From Bacteroidales bacterium (lineage in GTDB: Bacteria; Bacteroidota; Bacteroidia; Bacteroidales; P3), in the NCBI GenBank assembly GCA_017479705.1, contig JAFVCA010000035.1:1-40053 (forward strand): a stretch of 40,053 nucleotides of DNA. The letters are read 5' to 3'. Every line of letters begins with the position of its first letter. Within the stretch, counting starts at the first letter, position 1. The notes beneath the pieces are model-generated. The model saw only the letters and a list, made by a program, of their open reading frames with translations, was not told the origin of the DNA and did no database searches. Position numbers and translations under genes: made by a program. Positions 1 through 40,053 of this stretch are shown one piece after another.

Positions 1-2
1 AC

Positions 3-386
3 AGCCTCTCGCCCAAGGCCGAGGAACGCCTGTGCAAGGCCCTGGACATCAACCGCCCGCTGGCTACCGCCTACTATCTCAAGGAATCCCTCCGGCGAGT
101 ATGGCGGCAGGACAACAAACAGGATGCTGCAATCGTACTCGCCGACTGGATTGATCAGGCCAGACAGTCAGGACTGAGACCGATCGAAAGCATCGCCGAC
201 ACCCTCTCTCGCCACAGTGACGGTATACTCGCATGGTACGACTACCGCATCTCCAACGGAAAACTCGAAGGCATCAATAACAAAATCAAAACTATGAAAC
301 GTCAAGCCTATGGCTACCGAGATATGCTTTTCTTCAAACTCAAACTCCTATCCCTGCACGACTCCACCTATCCATTTAGCGGATGA
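3..386 (+). CDS. ISL3-family transposase, C-terminal part (5' end outside window)
   Basis: An open frame enters from the left edge and ends at TGA 384-386, giving 127 residues. The segment GKLEGINNKIKTMKRQAYGY followed by RDMLFFKLKLLSLH is the typical end of ISL3-type DDE transposases; the glutamate in LEGINNK is the expected last member of the catalytic triad. The frame reads cleanly to its natural stop, so this part of the gene is not decayed. The element's right inverted repeat was not identified: no clear terminal repeat can be read after the stop, and the tail of a different coding frame begins almost at once. The left end, first catalytic residues and any target duplication lie outside the window. 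The family call is confident; whether the element is complete is unknown. Confidence 0.85.
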   Translation, partial: SLSPKAEERLCKALDINRPLATAYYLKESLRRVWRQDNKQDAAIVLADWIDQARQSGLRPIESIADTLSRHSDGILAWYDYRISNGKLEGINNKIKTMKRQAYGYRDMLFFKLKLLSLHDSTYPFSG

Positions 387-559
387 ACCATATTTATGCG
401 GAGTTACAGCCTGGCAGGACGGTGGGCAGCTACATAGAACAGGCGCACACATGGGATGCATACGACCTGCTGGAGTGGCAAGACAGCATCAGTGGCCGTC
501 ACTATTATCCCCATAGTGTTATTGACACGGTGGTTCACCTACACCTTGTAAACAAATGA
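386..559 (+). pseudogene. Orphan C-terminal tail of a gene cut by the ISL3 element
   Basis: In a frame different from the transposase, an open stretch begins at the transposase stop and ends at TGA 557-559. It encodes about 57 residues containing ELQPGRTVGSYIEQAHTWDA and ending VVHLHLVNK. It has protein-like composition, and its stop lies only 3 bp before the ATG of the VTC gene, as expected for the last part of an upstream operon gene. The same frame is closed by a TAG at 377-379 inside the transposase gene, so the rest of this protein is not contiguous. I infer that an insertion or rearrangement removed the 5' part. The family is not recognised, though VTC/DUF4956 pairs in Bacteroidota often follow a gene for a secreted protein. 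Confidence 0.55.
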
Positions 560-562
560 AAA

Positions 563-1279
563 ATGAAAGAAGGTTTGTTGATTAAGACCCAAGGGGATTC
601 CCCGTACCGGCATGAGTATAAATACATCATCTCGGCAGGGATGATGGCGGTGCTGCGGAGTCGCATTGCGGGAGTCCTGCCCTCCGATGCCCATGCGGGT
701 TCGAGAGGGTCGTACACAGTGCGAAGCCTGTATTTTGACGACTATGCCGACACATGTTATTACGAAAACGAGAACGGCACCGACCCGCGGGAGAAGTTCC
801 GCATAAGGATTTACAACGGGTCGGACGCCGTGATTGCATTAGAGTGCAAACGCAAAGAACGCGAGAAGACGATGAAAACCTCCTGCCGACTTACGCGACA
901 GGAGGCTGAGCTGCTGATGAGCGGAAGCCCTCTACCCGATTTTGCAGGACATCCTGCCGTCCTGCGCCGTTTCCTCCTGTTTCTATTGCAGCGGCAGATG
1001 CACCCCACCACAATTGTTGAATACGAACGCTACCCCTATACCTACGCTCCGGGCAACGTCCGCATCACTTTTGACACGCACCTGGTTTCCTCCACGGACT
1101 TCGGTAGTTTTTTTGACAGCCAGCTGGAGCGCCGACCTGTAATGCCGACAGGATTTCACCTGATGGAGGTGAAGTACGACGAGTTTCTTCCCAGTTTTAT
1201 CTACAACTGCTTGGAACTTGACGGGGTAGAGCGGACAGCTTTCTCGAAGTATTATCTGTGTAGAAAATATGGTTTATAG
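563..1279 (+). CDS. VTC-domain protein (polyphosphate polymerase-like fold)
   Basis: The 238-residue product matches the VTC domain of the CYTH / triphosphate tunnel superfamily. RHEYKYIIS near residue 16 is the opening basic strand. IALECKRKE, VEYERYPY and HLMEVKYDEFLPSF are the later charged strands that line the tunnel. In yeast the VTC domain makes polyphosphate from ATP; the bacterial single-domain proteins are only inferred to act on nucleoside triphosphates or polyphosphate. No signal peptide or membrane segment is seen, so it is cytoplasmic. It starts 3 bp after the stop of the truncated upstream frame and 26 bp before the DUF4956 gene, with which VTC genes are commonly paired. The biochemical activity is inference. 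Confidence 0.85.
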   Translation: MKEGLLIKTQGDSPYRHEYKYIISAGMMAVLRSRIAGVLPSDAHAGSRGSYTVRSLYFDDYADTCYYENENGTDPREKFRIRIYNGSDAVIALECKRKEREKTMKTSCRLTRQEAELLMSGSPLPDFAGHPAVLRRFLLFLLQRQMHPTTIVEYERYPYTYAPGNVRITFDTHLVSSTDFGSFFDSQLERRPVMPTGFHLMEVKYDEFLPSFIYNCLELDGVERTAFSKYYLCRKYGL

Positions 1280-1305
1280 AATTTCAAATTAAAAAACTTA
1301 TTATC

Positions 1306-1992
1306 ATGAATTGTTTGGCCATTACTTTTTCAGACATTTTCAAGAAGTCTTTTCTTGAAAACTGGAGTACGCAGCAGATCGACCTCGGCACGGTGGTTAT
1401 GTGTCTCAGTGTGACCGCAGTCATTGCGCTGTACATCTTTTTCCTGTACCGTGTGGTGACACGTAAGACTTTTTATTCCAAGGCATTCAATATCTCGCTT
1501 GTGGGTGTTGCACTGATTACGGCAGCAATCATCATCACTATCCAATCGAACATTGTGATTTCGCTGGGTATGGTGGGTGCGCTGTCCATAGTCCGTTTTC
1601 GCACAGCGGTGAAGAATCCCATGGATTTGATGTTCCTTTTCTGGGCTATCGGTGTAGGCATTATCTGCGGTGCCGGACATGCTTTGTTTGCTGTGGTACT
1701 CTCTGTGGTACTCTCTGTGGTGGTTTGGTTGCTGGATTGGCTGCCAGTGGTGAAGGCTCCGATGATTCTTGTTGTGAATGCGACAGACTTGAATATTGAG
1801 GGGAAGGTGATGCCGATAGTGAAAGAATACAGCCGCCACGCGGAGGTGAAGGCGCGAAATATGACTGCGGGGTCTGTCACGCTGACGGTTGAGTTGCGCG
1901 TTACTGACGGCGGATTGGTGAAACGACTGCAAGAGTTGGAGGGTGTGACGGCGGTGTCGATGGTGTCGCACAACGGTGAAGTGACTCTGTAA
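1306..1992 (+). CDS. DUF4956 membrane protein
   Basis: The 228-residue product is an integral membrane protein. Hydrophobic segments lie at about residues 28-50, 58-80, 84-100 and 110-145. Between them is the conserved stretch GMVGALSIVRFRTAVKNPMD, which marks the DUF4956 family. The last 80 or so residues (from about VKAPMILVVNATDL) form a soluble alpha/beta domain resembling the cytosolic tails of ion transporters such as MgtC-type proteins. It directly follows the VTC gene and is probably co-transcribed with it, so the two may form a membrane-linked triphosphate or polyphosphate system. No substrate can be read from the sequence. Confidence 0.8.
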   Translation: MNCLAITFSDIFKKSFLENWSTQQIDLGTVVMCLSVTAVIALYIFFLYRVVTRKTFYSKAFNISLVGVALITAAIIITIQSNIVISLGMVGALSIVRFRTAVKNPMDLMFLFWAIGVGIICGAGHALFAVVLSVVLSVVVWLLDWLPVVKAPMILVVNATDLNIEGKVMPIVKEYSRHAEVKARNMTAGSVTLTVELRVTDGGLVKRLQELEGVTAVSMVSHNGEVTL

Positions 1993-2044
1993 ATGTGTTA
2001 ATGTAGGAATGCGTTAATTCGCGAATCAATTTTCAATTTAAAGG

Positions 2045-2221
2045 CAACCACTAATTACTCATTTCTGACGAACACGAATAACACGAATAGCTCGAATAAT
2101 AATTCGTTAGATTAGTGTAATACGTGTTCAACAACCACTAATTACTCATTTCTGACGAACACGAATAACACGAATAGCTCGAATAATAATTCGTTAGATT
2201 AGTGTAATACGTGTTCAACAA
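2045..2221. repeat. Perfect 87-bp tandem duplication between convergent genes
   Basis: Two identical 87-bp units lie at 2045-2131 and 2132-2218, with three further matching bases. Each unit contains the short direct repeat AACACGAAT twice, a small hairpin CGAAT-AATA-ATTCG, and inverted arms GAACACG / CGTGTTC and CACTAAT / ATTAGTG, so one unit can fold almost end to end. It sits between the converging DUF4956 and nadK genes and may serve as a bidirectional terminator. Similar 'TAATTCGTGTTATTCGTGTT' phrases are, to my recollection, widespread between genes in Bacteroidales. Confidence 0.95.
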
Positions 2222-2238
2222 TGATTTTTAGAAGTGAC

Positions 2239-3054
2239 CTAAATTGACTGCGGTGCGCCCCAGCCGAGTTTTTGGTGGATGGCGCTGAAGAAACTTTGGC
2301 TGCCGAGGCGGACAAGGCGGATGGAGAAACGTTCGCGCGAGAGGGTGACTTCGGCCCCGTGCGGGAGGGGCTGGCGGCGCGAGTCCATGCCGAGGCTGAA
2401 TTGTTGGGGCTGGGGATGGGTGACGAGGCGGAGGGTGGCAGTGTCCGGCACGATAATGGGACGGAGGGTGAGGTTGTGGACTCCGATGGGTGTGATGACG
2501 AGGCAGCCGCTGTCGGGGGTGAGGATGGGGCCTCCGCAGCTAAGGGAGTAGGCCGTGGAACCTGTAGGGGTGGCGACGATGATGCCGTCGCCGGCGTAGG
2601 TGGCGACAAAGTCGTCGGAGACGTAGAGGTCGGTGCTGAGGAGGGGCTCTTCGACAAAGCGGTGGAGGCTGACCTCGTTGAGGGCGAAGGTGGAGAGTTC
2701 GCCCCCTTCATACCGCGCCACGACGTGGAGGAGCGTGCGGGGTTCGAGGGTGTAGCGTCCCGCCATGAGGTCGGAGACGAGGCTGTCGATATTGTCGCGC
2801 CCGGCGGTGGTGAGGAAGCCAAGATGGCCGAAGTTTACGCCAAGAACAGGTATGTCGCGGTCCGCAATGAGGTGGACGGAGCTGAGGAGGGTCCCGTCAC
2901 CACCGATGGAGAGGAGGAAATCCAACGGAGAGTCGGGCAGACTGTGGTGGACGAGGTGGGTTTGTACCCCATGGTTGTTCAACAGGGTGATGAGCCGCTG
3001 GAGCTGTGGGCGGTATTCATCGTCGATGTGGCGTAGGTAGAGTGCTATATTCAT
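2239..3054 (-). CDS. nadK: NAD kinase
   Basis: This enzyme phosphorylates NAD to NADP using ATP or polyphosphate in the cytoplasm. The 271-residue length is normal. The GGDGT motif is at residues 51-55, the NE motif at 126-127 (FALNEVSLHR), and the glycine-rich ATPTGSTAYSLSCGGP segment at about 161-176; all three are diagnostic. The ATG at 3052-3054 gives a start right at the first beta strand (MNIALYLRH), as in other family members. It lies downstream of the T9SS cargo gene on the same strand with a 22-bp gap, and its stop faces the tandem duplication. Confidence 0.97.
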   Translation of the reverse strand: MNIALYLRHIDDEYRPQLQRLITLLNNHGVQTHLVHHSLPDSPLDFLLSIGGDGTLLSSVHLIADRDIPVLGVNFGHLGFLTTAGRDNIDSLVSDLMAGRYTLEPRTLLHVVARYEGGELSTFALNEVSLHRFVEEPLLSTDLYVSDDFVATYAGDGIIVATPTGSTAYSLSCGGPILTPDSGCLVITPIGVHNLTLRPIIVPDTATLRLVTHPQPQQFSLGMDSRRQPLPHGAEVTLSRERFSIRLVRLGSQSFFSAIHQKLGWGAPQSI

Positions 3055-3076
3055 CTGGGTTGTTGTTTACTGGTTT

Positions 3077-4669
3077 TCAGCGCAGCAGGGTTACTGTGCC
3101 GGTGTAGGTTTTGCGGGTGCCGTCAGCGTGGAGGCAGGAGATGCGGTAGACGTACACTCCTTGCGGGAGGGGTTTGTTGAGGGTGCTGGTTCCGTCCCAG
3201 CAGTCGTCAAGGTTGTGGGTACTGAACAGGCGCTGCCCTTGGCGGGAATAGACTTCGAAGGTGTAGTCCCGAACTGTGGGGGCGACGAGGGCGGGACAGA
3301 GTTTGCCTACTTGTGGGTCGCCGGCTTTGATGATGTTGGGTATCCAGGCGGCAGGTTCTTGTTTGGGTGGCAGGGTGACGACGACGGTGTCCGAGAGGAT
3401 GTAGCGTTGGGCGCAGCGGTCCGGCACTTGGAGCTGATAGGAGTAGGCAGGGGCATTGCGGTTGATGTCGCGGTCGGTGAAGTGGAATGTCTGCTGCGGA
3501 TTGGGCTCGGCTGAGGGATGGAGGGTGGCAATGGGTTGGAAGGCGTCCCATCGGTAGGAGGCATCGGAGGCATCAGCGTGGGCAAGGGAGCGTAGGAGGC
3601 GACAGCTGTCGACAGGGTAAAGGGGGTCGACTTGCAGGGAAAGTGATATTGCGGAAAGGGAGTCGACATAGTCGGCACTGAGTATGGCGGCGTATTGCGG
3701 TGTGTCCGGCTGGGGAAAGGCAAAGGTGCGTATTGCGGAGAGGGCTGTGAGGCTGTCGGCAGTGTTGTGGACAGAGAGGTAGGCACGGATGAGTGAGGTG
3801 GAGAGGTCGGCGACAAGGGTGTCGAACTGGAACGGGCCTTGGGTTCCCACGCTGTGGTGGAGCCATGGGGTATTGTGACCCAGCTGGTAGTGCAACACGT
3901 AGCGTGCTACGCTGTCCGGCATGTTGATGTAGCGATTCCAGGAACAGGTGAGACGGCGCGAACAGGGGGGTGCGTCAAGACTGAGGGCAGGATTGTGGAA
4001 ATAAGGCGTGAGGGGACTTGCCTGCATGCAGCTGTCAAAAGCAAGTATGCGGAAGCTGTATTGGCGGGCAGAGTCCAGCAGGAGGGTGTCGGCACAGAGG
4101 TAGGTGGTGTTGAGGCGACCCCACACGGTGTCGAAATTGAGGCAGGGGGTCCCCATGCAGATGTAGTAGCCAAGCACGTCGGTGTCCGGCGCGGGATACC
4201 AGCTGAGGCGGAGTTGCCCCAAGAGGGTGTCGACACTGCAAAGGCGCAAGGTGGGGGGCGACGTGGGTATGTTGTCCTGAAAAAAAAGTCCCACGGTGTC
4301 GGAAAAAAGGAGTGTATCCGACGGGAGCCCTCCGACAGTGTCGGTACAGCGAGCGGTGAGGAGATAGCTGACAGTGTCGGCACAGATGACACGACGCAGG
4401 GTGTCGAAGTAGGTTGTGGCGACAAGGGTGGCTATGGGGAGGAAGTTGTCCTGATTGGGATAGCGGCGGAACAGCTGATAGGACTGGACATTGGGGACGG
4501 AATCCCACGTGAGGCGAGCCACATGGTGGCTGACCACGGCGGAGGAGGTGAAGTGCAAGGAGGGCTGCTGGGCAGAGACGGCAGAGGGGTGGGCAGCAAG
4601 CAACAGCCAGAGGGCGCAGAGGGCTCTGCGGTGGCGGGAACGGGCTGTGTGAACGCGGCGGGGGTTCAT
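3077..4669 (-). CDS. Secreted protein with T9SS type B (gliding motility-associated) C-terminal domain
   Basis: The 530-residue product starts with a basic stretch and a hydrophobic signal peptide (ALCALWLLLAAHPSAVSA), probably cleaved near residue 33. The middle is made of fibronectin type III-like or Ig-like beta repeats, such as LTWDSVPNVQSYQLFRR at about residue 53 and LRLSWYPAPDTDVLGYYICM near 155. The last 85 or so residues, with FEVYSRQGQRLFSTHNLDDC, the WDG motif and GVYVYRI, ending VTLLR, match the CHU_C / gliding-motility C-terminal domain that directs export by the type IX secretion system. The cargo function is unknown. The coding strand is rich in C-ending codons. It precedes nadK by 22 bp and follows the ABC exporter by 24 bp. 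Confidence 0.85.
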   Translation of the reverse strand: MNPRRVHTARSRHRRALCALWLLLAAHPSAVSAQQPSLHFTSSAVVSHHVARLTWDSVPNVQSYQLFRRYPNQDNFLPIATLVATTYFDTLRRVICADTVSYLLTARCTDTVGGLPSDTLLFSDTVGLFFQDNIPTSPPTLRLCSVDTLLGQLRLSWYPAPDTDVLGYYICMGTPCLNFDTVWGRLNTTYLCADTLLLDSARQYSFRILAFDSCMQASPLTPYFHNPALSLDAPPCSRRLTCSWNRYINMPDSVARYVLHYQLGHNTPWLHHSVGTQGPFQFDTLVADLSTSLIRAYLSVHNTADSLTALSAIRTFAFPQPDTPQYAAILSADYVDSLSAISLSLQVDPLYPVDSCRLLRSLAHADASDASYRWDAFQPIATLHPSAEPNPQQTFHFTDRDINRNAPAYSYQLQVPDRCAQRYILSDTVVVTLPPKQEPAAWIPNIIKAGDPQVGKLCPALVAPTVRDYTFEVYSRQGQRLFSTHNLDDCWDGTSTLNKPLPQGVYVYRISCLHADGTRKTYTGTVTLLR

Positions 4670-4693
4670 AGGGTGTGTATCGGGGGTTTGTCG

Positions 4694-6499
4694 TCAGTTG
4701 AGGAGGGTTGAGTTTTTGACAAGCTGGCTGTAGCGACCTCCCAGCCTGAGGAGTTCCTCATGCGTGCCCTGCTCCACAATGCGGCCACCTTCAAGCACTA
4801 CGATGAGCTGGGCAGCGGCCACGGTGGAGAGGCGGTGGGCGATGATGAGGGCTGTGCGACCCACAAGCAGTTGCTGGAGCGAGCGGCGGACGAGGGCTTC
4901 GCTCTCGGTGTCGAGGGCGCTGGTGGCTTCGTCAAGGATGAGGAGGTCCGGGGAGAGGAGCACGGCACGGGCTATGCTGATGCGCTGGCGCTGCCCGCCG
5001 CTGAGCAGGGCTCCACTGTCGCCTATGGGAGTATCGTAGCCTTCGGGCAGTTGCATGATGAAGTCGTGGGCTTGCGCTACGCGGGCGGCTTCGACAACCT
5101 GCTGCTGCGAGGCATGAGGCGTGCCGTAAGCAATGTTGTGGCGGACGGAAGCGTTGAAGAGGAATGTGTGCTGGTCCACGACCGCGATGTGCCGCCGCAA
5201 GGAGGCAGTGCGAAGGGTGCGGAGGGGTTGCCCGTCAATGAGTATTTCGCCAGTCGTGGGCCGGTGGAAGCCCATGAGGAGGTCGGCCAAAGTGGACTTG
5301 CCAGAACCCGAACTGCCCACAAGAGCAACGGTGGCCCCACGGGGGATGGTGAGGTTGATGTCTGTGAGGACTTCAGCCGTGGGCGTGTAGGCAAAATGAA
5401 GGTGGCGGATTTCTATCTTTTCCCTCAGGCCTGTGAGGTCGCGGGCTCCGGGCTCGTCGGCCGGCTCCTCCGGCAGGGCGAGGAACCGGGCTATGCGCTC
5501 TGTGCACGCCTTGCCCTTCTTGATTTGCGAGATGGCGGTGGTGAGCTCCTTTGCCGGAGGAATCATCAGGACGAACATCATGATGTAGGAGACAAAAAGG
5601 TCGGGCGTAATCCCCTTGTTGCCCCCTATCACCAACGAGGAGCCAAAAAGAAGGATGCCTATCACCACGCAATTGCCCAGAAAGTCGCTTACCGGCGAAG
5701 CCAAATCCACTCGGCGGAAGACCTTGGTGCGCAAGCGTGCATGACGCTGCGAAGCTTGCTGGAAGCGACGGTTGGAAAAACTGATGGCTGTGTAAGCCTT
5801 GATGACCTTGAGCCCCACAATTGTCTCCTCCATCAAGGACATGAGGAATGAATTGCGCTGTTGCAACTCGGCGGATTCACGCCTCAGGCGGTGGGAGATG
5901 CCGGAGATAACCAGCGCAACCACAGGCAGCATGAGGAGGACAAAAAGGGTGAGCCTGACGCTGATATAGAAAAGCATGGCAAGGTAAAGAACCAGACTGA
6001 CAACGGCGGACAATAGCCCTTGCAGGGAGCCAAGGGTACTCTGGTCATACTCCGTAATATCGCCCGCGAAGCGCGCCAGCAGGTCGCCCCGGCGGTGGGT
6101 GCCGAAGTAAGCAAGCGGAAGCGCAAGCACTTTGTTGAACATCCGGCTGCGGAGGTCCCGCACGATGCGAGCACGTACAATGGAAATCTGTACCAGGGAG
6201 AGGTAGCCGAAAATATTTTTACAGGCATAGAGCCCCAACAACAATAACGAGAAATAGATGAGCGCGTGTTTGGGGCCAAAGGCAATGAGCCACTCATAAA
6301 GCCCCTGCAAAGCATCGGAAAGCGGGCTGCTGCCCGTGGGCACCGCGGGGACAGCCTCGCTGGTCGGGAATAATATTTTAACAAAATCCGCCACCGAAAG
6401 GGCTGTGGCCATCGTGAACACCACCGAGAGCACCACAAAAAAGCCGTATGCCGCTATTCGGGCGGCATAGGGACGCGCATGGTGCATGGTGAAAGACAT
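4694..6499 (-). CDS. ABC exporter half-transporter, MsbA-like (permease fused to ATPase)
   Basis: The 601-residue protein (from the ATG at 6497-6499) has an N-terminal exporter transmembrane domain with about six helices to residue 320 and a C-terminal ATPase. Walker A GSSGSGKST is at about 395-403, a Q-loop glutamine near 443, the signature LSGGQRQR near 499, Walker B LLILDEATSALD with catalytic Glu at about 524, and the H-loop histidine near 555. All key residues are present. Such proteins flip lipids or lipid-linked molecules; MsbA moves lipid A, but the substrate here cannot be read. A longer frame to 6541 exists, but its extra 14 codons come from AATTGAAAA-type intergenic sequence, so I prefer the later start. 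Confidence 0.9.
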   Translation of the reverse strand: MSFTMHHARPYAARIAAYGFFVVLSVVFTMATALSVADFVKILFPTSEAVPAVPTGSSPLSDALQGLYEWLIAFGPKHALIYFSLLLLGLYACKNIFGYLSLVQISIVRARIVRDLRSRMFNKVLALPLAYFGTHRRGDLLARFAGDITEYDQSTLGSLQGLLSAVVSLVLYLAMLFYISVRLTLFVLLMLPVVALVISGISHRLRRESAELQQRNSFLMSLMEETIVGLKVIKAYTAISFSNRRFQQASQRHARLRTKVFRRVDLASPVSDFLGNCVVIGILLFGSSLVIGGNKGITPDLFVSYIMMFVLMIPPAKELTTAISQIKKGKACTERIARFLALPEEPADEPGARDLTGLREKIEIRHLHFAYTPTAEVLTDINLTIPRGATVALVGSSGSGKSTLADLLMGFHRPTTGEILIDGQPLRTLRTASLRRHIAVVDQHTFLFNASVRHNIAYGTPHASQQQVVEAARVAQAHDFIMQLPEGYDTPIGDSGALLSGGQRQRISIARAVLLSPDLLILDEATSALDTESEALVRRSLQQLLVGRTALIIAHRLSTVAAAQLIVVLEGGRIVEQGTHEELLRLGGRYSQLVKNSTLLN

Positions 6500-6570
6500 C
6501 TCTCTATGAAATTGAAAATTGAAAAATTGAAAACGGCGCACCGCCGCGGGTAATAAAACTCACACATTCA

Positions 6571-6602
6571 CACATTCCCGAATTAACACATTCCCGAATT
6601 AA
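6571..6602. repeat. Two tandem copies of a 16-bp intergenic repeat
   Basis: CACATTCCCGAATTAA occurs twice head to tail (6571-6586 and 6587-6602), preceded by the related CACACATTCA. The reverse complement resembles TTAATTCGCGAATCAA at about 2012-2028, so one dispersed intergenic sequence family appears in two gaps of this window. Confidence 0.8.
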
Positions 6603-6607
6603 TACCT

Positions 6608-6622
6608 GCGGAGGCTCTCCGC
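6608..6622 (-). terminator. Possible hairpin downstream of purB
   Basis: GCGGAG-GCT-CTCCGC forms a 6-bp GC-rich stem with a 3-base loop, 30 bases after the purB stop in the direction of transcription. No T-tract follows, so terminator function is uncertain. Confidence 0.3.
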
Positions 6623-6651
6623 CCAATTTCCACACTTCAATTGGACTAACA

Positions 6652-8013
6652 TTAAGAAATCTTGTATCCCACATAGTTGTGCGGCGTGATGCTGCGGATG
6701 CGCTCCTTCACCCCGTTGTCCACATCAAGCGTCTCAACAAAGTCCGCAATCGTCTGTGCAGTCACCCTCTCGTTCGTCCGGGTCAAGTTCTTCAACGTCT
6801 CATACGGGTTGGGGTAGCCCACCGAACGGAGAATGGTCTGGATGGCCTCCGCCACCACAGCCCAGTTGTTCTCAAGGTCGTTATAGATAGCCTCCTCGTT
6901 GAGGAGGAGCTTGCCCAACCCCTTCTGCAACGAAGCCAGGGAAATCAGCGTGTGCGCCACCGGGACCCCTATATTGCGGCTGACGGTGGAGTCGGTGAGG
7001 TCCCTCTGCAAACGGGAGACGGGGAGTTTGTGGCTGAGGTGCTCGAAAATAGCATTGGCAAGCCCCAAGTTGCCCTCGGCGTTCTCAAAGTCAATGGGGT
7101 TGACCTTGTGCGGCATGGCGGAGGAGCCTACTTCGCCAGCTTTTATCTGCTGCTTGAAATACTCCATGGAGATGTAGGTCCACATGTCGCGGCAGAGGTC
7201 TGTGAGGATGACGTTGATGCGCTTGCAGTTGTCGAAATAGGCCGCCATATTGTCGTAGTTCTCTATCTGGGTGGTGTACTGCTGTCTTTCCAAACCCAGC
7301 TGCTCGGAGAGGAAACGGTTGCCGAACGCGCGCCAGTCCACGTCGGGGTAGGCCGCCAGGTGGGCATTGAAGTTGCCCGTGGCCCCGCCGAATTTGGCCG
7401 AGAAGGGAATCTGGGCAAAGTGGTCCACCTGCCTCCGCATGCGGTAGGCGAAGACTATAATCTCTTTCCCCAGCGTGGTAGGCGAAGCGGGCTGTCCGTG
7501 GGTGTGGGCGAGCATGGGGATGTCTGCCCACTGGTGAGCACTCTCTTCCACGATGGCAAGGACGGCCTCATAGCGCGGCATGAGCACTTGCTCATGACAC
7601 TCCTTGAGCAACAGAGGAACGGAGGTGTTGTTGATGTCCTGCGAGGTGAGTCCGAAATGGACAAACTCTTTGTATGGCTGGAGGCCCATGCTGTCAAACC
7701 TGCGTTTGATGAAGTATTCCACCGCTTTCACATCGTGGTTGGTGGTCTTTTCTATCTCCTTCACTTCCATGGCTTCCTCTTCGGTGAGGTTGCGGTATAT
7801 GTCCCGCAGCTGTTCGGGCAGTTGGGGCTTCTCAACGAAAAGCTGCCGCAGGGGCAGCTGAGGCAGACCCCCCAAGGCAATAAAGTATTCTATCTCTATA
7901 CGGACACGGTAGCGGATAAGTGCTCCTTCGGAAAAGTAGGCCGCAAGCGGCTCCACCTTCCCGCGGTAACGCCCGTCGATGGGCGAAACGGCATTCAGCG
8001 TATTCATTGTCAT
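6652..8013 (-). CDS. purB: Adenylosuccinate lyase
   Basis: The enzyme removes fumarate from SAICAR and from adenylosuccinate in purine synthesis. The 453-residue product is of the long E. coli PurB type (about 456 residues): it starts MNTLNAVSPIDGRYRGKV and carries AHTHGQPASPTT at about 169-180 and the fumarase/aspartase-superfamily signature GSSAMPHKVNPIDFENAEGN beginning near residue 296, which includes the catalytic serine loop. The ATG two codons later (8005-8007) is an equally plausible start. It follows the PHP phosphatase gene by 6 bp on the same strand, so it is probably the last gene of the DUF4290-murA-php-purB transcription unit. Confidence 0.97.
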   Translation of the reverse strand: MTMNTLNAVSPIDGRYRGKVEPLAAYFSEGALIRYRVRIEIEYFIALGGLPQLPLRQLFVEKPQLPEQLRDIYRNLTEEEAMEVKEIEKTTNHDVKAVEYFIKRRFDSMGLQPYKEFVHFGLTSQDINNTSVPLLLKECHEQVLMPRYEAVLAIVEESAHQWADIPMLAHTHGQPASPTTLGKEIIVFAYRMRRQVDHFAQIPFSAKFGGATGNFNAHLAAYPDVDWRAFGNRFLSEQLGLERQQYTTQIENYDNMAAYFDNCKRINVILTDLCRDMWTYISMEYFKQQIKAGEVGSSAMPHKVNPIDFENAEGNLGLANAIFEHLSHKLPVSRLQRDLTDSTVSRNIGVPVAHTLISLASLQKGLGKLLLNEEAIYNDLENNWAVVAEAIQTILRSVGYPNPYETLKNLTRTNERVTAQTIADFVETLDVDNGVKERIRSITPHNYVGYKIS

Positions 8014-8019
8014 TTTTTG

Positions 8020-8799
8020 TCAGATTTTGTTCGTTTTTATAGCATCCTTGTTTTCGACCTGGCTGTTGAGGAATTTGTGTTTCTCCATAAGCTTGATGAC
8101 CTTACGGTCGTGCGAGGCGTCGATGAGGGCCTGTGCATACAACGTGTTGTGCATGTCCGTGCCGAGGAACTCCACCCAGCCTTTCTCTATCATTTCAAAG
8201 GCTTTGTGTTTGGGACCCTCTCCATAGAAGCCTATCAGCGAGAGGATGTTTACTTGGAAGTAGACGCCCATGTCTTTCAGGTGCTGCAATTTGGAAGAGG
8301 CACCGCTGTAGTAGGGGTAGCGTTCGGGGTGGGCAAGTATGACTTCGTAGTTCTTCATCTGGAGGTCGAACATGACTTGGTCCAACCCTATGACTTGCTG
8401 ATGGAGGGAGAATTCTGTGAGGAGGTAGTTGCCACCCACCAGCAAGAACTGATTCTGCTGTATTCTGCCCGCAAAACCGCTGTCCACGCGGTACTCACCA
8501 GCCACGCCTCTGAGTTGGGGGATGCCTTGTGCGTTGAGGCTGGCGAGGTCCAACTTCAGGTTGTCATAGCGACGAAGGATATCGGGTTCCTCGTTTGGGA
8601 AACGAGGGTATTGATAGTGAGGTGTGCATATAATCCCCTCAAAACCGGCATCACGCATCACTTTCATGCAGGCCATGGACTCCTCATTGCTTTTCGACCC
8701 GTCGTCAACCCCCGGCAACAGGTGGCAATGAATGTCTATGCCGAGGGGCGCAAAGGTGGGGATTGCTGTCTTTGTTTTTGGTTTTAGGAAATCAAACAT
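8020..8799 (-). CDS. PHP-type protein tyrosine phosphatase (CpsB/YwqE family)
   Basis: The 259-residue protein has the polymerase-and-histidinol-phosphatase (PHP) fold. DIHCHLLPGVDDGS at residues 22-35 supplies the first metal ligands, TPHYQYPRF near 70 another histidine, ILAHPERYPYY near 155 a further ligand, and GTDMHN near 214 the last Asp-x-His. These manganese-dependent enzymes remove phosphate from tyrosine kinases that control capsule or exopolysaccharide length. No partner kinase or polysaccharide genes are in this window, so its target is unknown. It sits between murA (27 bp upstream) and purB (6 bp downstream). Confidence 0.88.
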   Translation of the reverse strand: MFDFLKPKTKTAIPTFAPLGIDIHCHLLPGVDDGSKSNEESMACMKVMRDAGFEGIICTPHYQYPRFPNEEPDILRRYDNLKLDLASLNAQGIPQLRGVAGEYRVDSGFAGRIQQNQFLLVGGNYLLTEFSLHQQVIGLDQVMFDLQMKNYEVILAHPERYPYYSGASSKLQHLKDMGVYFQVNILSLIGFYGEGPKHKAFEMIEKGWVEFLGTDMHNTLYAQALIDASHDRKVIKLMEKHKFLNSQVENKDAIKTNKI

Positions 8800-8826
8800 A
8801 ACATTCTATTATTAAAGAGACTATTT

Positions 8827-10152
8827 TTAATCTAACCGCTTTATGTCTGCTCCAAGCATGCGTAGGCGCTCATCGATGTGCTGGTAGCCGCGGTCTATTT
8901 GCTCGATGTTGTCAATGCGGCTCACGCCGTCGGCGGAGAGGGCGGCAATGAGCAGCGCCACTCCGGCACGGATGTCGGGCGACGACATGCGGACTCCACG
9001 GAGTTTGTGCTGCCGGTCAAGACCAATAACGGTGGCACGGTGAGGGTCGCAGAGGATGATCTGAGCACCCATGTCAATGAGTTTGTCAACAAAGAAGAGA
9101 CGGCTCTCGAACATCTTTTGATGGATGAGCACACTGCCGCGGGCTTGTGTAGCCACAACGAGGGCTATGCTTATAAGGTCGGGGGTGAAGCCTGGCCAGG
9201 GGGCATCGGCAATGGTCATGATAGAGCCATCCATAAAACGCTCTATCTCGTAGTGTTCCTGCTGGGGGACAAAAAGGTCGTCACCCCTTTGCCACACTTC
9301 AATGCCGAGTCTACGGAATACTTTGGGAATAAGGCCAAGGTGTTCCAGTCCAACATTGGGGATGGTGATGTCGCTCTGTGTCATTGCGGCCATGCCAATG
9401 AAGGAACCCACCTCAATCATATCCGGCAAAAGACGGTGATGGCATCCTACTAAACAATCTACGCCATGAATGGTAAGCAAATTGGAACCGACTCCCTCAA
9501 TCTTAGCGCCCATCTTGTTGAGCATGTGGCATAACTGGTAAACATAGGGCTCACAGGCGGCATTCATGATGGTTGTGGTGCCCTTAGCCATGACGGCGGC
9601 CATAATGATATTGGCTGTGCCTGTCACCGAAGCTTCGTCAAGTAGCATGTAGCACCCCTCCAGTGTTTTGGCCTCTACACGGTATCCCCCGCGTTTATAT
9701 GTAACGATGGCACCCAATTTCTCCATACCGAGGAAGTGGGTGTCAAGGCGACGGCGCCCTATCTTGTCGCCACCAGGCTGCGGCACCACGGCTTTGCCAT
9801 AGCGTGCCAACAATGGTCCCACCACCATGATGGAGCCGCGCAGCGTGGCGGCTTGCTGGGCAAATTCTTCACTCTCCAGCACGTCGAGATCCACCTCGTC
9901 GGCCTGAAACTCATAGCTGCGACCTTCTGTCAGTATTTCAGTGTCGTCGTTCAGCCGACGCACTTTCACTCTAAGCAGTTGCAGAAGACTGATGAGTTTG
10001 TTGACATCGCGTATGTCGGGGATATTGTCAATAACAACTTTGTCGCTGGTCAGCAATACGGCACATATCACCTGCAAGGCTTCATTTTTTGCACCTTGCG
10101 GATGAATCGTGCCATGAAGTTTATGGCCACCTACTATTTCGAATGATGACAT
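8827..10152 (-). CDS. murA: UDP-N-acetylglucosamine 1-carboxyvinyltransferase, Asp-type active site
   Basis: This enzyme transfers enolpyruvate from PEP to UDP-GlcNAc, the first committed step of peptidoglycan synthesis. The 441-residue length and opening GGHKLHGTIHPQGAKNEALQ (with the family Lys and Asn) fit MurA. The active-site loop reads PQPGGDKIGRRRLDTHF, so residue 129 is Asp where E. coli has Cys115. Asp in this place is known from Mycobacterium tuberculosis and makes the enzyme insensitive to fosfomycin. The remainder is intact, so this is a working enzyme variant and not a decayed gene. It follows DUF4290 with an 18-bp gap, a pairing I recall as common in Bacteroidota. Confidence 0.96.
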   Translation of the reverse strand: MSSFEIVGGHKLHGTIHPQGAKNEALQVICAVLLTSDKVVIDNIPDIRDVNKLISLLQLLRVKVRRLNDDTEILTEGRSYEFQADEVDLDVLESEEFAQQAATLRGSIMVVGPLLARYGKAVVPQPGGDKIGRRRLDTHFLGMEKLGAIVTYKRGGYRVEAKTLEGCYMLLDEASVTGTANIIMAAVMAKGTTTIMNAACEPYVYQLCHMLNKMGAKIEGVGSNLLTIHGVDCLVGCHHRLLPDMIEVGSFIGMAAMTQSDITIPNVGLEHLGLIPKVFRRLGIEVWQRGDDLFVPQQEHYEIERFMDGSIMTIADAPWPGFTPDLISIALVVATQARGSVLIHQKMFESRLFFVDKLIDMGAQIILCDPHRATVIGLDRQHKLRGVRMSSPDIRAGVALLIAALSADGVSRIDNIEQIDRGYQHIDERLRMLGADIKRLD

Positions 10153-10170
10153 AATTGACAGGGCAAGAGG

Positions 10171-10785
10171 TTATTTCTTCTTTTTCTTCTTTTTCTTGTG
10201 TGTACCGTTGGCGCGACGCTCTTCATCGGTTCCTTTCAAATATTCGCGGAAATCCTTGAATTGGAAATCTTCAGGCAGTTGAAGTTTCTGTTCGGAGAGG
10301 GCTTCCAGTTGCATCTTTATAACCTCGTCCTCCACGGTGTCGCTGTTCCACAGCAGATAGTCACGCTTCATAGCATGGGCCATCAGCCGGACCAGTTGGT
10401 CCCGCTCCTCCCCTTCCGGGTATTCGGCCACACGTCCAATCATGTTTTCCATGATGGCGCCATAATGGCGGTAATGGGCATTCTCTTGATGGTATTTTAG
10501 CGCATGGGGCTCAAATTCTACGGTATCCTCGCGGGTGATGTTGTAGGGGACATCTACATCCAGTTCCCAGTTGGCAAGAATCATCAGATGAACCCAAAAT
10601 TTTCGCTTATAGTCTTCGGCGTCCTTTGCATCGGGGCTGTTCTGAGCCATGATGTCAACTATAGCGGATGCCATCTGGTTGCGCTTGTCACGATCTTCTA
10701 CATTTTTGGTGTATTGAATCAGCTTATATATGTTACGCCCGTAGTCGTTTATTTTCAATTTAGTTCTTTGGGTGTTGTATTCCAT
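10171..10785 (-). CDS. DUF4290 family protein
   Basis: The 204-residue soluble protein opens with MEYNTQRTKLKINDYGRNIY and contains FWVHLMILANWELDVDVPYN, both characteristic of the Bacteroidota-specific DUF4290 family. It is rich in charged helices and ends in eight consecutive lysines encoded by an AAG/AAA run, which would make a strongly basic tail and is a possible slippage site. No signal peptide or catalytic motif is visible. It is the first gene of a unit with murA. Function is unknown; the position suggests a link to envelope growth, but that is only inference. Confidence 0.85.
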   Translation of the reverse strand: MEYNTQRTKLKINDYGRNIYKLIQYTKNVEDRDKRNQMASAIVDIMAQNSPDAKDAEDYKRKFWVHLMILANWELDVDVPYNITREDTVEFEPHALKYHQENAHYRHYGAIMENMIGRVAEYPEGEERDQLVRLMAHAMKRDYLLWNSDTVEDEVIKMQLEALSEQKLQLPEDFQFKDFREYLKGTDEERRANGTHKKKKKKKK

Positions 10786-10826
10786 TGCTCTTTTCTATTG
10801 TCTTTAAGGTATTGAAATTATGTGTA

Positions 10827-11522
10827 TCAGTATATTCCTCCCATGTAATAGGGGTTGAACGGCATGGCCATGCGGTAATAGTCCGTCGGGGAAGCAAACA
10901 TGCCCCAATGACCAAAGCCTCTATGCATCCATGTGTCGTGATACATGAAGGGCAGAGTGCCATAATGGTCACGCAACACTGTGAACGACAGTTGCAGAAA
11001 ACTCTCTTCATTAAAGCGGAATGCCGCTGCGGCGGAGATAGCCGTTGCCGACACGTTTAGCACATCGCCATTGGCGCAGCCGTACAGCGGTGCATAGCTG
11101 CCGCCTATATGATAAACCGAAGCCGCTAACCACACATTCTTCCCCGCGCGATAGATGGCTTCGACGTGTGCCGATGCAAGTCCTGTACCTCCGTTGCGTT
11201 TGTAGGGTGCCAGGTCTTTTTGTGGCTTGGATAGTGAGAACTGAGGGTTTAGCCCCATGTCTGAGGTAAGACGGAATCCTCCATTCACTGTCCATCTATT
11301 GTTGGGGCGATATGTCAAAGAAGGTGCCACGCTATTGAAGAGGCGGTTATCTCCGTTGGAGGAACCCAAAAAGCCCATGCCCACCTGTAGATGGGGTTCC
11401 CACTTGGGCAGTCTGACAGTGTCCTCATTCATCGAGGGGAGCAACACATATTGCCCATGGGCCGCAGCCACACGGAGCAACAGAACTGCTATAAATATAA
11501 CAAAATATCTCGTTTTTCTCAT
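10827..11522 (-). CDS. Putative small outer-membrane beta-barrel protein
   Basis: The 231-residue product starts with a clear signal peptide (YFVIFIAVLLLRVAAAHG, cleavage near residue 23). The rest alternates hydrophobic and polar residues with many aromatic strand ends, for example APSLTYRPNNRWTVNGGFRL, LASAHVEAIYRAGKNVWLAASVYH and AAAFRFNEESFLQLSFTV. That pattern suggests an 8-10 stranded outer-membrane barrel. I do not recognise a named family. It is flanked by small gaps (41 bp to DUF4290, 55 bp to the RluA gene) on the same strand. The localisation is likely; the function is unknown. Confidence 0.65.
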   Translation of the reverse strand: MRKTRYFVIFIAVLLLRVAAAHGQYVLLPSMNEDTVRLPKWEPHLQVGMGFLGSSNGDNRLFNSVAPSLTYRPNNRWTVNGGFRLTSDMGLNPQFSLSKPQKDLAPYKRNGGTGLASAHVEAIYRAGKNVWLAASVYHIGGSYAPLYGCANGDVLNVSATAISAAAAFRFNEESFLQLSFTVLRDHYGTLPFMYHDTWMHRGFGHWGMFASPTDYYRMAMPFNPYYMGGIY

Positions 11523-11577
11523 TAGCTCTTTATTTAAACTTAATAACTATAACGCACGCGAACTAATAATATTGTGT

Positions 11578-12456
11578 CTACAACTCCATTAATTTCAAAA
11601 ATGATGAGGGATAGGCGGTTTTAAACTCCATACGCTTGCCCGTAACGGGGTGGGTAAACCCTAAGCGGAAGGCATGCAGTGCCAACCTGCCTATTGGCGA
11701 GATGTCGTCTTTGTATCCATACATGGGGTCATGGACAACAGGGTGTTTTTCCTCTCGCAGATGCACTCTGATTTGATTGCGCCGACCTGTATCCAAGCGC
11801 AACTCCAACAGTGAGTAGCGACGACTCGTTTGGACCACTTTGTAATGGGTGACAGCCAGTTTCCCGCCATTGTCAGTTGGAGAAGAAAGTACACAATATT
11901 CTCCGTCTGTGAGCCACGAGCGTATAGTCCCTTCCTTGGGTTCCACATTGCCCCAAGCCACTGCCACATACGCTCTGTCGTACACAATTTTTTTCCAGTC
12001 GGCCTCGAACCGTTGCGACACCTGCTTCGATTTCGATACCACCATCAATCCTGATGTGTCCCGGTCCAGCCGGTGGACAATGTGAGCATTGCATTTCTGA
12101 TGGGTAAGGTACAGATACCTGTTCAACACCGTAATCACTGTATTGTCTGTACTTTTCTTGCTGTAGGACAACAATCCTTCATGTTTATTTATCACAAAGA
12201 GATGTTCATCTTCATAGACTATATCCAAGTCGCGTGGCTTAAATCGCTCCTTATATCCAGCCTTTTCAATGGTCACACTCATGCCAGGCTGCAGGGGGTA
12301 GTTGAATTGACTCACCCTTCTGCCGTCCACACACACATTGTGTGCAAGCAACTCTTTTATCTTCGTCCGACTGCTGTCAGGCATCTTTTGCACCAGAAAC
12401 TGGAGCAACTCACATGTGGCTTCAACCCTGTATTCTACTTGTTTCACGTGAAACAT
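11578..12456 (-). CDS. RluA-family rRNA/tRNA pseudouridine synthase
   Basis: The 292-residue enzyme has an N-terminal S4 RNA-binding domain (about residues 17-63, SSRTKIKELLAHNVCVDGRR) and an RluA catalytic domain whose motif HRLDRDTSGLMVVSK contains the catalytic Asp near residue 131. The C-terminal part has the usual RLDTGRRNQIRVHL and LHAFRLGF blocks. It converts a uridine in rRNA or tRNA to pseudouridine; which site cannot be told (RluC/RluD-like). The first codons, giving MFHVKQ, are formed by a perfect parS palindrome at 12440-12455, so the start region carries two functions. Two DnaA-box-like sequences lie just upstream. Confidence 0.9.
   Translation of the reverse strand: MFHVKQVEYRVEATCELLQFLVQKMPDSSRTKIKELLAHNVCVDGRRVSQFNYPLQPGMSVTIEKAGYKERFKPRDLDIVYEDEHLFVINKHEGLLSYSKKSTDNTVITVLNRYLYLTHQKCNAHIVHRLDRDTSGLMVVSKSKQVSQRFEADWKKIVYDRAYVAVAWGNVEPKEGTIRSWLTDGEYCVLSSPTDNGGKLAVTHYKVVQTSRRYSLLELRLDTGRRNQIRVHLREEKHPVVHDPMYGYKDDISPIGRLALHAFRLGFTHPVTGKRMEFKTAYPSSFLKLMEL
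12440..12455. other. parS chromosome-partition site (ParB binding)
   Basis: TGTTTCACGTGAAACA is a perfect 16-bp palindrome that fits the conserved bacterial parS consensus TGTTNCACGTGAAACA at all positions. parS sites load the ParB clamp and cluster near the replication origin. Here it overlaps codons 1-6 of the RluA gene. No parA or parB gene is in the window. Confidence 0.9.
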
Positions 12457-12466
12457 TTTTTAAAGG

Positions 12467-12496
12467 TTATCAACATTCCGTTATGGGTTATCAACA
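12467..12496 (+). promoter_or_regulatory. Pair of DnaA-box-like sites next to parS
   Basis: GGTTATCAACA occurs twice: the 9-mer TTATCAACA is at 12467-12475 and 12488-12496, same orientation, 21 bp (two helical turns) apart. TTATCAACA differs from the DnaA box TTATCCACA by one base. The pair lies 11 bp from parS and in the upstream region of the RluA gene, where it could also affect that promoter. Confidence 0.5.
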
Positions 12497-12553
12497 GGCT
12501 TTTGGGGGTTAAAAAACTGATGTTATGAATGGGCAATTAAGTATTATCATTCA

Positions 12554-13045
12554 TCAATATAGTTCCATGAATTCATACTGGTTCCCAATGCTTTTTATGA
12601 ACTTCAACATGTCGTCGCGACTTATCACCAAGGATGCTGTATTGTCATTAGGGTGGAAACTTACTTTCTCGGCTTCCAGCAATTGTTTGTCCACAAACAA
12701 AATCACCTCGTGGTTTACATCATTGACAAGGGTGAAGAGGGAAACCGACCCAGGTTTTACCCCCAAGTACTTCATCATGCGTTCTGGCGATGCAAAGGAG
12801 AGTTTTCCTTGATGTAACTGGTGCTCTATATCATGGATGTCCATATCGTGACGTGCGTCCATGATGACAAGGTAATGTTTATTCCCCTTATGGTTGCGGA
12901 AGAAAAGATTTTTGCACAACACTGTCCCCTCACCACGATAGTACTGCGAAGCAATTTCTATGGTAGGAGCTTCAGGGTGCTCATAGTAATCGAACCTTAT
13001 CCCCTGCTGATTCAGATAGTCGTATACCTGTTGCTGGCCTCTCAT
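12554..13045 (-). CDS. Prolyl-tRNA deacylase-like protein (YbaK/ProX family)
   Basis: The 163-residue protein belongs to the YbaK/EbsC/ProX domain group. It opens with VYDYLNQQGIRFDYYEHPEAPT, followed by GTVLCKNLFFRNHKGNKHYL with the conserved lysine, then a C-terminal GSVSLFTLVNDVNHEVILFVD block; the layout is that of stand-alone ProX, which hydrolyses Ala-tRNA(Pro) and protects translation fidelity. Specificity for Ala or Cys on tRNA-Pro is inferred from family likeness. Its ATG overlaps the nadA stop codon in an ATGA arrangement, indicating translational coupling with nadA. Confidence 0.85.
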   Translation of the reverse strand: MRGQQQVYDYLNQQGIRFDYYEHPEAPTIEIASQYYRGEGTVLCKNLFFRNHKGNKHYLVIMDARHDMDIHDIEHQLHQGKLSFASPERMMKYLGVKPGSVSLFTLVNDVNHEVILFVDKQLLEAEKVSFHPNDNTASLVISRDDMLKFIKSIGNQYEFMELY

Positions 13046-13989
13046 TTTATGATTCCTAATTGTTTTGAGAGGTCAAGCATGCGGATGATGGGGAGTTTCG
13101 CTTTCTCGATGGTGTCAGCATCCATAACGATTTCGGGCGTCTCGTCGCGCAAACAGGTGTAAAGCTTTTCGAGGGTGTTCTGCTTCATATAGCTGCAATC
13201 GGCACAGTTGCATCCTTCTTTTGCTGTAACGGTGATGAACTCTTTGTCGGGGTTGTTTTTCCGCATCTCGTAGAGTATGCCTGTTTCAGTGGCTACGATA
13301 AATTTCTTCTTTCCCGATTTCTCAATGTAGGTGAGCATGGCTTTGGTGCTTCCTATAAAGTCGGCCACCTTCAACAATGCCCCGTTGCATTCTGGGTGGG
13401 CTATCACTACGGCATCAGGATGCTCTAACTTCAACTTCATGACAGTTTCAGCCCGCATGGCATCGTGCACCATGCAGACGCCGTCCCACAGCAGCATGTG
13501 GCGGCCAGTGACGCTGTTGATGTAGCCGCCCAGGTTCTTGTCGGGCGCAAAGATGATTTTCTGGTCTTCGGGCAGTGAGCGAACCAGCTTCTCGGCATTG
13601 CCAGAGGTGCAGATGAGGTCGGACAGGGCTTTTATCTCGGCGGAGCAGTTGACGTAGGAGATTACCATGTGGTCGGGGTGCTGCGCCTTGAAGCGGGCGA
13701 AGTCCTCGCCCTTGCACGACTCGGCCAATGAGCAGGTGGCGGTGATGTCCGGCAGCAGTACTTTGCATGAGGGGTTGAGGATTTTGGCTGTTTCGGCCAT
13801 GAAGTGCACTCCGCAGAAGACGATGATGTCGTTATTGCATTGCTGCGCCATTTGTGCCAAGGCGAGACTGTCTCCGATGTAGTCGGAAAGGTCCTGGATT
13901 TCGTCGCGTTGGTAATAGTGTCCCAATATGACGGCATTTTTCTCTTTTTTCAAGCGGATAATCTCGCTTTTTAATTTTTCTGCTTCCAT
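13042..13989 (-). CDS. nadA: Quinolinate synthase
   Basis: This [4Fe-4S] enzyme condenses iminoaspartate with dihydroxyacetone phosphate to quinolinate in NAD synthesis. From the ATG at 13987-13989 the protein has 315 residues, the compact NadA type. The likely cluster ligands are Cys86 (ATCSLAESC), Cys172 (WDGVCMVHD) and Cys260 (AKEGCNCADC). ILGHYYQRDEIQDLSDYIGD near residue 21 and HPECNG near 198 are substrate-binding blocks. A longer frame to 14118 runs through the promoter, whose -7 and -33 elements lie at 14053-14082, so the shorter start is preferred. No nadB or nadC is adjacent. It is the first gene before the origin-like region and is transcribed away from it. Confidence 0.95.
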   Translation of the reverse strand: MEAEKLKSEIIRLKKEKNAVILGHYYQRDEIQDLSDYIGDSLALAQMAQQCNNDIIVFCGVHFMAETAKILNPSCKVLLPDITATCSLAESCKGEDFARFKAQHPDHMVISYVNCSAEIKALSDLICTSGNAEKLVRSLPEDQKIIFAPDKNLGGYINSVTGRHMLLWDGVCMVHDAMRAETVMKLKLEHPDAVVIAHPECNGALLKVADFIGSTKAMLTYIEKSGKKKFIVATETGILYEMRKNNPDKEFITVTAKEGCNCADCSYMKQNTLEKLYTCLRDETPEIVMDADTIEKAKLPIIRMLDLSKQLGIIK

Positions 13990-14052
13990 AACGGTTGTAT
14001 TTATATAATTATCAAACACTCCGACTGTTGTTACGGAGGTTTTTGGATTTTG

Positions 14053-14082
14053 CAAATATACGCTATTTTTTTTAATTCTCAA
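14053..14082 (-). promoter_or_regulatory. Bacteroidota-type promoter of nadA
   Basis: On the minus strand, TTG (14080-14082) is followed after 19 bp by TATATTTG (14053-14060), an exact TAnnTTTG -7 element. It lies about 64 bp before the chosen nadA ATG and would give a leader of roughly 55 nt. Confidence 0.75.
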
Positions 14083-14118
14083 CACTTTTCCTTCGTCAAA
14101 TTTCTCTCTTCTTTCCAC

Positions 14119-14583
14119 CAGGTGCTGAAGTCTCTTTTAGATTACTTATATTTCTTATGTTATAATCTATAATTTCTTTTATTATGGTTGTCAAAATTGT
14201 TGATAAGTGTTTTTCTTTTTTTTTCTTGCTCAACGTTTATCAACGCTTATCAACTTTCTATTTCACCACAGTTTTCTGTTTTTCAGTCTCGTTTCTCTTT
14301 GTCAACATCCTGTTGATAGCATTACAAACAGCCATTTGTTTATAAGCATCTTTGCAGTTACAGACCTGCTTTTTTGTTGAAAATAGCTGATAAAAATCAG
14401 GTTTTTCAACACTCCCGCAGTTGTTTTTTTTCTTTCAGATTTTATCGACAGGGTTGTCAGCATCTTGTCAACATTTCTTGTTGATATTTATTATCGTCCT
14501 GATTTTCTTGTGATCTGTCCCTGTGTTCAAAAAATTGTGCATAATTTAATCTTCTTTATTCTTAATAGTTTATGCAATTGTGG
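14119..14583. other. Candidate replication origin region (DnaA-box-rich, AT-rich, gene-free)
   Basis: No coding frame is supported here. The stretch is very AT-rich, with a possible unwinding element at about 14140-14190, and is filled with 9-mers close to the DnaA box TTATNCACA. Top-strand sites: TTATCAACG 14237, TTATCAACT 14247, TTGTCAACA 14299 and 14465, TTTTCAACA 14403, TTATCGACA 14442. Bottom-strand sites: TTATCAACA 14198-14206, CTATCAACA 14311, ATATCAACA 14479, TTTTCAACA 14375, and TTATGCACA 14536-14544, an exact consensus match. Many form inverted pairs: 14299/14311, 14375/14403 around a CTGAT-AAAA-ATCAG hairpin, and 14465/14479. It separates a minus-strand gene block from a mainly plus-strand block, and parS is 1.7 kb away. 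Origin function is inferred. Confidence 0.55.
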
Positions 14584-14591
14584 TATCTTTG
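14584..14591 (+). promoter_or_regulatory. -7 promoter element of rpiB
   Basis: TATCTTTG fits TAnnTTTG and lies 32 bp before the rpiB ATG. The -33 position has no clear TTTG, so strength is uncertain. Confidence 0.6.
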
Positions 14592-14623
14592 CACCGTCAA
14601 TAAAGTTATAAACACTCTTTGTT

Positions 14624-15067
14624 ATGAAAGAAATTATCCCTATAGCATGTGATCATGCAGGCTTCGAGTTGAAAGAGGCTGTGAAGAAACATCTGTCCGA
14701 CTTGGGTTTCGATGTGAAAGACTTTGGCACAAACAGCAATGACAGCGTCGATTACCCAGATTTTGCCCATCACGTCGGTCATGCAATAGACAGCGGTTTG
14801 TACAAACGTGGCATCGTCATCTGTGGCAGTGGCAACGGTGTGCAGATGACCGTCAACAAATATCCCAATGTGCGCTGTGCCTTGTGCTGGAATGTTGAGA
14901 TAGCCCATCTTGGTCGGCAACATAATGATTGCAACATCATCTCTCTCCCTGCCCGCTTCATTCCGCAGGAGTTGGCTTTGCAGATTGTCGACGAGTTTCT
15001 GAACACCCCCTTCGAAGGGGGCAGACACCAGCGCAGAGTGGAAAAAATCAGTCAGTTACTCAAATAA
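14624..15067 (+). CDS. rpiB: Ribose-5-phosphate isomerase B
   Basis: The enzyme interconverts ribulose 5-phosphate and ribose 5-phosphate in the pentose phosphate pathway. The 147-residue length fits RpiB. ACDHAGFELKEAVKKHL at residues 7-23 holds the phosphate-binding Asp-His, and IVICGSGNGVQMTVNK near 64-79 carries the catalytic Cys and the phosphate-binding glycine loop. VRCALCW and the RHQRRVEKI C-terminal helix complete the family pattern. It is the first plus-strand gene beyond the origin-like region and lies 15 bp before deoC, forming a pentose operon. Confidence 0.96.
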   Translation: MKEIIPIACDHAGFELKEAVKKHLSDLGFDVKDFGTNSNDSVDYPDFAHHVGHAIDSGLYKRGIVICGSGNGVQMTVNKYPNVRCALCWNVEIAHLGRQHNDCNIISLPARFIPQELALQIVDEFLNTPFEGGRHQRRVEKISQLLK

Positions 15068-15082
15068 CATACCCACAAGCCC

Positions 15083-15880
15083 ATGACGCCCGATACCCTC
15101 TCAGCCGAAACCTACAATAGTTTGCGGCAAGTATTCTCATGCATAGACAATACAACCCTCGAAGGCTCTGACACCCATAGCCGTGTCGAGCAGCTTTGCC
15201 GTCGTTCCATGGAACTTGTCGATGCCGACAGGGGCATCGGCCCTGTCGCTGCTGTGTGTGTCTATCCCGTTTTTGTTCACCAGGCCAAGACACTGCTCCA
15301 GGGCAGTGGCATCCGTGTTGCCTCCGTGGCGGCTGCTTTCCCGGCGGGGCAGTCTCCCCTATCTGTCAAGCTGGCCGAAGTCCGCTATGCCGTGGACCAA
15401 GGGGCTGATGAGATTGATATGGTCATCTCCCGTGGCTCTTTGATTGAAGGCGACTACAACAAGGTGTTCGACGAGATTGCAGCTATTCGCCAAGAGACTC
15501 AAGGCCTTACCCTCAAAGCCATACTCGAAACAGGCGAATTGCCTACAGCTGACTTTATTGCCAAAGCTTCACAGATTGCTATCGATGCGGGTGTCGATTT
15601 CATCAAAACCTCCACTGGCAAAATAGCCGTTTCCGCCACCCCCGAAGCAGCCGAAGTGATGTTAAATATAATAAAAAAACATCACGAAACCACGGGAAGA
15701 TGGGTCGGTTTTAAGGCTGCGGGAGGCATCTCAACCCCGGAGGAAGTCTTAAAATATTACAATCTCGCTCTCCAATTATTAGGTAAAGAACAAATTAATA
15801 ACCAATTTTTTAGAATTGGTGCAAGCCGTTTAACCGAACGGCTGTTTGCTTTTTTAACAGAGCAGAAGTTTGTAATATGA
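15083..15880 (+). CDS. deoC: Deoxyribose-phosphate aldolase
   Basis: The enzyme cleaves 2-deoxyribose 5-phosphate to acetaldehyde and glyceraldehyde 3-phosphate. The 265-residue class I aldolase has the Schiff-base lysine at about 175 (VDFIKTSTGK), the second active-site lysine near 211 (GFKAAGGIST) and the proton-relay Asp near 112 (GADEIDMVIS), equivalent to E. coli Lys167, Lys201 and Asp102. With rpiB 15 bp upstream it links deoxynucleoside breakdown to central metabolism. From about 15,780 the 3' end becomes more AT-rich than the rest of the gene, without losing the frame. Confidence 0.96.
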   Translation: MTPDTLSAETYNSLRQVFSCIDNTTLEGSDTHSRVEQLCRRSMELVDADRGIGPVAAVCVYPVFVHQAKTLLQGSGIRVASVAAAFPAGQSPLSVKLAEVRYAVDQGADEIDMVISRGSLIEGDYNKVFDEIAAIRQETQGLTLKAILETGELPTADFIAKASQIAIDAGVDFIKTSTGKIAVSATPEAAEVMLNIIKKHHETTGRWVGFKAAGGISTPEEVLKYYNLALQLLGKEQINNQFFRIGASRLTERLFAFLTEQKFVI

Positions 15881-15925
15881 ATTTTTTTTTGTTACTTTGC
15901 ATTTTTATTGATATACTTACAATAG

Positions 15926-17110
15926 ATGAAACCTTTACAAAAGAAACTTGCGCGTTACACAGCCCCTCAAGAAGCTAAGGCTAAGGGTATTTATCCTTAT
16001 TTCACACCTATTTCGTCTGAACAAGATACCGAGGTTCTTGTCAATGACAAAAAGGTTCTCATGTTTGGATCCAATTCTTACCTCGGTCTTACCAACCACC
16101 CCAAAATCAAAGAGGCTGCCAAAGCTGCAATTGACAAGTATGGAACTGGTTGTGCGGGTTCTCCCTTCCTCAATGGAACGCTCGACATCCACATCCAGCT
16201 CCAAGACGAGCTGGCTGAGTTCTTAGGCAAAGACGGCGTCATGCTTTTCTCCGCCGGCTTCCAAGCCAACTCCGGCACAATACCATGTGTCACAGGCCGC
16301 AGCGATTATGTCCTTTACGACGAACTCGACCACGCCTCTATCATGGAGGGCAAGCAAATCACCTTCGCCACCACCATGAAGTATAAACATTGCAACATGG
16401 AAGACCTTGAACGTCAGTTGCAGAAATGCCCCATCGAAGCCAGCAAACTGGTTGTCACCGACGGCGTTTTCTCCATGGAGGGCGATGTGGCTCCCGTCGA
16501 CAAGCTCGTAGAGCTTTGCAACAAGTACCAGGCCACACTTATGGTGGACGAAGCTCACGGCCTCGGCGTTCTTGGACGCGAAGGACGCGGCACCTGCGAC
16601 CATTTCGGCAAGCTCAACGATGTGGAGATAGTCATGGGCACCTTCTCCAAGTCCTTAGCCTCCATTGGTGGTTTTATTGCCGCCGACAAGGAGACCATCA
16701 ACTACATGAAACACAGCGTCCGCCCCTATATCTTCACCGCCTCCATCTCGCCGGCCTCTACTGCCTCCGTTCTCGCTGCGCTCCACATCATGCGCACCGA
16801 GCCCGAGCGCAACGCAGCCCTCTGGGACAACACCAACTACGCCATGAAAGCCTTCCGCGACCTCGGCTTCGAGATTGGCCACACACAAACACCCATCATC
16901 CCCCTCTTTATCCGCAACGGCGAGAAAACATTCATTCTCACGCACATGATTTTCGAGGAAGGCGTTTTTGTCACGCCCGTCATCCCTCCCGCCGTCCCCT
17001 CCGAGGATACGCTGATCCGCTTTGCCCTCATGGCCACCCATACCCACCAGCAAATCGACTACGCTGTTGAGAAAATCTACAAGTGCTTTAAACAAATGTC
17101 AGTGTTATAA
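15926..17110 (+). CDS. spt: Alpha-oxoamine synthase, probable serine palmitoyltransferase
   Basis: The 394-residue PLP enzyme is of the alpha-oxoamine synthase family (serine palmitoyltransferase, KBL, AONS). LMFGSNSYLGLT (about 45-56), VFSMEGD (181-187), VDEAHGLGVLG (207-217, with cofactor-binding Asp and His) and GTFSKSLASIGGF (238-250, PLP lysine near 242) are all intact. The length and the phrases GCAGSPFLNGTLD, FIAADKE and the ending YAVEKIYKCFK closely follow the known Bacteroides serine palmitoyltransferase, which joins serine and an acyl-CoA to make 3-ketosphinganine. The neighbouring acyltransferase and SDR genes support sphingolipid use. Glycine C-acetyltransferase is the main alternative. 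Confidence 0.8.
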   Translation: MKPLQKKLARYTAPQEAKAKGIYPYFTPISSEQDTEVLVNDKKVLMFGSNSYLGLTNHPKIKEAAKAAIDKYGTGCAGSPFLNGTLDIHIQLQDELAEFLGKDGVMLFSAGFQANSGTIPCVTGRSDYVLYDELDHASIMEGKQITFATTMKYKHCNMEDLERQLQKCPIEASKLVVTDGVFSMEGDVAPVDKLVELCNKYQATLMVDEAHGLGVLGREGRGTCDHFGKLNDVEIVMGTFSKSLASIGGFIAADKETINYMKHSVRPYIFTASISPASTASVLAALHIMRTEPERNAALWDNTNYAMKAFRDLGFEIGHTQTPIIPLFIRNGEKTFILTHMIFEEGVFVTPVIPPAVPSEDTLIRFALMATHTHQQIDYAVEKIYKCFKQMSVL

Positions 17111-17124
17111 TAATACTGCTTACT

Positions 17125-18246
17125 ATGGAATCTATTGTTATTAAAGAAGTTAATAGCCGTTCTGAATTACGTGCTTTTATCAAGTTCCCCAATAGGCTCT
17201 TCAAGGATGCGCCTACCTACATTCCCCCTTTGATGAGCGATGAACTGGGTTTGCTCACCGAGAAAAACCCCTCTCTCGAACATTGTGACCTCAAAACCTG
17301 GCTCGCCTATCGCGGCAAGGAGATTGTAGGCCGCGTGGCTGGAATCATAAACCACTCTGTCAATGAGCGGTGGAACAAGAAGGCAGTCCGTTTCGGATGG
17401 TTCGACTTCATTGAGGATTACGATGTCTTCACCAAGCTCCTCGACACCGTCGTGGCTTGGGGTAAAGAAAAGGGAATGACCGAGATAGAAGGTCCTTTCG
17501 GCTTTACCGACATGGACAAGGAGTGCTGGGTGATAGAAGGTTTCGACCAGCGCCAAAACATCAGCACCCTCTACAATCCTAAATATTACATTGATTTCAT
17601 AGAACGTGCTGGCTACGAAATCCCCTGCCAGTGGGCTCAGTATCAGATTTATGCTTCGCAACCCATCCCCGAAAAGGTGGCCCGCATCAACGAGCTCATC
17701 ATGCAGAAGTATAACCTGCGGCTCCTCAAATTCAAATCCCGCAAGGAGGTCTACCCCTATGCCCGCAAATTCTTCTATACCATCAATGCCGCCTTCAAGG
17801 ATCTCTACGATTTCGTCCCCCTCACCGAGAAGGAAATCGATGTCTACATCAAAGAGTACTTCCCCTTCATCAACCTCGACTTTGCTGGTTTTGTGGTAGA
17901 TAAGGATGATAACCTTGTGGCCTTCGGCCTCAGCATCCCCGACCTCAACGATGCCTACAAGAAAGCCAACGGCCACCTCTTCCCCTTTGGTTGGTACCAC
18001 ATCCTGAAGGCTCTGCACAAGTTCAAGGACATTGACCTGCTGCTCAACGGCGTCCATCCCGACTGGCAGAAGCGTGGCGTCCACTCCATCTACTACGCCT
18101 ATATGAATACCAATGCCATCAAGTTGAACGTACAGTGGGCGTACTCCAATCCGCAAATCATTGGCAACGAGGCGCAACGCATCTGGGACACCACTTATAA
18201 GTCCACGCCCATGATGAAGCGCGCCATCTTCAAAAAGTCTATCTAA
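17125..18246 (+). CDS. GNAT-superfamily N-acyltransferase-like protein (possible ceramide synthase)
   Basis: The 373-residue product begins 14 bp after spt and is surely co-transcribed. Its first half has the arrangement of a GNAT fold: FIKFPNRLFKDAPTYIPPL at about 18-36, a conserved WLAYRGKEIVGRVAGIINH strand-turn near 62-80, and IEGPFGFTDMDKECWVIEGF near 123-142. The second half, with YEFVPLT-like (FVPLTEKEID), FVVDKDDNLVAFGLSIPDLN and GVHPDWQKRGVHSIYY, looks like a second GNAT unit whose QKRGV resembles the acyl-CoA pyrophosphate loop. In other bacteria a GNAT-like enzyme (bCerS) adds the second acyl chain to sphinganine. That role here is inferred from adjacency only. Confidence 0.7.
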   Translation: MESIVIKEVNSRSELRAFIKFPNRLFKDAPTYIPPLMSDELGLLTEKNPSLEHCDLKTWLAYRGKEIVGRVAGIINHSVNERWNKKAVRFGWFDFIEDYDVFTKLLDTVVAWGKEKGMTEIEGPFGFTDMDKECWVIEGFDQRQNISTLYNPKYYIDFIERAGYEIPCQWAQYQIYASQPIPEKVARINELIMQKYNLRLLKFKSRKEVYPYARKFFYTINAAFKDLYDFVPLTEKEIDVYIKEYFPFINLDFAGFVVDKDDNLVAFGLSIPDLNDAYKKANGHLFPFGWYHILKALHKFKDIDLLLNGVHPDWQKRGVHSIYYAYMNTNAIKLNVQWAYSNPQIIGNEAQRIWDTTYKSTPMMKRAIFKKSI

Positions 18247-18313
18247 CCCCCTCCTCTCCCCTGCCCTGCTCTTAGGGCTGCGGGCTGAAAATCCAGAAGA
18301 GGCCCGACACAAT

Positions 18314-18349
18314 TAAACAGGTGGTACTGCGCGCAGTACCACCCGTTTA
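18314..18349. terminator. Strong palindromic hairpin between convergent genes
   Basis: A 24-bp perfect palindrome at 18320-18343 (arms GGTGGTACTGC and GCAGTACCACC around GC) is extended by TAAAC / GTTTA outside one mismatch. It lies 67 bp after the acyltransferase stop and faces the SDR gene, so it can end transcription from both sides. No long T-tract is present. The rest of the gap, 18350-18545, is T/C-rich on the top strand, and I see no gene in it. Confidence 0.65.
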
Positions 18350-18545
18350 TTATCAACATTCAGGATCTTTCGTTCCTGGTTCTTCCTCCCCTTTTTGGCT
18401 TATATTCCGTTTTCCGCTCTTCCTTCGTTCATTGCAGGTCAGTTCCCCATCATTTCTCCTTCATTTCTCCCTCTTTCATTGGGAAAACGTTTCTCGAAAT
18501 GAGGGCTGGATGAACGGTAAAGAACGAACTGAGAGCGGGTCGAAA

Positions 18546-19352
18546 TCAAGGTTTTGTCTTGTAGTAATCGACCAATATGTCAACGAACCAGTTGCCGGGA
18601 ATGAACCGTTTGAGGACCACGGAGAGCCACTGTTCGAAGTTGGCCACCACGTAGCGCAAGCGGGGACGGCGGCACTCCACAATCTTCTCAATCTTCTTGG
18701 CGAGAACTTCGGGTTTCAGACCCCCATTCTCCTCTTTTTCAATCAGTCCCAACGACCTTTTGAAGATGGGGCCGTAGTCGGGGTCGTCCAGTGTGGATTG
18801 CGAGTTTTTGCGGCTGGCGGTAAAGTTGGTTGCGAAGTCGCCGGGTTCCACCATCGAGACGGTGATGCCGAAGCCCTTCACTTCCGCGCTCAGAGCCTCA
18901 GAGAAGCCCTCTATGGCGAATTTGGAGGCGGAGTAGAACCCTTGGTAGGGCAGCCCCATTACGCCGCCTATAGAGCTTAAATTGATGATTCTTCCGCTGC
19001 GTTGTCTGCGCATGTAGGGCAGCACGGCCTGGCATAGGTTGACGCAGCCCATAAAGTTGACGCCCATCTGGGTCTGGATTTCGTCGCGCGTGGCCAATTC
19101 CAATGAGCCGCCGATGCCCATTCCGGCGTTGTTGATGAGAACATCTATCCGCTGCTCTTTATCGTACACTTCTTTGACTATCTGACGGATACGGTCGTTG
19201 TCGCGGATGTCGCCCTGACGGTATTCTATGGCCGCGTGGCTCATTTCCCGGCGGCATATTCCGTAAACTTTGTGGCCTTTCTGTGCAAGTCTTTCGGCCA
19301 CGGCCTTGCCAAATCCCGACGAGGCTCCGGTGATGATGATTACTTTCTCCAT
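18546..19352 (-). CDS. Short-chain dehydrogenase/reductase (candidate 3-ketosphinganine reductase)
   Basis: From the ATG at 19350-19352 the protein has 268 residues of the classical SDR type. IITGASSGFGKAVAERL (about 5-21) is the NAD(P)-binding TGxxxGxG loop, an Arg-Arg shortly after the second strand (ICRREM) suggests NADPH, LINNAGMG is near 80, and the catalytic Ser-Tyr-Lys is in NLSSIGG and YSASK. The C-terminal extension (LKRFIPGNWFVDILVDYYKT) resembles membrane-associated lipid SDRs. A TTG start at 19373 would lie inside the promoter's -7 box and is rejected. It faces the spt-acyltransferase pair, so it could supply the ketone reduction step of sphingolipid synthesis; that role is inference. 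Confidence 0.85.
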   Translation of the reverse strand: MEKVIIITGASSGFGKAVAERLAQKGHKVYGICRREMSHAAIEYRQGDIRDNDRIRQIVKEVYDKEQRIDVLINNAGMGIGGSLELATRDEIQTQMGVNFMGCVNLCQAVLPYMRRQRSGRIINLSSIGGVMGLPYQGFYSASKFAIEGFSEALSAEVKGFGITVSMVEPGDFATNFTASRKNSQSTLDDPDYGPIFKRSLGLIEKEENGGLKPEVLAKKIEKIVECRRPRLRYVVANFEQWLSVVLKRFIPGNWFVDILVDYYKTKP

Positions 19353-19370
19353 GTTGTTTGTTTTGTTGTG

Positions 19371-19378
19371 CAAAGGTA
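19371..19378 (-). promoter_or_regulatory. -7 element for the SDR gene
   Basis: On the minus strand TACCTTTG fits TAnnTTTG and lies 18 bp before the chosen ATG. A -33 TTTG is not obvious. It pairs back to back with the promoter of the DUF4175 gene. Confidence 0.55.
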
Positions 19379-19418
19379 CGATTTTTTATTGAATTGATGA
19401 TATACTAATTATTTTTTG

Positions 19419-19426
19419 TATCTTTG
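19419..19426 (+). promoter_or_regulatory. -7 element for the DUF4175 gene
   Basis: TATCTTTG lies 17 bp before the GTG start at 19444, so the leader would be only about 10 nt long. Confidence 0.6.
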
Positions 19427-19443
19427 CAAGTTAATTTTGTCAC

Positions 19444-22400
19444 GTGAAAAGTACAGGAACAATACTCGACAATCTCAACCGATTCATCCGTAAGTACTAT
19501 AAAAACAGGATGATAAAGGGAATTCTTTATTCCTTGGCACTTCTCTTGTCGTTGTTTTTGGTGGTTGCGCTGCTGGAGTATTTCGGATATTTTGGCAGTG
19601 TGGTACGTGCCATTCTTTTTTGGTTTTATTTGCTCTCAGCCGTCGCTATTGTTGGTTTTTATGTGGTGGTTCCTCTCGCCAAAATGTTCCGTTTGGGAAA
19701 GGTGATTTCCTACGACGAGGCAGCGCGGATTGTGGGTAACCACTTCCCTGAGATTAAAGATAAACTCCTCAATCTGCTACAGTTGCAAAGGCAGTCGCAA
19801 ACCACTGACGACAGCCTTTTAGCTTCCGCCATCGAACAAAAAACGGCTCAGCTTAGTCCCCTCCCTTTCCATCAAGCGGTCGACCTGAAATCGAACCGGA
19901 AATACATTAAGTTTGCACTGATTCCCTTGCTGGTCATTGTGGTTTTATTGCTGGTATCCCCTACCCTGCTCACTTCGCCCTCGCACCGAATAACCCATTA
20001 TAATACTTATTTTGAACGCCCTGCGCCCTTCGCCTTTGTGGTTGACAATCCTACGCTTGAGACTGCACAATATGATGATTTTGAATTGAATGTGAGTATT
20101 GTAGGAGAAGCGGTACCGGCTGAGGCCTTTATTAATGTTGACGGCAACCTGTTCAAGATGCGGCAGGTTGACAGGACGCATTATAGTTATCTCTTCAAGA
20201 CTGTACAGCGCTCGTGCAAGTTCTACCTGCAGGGAGCCGAGGTCCGTTCCATGGATTACGAGCTGCTTGTCAATCCGAAACCATCAATTGTTGATTTCCA
20301 AGCTGTTCTCTCCTACCCTGCATACACTCAGAAGGCCTCGGAGACGCTGACAAATGAGGGCGATATAGTGGTTCCAGAAGGAACATACGTGAAATGGCTC
20401 TTCAATACGCAACATGTTGACACATTATACTTTTTGGCCGATGAAATGGTAAAGACTGTTGTGCCGGATGCTAACGGGCGTGCGTCCTTGACCCTCAGAG
20501 CTTTGCGCTCATTCAATTACTGCTTCTTCGGAACAAATGAGCAGGTTTCACTTTCCGATTCCTTGAAGTTTTCCGTGTCAACAATCAGCGATGTGCCGCC
20601 CATTATCTCAGTAGTAGAGTTGCGCGATTCAACCCATTTCGACCGTCTGTTTTTCCAGGGGCGTGTAAAAGATGATTATGGGTTTAGCCGATTAGAATTC
20701 AAGACGTTGAAGACCAATGTGTCCGACACAACGGTGAAATCAACGACATCCGTTGAGATTGGTTTGACAAAAGAGTCGGTGCAGGAGTTCTACTATTCTA
20801 CGGATTTGTCGGAGATTGAGTTACTTCCTGGTGACAGGCTTGTGTATTATTTCGAGGTCTGGGATAACGACGGAATACATGGTCCCAAATCAGCAACATC
20901 GCAGCGTTTCGAGGTAGAGATACCCACTGAAAAAGAGCTGGATAAGATTCTGGACCGCAATTCGACGGAGGCTCAGCAGCAGGTGCAAAAATCAATCTCG
21001 GAGCTCAAAAAGATGCAGGAGGACATCAATGAGTTGATGCGTAAACTGGTCGACAAGAAGGAGCTGGACTGGCAGGACAAAAAGGAGTTCCAAGAGTTGG
21101 CCAAAAAGCATGAGGAAATCAAGCAGATGATGCAGCAGATGCAGAATCAACTGCGTGAAAACAAGCAGCTTGAACAGAAGTATAAGGATCAAAGTGAGAG
21201 GCTGATGGAGAAGCAGAAAGAGCTGGACAAGCTGATGAATGAGGTGCTGAACGATGAGATGAAGGAGATGATGCAGGAGATTGAAAAGTTGATGCAGGAG
21301 ATGGACAAGAAGAAGGTGCAAGAGGAGTTGGAAAAGATTAAGATGGACAACGAAGACCTTGAAAAGCAACTGGATCAGAACATTGAGCTGATGAAACGGT
21401 TGGAGTTGGAAAAGAATGTGGAAGATGCCGTCCGCAAGGCTGAAAACTTGGCTGAGAAGCAAAGGCAGGCGGCAGAGAAATCGGAACAGGCAAAGAGCAA
21501 GGAGGAACGCGAGAAAGCCCTGAACGAACAGAAAGAACTGTCTAACCAATTCGAACAATTGAAACAAGAGATTGATAAGATTCAGTCTGACTATAAAAAG
21601 CTTGATGAAAGCCTTGATTTCAAGGTTGACAAAGAGCAACTGAAGAGGATTGATAATAATCAGCAAGGTGCTGAGGATAAGTTGAATAAAGGTAAGAACA
21701 AGGATGCTTCGAAACAGCAAAAGGAAGCGGCAGACCAGTTGGACGAATTGTCTGAACAGTTGGCAGCGTCAGCTCAGGACATAGAACAACAGGATTTGGC
21801 GGAGGACGCTGAGGCTATCAGGAAATTGTTGAAGAATCTGGTCCGTCTGTCGTTCAATCAGGAATCATTGATTGACCAAATAAAATCTATTTATATTCAA
21901 GACCCTAAGTACCAGTATATCATTGTTTCACAGAACAAGATTAAGGACGATTTCAAAGGGGTTGAGGATTCCCTCAGGGCTGTTGCAAAGAGGCAGGTGG
22001 CCGTGGCCAGGGTGCTGAATAAGAATATCAGCGATGTGAACAACAATCTTGCCCGCTCGCTATCGGGATTGTTGGAAATGAATCAGACGTTCTATGGGAC
22101 ATATAAGAACTCACAATCCGCACAATCAATGCAATACGCGATGACGTCATTCAATAATCTTGCCCTTGTGATGGCCGAGTCGCTGGATCAGTTGCAGAAT
22201 CAAATGCGCCAAAATATGCAAAAGAAAAATAATGGCAGCTGCAAGAATCAGGGAATGAAGATGAAGGGGAACTGCAGTAAACCGGGCAAGGGAAAGCCTT
22301 CGGCCAAGTCGATGAAGGAGTTGCAACAGGAGCTGAACAGGCAAATGGAGGCGTTGAAGAAACAGCTTGATAAACAAGGAAAAGACAAGAATGGTGGACG

Positions 22401-22863
22401 TAAAAAGATTGGCGACAAGGCTAATAGACAGATGAGCGAGGAGTTTGCCAAGATGGCTGCCCAACAGGAGATGATACGCCGCATGATGCAGGAGTATGGG
22501 CAGGAATTGAAACAGGGGAACGCCGGGGATGCCAAGTTGATGAGAGAGATTGACAAGCTGACGAAACAGATGGAGCAGACTGAGACGGATTTGGTGAATC
22601 GCGTTATAAATCAACAGACTATAAACCGTCAGCAACAGATTTTGACCCGTTTGTTGGAACATGAAAAGGCCGAAATGCGAAGGGAAAAGGAGGAGAGACG
22701 CGAAAGCCGTGAGGGTAAGGAGATGCCCCATCAGCCCTCTCCAAGCGATATGGAACAGTTTAAAAAGCTGCAAAAGACTAATACCGACCTGTTCCGCACG
22801 GTGCCCCCTACCCTTTCGCCTTACTATAGGGCCAAGGTTCAAGATTACTTCTATAGTTTTTGA
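19444..22863 (+). CDS. DUF4175 family large membrane-anchored coiled-coil protein
   Basis: The 1139-residue protein has two N-terminal membrane helices (about residues 25-47 and 53-77), the block ISYDEAARIVGNHFPEIKDKLLNLLQL that marks DUF4175, and a third helix near 160-178. A beta-rich middle (about 190-500) includes Ig-like strands such as LSYPAYTQKASETLTNEGDI. From about 505 to 770 it is a long Q/E/K-rich coiled coil, followed by a Gln/Met/Lys-rich segment to the end. The GTG start at 19444 fits the promoter; the next in-frame ATG, at 19510 after 22 codons, would leave an unusually long untranslated stretch. Function is unknown; the architecture suggests a structural or scaffolding role at the inner membrane. 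It heads a run with the next three genes. Confidence 0.85.
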   Translation: MKSTGTILDNLNRFIRKYYKNRMIKGILYSLALLLSLFLVVALLEYFGYFGSVVRAILFWFYLLSAVAIVGFYVVVPLAKMFRLGKVISYDEAARIVGNHFPEIKDKLLNLLQLQRQSQTTDDSLLASAIEQKTAQLSPLPFHQAVDLKSNRKYIKFALIPLLVIVVLLLVSPTLLTSPSHRITHYNTYFERPAPFAFVVDNPTLETAQYDDFELNVSIVGEAVPAEAFINVDGNLFKMRQVDRTHYSYLFKTVQRSCKFYLQGAEVRSMDYELLVNPKPSIVDFQAVLSYPAYTQKASETLTNEGDIVVPEGTYVKWLFNTQHVDTLYFLADEMVKTVVPDANGRASLTLRALRSFNYCFFGTNEQVSLSDSLKFSVSTISDVPPIISVVELRDSTHFDRLFFQGRVKDDYGFSRLEFKTLKTNVSDTTVKSTTSVEIGLTKESVQEFYYSTDLSEIELLPGDRLVYYFEVWDNDGIHGPKSATSQRFEVEIPTEKELDKILDRNSTEAQQQVQKSISELKKMQEDINELMRKLVDKKELDWQDKKEFQELAKKHEEIKQMMQQMQNQLRENKQLEQKYKDQSERLMEKQKELDKLMNEVLNDEMKEMMQEIEKLMQEMDKKKVQEELEKIKMDNEDLEKQLDQNIELMKRLELEKNVEDAVRKAENLAEKQRQAAEKSEQAKSKEEREKALNEQKELSNQFEQLKQEIDKIQSDYKKLDESLDFKVDKEQLKRIDNNQQGAEDKLNKGKNKDASKQQKEAADQLDELSEQLAASAQDIEQQDLAEDAEAIRKLLKNLVRLSFNQESLIDQIKSIYIQDPKYQYIIVSQNKIKDDFKGVEDSLRAVAKRQVAVARVLNKNISDVNNNLARSLSGLLEMNQTFYGTYKNSQSAQSMQYAMTSFNNLALVMAESLDQLQNQMRQNMQKKNNGSCKNQGMKMKGNCSKPGKGKPSAKSMKELQQELNRQMEALKKQLDKQGKDKNGGRKKIGDKANRQMSEEFAKMAAQQEMIRRMMQEYGQELKQGNAGDAKLMREIDKLTKQMEQTETDLVNRVINQQTINRQQQILTRLLEHEKAEMRREKEERRESREGKEMPHQPSPSDMEQFKKLQKTNTDLFRTVPPTLSPYYRAKVQDYFYSF

Positions 22864-22885
22864 TGGATATTTAGAAAATTTATCG

Positions 22886-22893
22886 TATCTTTG
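22886..22893 (+). promoter_or_regulatory. -7 element upstream of the ATPase-like gene
   Basis: TATCTTTG lies 23 bp before the ATG at 22917, suggesting that this gene has its own start of transcription besides any read-through from the DUF4175 gene. Confidence 0.55.
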
Positions 22894-22916
22894 TAGAGGA
22901 ATAATTCGAGTATGCT

Positions 22917-23369
22917 ATGATAGAAAAGATTGTAATTCAGAATGATAGTTCTGCTATCCGCAAGGTTGAGGATTACATTGCCGCAGTGTGTTACGAGAAT
23001 CATCTCGATAATTACCATGCTACGATTGCAGTGCCGGTTCTCAGCATTGTGCGGGCTGTGGTTGACAGGCAGACTGCTGACATAGGTTCAATGGTGCTGC
23101 AAAGCGACTATTGCCGTGAAGGAGTTTTTTTTAACATTACGAGCAGCTCGGATTGTTTCCATCAGAATGTGCAGGGGTATGAGTCCTCCCCTACTCTGCT
23201 CGCCGACTCCCTATCGCTTGCGGCCATGTTGACGGACGAGATGAGGGTGCTGGATGATGGAAGGACTCTTCAGTTGATTTTCCACTTGAGGGGAATTGCG
23301 TCAAGGGAGACGGAAAGAAGAAAGAACGTGTTGGAGAGATTCTACTCGACAGTGCTTGTCGAGGCTTGA
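22917..23369 (+). CDS. Anti-sigma/GHKL ATPase-like small protein
   Basis: The 150-residue soluble protein, opening MIEKIVIQNDSSAIRKVEDYI, has the size and secondary-structure order of the histidine-kinase-like ATPase domain of RsbW/SpoIIAB anti-sigma proteins: an alpha helix with CYENHLDNYHATIAVPVLSIVRAVV where the N-box helix would be, then strands and a closing FHLRG strand. The ATP-lid glycine motifs are weak or absent, so ATP binding is doubtful. I recall that genes of this kind often precede ybeY in Bacteroidales. The role is unproven. Confidence 0.5.
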   Translation: MIEKIVIQNDSSAIRKVEDYIAAVCYENHLDNYHATIAVPVLSIVRAVVDRQTADIGSMVLQSDYCREGVFFNITSSSDCFHQNVQGYESSPTLLADSLSLAAMLTDEMRVLDDGRTLQLIFHLRGIASRETERRKNVLERFYSTVLVEA

Positions 23370-23399
23370 AAAGACCTCTGTCAACCTCATGAGGTTTTT
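23369..23399 (+). terminator. Likely intrinsic terminator after the ATPase-like gene
   Basis: AAAAGACCTC pairs with GAGGTTTTT across a 12-base loop and runs into a short T-tract (23395-23399). An overlapping palindrome AACCTCATGAGGTT lies at 23383-23396. It begins at the last base of the stop codon region. Confidence 0.6.
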
Positions 23400-23584
23400 A
23401 CCTGCAAGTCGGTTCATCCAATGGAGGTAAAATTCTTCAAGGAAAATGAGCAAAAAAATGGCTAAATTTGATGCAAATAATTGATTTACCATCAGGTATG
23501 TTTATTTTTCCAAAAACAAACCGAGCACGCTGAAAAATTGTTTCCAGGTTTTTACTATTATTGATTATTATTTTTTTCGACACA

Positions 23585-24010
23585 ATGGCTATATCATTCT
23601 CAACACAAGGTATCGAGTTTGCACTGGACGAGGAGCAGAAGGTGAAAAAGTGGATTGCGGCTATCATCAATGCCCACAATATGACGGTAGGTGTTATTTC
23701 CTATCTTTTTTGCAGCGACGATGTTGTTCTTGAAGCGAATCGCAGTTTCTTGGATCATGATACCTATACGGACATCATCACGTTCGACTATGTTGAAGGG
23801 ACGGTTGTGTCGGGCGACATCATGATTAGCATTGACAGGGTCCGTGAGAATGCTACAATCTTCAATGCACCATTTGAGCATGAACTGAAGAGGGTGATAA
23901 TTCATGGTATACTGCATCTGTTGGGGCAGAAAGACAAGTCGGAGGAGGATGCTGCACAGATGCGGAAACGTGAAGAAGAGGCATTACAATTGTGGAAAAC
24001 AATGGATTAG
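23585..24010 (+). CDS. ybeY: Endoribonuclease YbeY / rRNA maturation factor
   Basis: YbeY is a metalloprotein needed for 16S rRNA 3' end maturation and ribosome quality control. From the ATG at 23585 the protein has 141 residues. LDHDTYTDIITFDY and GDIMISIDRVRENA are typical, and IIHGILHLLGQKDKSEEDA is the metal site. Two of the three histidines of the canonical HGxLHLxGYDH are present, but the third position reads Lys (QKDK), a change I recall from other Bacteroidota YbeY proteins. A TTG start at 23561 is possible but weaker. It directly precedes mnmG (68-bp gap). Confidence 0.92.
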   Translation: MAISFSTQGIEFALDEEQKVKKWIAAIINAHNMTVGVISYLFCSDDVVLEANRSFLDHDTYTDIITFDYVEGTVVSGDIMISIDRVRENATIFNAPFEHELKRVIIHGILHLLGQKDKSEEDAAQMRKREEEALQLWKTMD

Positions 24011-24016
24011 TGGTTC

Positions 24017-24032
24017 CGTTCCTCGCGAAACA
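24017..24032. other. Degenerate parS-like sequence upstream of mnmG
   Basis: CGTTCCTCGCGAAACA differs from the parS consensus TGTTNCACGTGAAACA at three positions. It lies between ybeY and mnmG and is related to the sequence on the other side of mnmG. ParB binding is uncertain. Confidence 0.3.
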
Positions 24033-24078
24033 TGTAGCTCTCCCCTACCCCTATATAAATACTATTTTGCTGTAAAAT

Positions 24079-25962
24079 ATGAAATGGTCTTCGTTTGATG
24101 TGATTGTTGTTGGTGGCGGTCATGCGGGTGCTGAGGCATCGGCAGCAGCTGCCAATATGGGTGCAAAGACGTTGCTCATCACTATGAATATAGATACAAT
24201 CTGCCAGATGTCTTGCAATCCAGCCATGGGTGGTGTGGCCAAAGGACAGATTGTACGTGAGATTGACGCCTTGGGCGGCTATTCGGGCTTGGTGACGGAT
24301 GCGTCGATGATTCAGTTCAGGATGCTCAATCTTTCAAAAGGACCTGCCATGTGGAGTCCACGCGCACAGTGCGACAAGATGCGGTTCTCTTTGAATTGGA
24401 GACATGTCTTGGAGAATATCCCTAATCTTTCAATTTGGCAGGATGAGGTGGTTGATGTCCATATTAAGGACGGTGCAGCTTGCGGTGTTCGCACACGCAT
24501 GGGATTAGACATATCTTCCCGTGCTGTTGTGCTCACAAACGGCACTTTCCTGAATGGGACTATTTATATTGGCGAGGGCTCGTGGACTGGCGGTAGGATA
24601 GGGGAGAGGTCGGCGATGGGCTTGTCGGACAATTTGCGCAATTATGGTTTTTCCGTGGAGCGGCTGAAGACTGGAACCCCTGTCCGTATAGATGGCAGGA
24701 CTATAGACTTTGACAAGTTGATGGTGCAGCCTGGCGATGACGTGCCGCACAAGTTCTCTTTTCTTGACACGAAACCTCTCACGCAACAGCGACCCTGTTA
24801 TCTCGCCTATACAAATGAGATGACCCACGACATTCTCCGCACAGGCTTTGACCGTTCGCCTCTTTATACGGGGAGGATACAGGGACACGGGCCACGCTAC
24901 TGCCCTTCGATTGAAGACAAGATTGTCCGCTTTGCTGGTAAAGATAGACACCAGCTGTTTGTCGAGCCAGAGGGGTGGAGGACTAATTCTTATTATCTGA
25001 ATGGTTTTTCGTCCTCGCTGCCGCTCGAGGTGCAACTGGATGCTCTCCACTCAATCCAAGGGTTTGAGCATGCCCAGATTTTTAAACCGGGTTATGCAAT
25101 CGAATATGATTATTTTCCGCCCACGCAATTGAAGTATACACTGGAGACCAAACCTGTGGAGAATCTCTATTTTGCCGGTCAGATTAATGGAACTACTGGC
25201 TATGAGGAAGCAGCTTGCCAGGGACTGATGGCTGGCATCAATGCAGTACTTAAATTGAATGGGATGGCTCCGTTTGTCCTCAACCGAACACAGGCTTATA
25301 TCGGAGTGTTGATTGATGACCTTGTCACGAAAGGAGTGGATGAGCCATACAGGATGTTCACTTCAAGAGCAGAGTATAGAATTCTTTTACGCCAGGACAA
25401 TGCCGATGTCCGGCTGACCCCCCTGTCGCATGAGATTGGGTTGGCCTCGGATGAACGCATGAGGAGGGTAGGGGAGAAGACCCGTTACACTGACGAGATA
25501 GTAAAATCAGTACAGGAAATCCCCATTACGCCGAGCGAGGCTAATCCGTTGCTTGAAAGTCTTGGCACCCCTGGTTTGCAGCAGCGTGTCAAATTAGTCA
25601 ATCTTCTCTTGCGACCCGAACTCAGAGTGGAGCACCTGCTGACCATCTCCCCTCAATTGAAAGCTGTCGTCGATGGGCTGCCCGCATATTTGAAAGAGGA
25701 GGTTGTTGCTGCGGCTGAGATTTTGCTCAAATACCAACGGTATATAGAGAAAGAGAAGGATGTTGCCGATCGCATCTTGAAGTTCGAGGACATAGTCTTG
25801 CCTGTGGACTTTGATTATTTCACTCTCACCTCACTGTCCTATGAGGCACGCGAGAAGTTGAACAAAATGCAGCCACGCACCCTTGGCCAGGCATCGCGTA
25901 TTAGTGGTGTCTCCCCTGCCGACGTTGCGGTACTTTTGGTCTATATGCAGCACTCCAATTAA
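24079..25962 (+). CDS. mnmG: tRNA uridine-5-carboxymethylaminomethyl modification enzyme MnmG (GidA)
   Basis: MnmG works with MnmE to place the cmnm5 group on wobble uridine-34 of several tRNAs, including tRNA-Lys(UUU), using FAD and methylene-tetrahydrofolate. The 627-residue length is normal. The FAD-binding [12 protein letters not shown] is at about 10-21, [13 protein letters not shown] near 45-57 holds a catalytic-region Cys, [11 protein letters not shown] and [15 protein letters not shown] follow, and [18 protein letters not shown] near 370-387 is the second family signature. The C-terminal helical domain for tRNA and MnmE binding is complete. gidA genes lie close to the origin in many bacteria, which fits the origin-like signals nearby. 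Confidence 0.97.
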
Positions 25963-25967
25963 TGTTC

Positions 25968-25983
25968 CGTTTCACGAGAAACC
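25968..25983. other. Degenerate parS-like sequence downstream of mnmG
   Basis: CGTTTCACGAGAAACC matches parS at 13 of 16 positions, starting 6 bp after the mnmG stop. Including flanks (GTTCCGTT...GAAAC) it matches the upstream sequence near 24014-24031 at 16 of 19 positions. It may be a weak or decayed ParB site. Confidence 0.35.
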
Positions 25984-26073
25984 CCAAAGGTAAATATCAT
26001 GCTCTATGATGTTTATAGGTTCCATTTCGTTCCTCTATCCGCTGTCTGTAGTGTCATGGGGATTGTGTCCTGA

Positions 26074-26715
26074 TTATGTCCAGATGGGTTGTCTTTCGGG
26101 CAGCTTCAGCAGGTAGGGGCGTGCTTCTGGCCCAAGATTGAACAGCAAATCGATTGCGCTGAGGTTAGGCTTGAATCCATACCGGCTGTCGAATACTTGG
26201 CTGTAAGGAGGAAATTCTTCTCCGCAATGCTGTTTCTTCGTGGTAAGGCTTATCCTGAAATCCCAAGAGTTCTCATTATAAGGGGTGAACTTTTCGCTAT
26301 AGTCGACCTGACAGACTATTTTCATTTTTTGCAGAAGGAAGTTCAATATTTCGTTGTTCAGCTCAAGCAGCCTGTCATGTTTTGCCATGATTGCATGCTC
26401 CAGTTCGTCCTTATAATAGAGGAAGTAGGGTGCCGCGCTGTAGGCCGATTCAATGGCTCGCCAGTGCCGTACATTCCAAGGCTCGTTGTAGCTAATGGTG
26501 ATTTCCTCCGTGCGGGTATGGTTGCCGTTAGGTCTTGAAACCGGTACATTCAGCATCAGCGTCCCATTCCCCGTGACTATTTCGGCCCGGTTGCGGAAGG
26601 TCTGTTTAGGAAACGTCTCGTGTTGTTCTATCACCACGTGGTTGTGCGAGGCCATAACAGCCATATAGCGTACCGATGGCAGGTATGCTGTCGAGAGTAG
26701 GGGAGGGGTCTCCAT
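26074..26715 (-). CDS. WbqC family protein
   Basis: The 213-residue soluble protein fits the WbqC-like family: STAYLPSVRYMAVMASHNHV at about 8-27, QTFRNRAEIVTGNGTLMLNVPV near 38-59, then WRAIESAYSAAPYFLYYKDEL near 84-104, and the ending FNLGPEARPYLLKL. Family members sit in O-antigen or lipoprotein-related loci and are suspected to act on nucleotide-activated substrates, but no reaction is firmly known to me. It follows the 136-residue unknown gene by 3 bp and is surely in the same operon; it converges on mnmG. Confidence 0.85.
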   Translation of the reverse strand: METPPLLSTAYLPSVRYMAVMASHNHVVIEQHETFPKQTFRNRAEIVTGNGTLMLNVPVSRPNGNHTRTEEITISYNEPWNVRHWRAIESAYSAAPYFLYYKDELEHAIMAKHDRLLELNNEILNFLLQKMKIVCQVDYSEKFTPYNENSWDFRISLTTKKQHCGEEFPPYSQVFDSRYGFKPNLSAIDLLFNLGPEARPYLLKLPERQPIWT

Positions 26716-26718
26716 TGT

Positions 26719-27129
26719 CTATTTTCCTATAATGGCCGAAATCAATTCGTCGTCTTCAAAGTAGAAATCGATGTTCCCTTCACCGAATGTGACACGCCGT
26801 TCGCCCCAATCCTCGTTGTCCACATCCTGTTCAAAGTACTGATTGTCAACCATCAGTTTTACAATCTCCTTCTCTCCCATATCGAATATTCTCTTGCCGA
26901 ACAGGGTTGTCTTTTCGTCAACAATGTCGATGCACGTCAGGGTAGGGCTGTCTCCTTCGAAAAAGAGTGTCATTTTATCTGTATAGCGGAGCACCGTTGT
27001 TGTTTCGTCTCCGGCACTTTCTATTGTTTCCACCTCGCTGGGTTCACCCAGTATGGCCACTACTTCTTCTACGGGCATATCGAATTTTATATCCCCGAAA
27101 CCTTGCTTTATTTGTATCTCTGAGTTCAT
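26719..27129 (-). CDS. Small acidic protein of unknown function
   Basis: The 136-residue product is strongly acidic and has no signal peptide or membrane segment. It opens IKQGFGDIKFDMPVEEVVAI followed by LGEPSEVE, a pattern seen in small beta-rich proteins of the SmpA/BamE-like kind ('G.....G.s...v...lG.P'), and ends DFYFEDDELISAIIGK. Such likeness is only at the level of a short motif. A good promoter is present at 27153-27184, and the WbqC gene follows after 3 bp, so the two are co-expressed. I do not assign a function. Confidence 0.75.
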   Translation of the reverse strand: MNSEIQIKQGFGDIKFDMPVEEVVAILGEPSEVETIESAGDETTTVLRYTDKMTLFFEGDSPTLTCIDIVDEKTTLFGKRIFDMGEKEIVKLMVDNQYFEQDVDNEDWGERRVTFGEGNIDFYFEDDELISAIIGK

Positions 27130-27152
27130 ATTTTTTCCTATTTTTGAGAAAA

Positions 27153-27184
27153 CAAAGTTACGAATTATTTATTGATTGGCCAAA
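27153..27184 (-). promoter_or_regulatory. Promoter of the small acidic gene and WbqC
   Basis: On the minus strand TTTG (27181-27184) is followed after 20 bp by TAACTTTG (27153-27160). The start codon is 24 bp further on. Confidence 0.7.
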
Positions 27185-27274
27185 TATTTTATTCTTAAAA
27201 AAAATATTCTCCCTCATATTGGTCTGTATTGCAGCATATTGTATTTTTATTTCATTCGGGGAAAGCAAAAACTT

Positions 27275-27305
27275 TTTGTAGAAAGAGAAAAAAGTTGTAC
27301 TTTTG
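27275..27305 (+). promoter_or_regulatory. Promoter of the tRNA-Lys pair
   Basis: TTTG (27275-27278), a 19-bp spacer and TACTTTTG (27298-27305) match the Bacteroidota sigma-factor consensus closely. The first tRNA base is 19 bp after the -7 element. Confidence 0.8.
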
Positions 27306-27323
27306 CAAACTCAAAAATGAGGC

Positions 27324-27396
27324 GACTAAGTAGCTCAGCAGGTAGAGCACATCCCTTTTAAGGATGGGGTCCTGGGTTCGAATCCCAGCTTAGTCA
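27324..27396 (+). tRNA. tRNA-Lys (anticodon TTT), copy 1
   Basis: The 73-nt cloverleaf is complete: acceptor GACTAAG/CTTAGTC, D arm GCTC/GAGC, anticodon arm CATCC/GGATG with loop CTTTTAA (anticodon TTT), a 5-nt variable loop, and T arm CTGGG/CCCAG with loop TTCGAAT. The discriminator base is A, and CCA is not encoded. Its wobble U34 would be a substrate of MnmG, encoded 1.4 kb away. Confidence 0.97.
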
Positions 27397-27413
27397 CATT
27401 TTTTTCATGGCCA

Positions 27414-27486
27414 GACTAAGTAGCTCAGCAGGTAGAGCACATCCCTTTTAAGGATGGGGTCCTGGGTTCGAATCCCAGCTTAGTCA
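27414..27486 (+). tRNA. tRNA-Lys (anticodon TTT), copy 2
   Basis: This copy is identical to the first over all 73 nt and is offset by exactly 90 bp; the 17-bp spacer contains a T-run. Both copies share one promoter upstream and one terminator downstream. Confidence 0.97.
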
Positions 27487-27493
27487 CAAGAAC

Positions 27494-27524
27494 AACACCG
27501 GAGCCCCATTTCCGGTGTTTTTTT
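27494..27524 (+). terminator. Intrinsic terminator after the tRNA pair
   Basis: AACACCGGA and TCCGGTGTT form a 9-bp stem around GCCCCATT and are followed by a run of seven Ts. It overlaps the possible TTG start of the next gene, which argues for that gene's ATG at 27538. Confidence 0.9.
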
Positions 27525-27537
27525 GAATGATTTGCAC

Positions 27538-29388
27538 ATGACAGCGGTCCTGGATCATAAGCGGTGGTTGGTGTGGCTGGCCTTTATGCTCTGTTTTCTC
27601 CCACTTTGCCGTGCGCAGCAAACACAAGAGCAGTTGGCCGCGCATTACTATTCCAGTGGCCAGTTCGAACAGGCTGCCGAGAGTTATGAGGCTCTCTACG
27701 CCCGTGCCCCCAACAAGTTTTATTACCAGATGCTTTTCCGCTCCTATCTTGAGCTGAAAGAGTACAAAGAAGCTATCCGTTTGGCCGAGAAACGCATCAA
27801 ACAGTACCCCAACGACCTTTATCTTTATGTCGACATGGGCAGGGCTTACGAGTTGCGTGGCGACCGTCGCAAAGCCAATAAGACTTACGACTCCGCCGTT
27901 CAAAAGATAGGTTTTGATACCAAGCAGATCAGCGAGTTGACACAAGCCTTCGAGACAGCTGGCCATCCCGAGCACGCCATCCAAGTCTACCTTCTGGCGC
28001 GCAAAAAGATGCGCAATGATTTAGCCTATGTCAGCGAGCTCGCCACCCTCTACCAGCATGTCGGCAACTACGAGGCCATGATGCAGGAATACTTCGACCT
28101 CCTTGACAAGTCTCCCAACATGCTGGGCTCCATCCAGATTTCCCTACAGCGCGTCCTCAACGAGACCGCCAATCCCAAGCTTGTCGACGGCCTCCGCTCC
28201 ACCCTCGTCCAGCGCGTCCAGCAGTCGCCGGACAACAAGTCCTACATCGAAATGATGCTTTGGTTCTCTCTGCAGCAGAAGGACTTCCAGTTCGCTCTTG
28301 TACAAGCCAAGGCCGTCGATGCCCGTTTCCCCGACATGGGTGGCGAACCCCTCATGCGCGTAGCCTCCATAGCCCGTTCCAACCAGGCCTACGATGTGGC
28401 CCAGGAGTGCTACCGTCTCGTCGCGCAGAAAGGCTCTGACAGCCCCAATTACTTCCCCGCAAGGGTAGGGGGCCTCGAAGTGGCTTTTGAGCGCTTAAAT
28501 CGCAATTTCCCCATCGAAAACAAGCTCCTCACCCAGCTCCTTCACGACTACCAGTCGGCCCTCGACGAGTTAGGTAAAAACCTCCGCACCGTCCAGCTCA
28601 TGCGCAACTACGCCGACCTCCTTGCCTACTATGCCGACAGCGTTCAGCCCGCTGCCGACCTCCTCTACGACGTCCTCGACCTCCCCAAGCTCCCTGCCAA
28701 GGAGCGCGACGAGACCAAGCTCGCCCTGGCCGACCTCCTCCTCTTTGTGGGCGAGGTGTGGGACGCCTCCCTCCTCTACATGCAGGTCGAAAAGGCCAAC
28801 AAAAACGACGTCCTCGGCTCCCTTGCCAAGTTCAAGAACGCCAAACTATCCTACTACAATAACGACTTCCTCTGGGCCAAAACCCAGCTCAATGTCCTCC
28901 GTGCCTCCACCTCCAAGCTCATTGCCAACGACGCCATGGAACTCTCCCTCCTCATCAGCGACAACATGGAGGAAGACAGCACCTTCGACATGCTTTCACG
29001 CTATGCCGCTGCCGACCTTCTGCTCTACCGCAACCTCCTCGACTCCGCTTGGGATGCCTTCGACGACATTGCCCACAGCACCCTCTCTCATCCCCTTTTC
29101 GACGAGGTCCTCTACCAGAAAGCCCGCATTCGCATCCGCCAGCAGCGCTATGCCGATGCCGACACCCTTCTCCAGCAACTCATTGATTTCTACCCCAACG
29201 ACCTCTTGGCCGACGACGCTCTCCTCCTCCTTGCCCAGCTCAACGAGGAGCGTCTCTCCAACCCCCTGCGTGCCCGCTCCTGCTATGAGAAGTTGATTCT
29301 CGACTATCCCTCCAGCCTCTATGTCGACCAAGCCCGCAAACGCTACCGCGCCCTCTCCGATGCCCTCCCTTCCGCTTCCATTCAGTGA
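27538..29388 (+). CDS. Secreted or periplasmic TPR-repeat protein
   Basis: From the ATG at 27538 the protein has 616 residues. It opens with a signal peptide (WLVWLAFMLCFLPLCRAQQ). Tetratricopeptide repeats follow at once: EQLAAHYYSSGQFEQAAESYEALYARAPN at about 31-59, then FRSYLELKEYKEAIRLAEKRIKQYPN, GRAYELRGDRRKANKTYDSA, and more to the C-terminus, where ARIRIRQQRYADADTLLQQLIDFYPNDLLADDA resembles repeats in BamD/YbgF-like proteins. No catalytic domain is present, so it is probably a binding scaffold in the periplasm. The coding strand is strongly biased to C-ending codons. Several T9SS-bearing Bacteroidota have such TPR proteins, but no specific name is justified. Confidence 0.85.
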   Translation: MTAVLDHKRWLVWLAFMLCFLPLCRAQQTQEQLAAHYYSSGQFEQAAESYEALYARAPNKFYYQMLFRSYLELKEYKEAIRLAEKRIKQYPNDLYLYVDMGRAYELRGDRRKANKTYDSAVQKIGFDTKQISELTQAFETAGHPEHAIQVYLLARKKMRNDLAYVSELATLYQHVGNYEAMMQEYFDLLDKSPNMLGSIQISLQRVLNETANPKLVDGLRSTLVQRVQQSPDNKSYIEMMLWFSLQQKDFQFALVQAKAVDARFPDMGGEPLMRVASIARSNQAYDVAQECYRLVAQKGSDSPNYFPARVGGLEVAFERLNRNFPIENKLLTQLLHDYQSALDELGKNLRTVQLMRNYADLLAYYADSVQPAADLLYDVLDLPKLPAKERDETKLALADLLLFVGEVWDASLLYMQVEKANKNDVLGSLAKFKNAKLSYYNNDFLWAKTQLNVLRASTSKLIANDAMELSLLISDNMEEDSTFDMLSRYAAADLLLYRNLLDSAWDAFDDIAHSTLSHPLFDEVLYQKARIRIRQQRYADADTLLQQLIDFYPNDLLADDALLLLAQLNEERLSNPLRARSCYEKLILDYPSSLYVDQARKRYRALSDALPSASIQ

Positions 29389-29459
29389 CCCGGCTTCTCC
29401 CCATGCCATTCATTATTACCAAACAAATGTAATCCTTTGATAGTTAAAAAACAAGCCTT

Positions 29460-32400
29460 ATGAAGCCCTTACAGCATGTCGCATTCCTGTTCGTGACGGT
29501 CTTCCTCGGTCTCGTGCCATGCCATGCCCAGGACACTGTTCTCTTCGACAATGCCTTCACTGTCAATGTGGACGGAGTTACCAGTTCTTCGGGCTATATT
29601 TTCGACGACGGAGGCCCTACGGCAAACTATTCCAACAATTTTGCCGGAATGGTTATTATTACAGCTCGTTTAGGCGACACCATCGAGCTCACTGGCACTT
29701 ACACCACCGAGCGCATGTCCGACTACCTCTACGTCTACAACGGCTCTGGCCGCACAGGCACCACCCTGGGCACCTATAGTGGCTCCGGAAACCTCCATTG
29801 CATCTCCGTCACCAGTGTCATGACCCTCTATTTCACCTCCAACGCCCTGATCAACCGCTCTGGTTTCGAACTCCTCTACACCGTCCATCCTTCCGCTTGC
29901 AACAACTTCATTGCCAACTTCTCCTACACTGACATCTCTGCCTCCGATATCAACCTCGTCTGGCTTGCCAACAATGCCAACGACACCTTCCAAGTCTCCT
30001 ACGGCACCACCTCCACCACCGTTGTAGGCTCTTCCTGCCGCATCTCAAGTCTTAGCCCCAGGACCAACTACACCTTCCACCTCTCCTCCCTTTCCGACAC
30101 CGGCTCTACCGGCTGTCTGCGTACCCTCAACGTCCAGACTCCCTGTGTCACGGCATACATCCATGGTGCCCATCCTATTTGCCGTGAGGACACCATTCTC
30201 CTCACTGCCGACAGTGCCGGCTCCTACCTCTGGTCTACCGGCGACACCACGCGCTCCATTCTCGTCACCCAACCTGGCGACTACTCCCTTGTGGTCAGCT
30301 CTTCAGGTGGCTGTTCCGATACCGACCATGTCCGAATCCCCCAACGCACCGTGGGCATCGACATCTCCATCCCTCATTCTCTTTGTCCCGGCGACTCGAC
30401 ACTTGTTTCCGTGGGCCTCTCCGCATTTGCCAATATCCATGTCAACATGGGGCAGAATATCCTATCCGAGGCCAACCGCATCTTCCTCCCCGACGGCGTT
30501 TCATGCAGCCCCTACGGCTGCTCCTACCGCTCCGAACTGGCTTTCTCCGACTTCGACAATAACGCCCAAATCACCGGCGTCAACGACATCCGCTACGTCA
30601 TGCTCAACCTGGAGCATACCTACGCCGGCGACCTCTACATCAACATCACCTGCCCCAATGGCCAATCTGCCGACCTCCTGCGCTATGGCGGCTCTGGCCA
30701 CTCGCAGTGCAATAGCTCCATAGCCTCCTCCAGCAGGGGGTGGCAAAACGGCATAAATGCCAATCCCAGCACCAACTTCGGTCAGCCCAACTCCGGCGAG
30801 TCTTCCAACGCTTGCGACTCCACTGCCGTCGGCAACAGTCCGGGTATAGGCTGGCGCTATTGTTGGTCCAATGCCACCGATGCGGGCTACTCCTATGCCT
30901 CTGGCGACGGCCTCATTTATCGGGCTTCCAATGTCCATTCCAGCGCTTTCGACTCCTCCAACGTCCTCTTGGGCACCCATTTCTATCGCCCGGACCAGTC
31001 CCTTGCCTCCCTCATTGGCTGCCCCATGAACGGCACTTGGTACATCGAGGTCATCGACGGCTGGAGTGGCGACAACGGCTACATCTTCGGCTGGACCCTT
31101 GCCCTCAACCCCGAGCGCCTTTCCCACAATGATTATGTGCCCTCCGTTTCCTATGCCGACCTCCTCGGCCCTTGGGTCGACCGCCACTCGGACACCACCT
31201 TCTCAATCCATGCCCCGGACTCCCTCGTTGCCGACACCACCGTCACCTACACCGTCCACATCTACGACAGCAGCGGCTGCCGGTTCGACACCTCTTTCTC
31301 CATCCTCTTCCGTGCACTCTCCGTGGGTGATACCTTCGCCGTTGCTTGCGACAGCTTCCTTTGGCGTGGCAACACCTACTACCAATCCACCACCGACACG
31401 CTCGCTTCCCTTTTCAGCAATGCCGCGGGCTGCGACAGCTCTCTTGCCCTCACCCTCACCCTCCTGCAATCCACTCGTGTTCAGTTCTTCGACACCTGTA
31501 CCGAGGCCATGCTCCCGCGCACGTTCCACGATTCTGTCTTCTACACCGACACCGCCGATGTCCTCTTCACCGTCCCCATTGCCGACGGCTGCGACAGCAT
31601 GATACTCTACAGTCTCCACGTCCTCCGCAATGTCTACACCAATGTCGACACTTCCCTCTGTGCCGACCAGTTGCCCATCACCTGGCACGGCCATCTCTTC
31701 ACCGATGGCGGTTCATACACCGCAACCCTCTCCTGTCGCAACGGGGCCGACAGCATTGTCACCTACACCCTCCACACCAACCCTGTCTACACCCTTCAGG
31801 TTGCCGACACCATCTGCCAGGGCTCCTCACTCCTTTTTGGCGGCCAGTCCCTCTCTCTGCCCGGCAAGTATACCGACTCTCTCCTCACCACCGCCCTGTG
31901 CGACAGCGTTGTCCACCTCCAGCTTGCACTCCTCGACACCATCCACATCGAGCTCCTGCATGAATCCCGCTGCCAGCCGCCTGCCCATCTCGTCTCCTGC
32001 AACACCTCTCCCTCATGGCGCTATCAGTGGACCGCCGACCCCAGTGACCCCGATTTGCTCCCGCAGCAGCGCGCTGACCATATCACCGTCAGCCCCGTCA
32101 CCCCAACCACCTATTATCTTGTTGTCAGCCATAGCAATACCGACTTCTGCTCTGCCACCGACTCCATCTTCCTCAGTCCCATTACACCCATCCATGTCGA
32201 CTGGGACATCAACATCAATGGCCAGCAGTTGGAAATCATCAACACCAGCACCGGCTACACCTCGCAGAGCTGGTATGTCAACGGTCAGCTTTCGGACAAC
32301 CATTCATCACGTTTTCTCTATTCAGGCGGCGACGAGACCGACTCCATCCGCGTCACCCTCGTCCTTTCCAACGACTTCTGTTCCGACTCCATCTCCAAAA

Positions 32401-32693
32401 CCATTGTCCTCGTCCATTCTGCCATCTATTTCCCCAATGTCTTCACCCCCGGTGCTATGGACAACAACCGCTTTGCAGCCATCGGCAGTGGCATTCTCGA
32501 ATATGAGATATGGATTTTCGACCGTCGCGGTGTCAAGGTCTACCATGGCACCGACATCAACAACGGTTGGGACGGCACCTGCAATGGGCGCCCCTGCCAG
32601 CAAGCCGCCTATACCTATTTCTGCCGCTATCGCGACCACAATTCCGCCCAGGGCTACCAAACGGCCAAGGGAACCATCCTTCTACTCAGATAA
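29460..32693 (+). CDS. Large secreted CUB / P-domain protein with T9SS type B C-terminal domain
   Basis: The 1077-residue product has a signal peptide (HVAFLFVTVFLGLVPCHAQ), then a CUB-like domain at about 28-140 (GYIFDDGGPTANYSNNFAG, YLYVYNGSGRTGTTLGTYSG). An FN3-like and an Ig-like unit follow (about 150-290). A proprotein-convertase P-domain spans about 310-555 (VMLNLEHTYAGDLYINITCP, GTWYIEVIDGWSGDNGYIFG) with no protease domain beside it. Four repeats of about 45 residues with paired Cys and 'CDS' motifs lie at about 620-820. The last 90 residues, with YFPNVFTPGAMDNNRF, VYHGTDINNGWDGT and ending GTILLLR, form a gliding-motility-type T9SS export domain. A surface adhesin or carbohydrate/protein binder is plausible. 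Confidence 0.88.
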   Translation: MKPLQHVAFLFVTVFLGLVPCHAQDTVLFDNAFTVNVDGVTSSSGYIFDDGGPTANYSNNFAGMVIITARLGDTIELTGTYTTERMSDYLYVYNGSGRTGTTLGTYSGSGNLHCISVTSVMTLYFTSNALINRSGFELLYTVHPSACNNFIANFSYTDISASDINLVWLANNANDTFQVSYGTTSTTVVGSSCRISSLSPRTNYTFHLSSLSDTGSTGCLRTLNVQTPCVTAYIHGAHPICREDTILLTADSAGSYLWSTGDTTRSILVTQPGDYSLVVSSSGGCSDTDHVRIPQRTVGIDISIPHSLCPGDSTLVSVGLSAFANIHVNMGQNILSEANRIFLPDGVSCSPYGCSYRSELAFSDFDNNAQITGVNDIRYVMLNLEHTYAGDLYINITCPNGQSADLLRYGGSGHSQCNSSIASSSRGWQNGINANPSTNFGQPNSGESSNACDSTAVGNSPGIGWRYCWSNATDAGYSYASGDGLIYRASNVHSSAFDSSNVLLGTHFYRPDQSLASLIGCPMNGTWYIEVIDGWSGDNGYIFGWTLALNPERLSHNDYVPSVSYADLLGPWVDRHSDTTFSIHAPDSLVADTTVTYTVHIYDSSGCRFDTSFSILFRALSVGDTFAVACDSFLWRGNTYYQSTTDTLASLFSNAAGCDSSLALTLTLLQSTRVQFFDTCTEAMLPRTFHDSVFYTDTADVLFTVPIADGCDSMILYSLHVLRNVYTNVDTSLCADQLPITWHGHLFTDGGSYTATLSCRNGADSIVTYTLHTNPVYTLQVADTICQGSSLLFGGQSLSLPGKYTDSLLTTALCDSVVHLQLALLDTIHIELLHESRCQPPAHLVSCNTSPSWRYQWTADPSDPDLLPQQRADHITVSPVTPTTYYLVVSHSNTDFCSATDSIFLSPITPIHVDWDININGQQLEIINTSTGYTSQSWYVNGQLSDNHSSRFLYSGGDETDSIRVTLVLSNDFCSDSISKTIVLVHSAIYFPNVFTPGAMDNNRFAAIGSGILEYEIWIFDRRGVKVYHGTDINNGWDGTCNGRPCQQAAYTYFCRYRDHNSAQGYQTAKGTILLLR

Positions 32694-32694
32694 C

Positions 32695-33510
32695 ATGTTG
32701 GAAACCATGAATCCTCACTCCTCACGTCCCACCCCACGTCCCGCCTCTTCCGAGGGCAATGTCAGAGCCAAGAAAGCCCTCGGCCAGCACTTCCTCAAGG
32801 ACGAGGCCATCGCACGCCAAATTGCCGACTCCCTCACCGGCCTCACGCCCCATGTCTTGGAAATAGGTCCCGGCATGGGTGTCCTCACCAAGTATCTCTA
32901 CAACCGTGAGGGCATTGACTTCCACGCCATTGAGATTGATAGCGAGTCTGTCCGCTACCTCCATGACCACTATCCCCAACTCCACGTCATCGAGGGCGAT
33001 TTCCTGGCCCTCGACCCCGCCACGCTCTTCTCGCAGCCCTTTGCCGTCATCGGCAACTTCCCCTACAACATCTCCTCGCAAATCCTGTTCAAGGTCTTCG
33101 ACAATCGCAACCGTGTCCCCGAAGTGGTGGGCATGTTCCAGAAGGAGGTGGCCGAGCGCGTTGCCGCCAAGCCCGGCAGCAAAACCTACGGCATTCTGAG
33201 TGTCTTGCTTTCAGCCTTCTACGACATCGAATACCTCTTCACCGTCCATGAGCACGTCTTCAATCCCCCGCCCAAGGTCAAATCCGCCGTCATCCGGCTG
33301 CGGCGCAACGGCGTAACCTCCTTGGAATGTGACGAGGAACTCTTTGTCAAGGTGGTCAAGATTGGCTTCAACCAGCGGCGCAAAACCCTCCGCAATGCCC
33401 TGCGGCAGCTCGACCGCCCCCTCGACGCTGTGCCGGAGCAGTTTCTCTCCCTCCGCGCCGAGCAGCTCTCCGTCAGTGACTTTATAACTTTAACGAAATC
33501 ATTATCCTAA
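32695..33510 (+). CDS. rsmA: 16S rRNA (adenine1518-N6/adenine1519-N6) dimethyltransferase
   Basis: RsmA (KsgA) dimethylates two adenines near the 3' end of 16S rRNA using S-adenosylmethionine. The 271-residue protein has KKALGQHFLKD at about 26-36, the SAM motif LEIGPGMGVLT near 55-65, the acidic IEIDS, and the catalytic NFPYNISSQI at about 121-130. The ATG at 32695 begins 1 bp after the stop of the T9SS gene; the ATG at 32707 is an alternative. Loss of this enzyme gives kasugamycin resistance in other bacteria. The same open frame runs far upstream inside the T9SS gene, but the protein family begins only here. Confidence 0.96.
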   Translation: MLETMNPHSSRPTPRPASSEGNVRAKKALGQHFLKDEAIARQIADSLTGLTPHVLEIGPGMGVLTKYLYNREGIDFHAIEIDSESVRYLHDHYPQLHVIEGDFLALDPATLFSQPFAVIGNFPYNISSQILFKVFDNRNRVPEVVGMFQKEVAERVAAKPGSKTYGILSVLLSAFYDIEYLFTVHEHVFNPPPKVKSAVIRLRRNGVTSLECDEELFVKVVKIGFNQRRKTLRNALRQLDRPLDAVPEQFLSLRAEQLSVSDFITLTKSLS

Positions 33511-33514
33511 CGCC

Positions 33515-34078
33515 ATGTCTGTTTTAGAATACATCATCCTCGCCTTTGCGCTCTCCGTCTCCGTCATGCTCACCCTGCGTGCCTGTGCACTGAAAAATCC
33601 TGTCCGCCTCACACGCGGTCTCGGCATAGCCCTCCTCGTTGCCATTGTCCATGCACTGCTCATACTTGCAGGGCTTTATGTTGGCAACCTGCTGCGTTTC
33701 GGTCTTCCCGAATACGACAGTCTCATCTATCTCGGTCTGCTGGTTGCGGTCTCCCTGCGCCTCTTCTTCCCCGCTTTCCGCAAAAAGGAGAAGGAGCTCC
33801 CCGCCTACGACATTTCGCGCTGGCTCACCGTCCTCCTCCTCGGCATTGCCACGGGCACCAACACCTTCTTTGTCGGCTTGGGTCTGGGTTTCCTTGTCCC
33901 GTTCCATCCTGATGCCCTGCGGGTGGCCATCCCCTTGGCCGTGGTGCTCTTCCTCATAGGCTATCTCGGCATCATGCTGGGGCGTACCAAGAAGCCCGTC
34001 CGCGCCCGTCGCTGGCAGCTCATCGCGGTCCTTTTCCTCTTGGTCTTCGCCATCAAGGGTGCCTTCTTCTCCAACTGA
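33515..34078 (+). CDS. MntP-like membrane protein (putative manganese efflux)
   Basis: The 187-residue protein has about six membrane helices (residues 2-22, 34-58, 68-86, 104-126, 133-154, 168-185) in two similar halves, the layout of the MntP manganese-efflux family. FALSVSVMLTLRACALKN occupies the place of the family's DAFAVSxxxG helix, and ATGTNTFFVGLGLGF that of the second DALAVG helix; the conserved metal-binding Asp residues of MntP are replaced in both (by Leu/Ser and Asn/Thr). It starts 4 bp after rsmA and is co-transcribed. It may therefore transport another substrate or none. Confidence 0.65.
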   Translation: MSVLEYIILAFALSVSVMLTLRACALKNPVRLTRGLGIALLVAIVHALLILAGLYVGNLLRFGLPEYDSLIYLGLLVAVSLRLFFPAFRKKEKELPAYDISRWLTVLLLGIATGTNTFFVGLGLGFLVPFHPDALRVAIPLAVVLFLIGYLGIMLGRTKKPVRARRWQLIAVLFLLVFAIKGAFFSN

Positions 34079-34104
34079 CCCCATTCGGTGCAACACCCAT
34101 GCTT

Positions 34105-34947
34105 TCAGCCTTTGCCGGGCGTGAGGAAGAGTTGCCCCGTCAGTCCGCCGTAGCTCTCCGCTGCCTGTTGCAGGGCTATCTCCGTCGTGTATTGCTCATA
34201 CAGCGTGCTGTGCGTCATCACCGTTTGGCTCGAGCTGATGGCTCCGCGCCTCTGTATCAACGCCCAACCCCTGTTTGTCTCCCCCACCGTGCTGCCAACC
34301 AGTGCCAATCTGCCCTCCACCGTGCGGGGTTCCAGATCGGCAAAACGCCAGTTGCTCTCCCCATGCGCCAATACTGCCTCCTCCATTCTTATGTGCACTT
34401 TAGGTATCATACTTTCAACGGTTTGCACCAACGTGTACAGTCGTAGCGCGTCGCCCCCCTTCCAACGGCCATCTCTGCCGCAAAGTGCTCGTACCATGTC
34501 TGTTCCCGTCGCAGTGTGGGGTAGGGGAGTAGCCACCCTTATCGAGGTCACTATTGCCGGTTCCCCCTCCACCTCGCCCCAGCGGTACCCTATGTCGGGC
34601 AGTATGCCGTCGCTCACCGGCATCCCTGGCATCAGCAGTGCCCCGAAGCCCCGATACGTCTCCTTGGTCATAAACACCTCCGGCATTTTCCGCATCAGCG
34701 AGCAGAACCGGGCGTAGGCTGTGTTCCCGCCCGCAAACAGGCAGTCGCCGCTGGCCCGCAGGGCCTTCCACAGGTTGGCGTTCCGCGCCACCCGCTGCCG
34801 TGCTATGAATTGTTCTCGTGTGCGGCTCCTCGGCATCTCGCTCGTTGCCGACCGCAGAATGATTTTCCCGCATCGCGTGTACACCGTCAGGTTGTCCTTT
34901 TCCAGCCTTCCGCTCACCGTGATGCCTTTTCTTTGCATGTGTGCCAT
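34105..34947 (-). CDS. Unknown protein with strong Shine-Dalgarno start
   Basis: The 280-residue product has no signal peptide or clear membrane segment. The N-terminal 55 residues (GRLEKDNLTVYTRCGKIILR, then RSRTREQFIARQRVARNANLW) resemble the opening of DUF6266-type Bacteroidota proteins, which also carry a 'Y..NG...vRs' strand followed by a 'T..Q...R..f' helix, but the match is only suggestive. The rest has basic and glycine-rich beta segments such as YRGFGALLMPGMPVSDGILP. It is read against its neighbours, ends 26 bp from the MntP-like gene, and has a very good AAGGAGG at 34956-34962, rare in this phylum. A leader hairpin and GC-rich island lie upstream. No function is assigned. Confidence 0.6.
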   Translation of the reverse strand: MAHMQRKGITVSGRLEKDNLTVYTRCGKIILRSATSEMPRSRTREQFIARQRVARNANLWKALRASGDCLFAGGNTAYARFCSLMRKMPEVFMTKETYRGFGALLMPGMPVSDGILPDIGYRWGEVEGEPAIVTSIRVATPLPHTATGTDMVRALCGRDGRWKGGDALRLYTLVQTVESMIPKVHIRMEEAVLAHGESNWRFADLEPRTVEGRLALVGSTVGETNRGWALIQRRGAISSSQTVMTHSTLYEQYTTEIALQQAAESYGGLTGQLFLTPGKG

Positions 34948-34955
34948 TGTTCGTT

Positions 34956-34962
34956 CCTCCTT
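34956..34962 (-). promoter_or_regulatory. Strong Shine-Dalgarno sequence
   Basis: AAGGAGG lies 8 nt before the ATG at 34945-34947. Other genes in the window lack such a site, as usual in Bacteroidota, so this start stands out and may reflect foreign origin or special translation control. Confidence 0.7.
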
Positions 34963-34975
34963 CTTTTTGCAATCC

Positions 34976-35028
34976 CCCGTTCAACGCTCCTTCTATATTG
35001 ATTCAATATTGAATGAGCGTTGAACGGG
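34976..35028 (-). promoter_or_regulatory. Large leader hairpin upstream of the unknown gene
   Basis: Perfect 14-bp arms CCCGTTCAACGCTC (34976-34989) and GAGCGTTGAACGGG (35015-35028) enclose 25 AT-rich bases that contain a second inverted pair ATATTGA/TCAATAT. The hairpin ends 13 nt before the Shine-Dalgarno sequence and would form in the mRNA leader, so it could control translation or be an operator. Confidence 0.7.
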
Positions 35029-35098
35029 CGTCTATGGGTTGTTTTAATATATTGATAACATGATTTTTGTGATTTTTCATTTCCCGTTTTTCCTGGGC

Positions 35099-35106
35099 CA
35101 AAGATA
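35099..35106 (-). promoter_or_regulatory. -7 element for the unknown minus-strand gene
   Basis: TATCTTTG on the minus strand would start a leader of about 145 nt that includes the 14-bp-stem hairpin. No clear -33 TTTG is seen, as the upstream DNA is GC-rich. Confidence 0.5.
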
Positions 35107-35460
35107 CAACCGCTTTTGGCCTTGCATACGGCTTGCCGCCTCCGGCGTGGCAACCTGTCGCAACCCGGCCCCGTCGCTCCCCACCTTTCGCCAACGCGCT
35201 TGTTCAATGGTGGGAAGCCCCTGCGGGGAGTCTTTCCGATTCACGGACCCCCCCGACGGTGCATCTCTTTCGTCCACGGCAAGCCCTCCCAAGCCAGTGA
35301 TACGCCGTCAGGCGTTCCCGCTGGGTGGGGCGTTGCCTTCCTCATGCAGTTGCTTCCCCGTCAGGGGATTTCTCTTGGTGGTGTGCAGCCGCGGGGCCGT
35401 GCCCGCGCCGTGTACACCCTGCCCCAAACCCTCTTTAGGGAAGGTTGGTTTGTGTTAAAA
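35107..35460. other. GC-rich, hairpin-dense intergenic island
   Basis: About 350 bp between divergent genes are much richer in G and C than the AT-rich flanks. No frame has protein-like composition. It carries a series of short perfect hairpins: CCCC-TGC-GGGG (near 35220), CGCC-GTCA-GGCG (near 35306), CCCC-GTCA-GGGG (near 35357) and GGGC-CGT-GCCC (near 35393); two share the same GTCA loop. It could be a structured RNA, a decayed gene or a repeat element. I see no tRNA or known riboswitch in it. Confidence 0.5.
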
Positions 35461-35472
35461 AATAAAAAATAC

Positions 35473-35502
35473 TTGTCTGTATTATTTTTTTTCGTATATT
35501 TG
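35473..35502 (+). promoter_or_regulatory. Promoter of the two large secreted-protein genes
   Basis: TTG (35473-35475), a 19-bp spacer and TATATTTG (35495-35502) give a close Bacteroidota promoter match, 29 bp before the ATG at 35532. Confidence 0.75.
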
Positions 35503-35531
35503 CAGATAGTATTAACCGATGTGTTTTTGCC

Positions 35532-37820
35532 ATGAAATGCTATAATACACTTATTACATGTATATTGTGCATAATGATTCTGTTTTGCACGATGAACCAA
35601 AATGTATCGGCACAGACGCTTGGCCAGAAGAGCATAACTGCTCATGACAATGTCCAGGACATTCATTCCCAACGCACAGAGGAGATTTCCCGTCCGCAGC
35701 GGCCCCGCAATGTGGCCGGGCCGCATGAGGTGTGCCCGGGCAGTTCGGAGTACTATACTGCCGAGGCCGCCTCGGACGATTGCTATATCCTGTGGAAGTG
35801 GGATGTAGGGCTGGCCGATTCGGCTGAGGCCACGGGGGAGCGTGTGATGGTGAAGTTCGGGCAGACGGCCTCCGACATCCGTGTCTATCAGGTGGACCGC
35901 CGCACGGGCTGCCGTTCCGAGGCGGTGGTGTGGCAGACCTTCCTTTTCGACTTTGCGGCGTGGCCCTACGAGCAGCCCGTAAGGGTGTGCGAGGGGCAGA
36001 GCTTCAGTCTCGACAGGCTTCCCGACCACCCCGACGTGCCGGTGCTGTACAAGTGGTACACGACGGAGCAGCTGGCCCACACCCTTACGGTGGTGGGCGA
36101 CAATCTGGAGCGCAATGTGAGGGTGATGACCAACTACGGTGCACTGCCGGCGTGGGTGCCCCTGTATTTGGACAGGACGGCCTGCGGGGTGACGATAATC
36201 GACCGGGTGTTAGTGAACATCGGGCTGATAGACCCTCCCGTGATACAGAACGGATCGTATTGCAGCCATGTGCATTCAAGACTGGATGTAGCGACCCCGG
36301 AGTACCGCGAAAATGCCGACCAGCAGCAGACCTACTGGGAGGTGGAAGGCGTGGGCACGGTGCAGGGGCTGCCCGCAGAGGTGGTCTTCCCGCATGCGGG
36401 GACGTACACTGTGGTGCTGCACTATGTGTCGCGCTACGGGTGCGAGGCCACGGCCACGCAGACCGTGACGGCGAACGATTGCCATGGAATAGCCGCGGAA
36501 GAGACGGTGGCGGCAGAGCCATCCTGCATTGAGGAGACGGGACGCTGCACGGTTACGCCGGTATGCTGCAATATCGTGGAGGTGGCATTGGACGGGGAAG
36601 TACCGTTGCCCGCCAAACTCGCCTTCTTGTTCGATGGCAACGTTGTGGGGGATACGGTGACGTTGGAAACGCATGCGTGCCGGCTGCTGGTGCCGGAGCG
36701 GCGTGTGGACCGGGTGAGGGTGTTGTGGAATGAAGGCGGCAGCCGCCATTGCGACACGGAGAAGATGCTGCCCATCGATGCAGACCCATGGTTCGACTTC
36801 AGAGCGACAGGCGACTGCGACGGGAATATCATAGTCGAAGACCGCACGGAGTATCCCTCGGCGCGCCCTGCCATCCGGGTGGAGGTCCACAGCGGGGATA
36901 CCACCTTGTTTTCCGGCCGACTGGAAAAAAGGGTGACGATTCCGGCTTTTGCGGGCTCGACAGTCAAGAATGACTACTTGATACGTTTCCGCATAGGCGG
37001 CGATTGCTATGTGGACCTGAACCGCCGGTTCGGCCCCCAGTTGCAGATACGGGATTTGCCGACGGCCATTACGGTGTGCGACAGGATTCCGGCGCTGTTC
37101 AGTGCCGACATAGTGGGCTGTACAAAGGAGGTGTTGTGGAATTTCGGTGACAGGTCGTACAATTACGGCAGCAGCCTGTACCACACATACGTGGAAAGCT
37201 TATGCAAAACGCAACTTGTGGTAATTGACAGCAACGGCTGCCAGGCAATGGGCAACATAAGTGTGAAAGTTGCCCGAAACGACATTGACGACCGTGTTAT
37301 TTTGGAGATTCCTTCGACGGGAATCTGTCATGGTTCCCTGAAAGAAGTGAAGTACTCTGCCAGACAATATTCTTTTGATGACCTCAATGAATACCATTGG
37401 ACCTGGCCGTCGCAGGTGACACTCAGAGACGGGCAGGACAACAGGTATAAACTGTTTGACGTGCTGGAAGGCGGCGACATCCGGGTGTTAGAGGTCAACC
37501 CCGGCAACGGCTGCAAGGCTGAGGCGGCAGGGAACATCGATTACCCGAACGAGATACCCGCCCATATCAGTTGCAGCGATGCCTATTGCGAGGGCGAAGA
37601 GGCGCTGGCCATAGGCAATGGCGGCGGGCAGTTCACCTACCAGTGGCAGTTGAGGGGCAGCGACGGGAGCCTTGTGGGTTCCTCCACAGCGGCCAACTAC
37701 CGTTTCACGGTGCCGGACGCTGTGGGTTGCAGATTGGAGTTGACCGTGACGGACAGGCTGGGCTGTTCGGCAAAGGATTATTTGAAAATAGAATGCCCCG
37801 GAGGGCAAAAAAATAAGTAG
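35532..37820 (+). CDS. Large secreted protein with PKD/Ig-like repeats
   Basis: The 762-residue product begins with a signal peptide (LITCILCIMILFCTMNQNVSAQ, cleavage near residue 28). The remainder consists of Cys-containing beta domains of the PKD/Ig type, recurring as 'C.G....y....W......': VCPGSSEYYTAEAASDDCYILWKWDV near 67, VCEGQSFSLDRLPDHPDVPVLYKWYT near 155, VLWNFGDRSYNYGSSLYHTY near 534 (a PKD-like WNFGD motif) and YCEGEEALAIGNGGGQFTYQWQLRGSDGS near 687. There is no T9SS C-terminal domain. The coding strand is rich in G-ending codons, unlike the C-rich genes just before it. It is followed after 21 bp by another secreted protein, likely in one operon. Function is unknown; surface binding is plausible. 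Confidence 0.8.
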   Translation: MKCYNTLITCILCIMILFCTMNQNVSAQTLGQKSITAHDNVQDIHSQRTEEISRPQRPRNVAGPHEVCPGSSEYYTAEAASDDCYILWKWDVGLADSAEATGERVMVKFGQTASDIRVYQVDRRTGCRSEAVVWQTFLFDFAAWPYEQPVRVCEGQSFSLDRLPDHPDVPVLYKWYTTEQLAHTLTVVGDNLERNVRVMTNYGALPAWVPLYLDRTACGVTIIDRVLVNIGLIDPPVIQNGSYCSHVHSRLDVATPEYRENADQQQTYWEVEGVGTVQGLPAEVVFPHAGTYTVVLHYVSRYGCEATATQTVTANDCHGIAAEETVAAEPSCIEETGRCTVTPVCCNIVEVALDGEVPLPAKLAFLFDGNVVGDTVTLETHACRLLVPERRVDRVRVLWNEGGSRHCDTEKMLPIDADPWFDFRATGDCDGNIIVEDRTEYPSARPAIRVEVHSGDTTLFSGRLEKRVTIPAFAGSTVKNDYLIRFRIGGDCYVDLNRRFGPQLQIRDLPTAITVCDRIPALFSADIVGCTKEVLWNFGDRSYNYGSSLYHTYVESLCKTQLVVIDSNGCQAMGNISVKVARNDIDDRVILEIPSTGICHGSLKEVKYSARQYSFDDLNEYHWTWPSQVTLRDGQDNRYKLFDVLEGGDIRVLEVNPGNGCKAEAAGNIDYPNEIPAHISCSDAYCEGEEALAIGNGGGQFTYQWQLRGSDGSLVGSSTAANYRFTVPDAVGCRLELTVTDRLGCSAKDYLKIECPGGQKNK

Positions 37821-37841
37821 TAACAATAAAATAATGCAATT

Positions 37842-40053
37842 ATGAACCGGTATGTCAAAATAATAATCTGTGCCATGCTTGCTGGTGTTTTGGGGAGTGG
37901 GACGGTGTCGGCGCAGAACTCGGAGTTCAGATGGTTAAGTGCAATATATGGAACGGGGGCACGATTTGTTTTAAGTGAGTATCACCCAAATCTTGTGATA
38001 GATACGATTGGAAACACTTATTTTGGAGATGTTTTTTATGGCTCTTACAAGTGGGAGGACTATCAAGATGTAGAAGAGGCGTTTTCCACCGACCAGTGTC
38101 TGCGGAACCGGTTGAGAACCACACAGTGCGCAGTGATAGCAAAACTTGACACTTCGGGTCACCGTGTATGGACCCGCACGGTATATGGCTGCGGAAGCCA
38201 TGCAGATGCCCATATAACCAATTTGTTGATAAGAGACAGTTTACTGTATTTCTGTTTAATAATCTCTATGCAGGTTGATATGAATTCTCCGTGCCGTCCT
38301 TTTTTGTGGCTTTTCGATACCATGTACTACTATCCCGTTGCGTGGGAACAGAGCCCCTATACCTATAAATGGGGAACTTATGTGCCTGATGGTCTGCTTG
38401 GTTTCCCTTTCAACCGATCATTTGGTGCAAGTATGGCGATGCTGGTAAGGATGGATTTGGACGGGAATGTGAAAGAAATCAACCCTCTTTTGTATGGACA
38501 TAGTAGGGCCGTTATAAACGGTTTTTTAGAAACATATTGCTATCCAGCTGTTGCCCTTGAGACATGCTTTCAGTTTGACTCAAAGAAACGGATGCATATA
38601 TTCGGAGTGCCGTATGAGGTGGGGCCAGCCTTGGTCGCTGGAAGAGACACGTTGCATATTGATCAACAACCCTGGTTGACACCATTTTTGGATACTGTGC
38701 ATACAGGGTCTTTATATATAATTTTGGACTCCAACCTGCATGTGGAAAGTGTCAGGCCGATGCTGTCGGACTACGACAGGAGGACCGTGGTCTCCCTCCC
38801 CGGCGCCACAAGACCGTATCGTGACAATGGGTGTTACCTTATCCCGAAAGGGATAACCATAGCGGAGAACGACAATGTGTACCTGTCCGCCACCTGCTCG
38901 GTCAGCAGGATGAGTTATATAAGAAGCTGGCTAAATGGGACCGGTGCATATACGGACAGCAACTATGTGCGGTTGCCCCTGCCGGAGCCGCCGCCCATCA
39001 GCTACCCCTACTATATCAACCTCGACTCGGCACACGCAGTCGTTGTGGAGAATCTTCAGGCGTCGGAGTGCATACCGGTGCTGATAAAGTACGACTCGGC
39101 GGGTAACATTGTGTGGGTGAAGCAGCGGTACCTTGAGGGTACGTTGAATACGGATACAATGACTTGGACAAGTGAAGTGGAAACCCCCAAAGTGGCTCCT
39201 CTGGTGGACTCGCAGTACGTCTACTTTAAGGGTAATGTAATGGATGAGATGCGGCAGAGAAATATTCCAGGGAACCATAACTTTCTTGTGCGCCGCAACT
39301 ATTACTTCGATGCGGAGCACAGGCACAGGCTGAACGGCCCGGAAGTGGACGAGCCGGATTCTCTGTATGGTCAATATATTACATACGGGGATTTGCGGGG
39401 GAACGACTATAGGTGTGCAACACGTTTTTCATACTATGCGGTCTATGACAAGGGGAGCGGGGAGTATGTAAAGACGGTGATACCCATGAAGGAGTGGATG
39501 GACACGGTGAAGTGGGCGACGTTTTTAGACGACTCGCCCTATTCCTCGGGGAAGCCTTTGAGCAATACTATCCGGCGGGACGGGGAGATATTTGACAGGC
39601 TTTGCCTGTTGGTGTCCATGAGTGTGATGTCCGCTCCGAACTGGATGCATCTCATGGATATAGCGAATTCGCGGTTGATGACAACAAACATAGAGGACGG
39701 GAGTTCGGCCGTGATAGACAGCTCGATGTATGCCTGGGGCAGCGACCATGTGTTGACCGACAAAGGGATGTATATCTGTTCGTCGGATGCCGACTGGGCC
39801 AGCATGGCAGGGCCGGTGCCGCCGCCGGTGCCGCTGGGCGCGTTGGACGGCCACATGCCGATAAGGGTGGGCTACTACATGCCGGCATACGACCGGCGGC
39901 GGGTGGCGCCCTGCGCGGGTGTGGAGAGCGTGGCGGCGGACCGCGGCATGGGGAGCGCGACGCTGCGCTGGCGCGGCGGCGAGGGGCAGCAGCTGTGGCA
40001 GGTGGCGCAGGTGGCGGCGGACAGCACGGGCCGCGAGCCCGACAGCGCGGCCT
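37842..40053 (+). CDS. Large secreted protein, 3' end outside window
   Basis: From the ATG at 37842 an open frame of 737 codons runs to the window edge. It starts with a signal peptide (YVKIIICAMLAGVLGSGTVSAQ) and continues with beta-rich sequence such as CAVIAKLDTSGHRVWTRTVY near 96-115 and IPVLIKYDSAGNIVWVKQRY near 410, i.e. the 'LD..G...W....G' strand repeat seen in SBBP/beta-propeller-like secreted proteins of Bacteroidota. Close to the edge, GVESVAADRGMGSATLRWRG followed by QQLWQV looks like the start of a fibronectin type III domain. GC content rises sharply in the last 300 bp. It follows the PKD-like protein by 21 bp. A C-terminal sorting domain may lie beyond the edge. Confidence 0.8.
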   Translation, partial: MNRYVKIIICAMLAGVLGSGTVSAQNSEFRWLSAIYGTGARFVLSEYHPNLVIDTIGNTYFGDVFYGSYKWEDYQDVEEAFSTDQCLRNRLRTTQCAVIAKLDTSGHRVWTRTVYGCGSHADAHITNLLIRDSLLYFCLIISMQVDMNSPCRPFLWLFDTMYYYPVAWEQSPYTYKWGTYVPDGLLGFPFNRSFGASMAMLVRMDLDGNVKEINPLLYGHSRAVINGFLETYCYPAVALETCFQFDSKKRMHIFGVPYEVGPALVAGRDTLHIDQQPWLTPFLDTVHTGSLYIILDSNLHVESVRPMLSDYDRRTVVSLPGATRPYRDNGCYLIPKGITIAENDNVYLSATCSVSRMSYIRSWLNGTGAYTDSNYVRLPLPEPPPISYPYYINLDSAHAVVVENLQASECIPVLIKYDSAGNIVWVKQRYLEGTLNTDTMTWTSEVETPKVAPLVDSQYVYFKGNVMDEMRQRNIPGNHNFLVRRNYYFDAEHRHRLNGPEVDEPDSLYGQYITYGDLRGNDYRCATRFSYYAVYDKGSGEYVKTVIPMKEWMDTVKWATFLDDSPYSSGKPLSNTIRRDGEIFDRLCLLVSMSVMSAPNWMHLMDIANSRLMTTNIEDGSSAVIDSSMYAWGSDHVLTDKGMYICSSDADWASMAGPVPPPVPLGALDGHMPIRVGYYMPAYDRRRVAPCAGVESVAADRGMGSATLRWRGGEGQQLWQVAQVAADSTGREPDSAA

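Follow-up and report, generated by a model that had tools for sequence, protein, structure and literature searches.

Introduction

The replication origin of Bacillus subtilis is located at dnaA. Clusters of DnaA boxes also occur at sites of the datA/DARS type, which are separate from the origin and have no unwinding element. In Escherichia coli K-12 (NC_000913.3), oriC lies about 110 bp from mnmG, and an AT-rich stretch is followed there by the box TGTGGATAA on the annotated strand; the consensus box of this species is given as TTWTNCACA (PMC7561715). For the basal unwinding system of B. subtilis, a co-oriented pair of boxes is described beside the region that melts (PMC10721633). Among the Bacteroidetes, an oriC distant from dnaA is reported, with reference to DoriC, to be common, and the same report predicts a DnaA-box oriC for chromosome 1 of Prevotella intermedia OMA14 at the GC-skew transition, with dnaA at a distance (PMC4755523). 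According to a review, Caulobacter crescentus has DnaA boxes at the centromere-like parS near its origin, and DnaA bound at parS can start segregation (PMC6399470).

We analysed a stretch of 40,053 nucleotides (hereafter the window) that forms contig 53 of a Bacteroidales assembly of 2.1 Mb in 53 contigs, with a completeness of 74.7%. By RpiB, its closest named relatives are uncultured rumen Bacteroidales (RUG360, 97% identity); the RpiB of Candidatus Colimorpha pelethequi is more distant (75% identity). A preliminary description of this DNA had proposed an oriC between nadA and rpiB. Our analysis supports that reading: the nadA-rpiB gap is very probably the chromosomal replication origin. It holds an array of boxes that is conserved in relatives, has a fitting layout, does not depend on the genes beside it and resembles an origin defined by skew elsewhere in the order. 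The absence of dnaA beside the array is unsurprising, since dnaA-distal origins are reported to be common in the phylum (PMC4755523).

The locus resembles the P. intermedia oriC in having a cluster of DnaA boxes with no dnaA nearby. The P. intermedia study relied on the E. coli box with one mismatch, whereas the box used here, TTWTCAACA, came from comparison of relatives; a skew transition is reported for P. intermedia (PMC4755523), but none is visible in the window's genus. The box TGTGGATAA of E. coli has the same orientation as TGTTGATAA next to the candidate DNA unwinding element (DUE) here, and mnmG is a neighbour in both, although 9.5 kb away in the window; E. coli differs further in its flanking genes and in having C at position 6 of the box. 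The locus shares with B. subtilis a co-oriented box pair beside the presumed melting region, but here the second box is degenerate and no convincing DnaA-trios accompany it (PMC10721633). Origins distant from dnaA are already reported in the Bacteroidetes; the present lineage has a box of its own and, less expectedly, a candidate parS-linked DnaA site. Among the papers listed in a search of mostly open literature, none, judged by title and beginning of abstract, reports a TTWTCAACA-type box for the Bacteroidales. The locus thereby provides uncultured rumen bacteria of this lineage, for which we found no studied origin, with a specific candidate origin that can be put to the test.

Results

An array of TTWTCAACA boxes between nadA and rpiB

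The features of the locus are listed in Table 1. The gap was delimited at 13990-14623 because NadA homology begins at 13989. It is therefore wider than the interval 14119-14583 given originally; the description of the array as lying in AT-rich non-coding DNA held (69% A+T). The divergence of the surrounding genes was also borne out: in a gene list drawn up from the open reading frames, 11 of the 13 genes left of the array run leftward and 13 of the 17 on its right run rightward.

Table 1. Features of the candidate origin region and its surroundings in the window
Feature	Position	Strand	Remarks
parS, exact 16-mer TGTTTCACGTGAAACA	12440..12455		within the first codons (MFHVKQ) of a pseudouridine synthase gene
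Two TTATCAACA boxes, starts 12467 and 12488	12467..12496	+	beside parS; candidate satellite DnaA site
nadA (quinolinate synthase)	13042..13989	-	PF02445, E 1.3e-120
Candidate oriC (non-coding DNA separating the divergent nadA and rpiB genes)	13990..14623		box array; gap kept in close relatives
Box TTCTCAACA	14076..14084	+	score 10.5
Candidate DUE	14135..14184		lowest-GC 50-mer of the gap, 6 G/C of 50
Degenerate second box ATTTTGACA	14189..14197	-	tandem, abuts the DUE-proximal box; column conservation around box
DUE-proximal box TTATCAACA	14198..14206	-	3' end toward the DUE
Boxes TTATCAACG and TTATCAACT, starts 14237 and 14247	14237..14255	+	
Inverted pair TTGTCAACA (+) / CTATCAACA (-)	14299..14319		
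Box TTATAAACA	14337..14345	-	score 9.5
Pair of TTTTCAACA, - at 14375 and + at 14403	14375..14411		starts 28 bp apart
Boxes TTGTCAGCA (+), TTGTCAACA (+), ATATCAACA (-)	14454..14487		
Boxes TTTTGAACA and exact TTATGCACA	14524..14544	-	
TATCTTTGCA	14584..14593	+	probable rpiB promoter element, outside the origin
Box-like TTATAAACA near the rpiB start	14606..14614	+	score 9.5; array membership doubtful
rpiB	14624..15067	+	PF02502, E 4.4e-59
mnmG (gidA)	24079..25962		9.5 kb from the array

The array of DnaA-box-like sites reported for 14119-14583 proved real, with counts above those in shuffled sequence. With TTATNCACA as the query, 20 sites were found at up to two mismatches against 7.9 in shuffles (reached in 0 of 300), and just 4 against 0.8 at up to one mismatch (reached in 3 of 300). 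The inverted pairs that had been described are present as well, at 14299/14311, 14465/14479 and 14188/14198. The one exact box named earlier is TTATGCACA, on the minus strand at 14536-14544; with a score of 7.5, where the maximum is 13.4, it is among the weaker matches to the box of the lineage.

This lineage box was derived from 51 distinct nadA-rpiB gaps shorter than 1200 bp, taken from close relatives. Most belong to the window's genus, at least two to another genus of the family (L104, L105), and some loci have no stated genus; since the relatives share kinship, locus counts overstate the number of independent events. Nine loci with a nadA-rpiB distance above 1200 bp (L028 among them) were excluded from this set and studied apart, and loci with no nadA on the contig (for example L009, L011, L014, L016 and L027) were left out of the gap counts. 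With no motif assumed, the most enriched 9-mers were TTATCAACA (71 occurrences, 2.1 expected) and TTTTCAACA (80, 4.0 expected), each present in 42 of the 51 gaps. An alignment of sites seeded with TTATCAACA yielded the 9-base motif TTWTCAACA with barely conserved flanks. It is the E. coli DnaA box with C changed to A at position 6; the 51 gaps together contain a single copy of TTATCCACA. Enrichment thus sustained the view of these sites as DnaA boxes but changed the working box: TTATNCACA, weak in the window by the one-mismatch count, was replaced by TTWTCAACA, to which we infer that DnaA binds.

Scanned with TTATCAACA at up to one mismatch, the interval 14119-14583 holds 11 sites against 0.32 in shuffles (reached in 0 of 300). 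With a matrix whose training set left out both the window and its nearest relative, 13 sites scoring at least 8.5 were found in the whole gap, against a mean of 0.5 and a maximum of 3 in dinucleotide-preserving shuffles, and the array is the richest 500-bp segment of the 40-kb contig. One might suppose that AT-rich 9-mers had clustered by chance in a long T-rich gap, as its A+T content and the few one-mismatch sites of the E. coli consensus would allow. None of 1000 shuffles reached the lineage-box count, however, and the same boxes are enriched across the 51 gaps, so that the probability we give to chance is close to nil.

Within the array, the two TTTTCAACA sites follow a recurrent arrangement: of the 284 pairs of adjacent boxes in the 51 gaps, 28 consist of a minus-strand box followed by a plus-strand box at a distance of 28 or 29 bp, more than for any other spacing. 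The last box-like site, TTATAAACA at 14606, sits in the rpiB leader. Close to it is TATCTTTGCA, which we take, after the Bacteroidetes -7 motif, to be probably a promoter element of rpiB; TATCTTTGC was found in 31 of the 51 gaps.

The array is kept in relatives and does not follow its neighbours

Loss of the array in relatives that keep the nadA-rpiB order had been suggested as evidence that would speak against an origin. The opposite was seen: in 46 of 49 loci with both genes the richest 500-bp segment is at this place, as scored with the first matrix, which was trained on such gaps themselves and served for the per-locus scans. The cluster on the parS side is richer than the gap in L023 and L024 and ties with it in L041. 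Pairwise comparison of gaps showed higher conservation in the boxes than outside them in five of five cases (for example, 0.949 against 0.851). On a larger scale, we scanned nine long stretches totalling 1.82 Mb, seven of the genus including the window and two of other genera of the family. The gap is the sole top 500-bp segment in six and ties for the top in three: with the parS-side cluster in G127 and G052, and with at least four other places in G027, where the tie amounts to only two sites and says little.

Sites lying between two divergent promoters, several of them as inverted pairs, could also be operators of a transcription regulator of nadA, rpiB or both, and nadA adjoins rpiB in 14 of 29 loci from other genera and families. 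Rearranged loci speak against this. In L015, two open reading frames separate nadA from the array and four separate the array from rpiB; in L037 the numbers are one and four. The array remains at the point of divergence in both, despite genes inserted on both sides. (Taken from its first GTG, the next open reading frame in L015 extends over two boxes, a start that is over-long as called; the homologous frame of L037 begins beyond the array.) In L017, L025, L036 and L047 it is nadA that is displaced, and the array still adjoins rpiB. The same boxes, moreover, stand beside parS and, between other genes, near the skew minimum of a more distant genome (see below). We consider operators very unlikely, and an origin remains our reading of the array.

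The 29 loci come from a survey of the order, in which 138 of 149 genomes had an RpiB match and the best 30 loci were fetched, 29 of them besides the window's own. The regions up to 700 bp upstream of rpiB contain 42 boxes in total, against 4.5 in shuffles (maximum 13). Eight of the 29 loci have at least three boxes there (shuffles: mean 0.06, maximum 1), and 11 have none. Among distant loci, L051 (Lentimicrobiaceae) and L053 carry an array directly upstream of rpiB; others, such as those of Prevotella and Bacteroides (L054, L057, L076-L079), showed none in the vicinity of rpiB.

A candidate unwinding element adjoins a tandem box core

In the window, the candidate DUE is 14 bp from the box at 14198, which together with the degenerate box abutting it forms a tandem core at 14189-14206. 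A similar layout recurs in the relatives: in 37 of 50 gaps the end of the lowest-GC 50-mer is no more than 25 bp from a box, most often 13-15 bp, whereas 500 random placements gave a mean of 17.6 and a maximum of 29 gaps. In all 37 the adjacent box is in minus orientation, with its 3' end toward the AT-rich stretch; the layout is absent in the other 13. The tandem core pattern was found in 30 of 51 gaps on the strand of the DUE-proximal box and in 1 of 51 on the other strand. Among eight long stretches it occurs in the gap of seven, that of G023 being the exception, with two matches elsewhere in 1.78 Mb; the pattern was derived from the 51 gaps, partly the same ones as in these stretches. Inspection of the aligned gaps by eye revealed no clear run of DnaA-trios.

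These features suggest how initiation may proceed. DnaA, encoded elsewhere on the chromosome, would bind the TTWTCAACA boxes through its domain IV. A DnaA filament could start at the minus-strand box at 14198 and its degenerate neighbour and extend toward 14135-14184, where it would melt the AT-rich stretch and so permit loading of the helicase. Two forks would then depart along the directions of the divergent genes, and ParB at parS, 1.7 kb away, would gather the newly copied origin region for segregation.

DnaA and the dnaA loci

The DnaA domain PF00308 was found in 75 of 79 genomes of the genus, in 74 above the curated cut-off. That dnaA lies outside the window was correctly stated at the outset; PF00308 was not found anywhere in the window's own, incomplete assembly (75% complete). 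Positions of both dnaA and nadA were available for 47 genomes, and in all 47 the two genes are on different contigs (compared by hand).

We asked whether DnaA of this lineage differs where it reads the box. Six residues of DnaA are described as contacting bases: R399, P423, D433, H434, T435 and H439 (PMC7561715); the helix of residues 434-451, which includes T435, is described as reading the 3' part of the box (PMC5742627). Upon alignment to 1j1v, all 20 DnaAs compared have GNKDHATVLHAC in place of the E. coli GGRDHTTVLHAC. R399, D433, H434 and H439 are kept in all 20. The T435 position is occupied by Ala throughout; at the P423 position 19 proteins have Ala and one, L129, has Ser. Judged from the sequences, these replacements are compatible with the reading of a box changed in its 3' part, such as TTWTCAACA; they fit this idea and do not prove it.

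An origin at dnaA itself was considered and rejected: 20 dnaA loci of the genus have no rich box cluster, save a moderate one in L123, with seven sites scoring at least 8.5 within 500 bp upstream of dnaA and 11 in about 3.5 kb, the maximum among the 20 loci. For Porphyromonas gingivalis, a published primer shows TGTTGATAA upstream of dnaA (PMC4222909), so that single boxes of the TTWTCAACA kind occur at dnaA promoters also.

The dnaA loci bear on a further explanation, namely that the array is a site for titration or reactivation of DnaA, of the E. coli datA or DARS type, with the origin elsewhere. The cluster beside parS agrees with this insofar as the region has more than one DnaA-box site. 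Against it, no comparable cluster was found at the 20 dnaA loci, the gap is the top or tied-top cluster in every long stretch examined, it has a candidate unwinding element in a recurrent geometry, and a cluster of such boxes lies near the skew minimum of G304. A titration site is, in our judgement, extremely unlikely, and the gap is better read as oriC.

As to other proteins, second DnaA-like matches were present in G014 (C6) and G155 (C202), and C1 of G304 has five weak extra matches to the Bac_DnaA domain. Our guess is that such extra matches are perhaps IstB-like ATPases of insertion sequences.

DnaA boxes accompany parS

The parS reported 1.7 kb from the array was recovered as an exact 16-mer, the assembly's only one at up to two mismatches. 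Genus-wide, parS was found at up to one mismatch in 71 of 79 genomes. Among the matches listed, 35 share a contig with nadA and 16 do not, and in 22 of 22 genomes with both positions among them at least one parS is no further than 22 kb from nadA. Of 31 genomes, 29 have a ParB of the TIGR00180 type; the window's own assembly is one of the two in which it was not found.

The two boxes beside parS have counterparts in the relatives. Where parS sits beside ybaK, a box occurs within the adjoining 500 bp in 42 of 43 close-relative loci, at a density of 2.98 per kb against a background of 0.255 per kb, and parS and box stay together beside ybaK even where the pseudouridine synthase gene is elsewhere. 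We collected 57 distinct parS cores (TTTCACGTGAAA) from L001-L111 and the window, 49 of which have a box within 60 bp. The spacing is 22-29 bp in 37 of the 57, and exactly 28 bp in 17 of those. Eight cores have no box within 60 bp, four of them on the rpiB side. Second parS cores of this boxless kind were seen in L015 (position 19555), L036 (18402), L037 (17363) and L062 (17964), in these four 7-10 kb past the rpiB start, and in L074 (8399).

The two boxes next to parS are thus probably a second place of action for DnaA, which might be titrated there or might couple to partition. As in Caulobacter crescentus, DnaA boxes would lie at a parS near the origin (PMC6399470), but in the present case they are recognised from sequence alone and show a preferred spacing of 22-29 bp. 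It is conceivable, though we advance it tentatively, that core oriC in the gap and the composite of parS and DnaA box form a two-site device: DnaA and ParB would come together on the DNA, and DnaA would set the time of initiation as well as that at which segregation starts. In the loci read, the composite lies about 1.6 to 6.3 kb from the gap, it stays together where the neighbouring genes change, and its spacing is often 28 bp. If true, the arrangement would be an independent counterpart, in the Bacteroidota, of that in Caulobacter. The composite is a candidate for a direct connection of DnaA with the centromere site of ParB.

A box cluster adjoins the skew minimum of a complete-length genome

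The one-contig, 4.3-Mb genome G304, from another family of the same order, allowed the box to be compared with GC skew. The tandem-pair pattern has a single match in G304, and this match belongs to a cluster in which 400 bp hold six exact TTATCAACA, where 0.015 would be expected (calculated from 422 kb of G304). Sampled every 240 kb, the skew ranges from +0.009 to -0.103 before the cluster, passes from -0.10 at 1.44 Mb to +0.04 at 1.68 Mb, is positive in all 10 samples from 1.68 to 3.84 Mb and is -0.080 at 4.08 Mb. Within the 52 kb read around this place, the cumulative skew has its minimum at 1,650,954, and the first box is 1.5 kb from this point; in 4-kb bins, the skew beyond the minimum is +0.168, +0.059 and then mixed. 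Since the cluster adjoins the skew minimum, the motif marks a skew-defined origin in this genome. The cluster is 1.2 Mb from dnaA (at 467 kb) and its neighbours are neither nadA nor rpiB, the latter being at 3.94 Mb; the nadA/rpiB context is therefore not universal in the order. No parS of the window's type was found in G304 at up to one mismatch. A box of this kind may help to locate origins that are poorly revealed by the E. coli consensus and by GC skew, and the gap could serve as a reference point when replication rates are estimated from metagenome depth in uncultured rumen Bacteroidales.

GC skew and gene direction in the window's genus

The skew of the window had been noted as opposite to the usual one, with codon bias as a possible cause. 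The sign was confirmed, the top-strand GC skew being +0.10 left and -0.05 right of the array, and the genus has a strong strand-linked C bias at codon position 3 (coefficient -0.2 to -0.4). Any replication skew is swamped in the window because of the strong third-position C excess on coding strands. Two segments of the window, 2239-4669 and 29460-32693, show this excess strongly, with skew down to -0.7.

For the window and eight long stretches, we computed the skew raw, detrended and strand-corrected at fourfold sites. In the window, the side effect fitted at fourfold sites is -0.166. It is positive in five of six genus stretches, the sixth, G052, giving -0.013; the two other genera gave -0.008 (G023) and -0.005 (G027). 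After detrending or codon correction, the distance between minimum and gap is 11-94 kb in the genus stretches. G096 has its raw minimum inside the gap, but detrending shifts it by 84 kb, for which reason we do not count it as proof of an origin. For G023, the minimum of the raw skew after detrending is 0.8 kb from the gap and the corrected minimum 74 kb away. The skew analysis suggested in the preliminary description thus gave a minimum near the box cluster in G304, of the same order, but scattered minima in the window's own genus.

Co-direction of genes with forks departing from the gap is not clear over whole genus stretches (0.39-0.65 of coding length). When only the nearest 20 kb are counted, the fraction is 0.42 in G052, 0.53 in G096 and 0.68-0.86 in the other four. 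The neighbourhood of the gap has a steady member in mnmG, found 9-17 kb from it in the window and in six of six long contigs of the genus. Beyond mnmG, the window carries two tRNA-Lys(TTT) genes in tandem, at 27324-27397 and 27414-27487, with equal Rfam scores.
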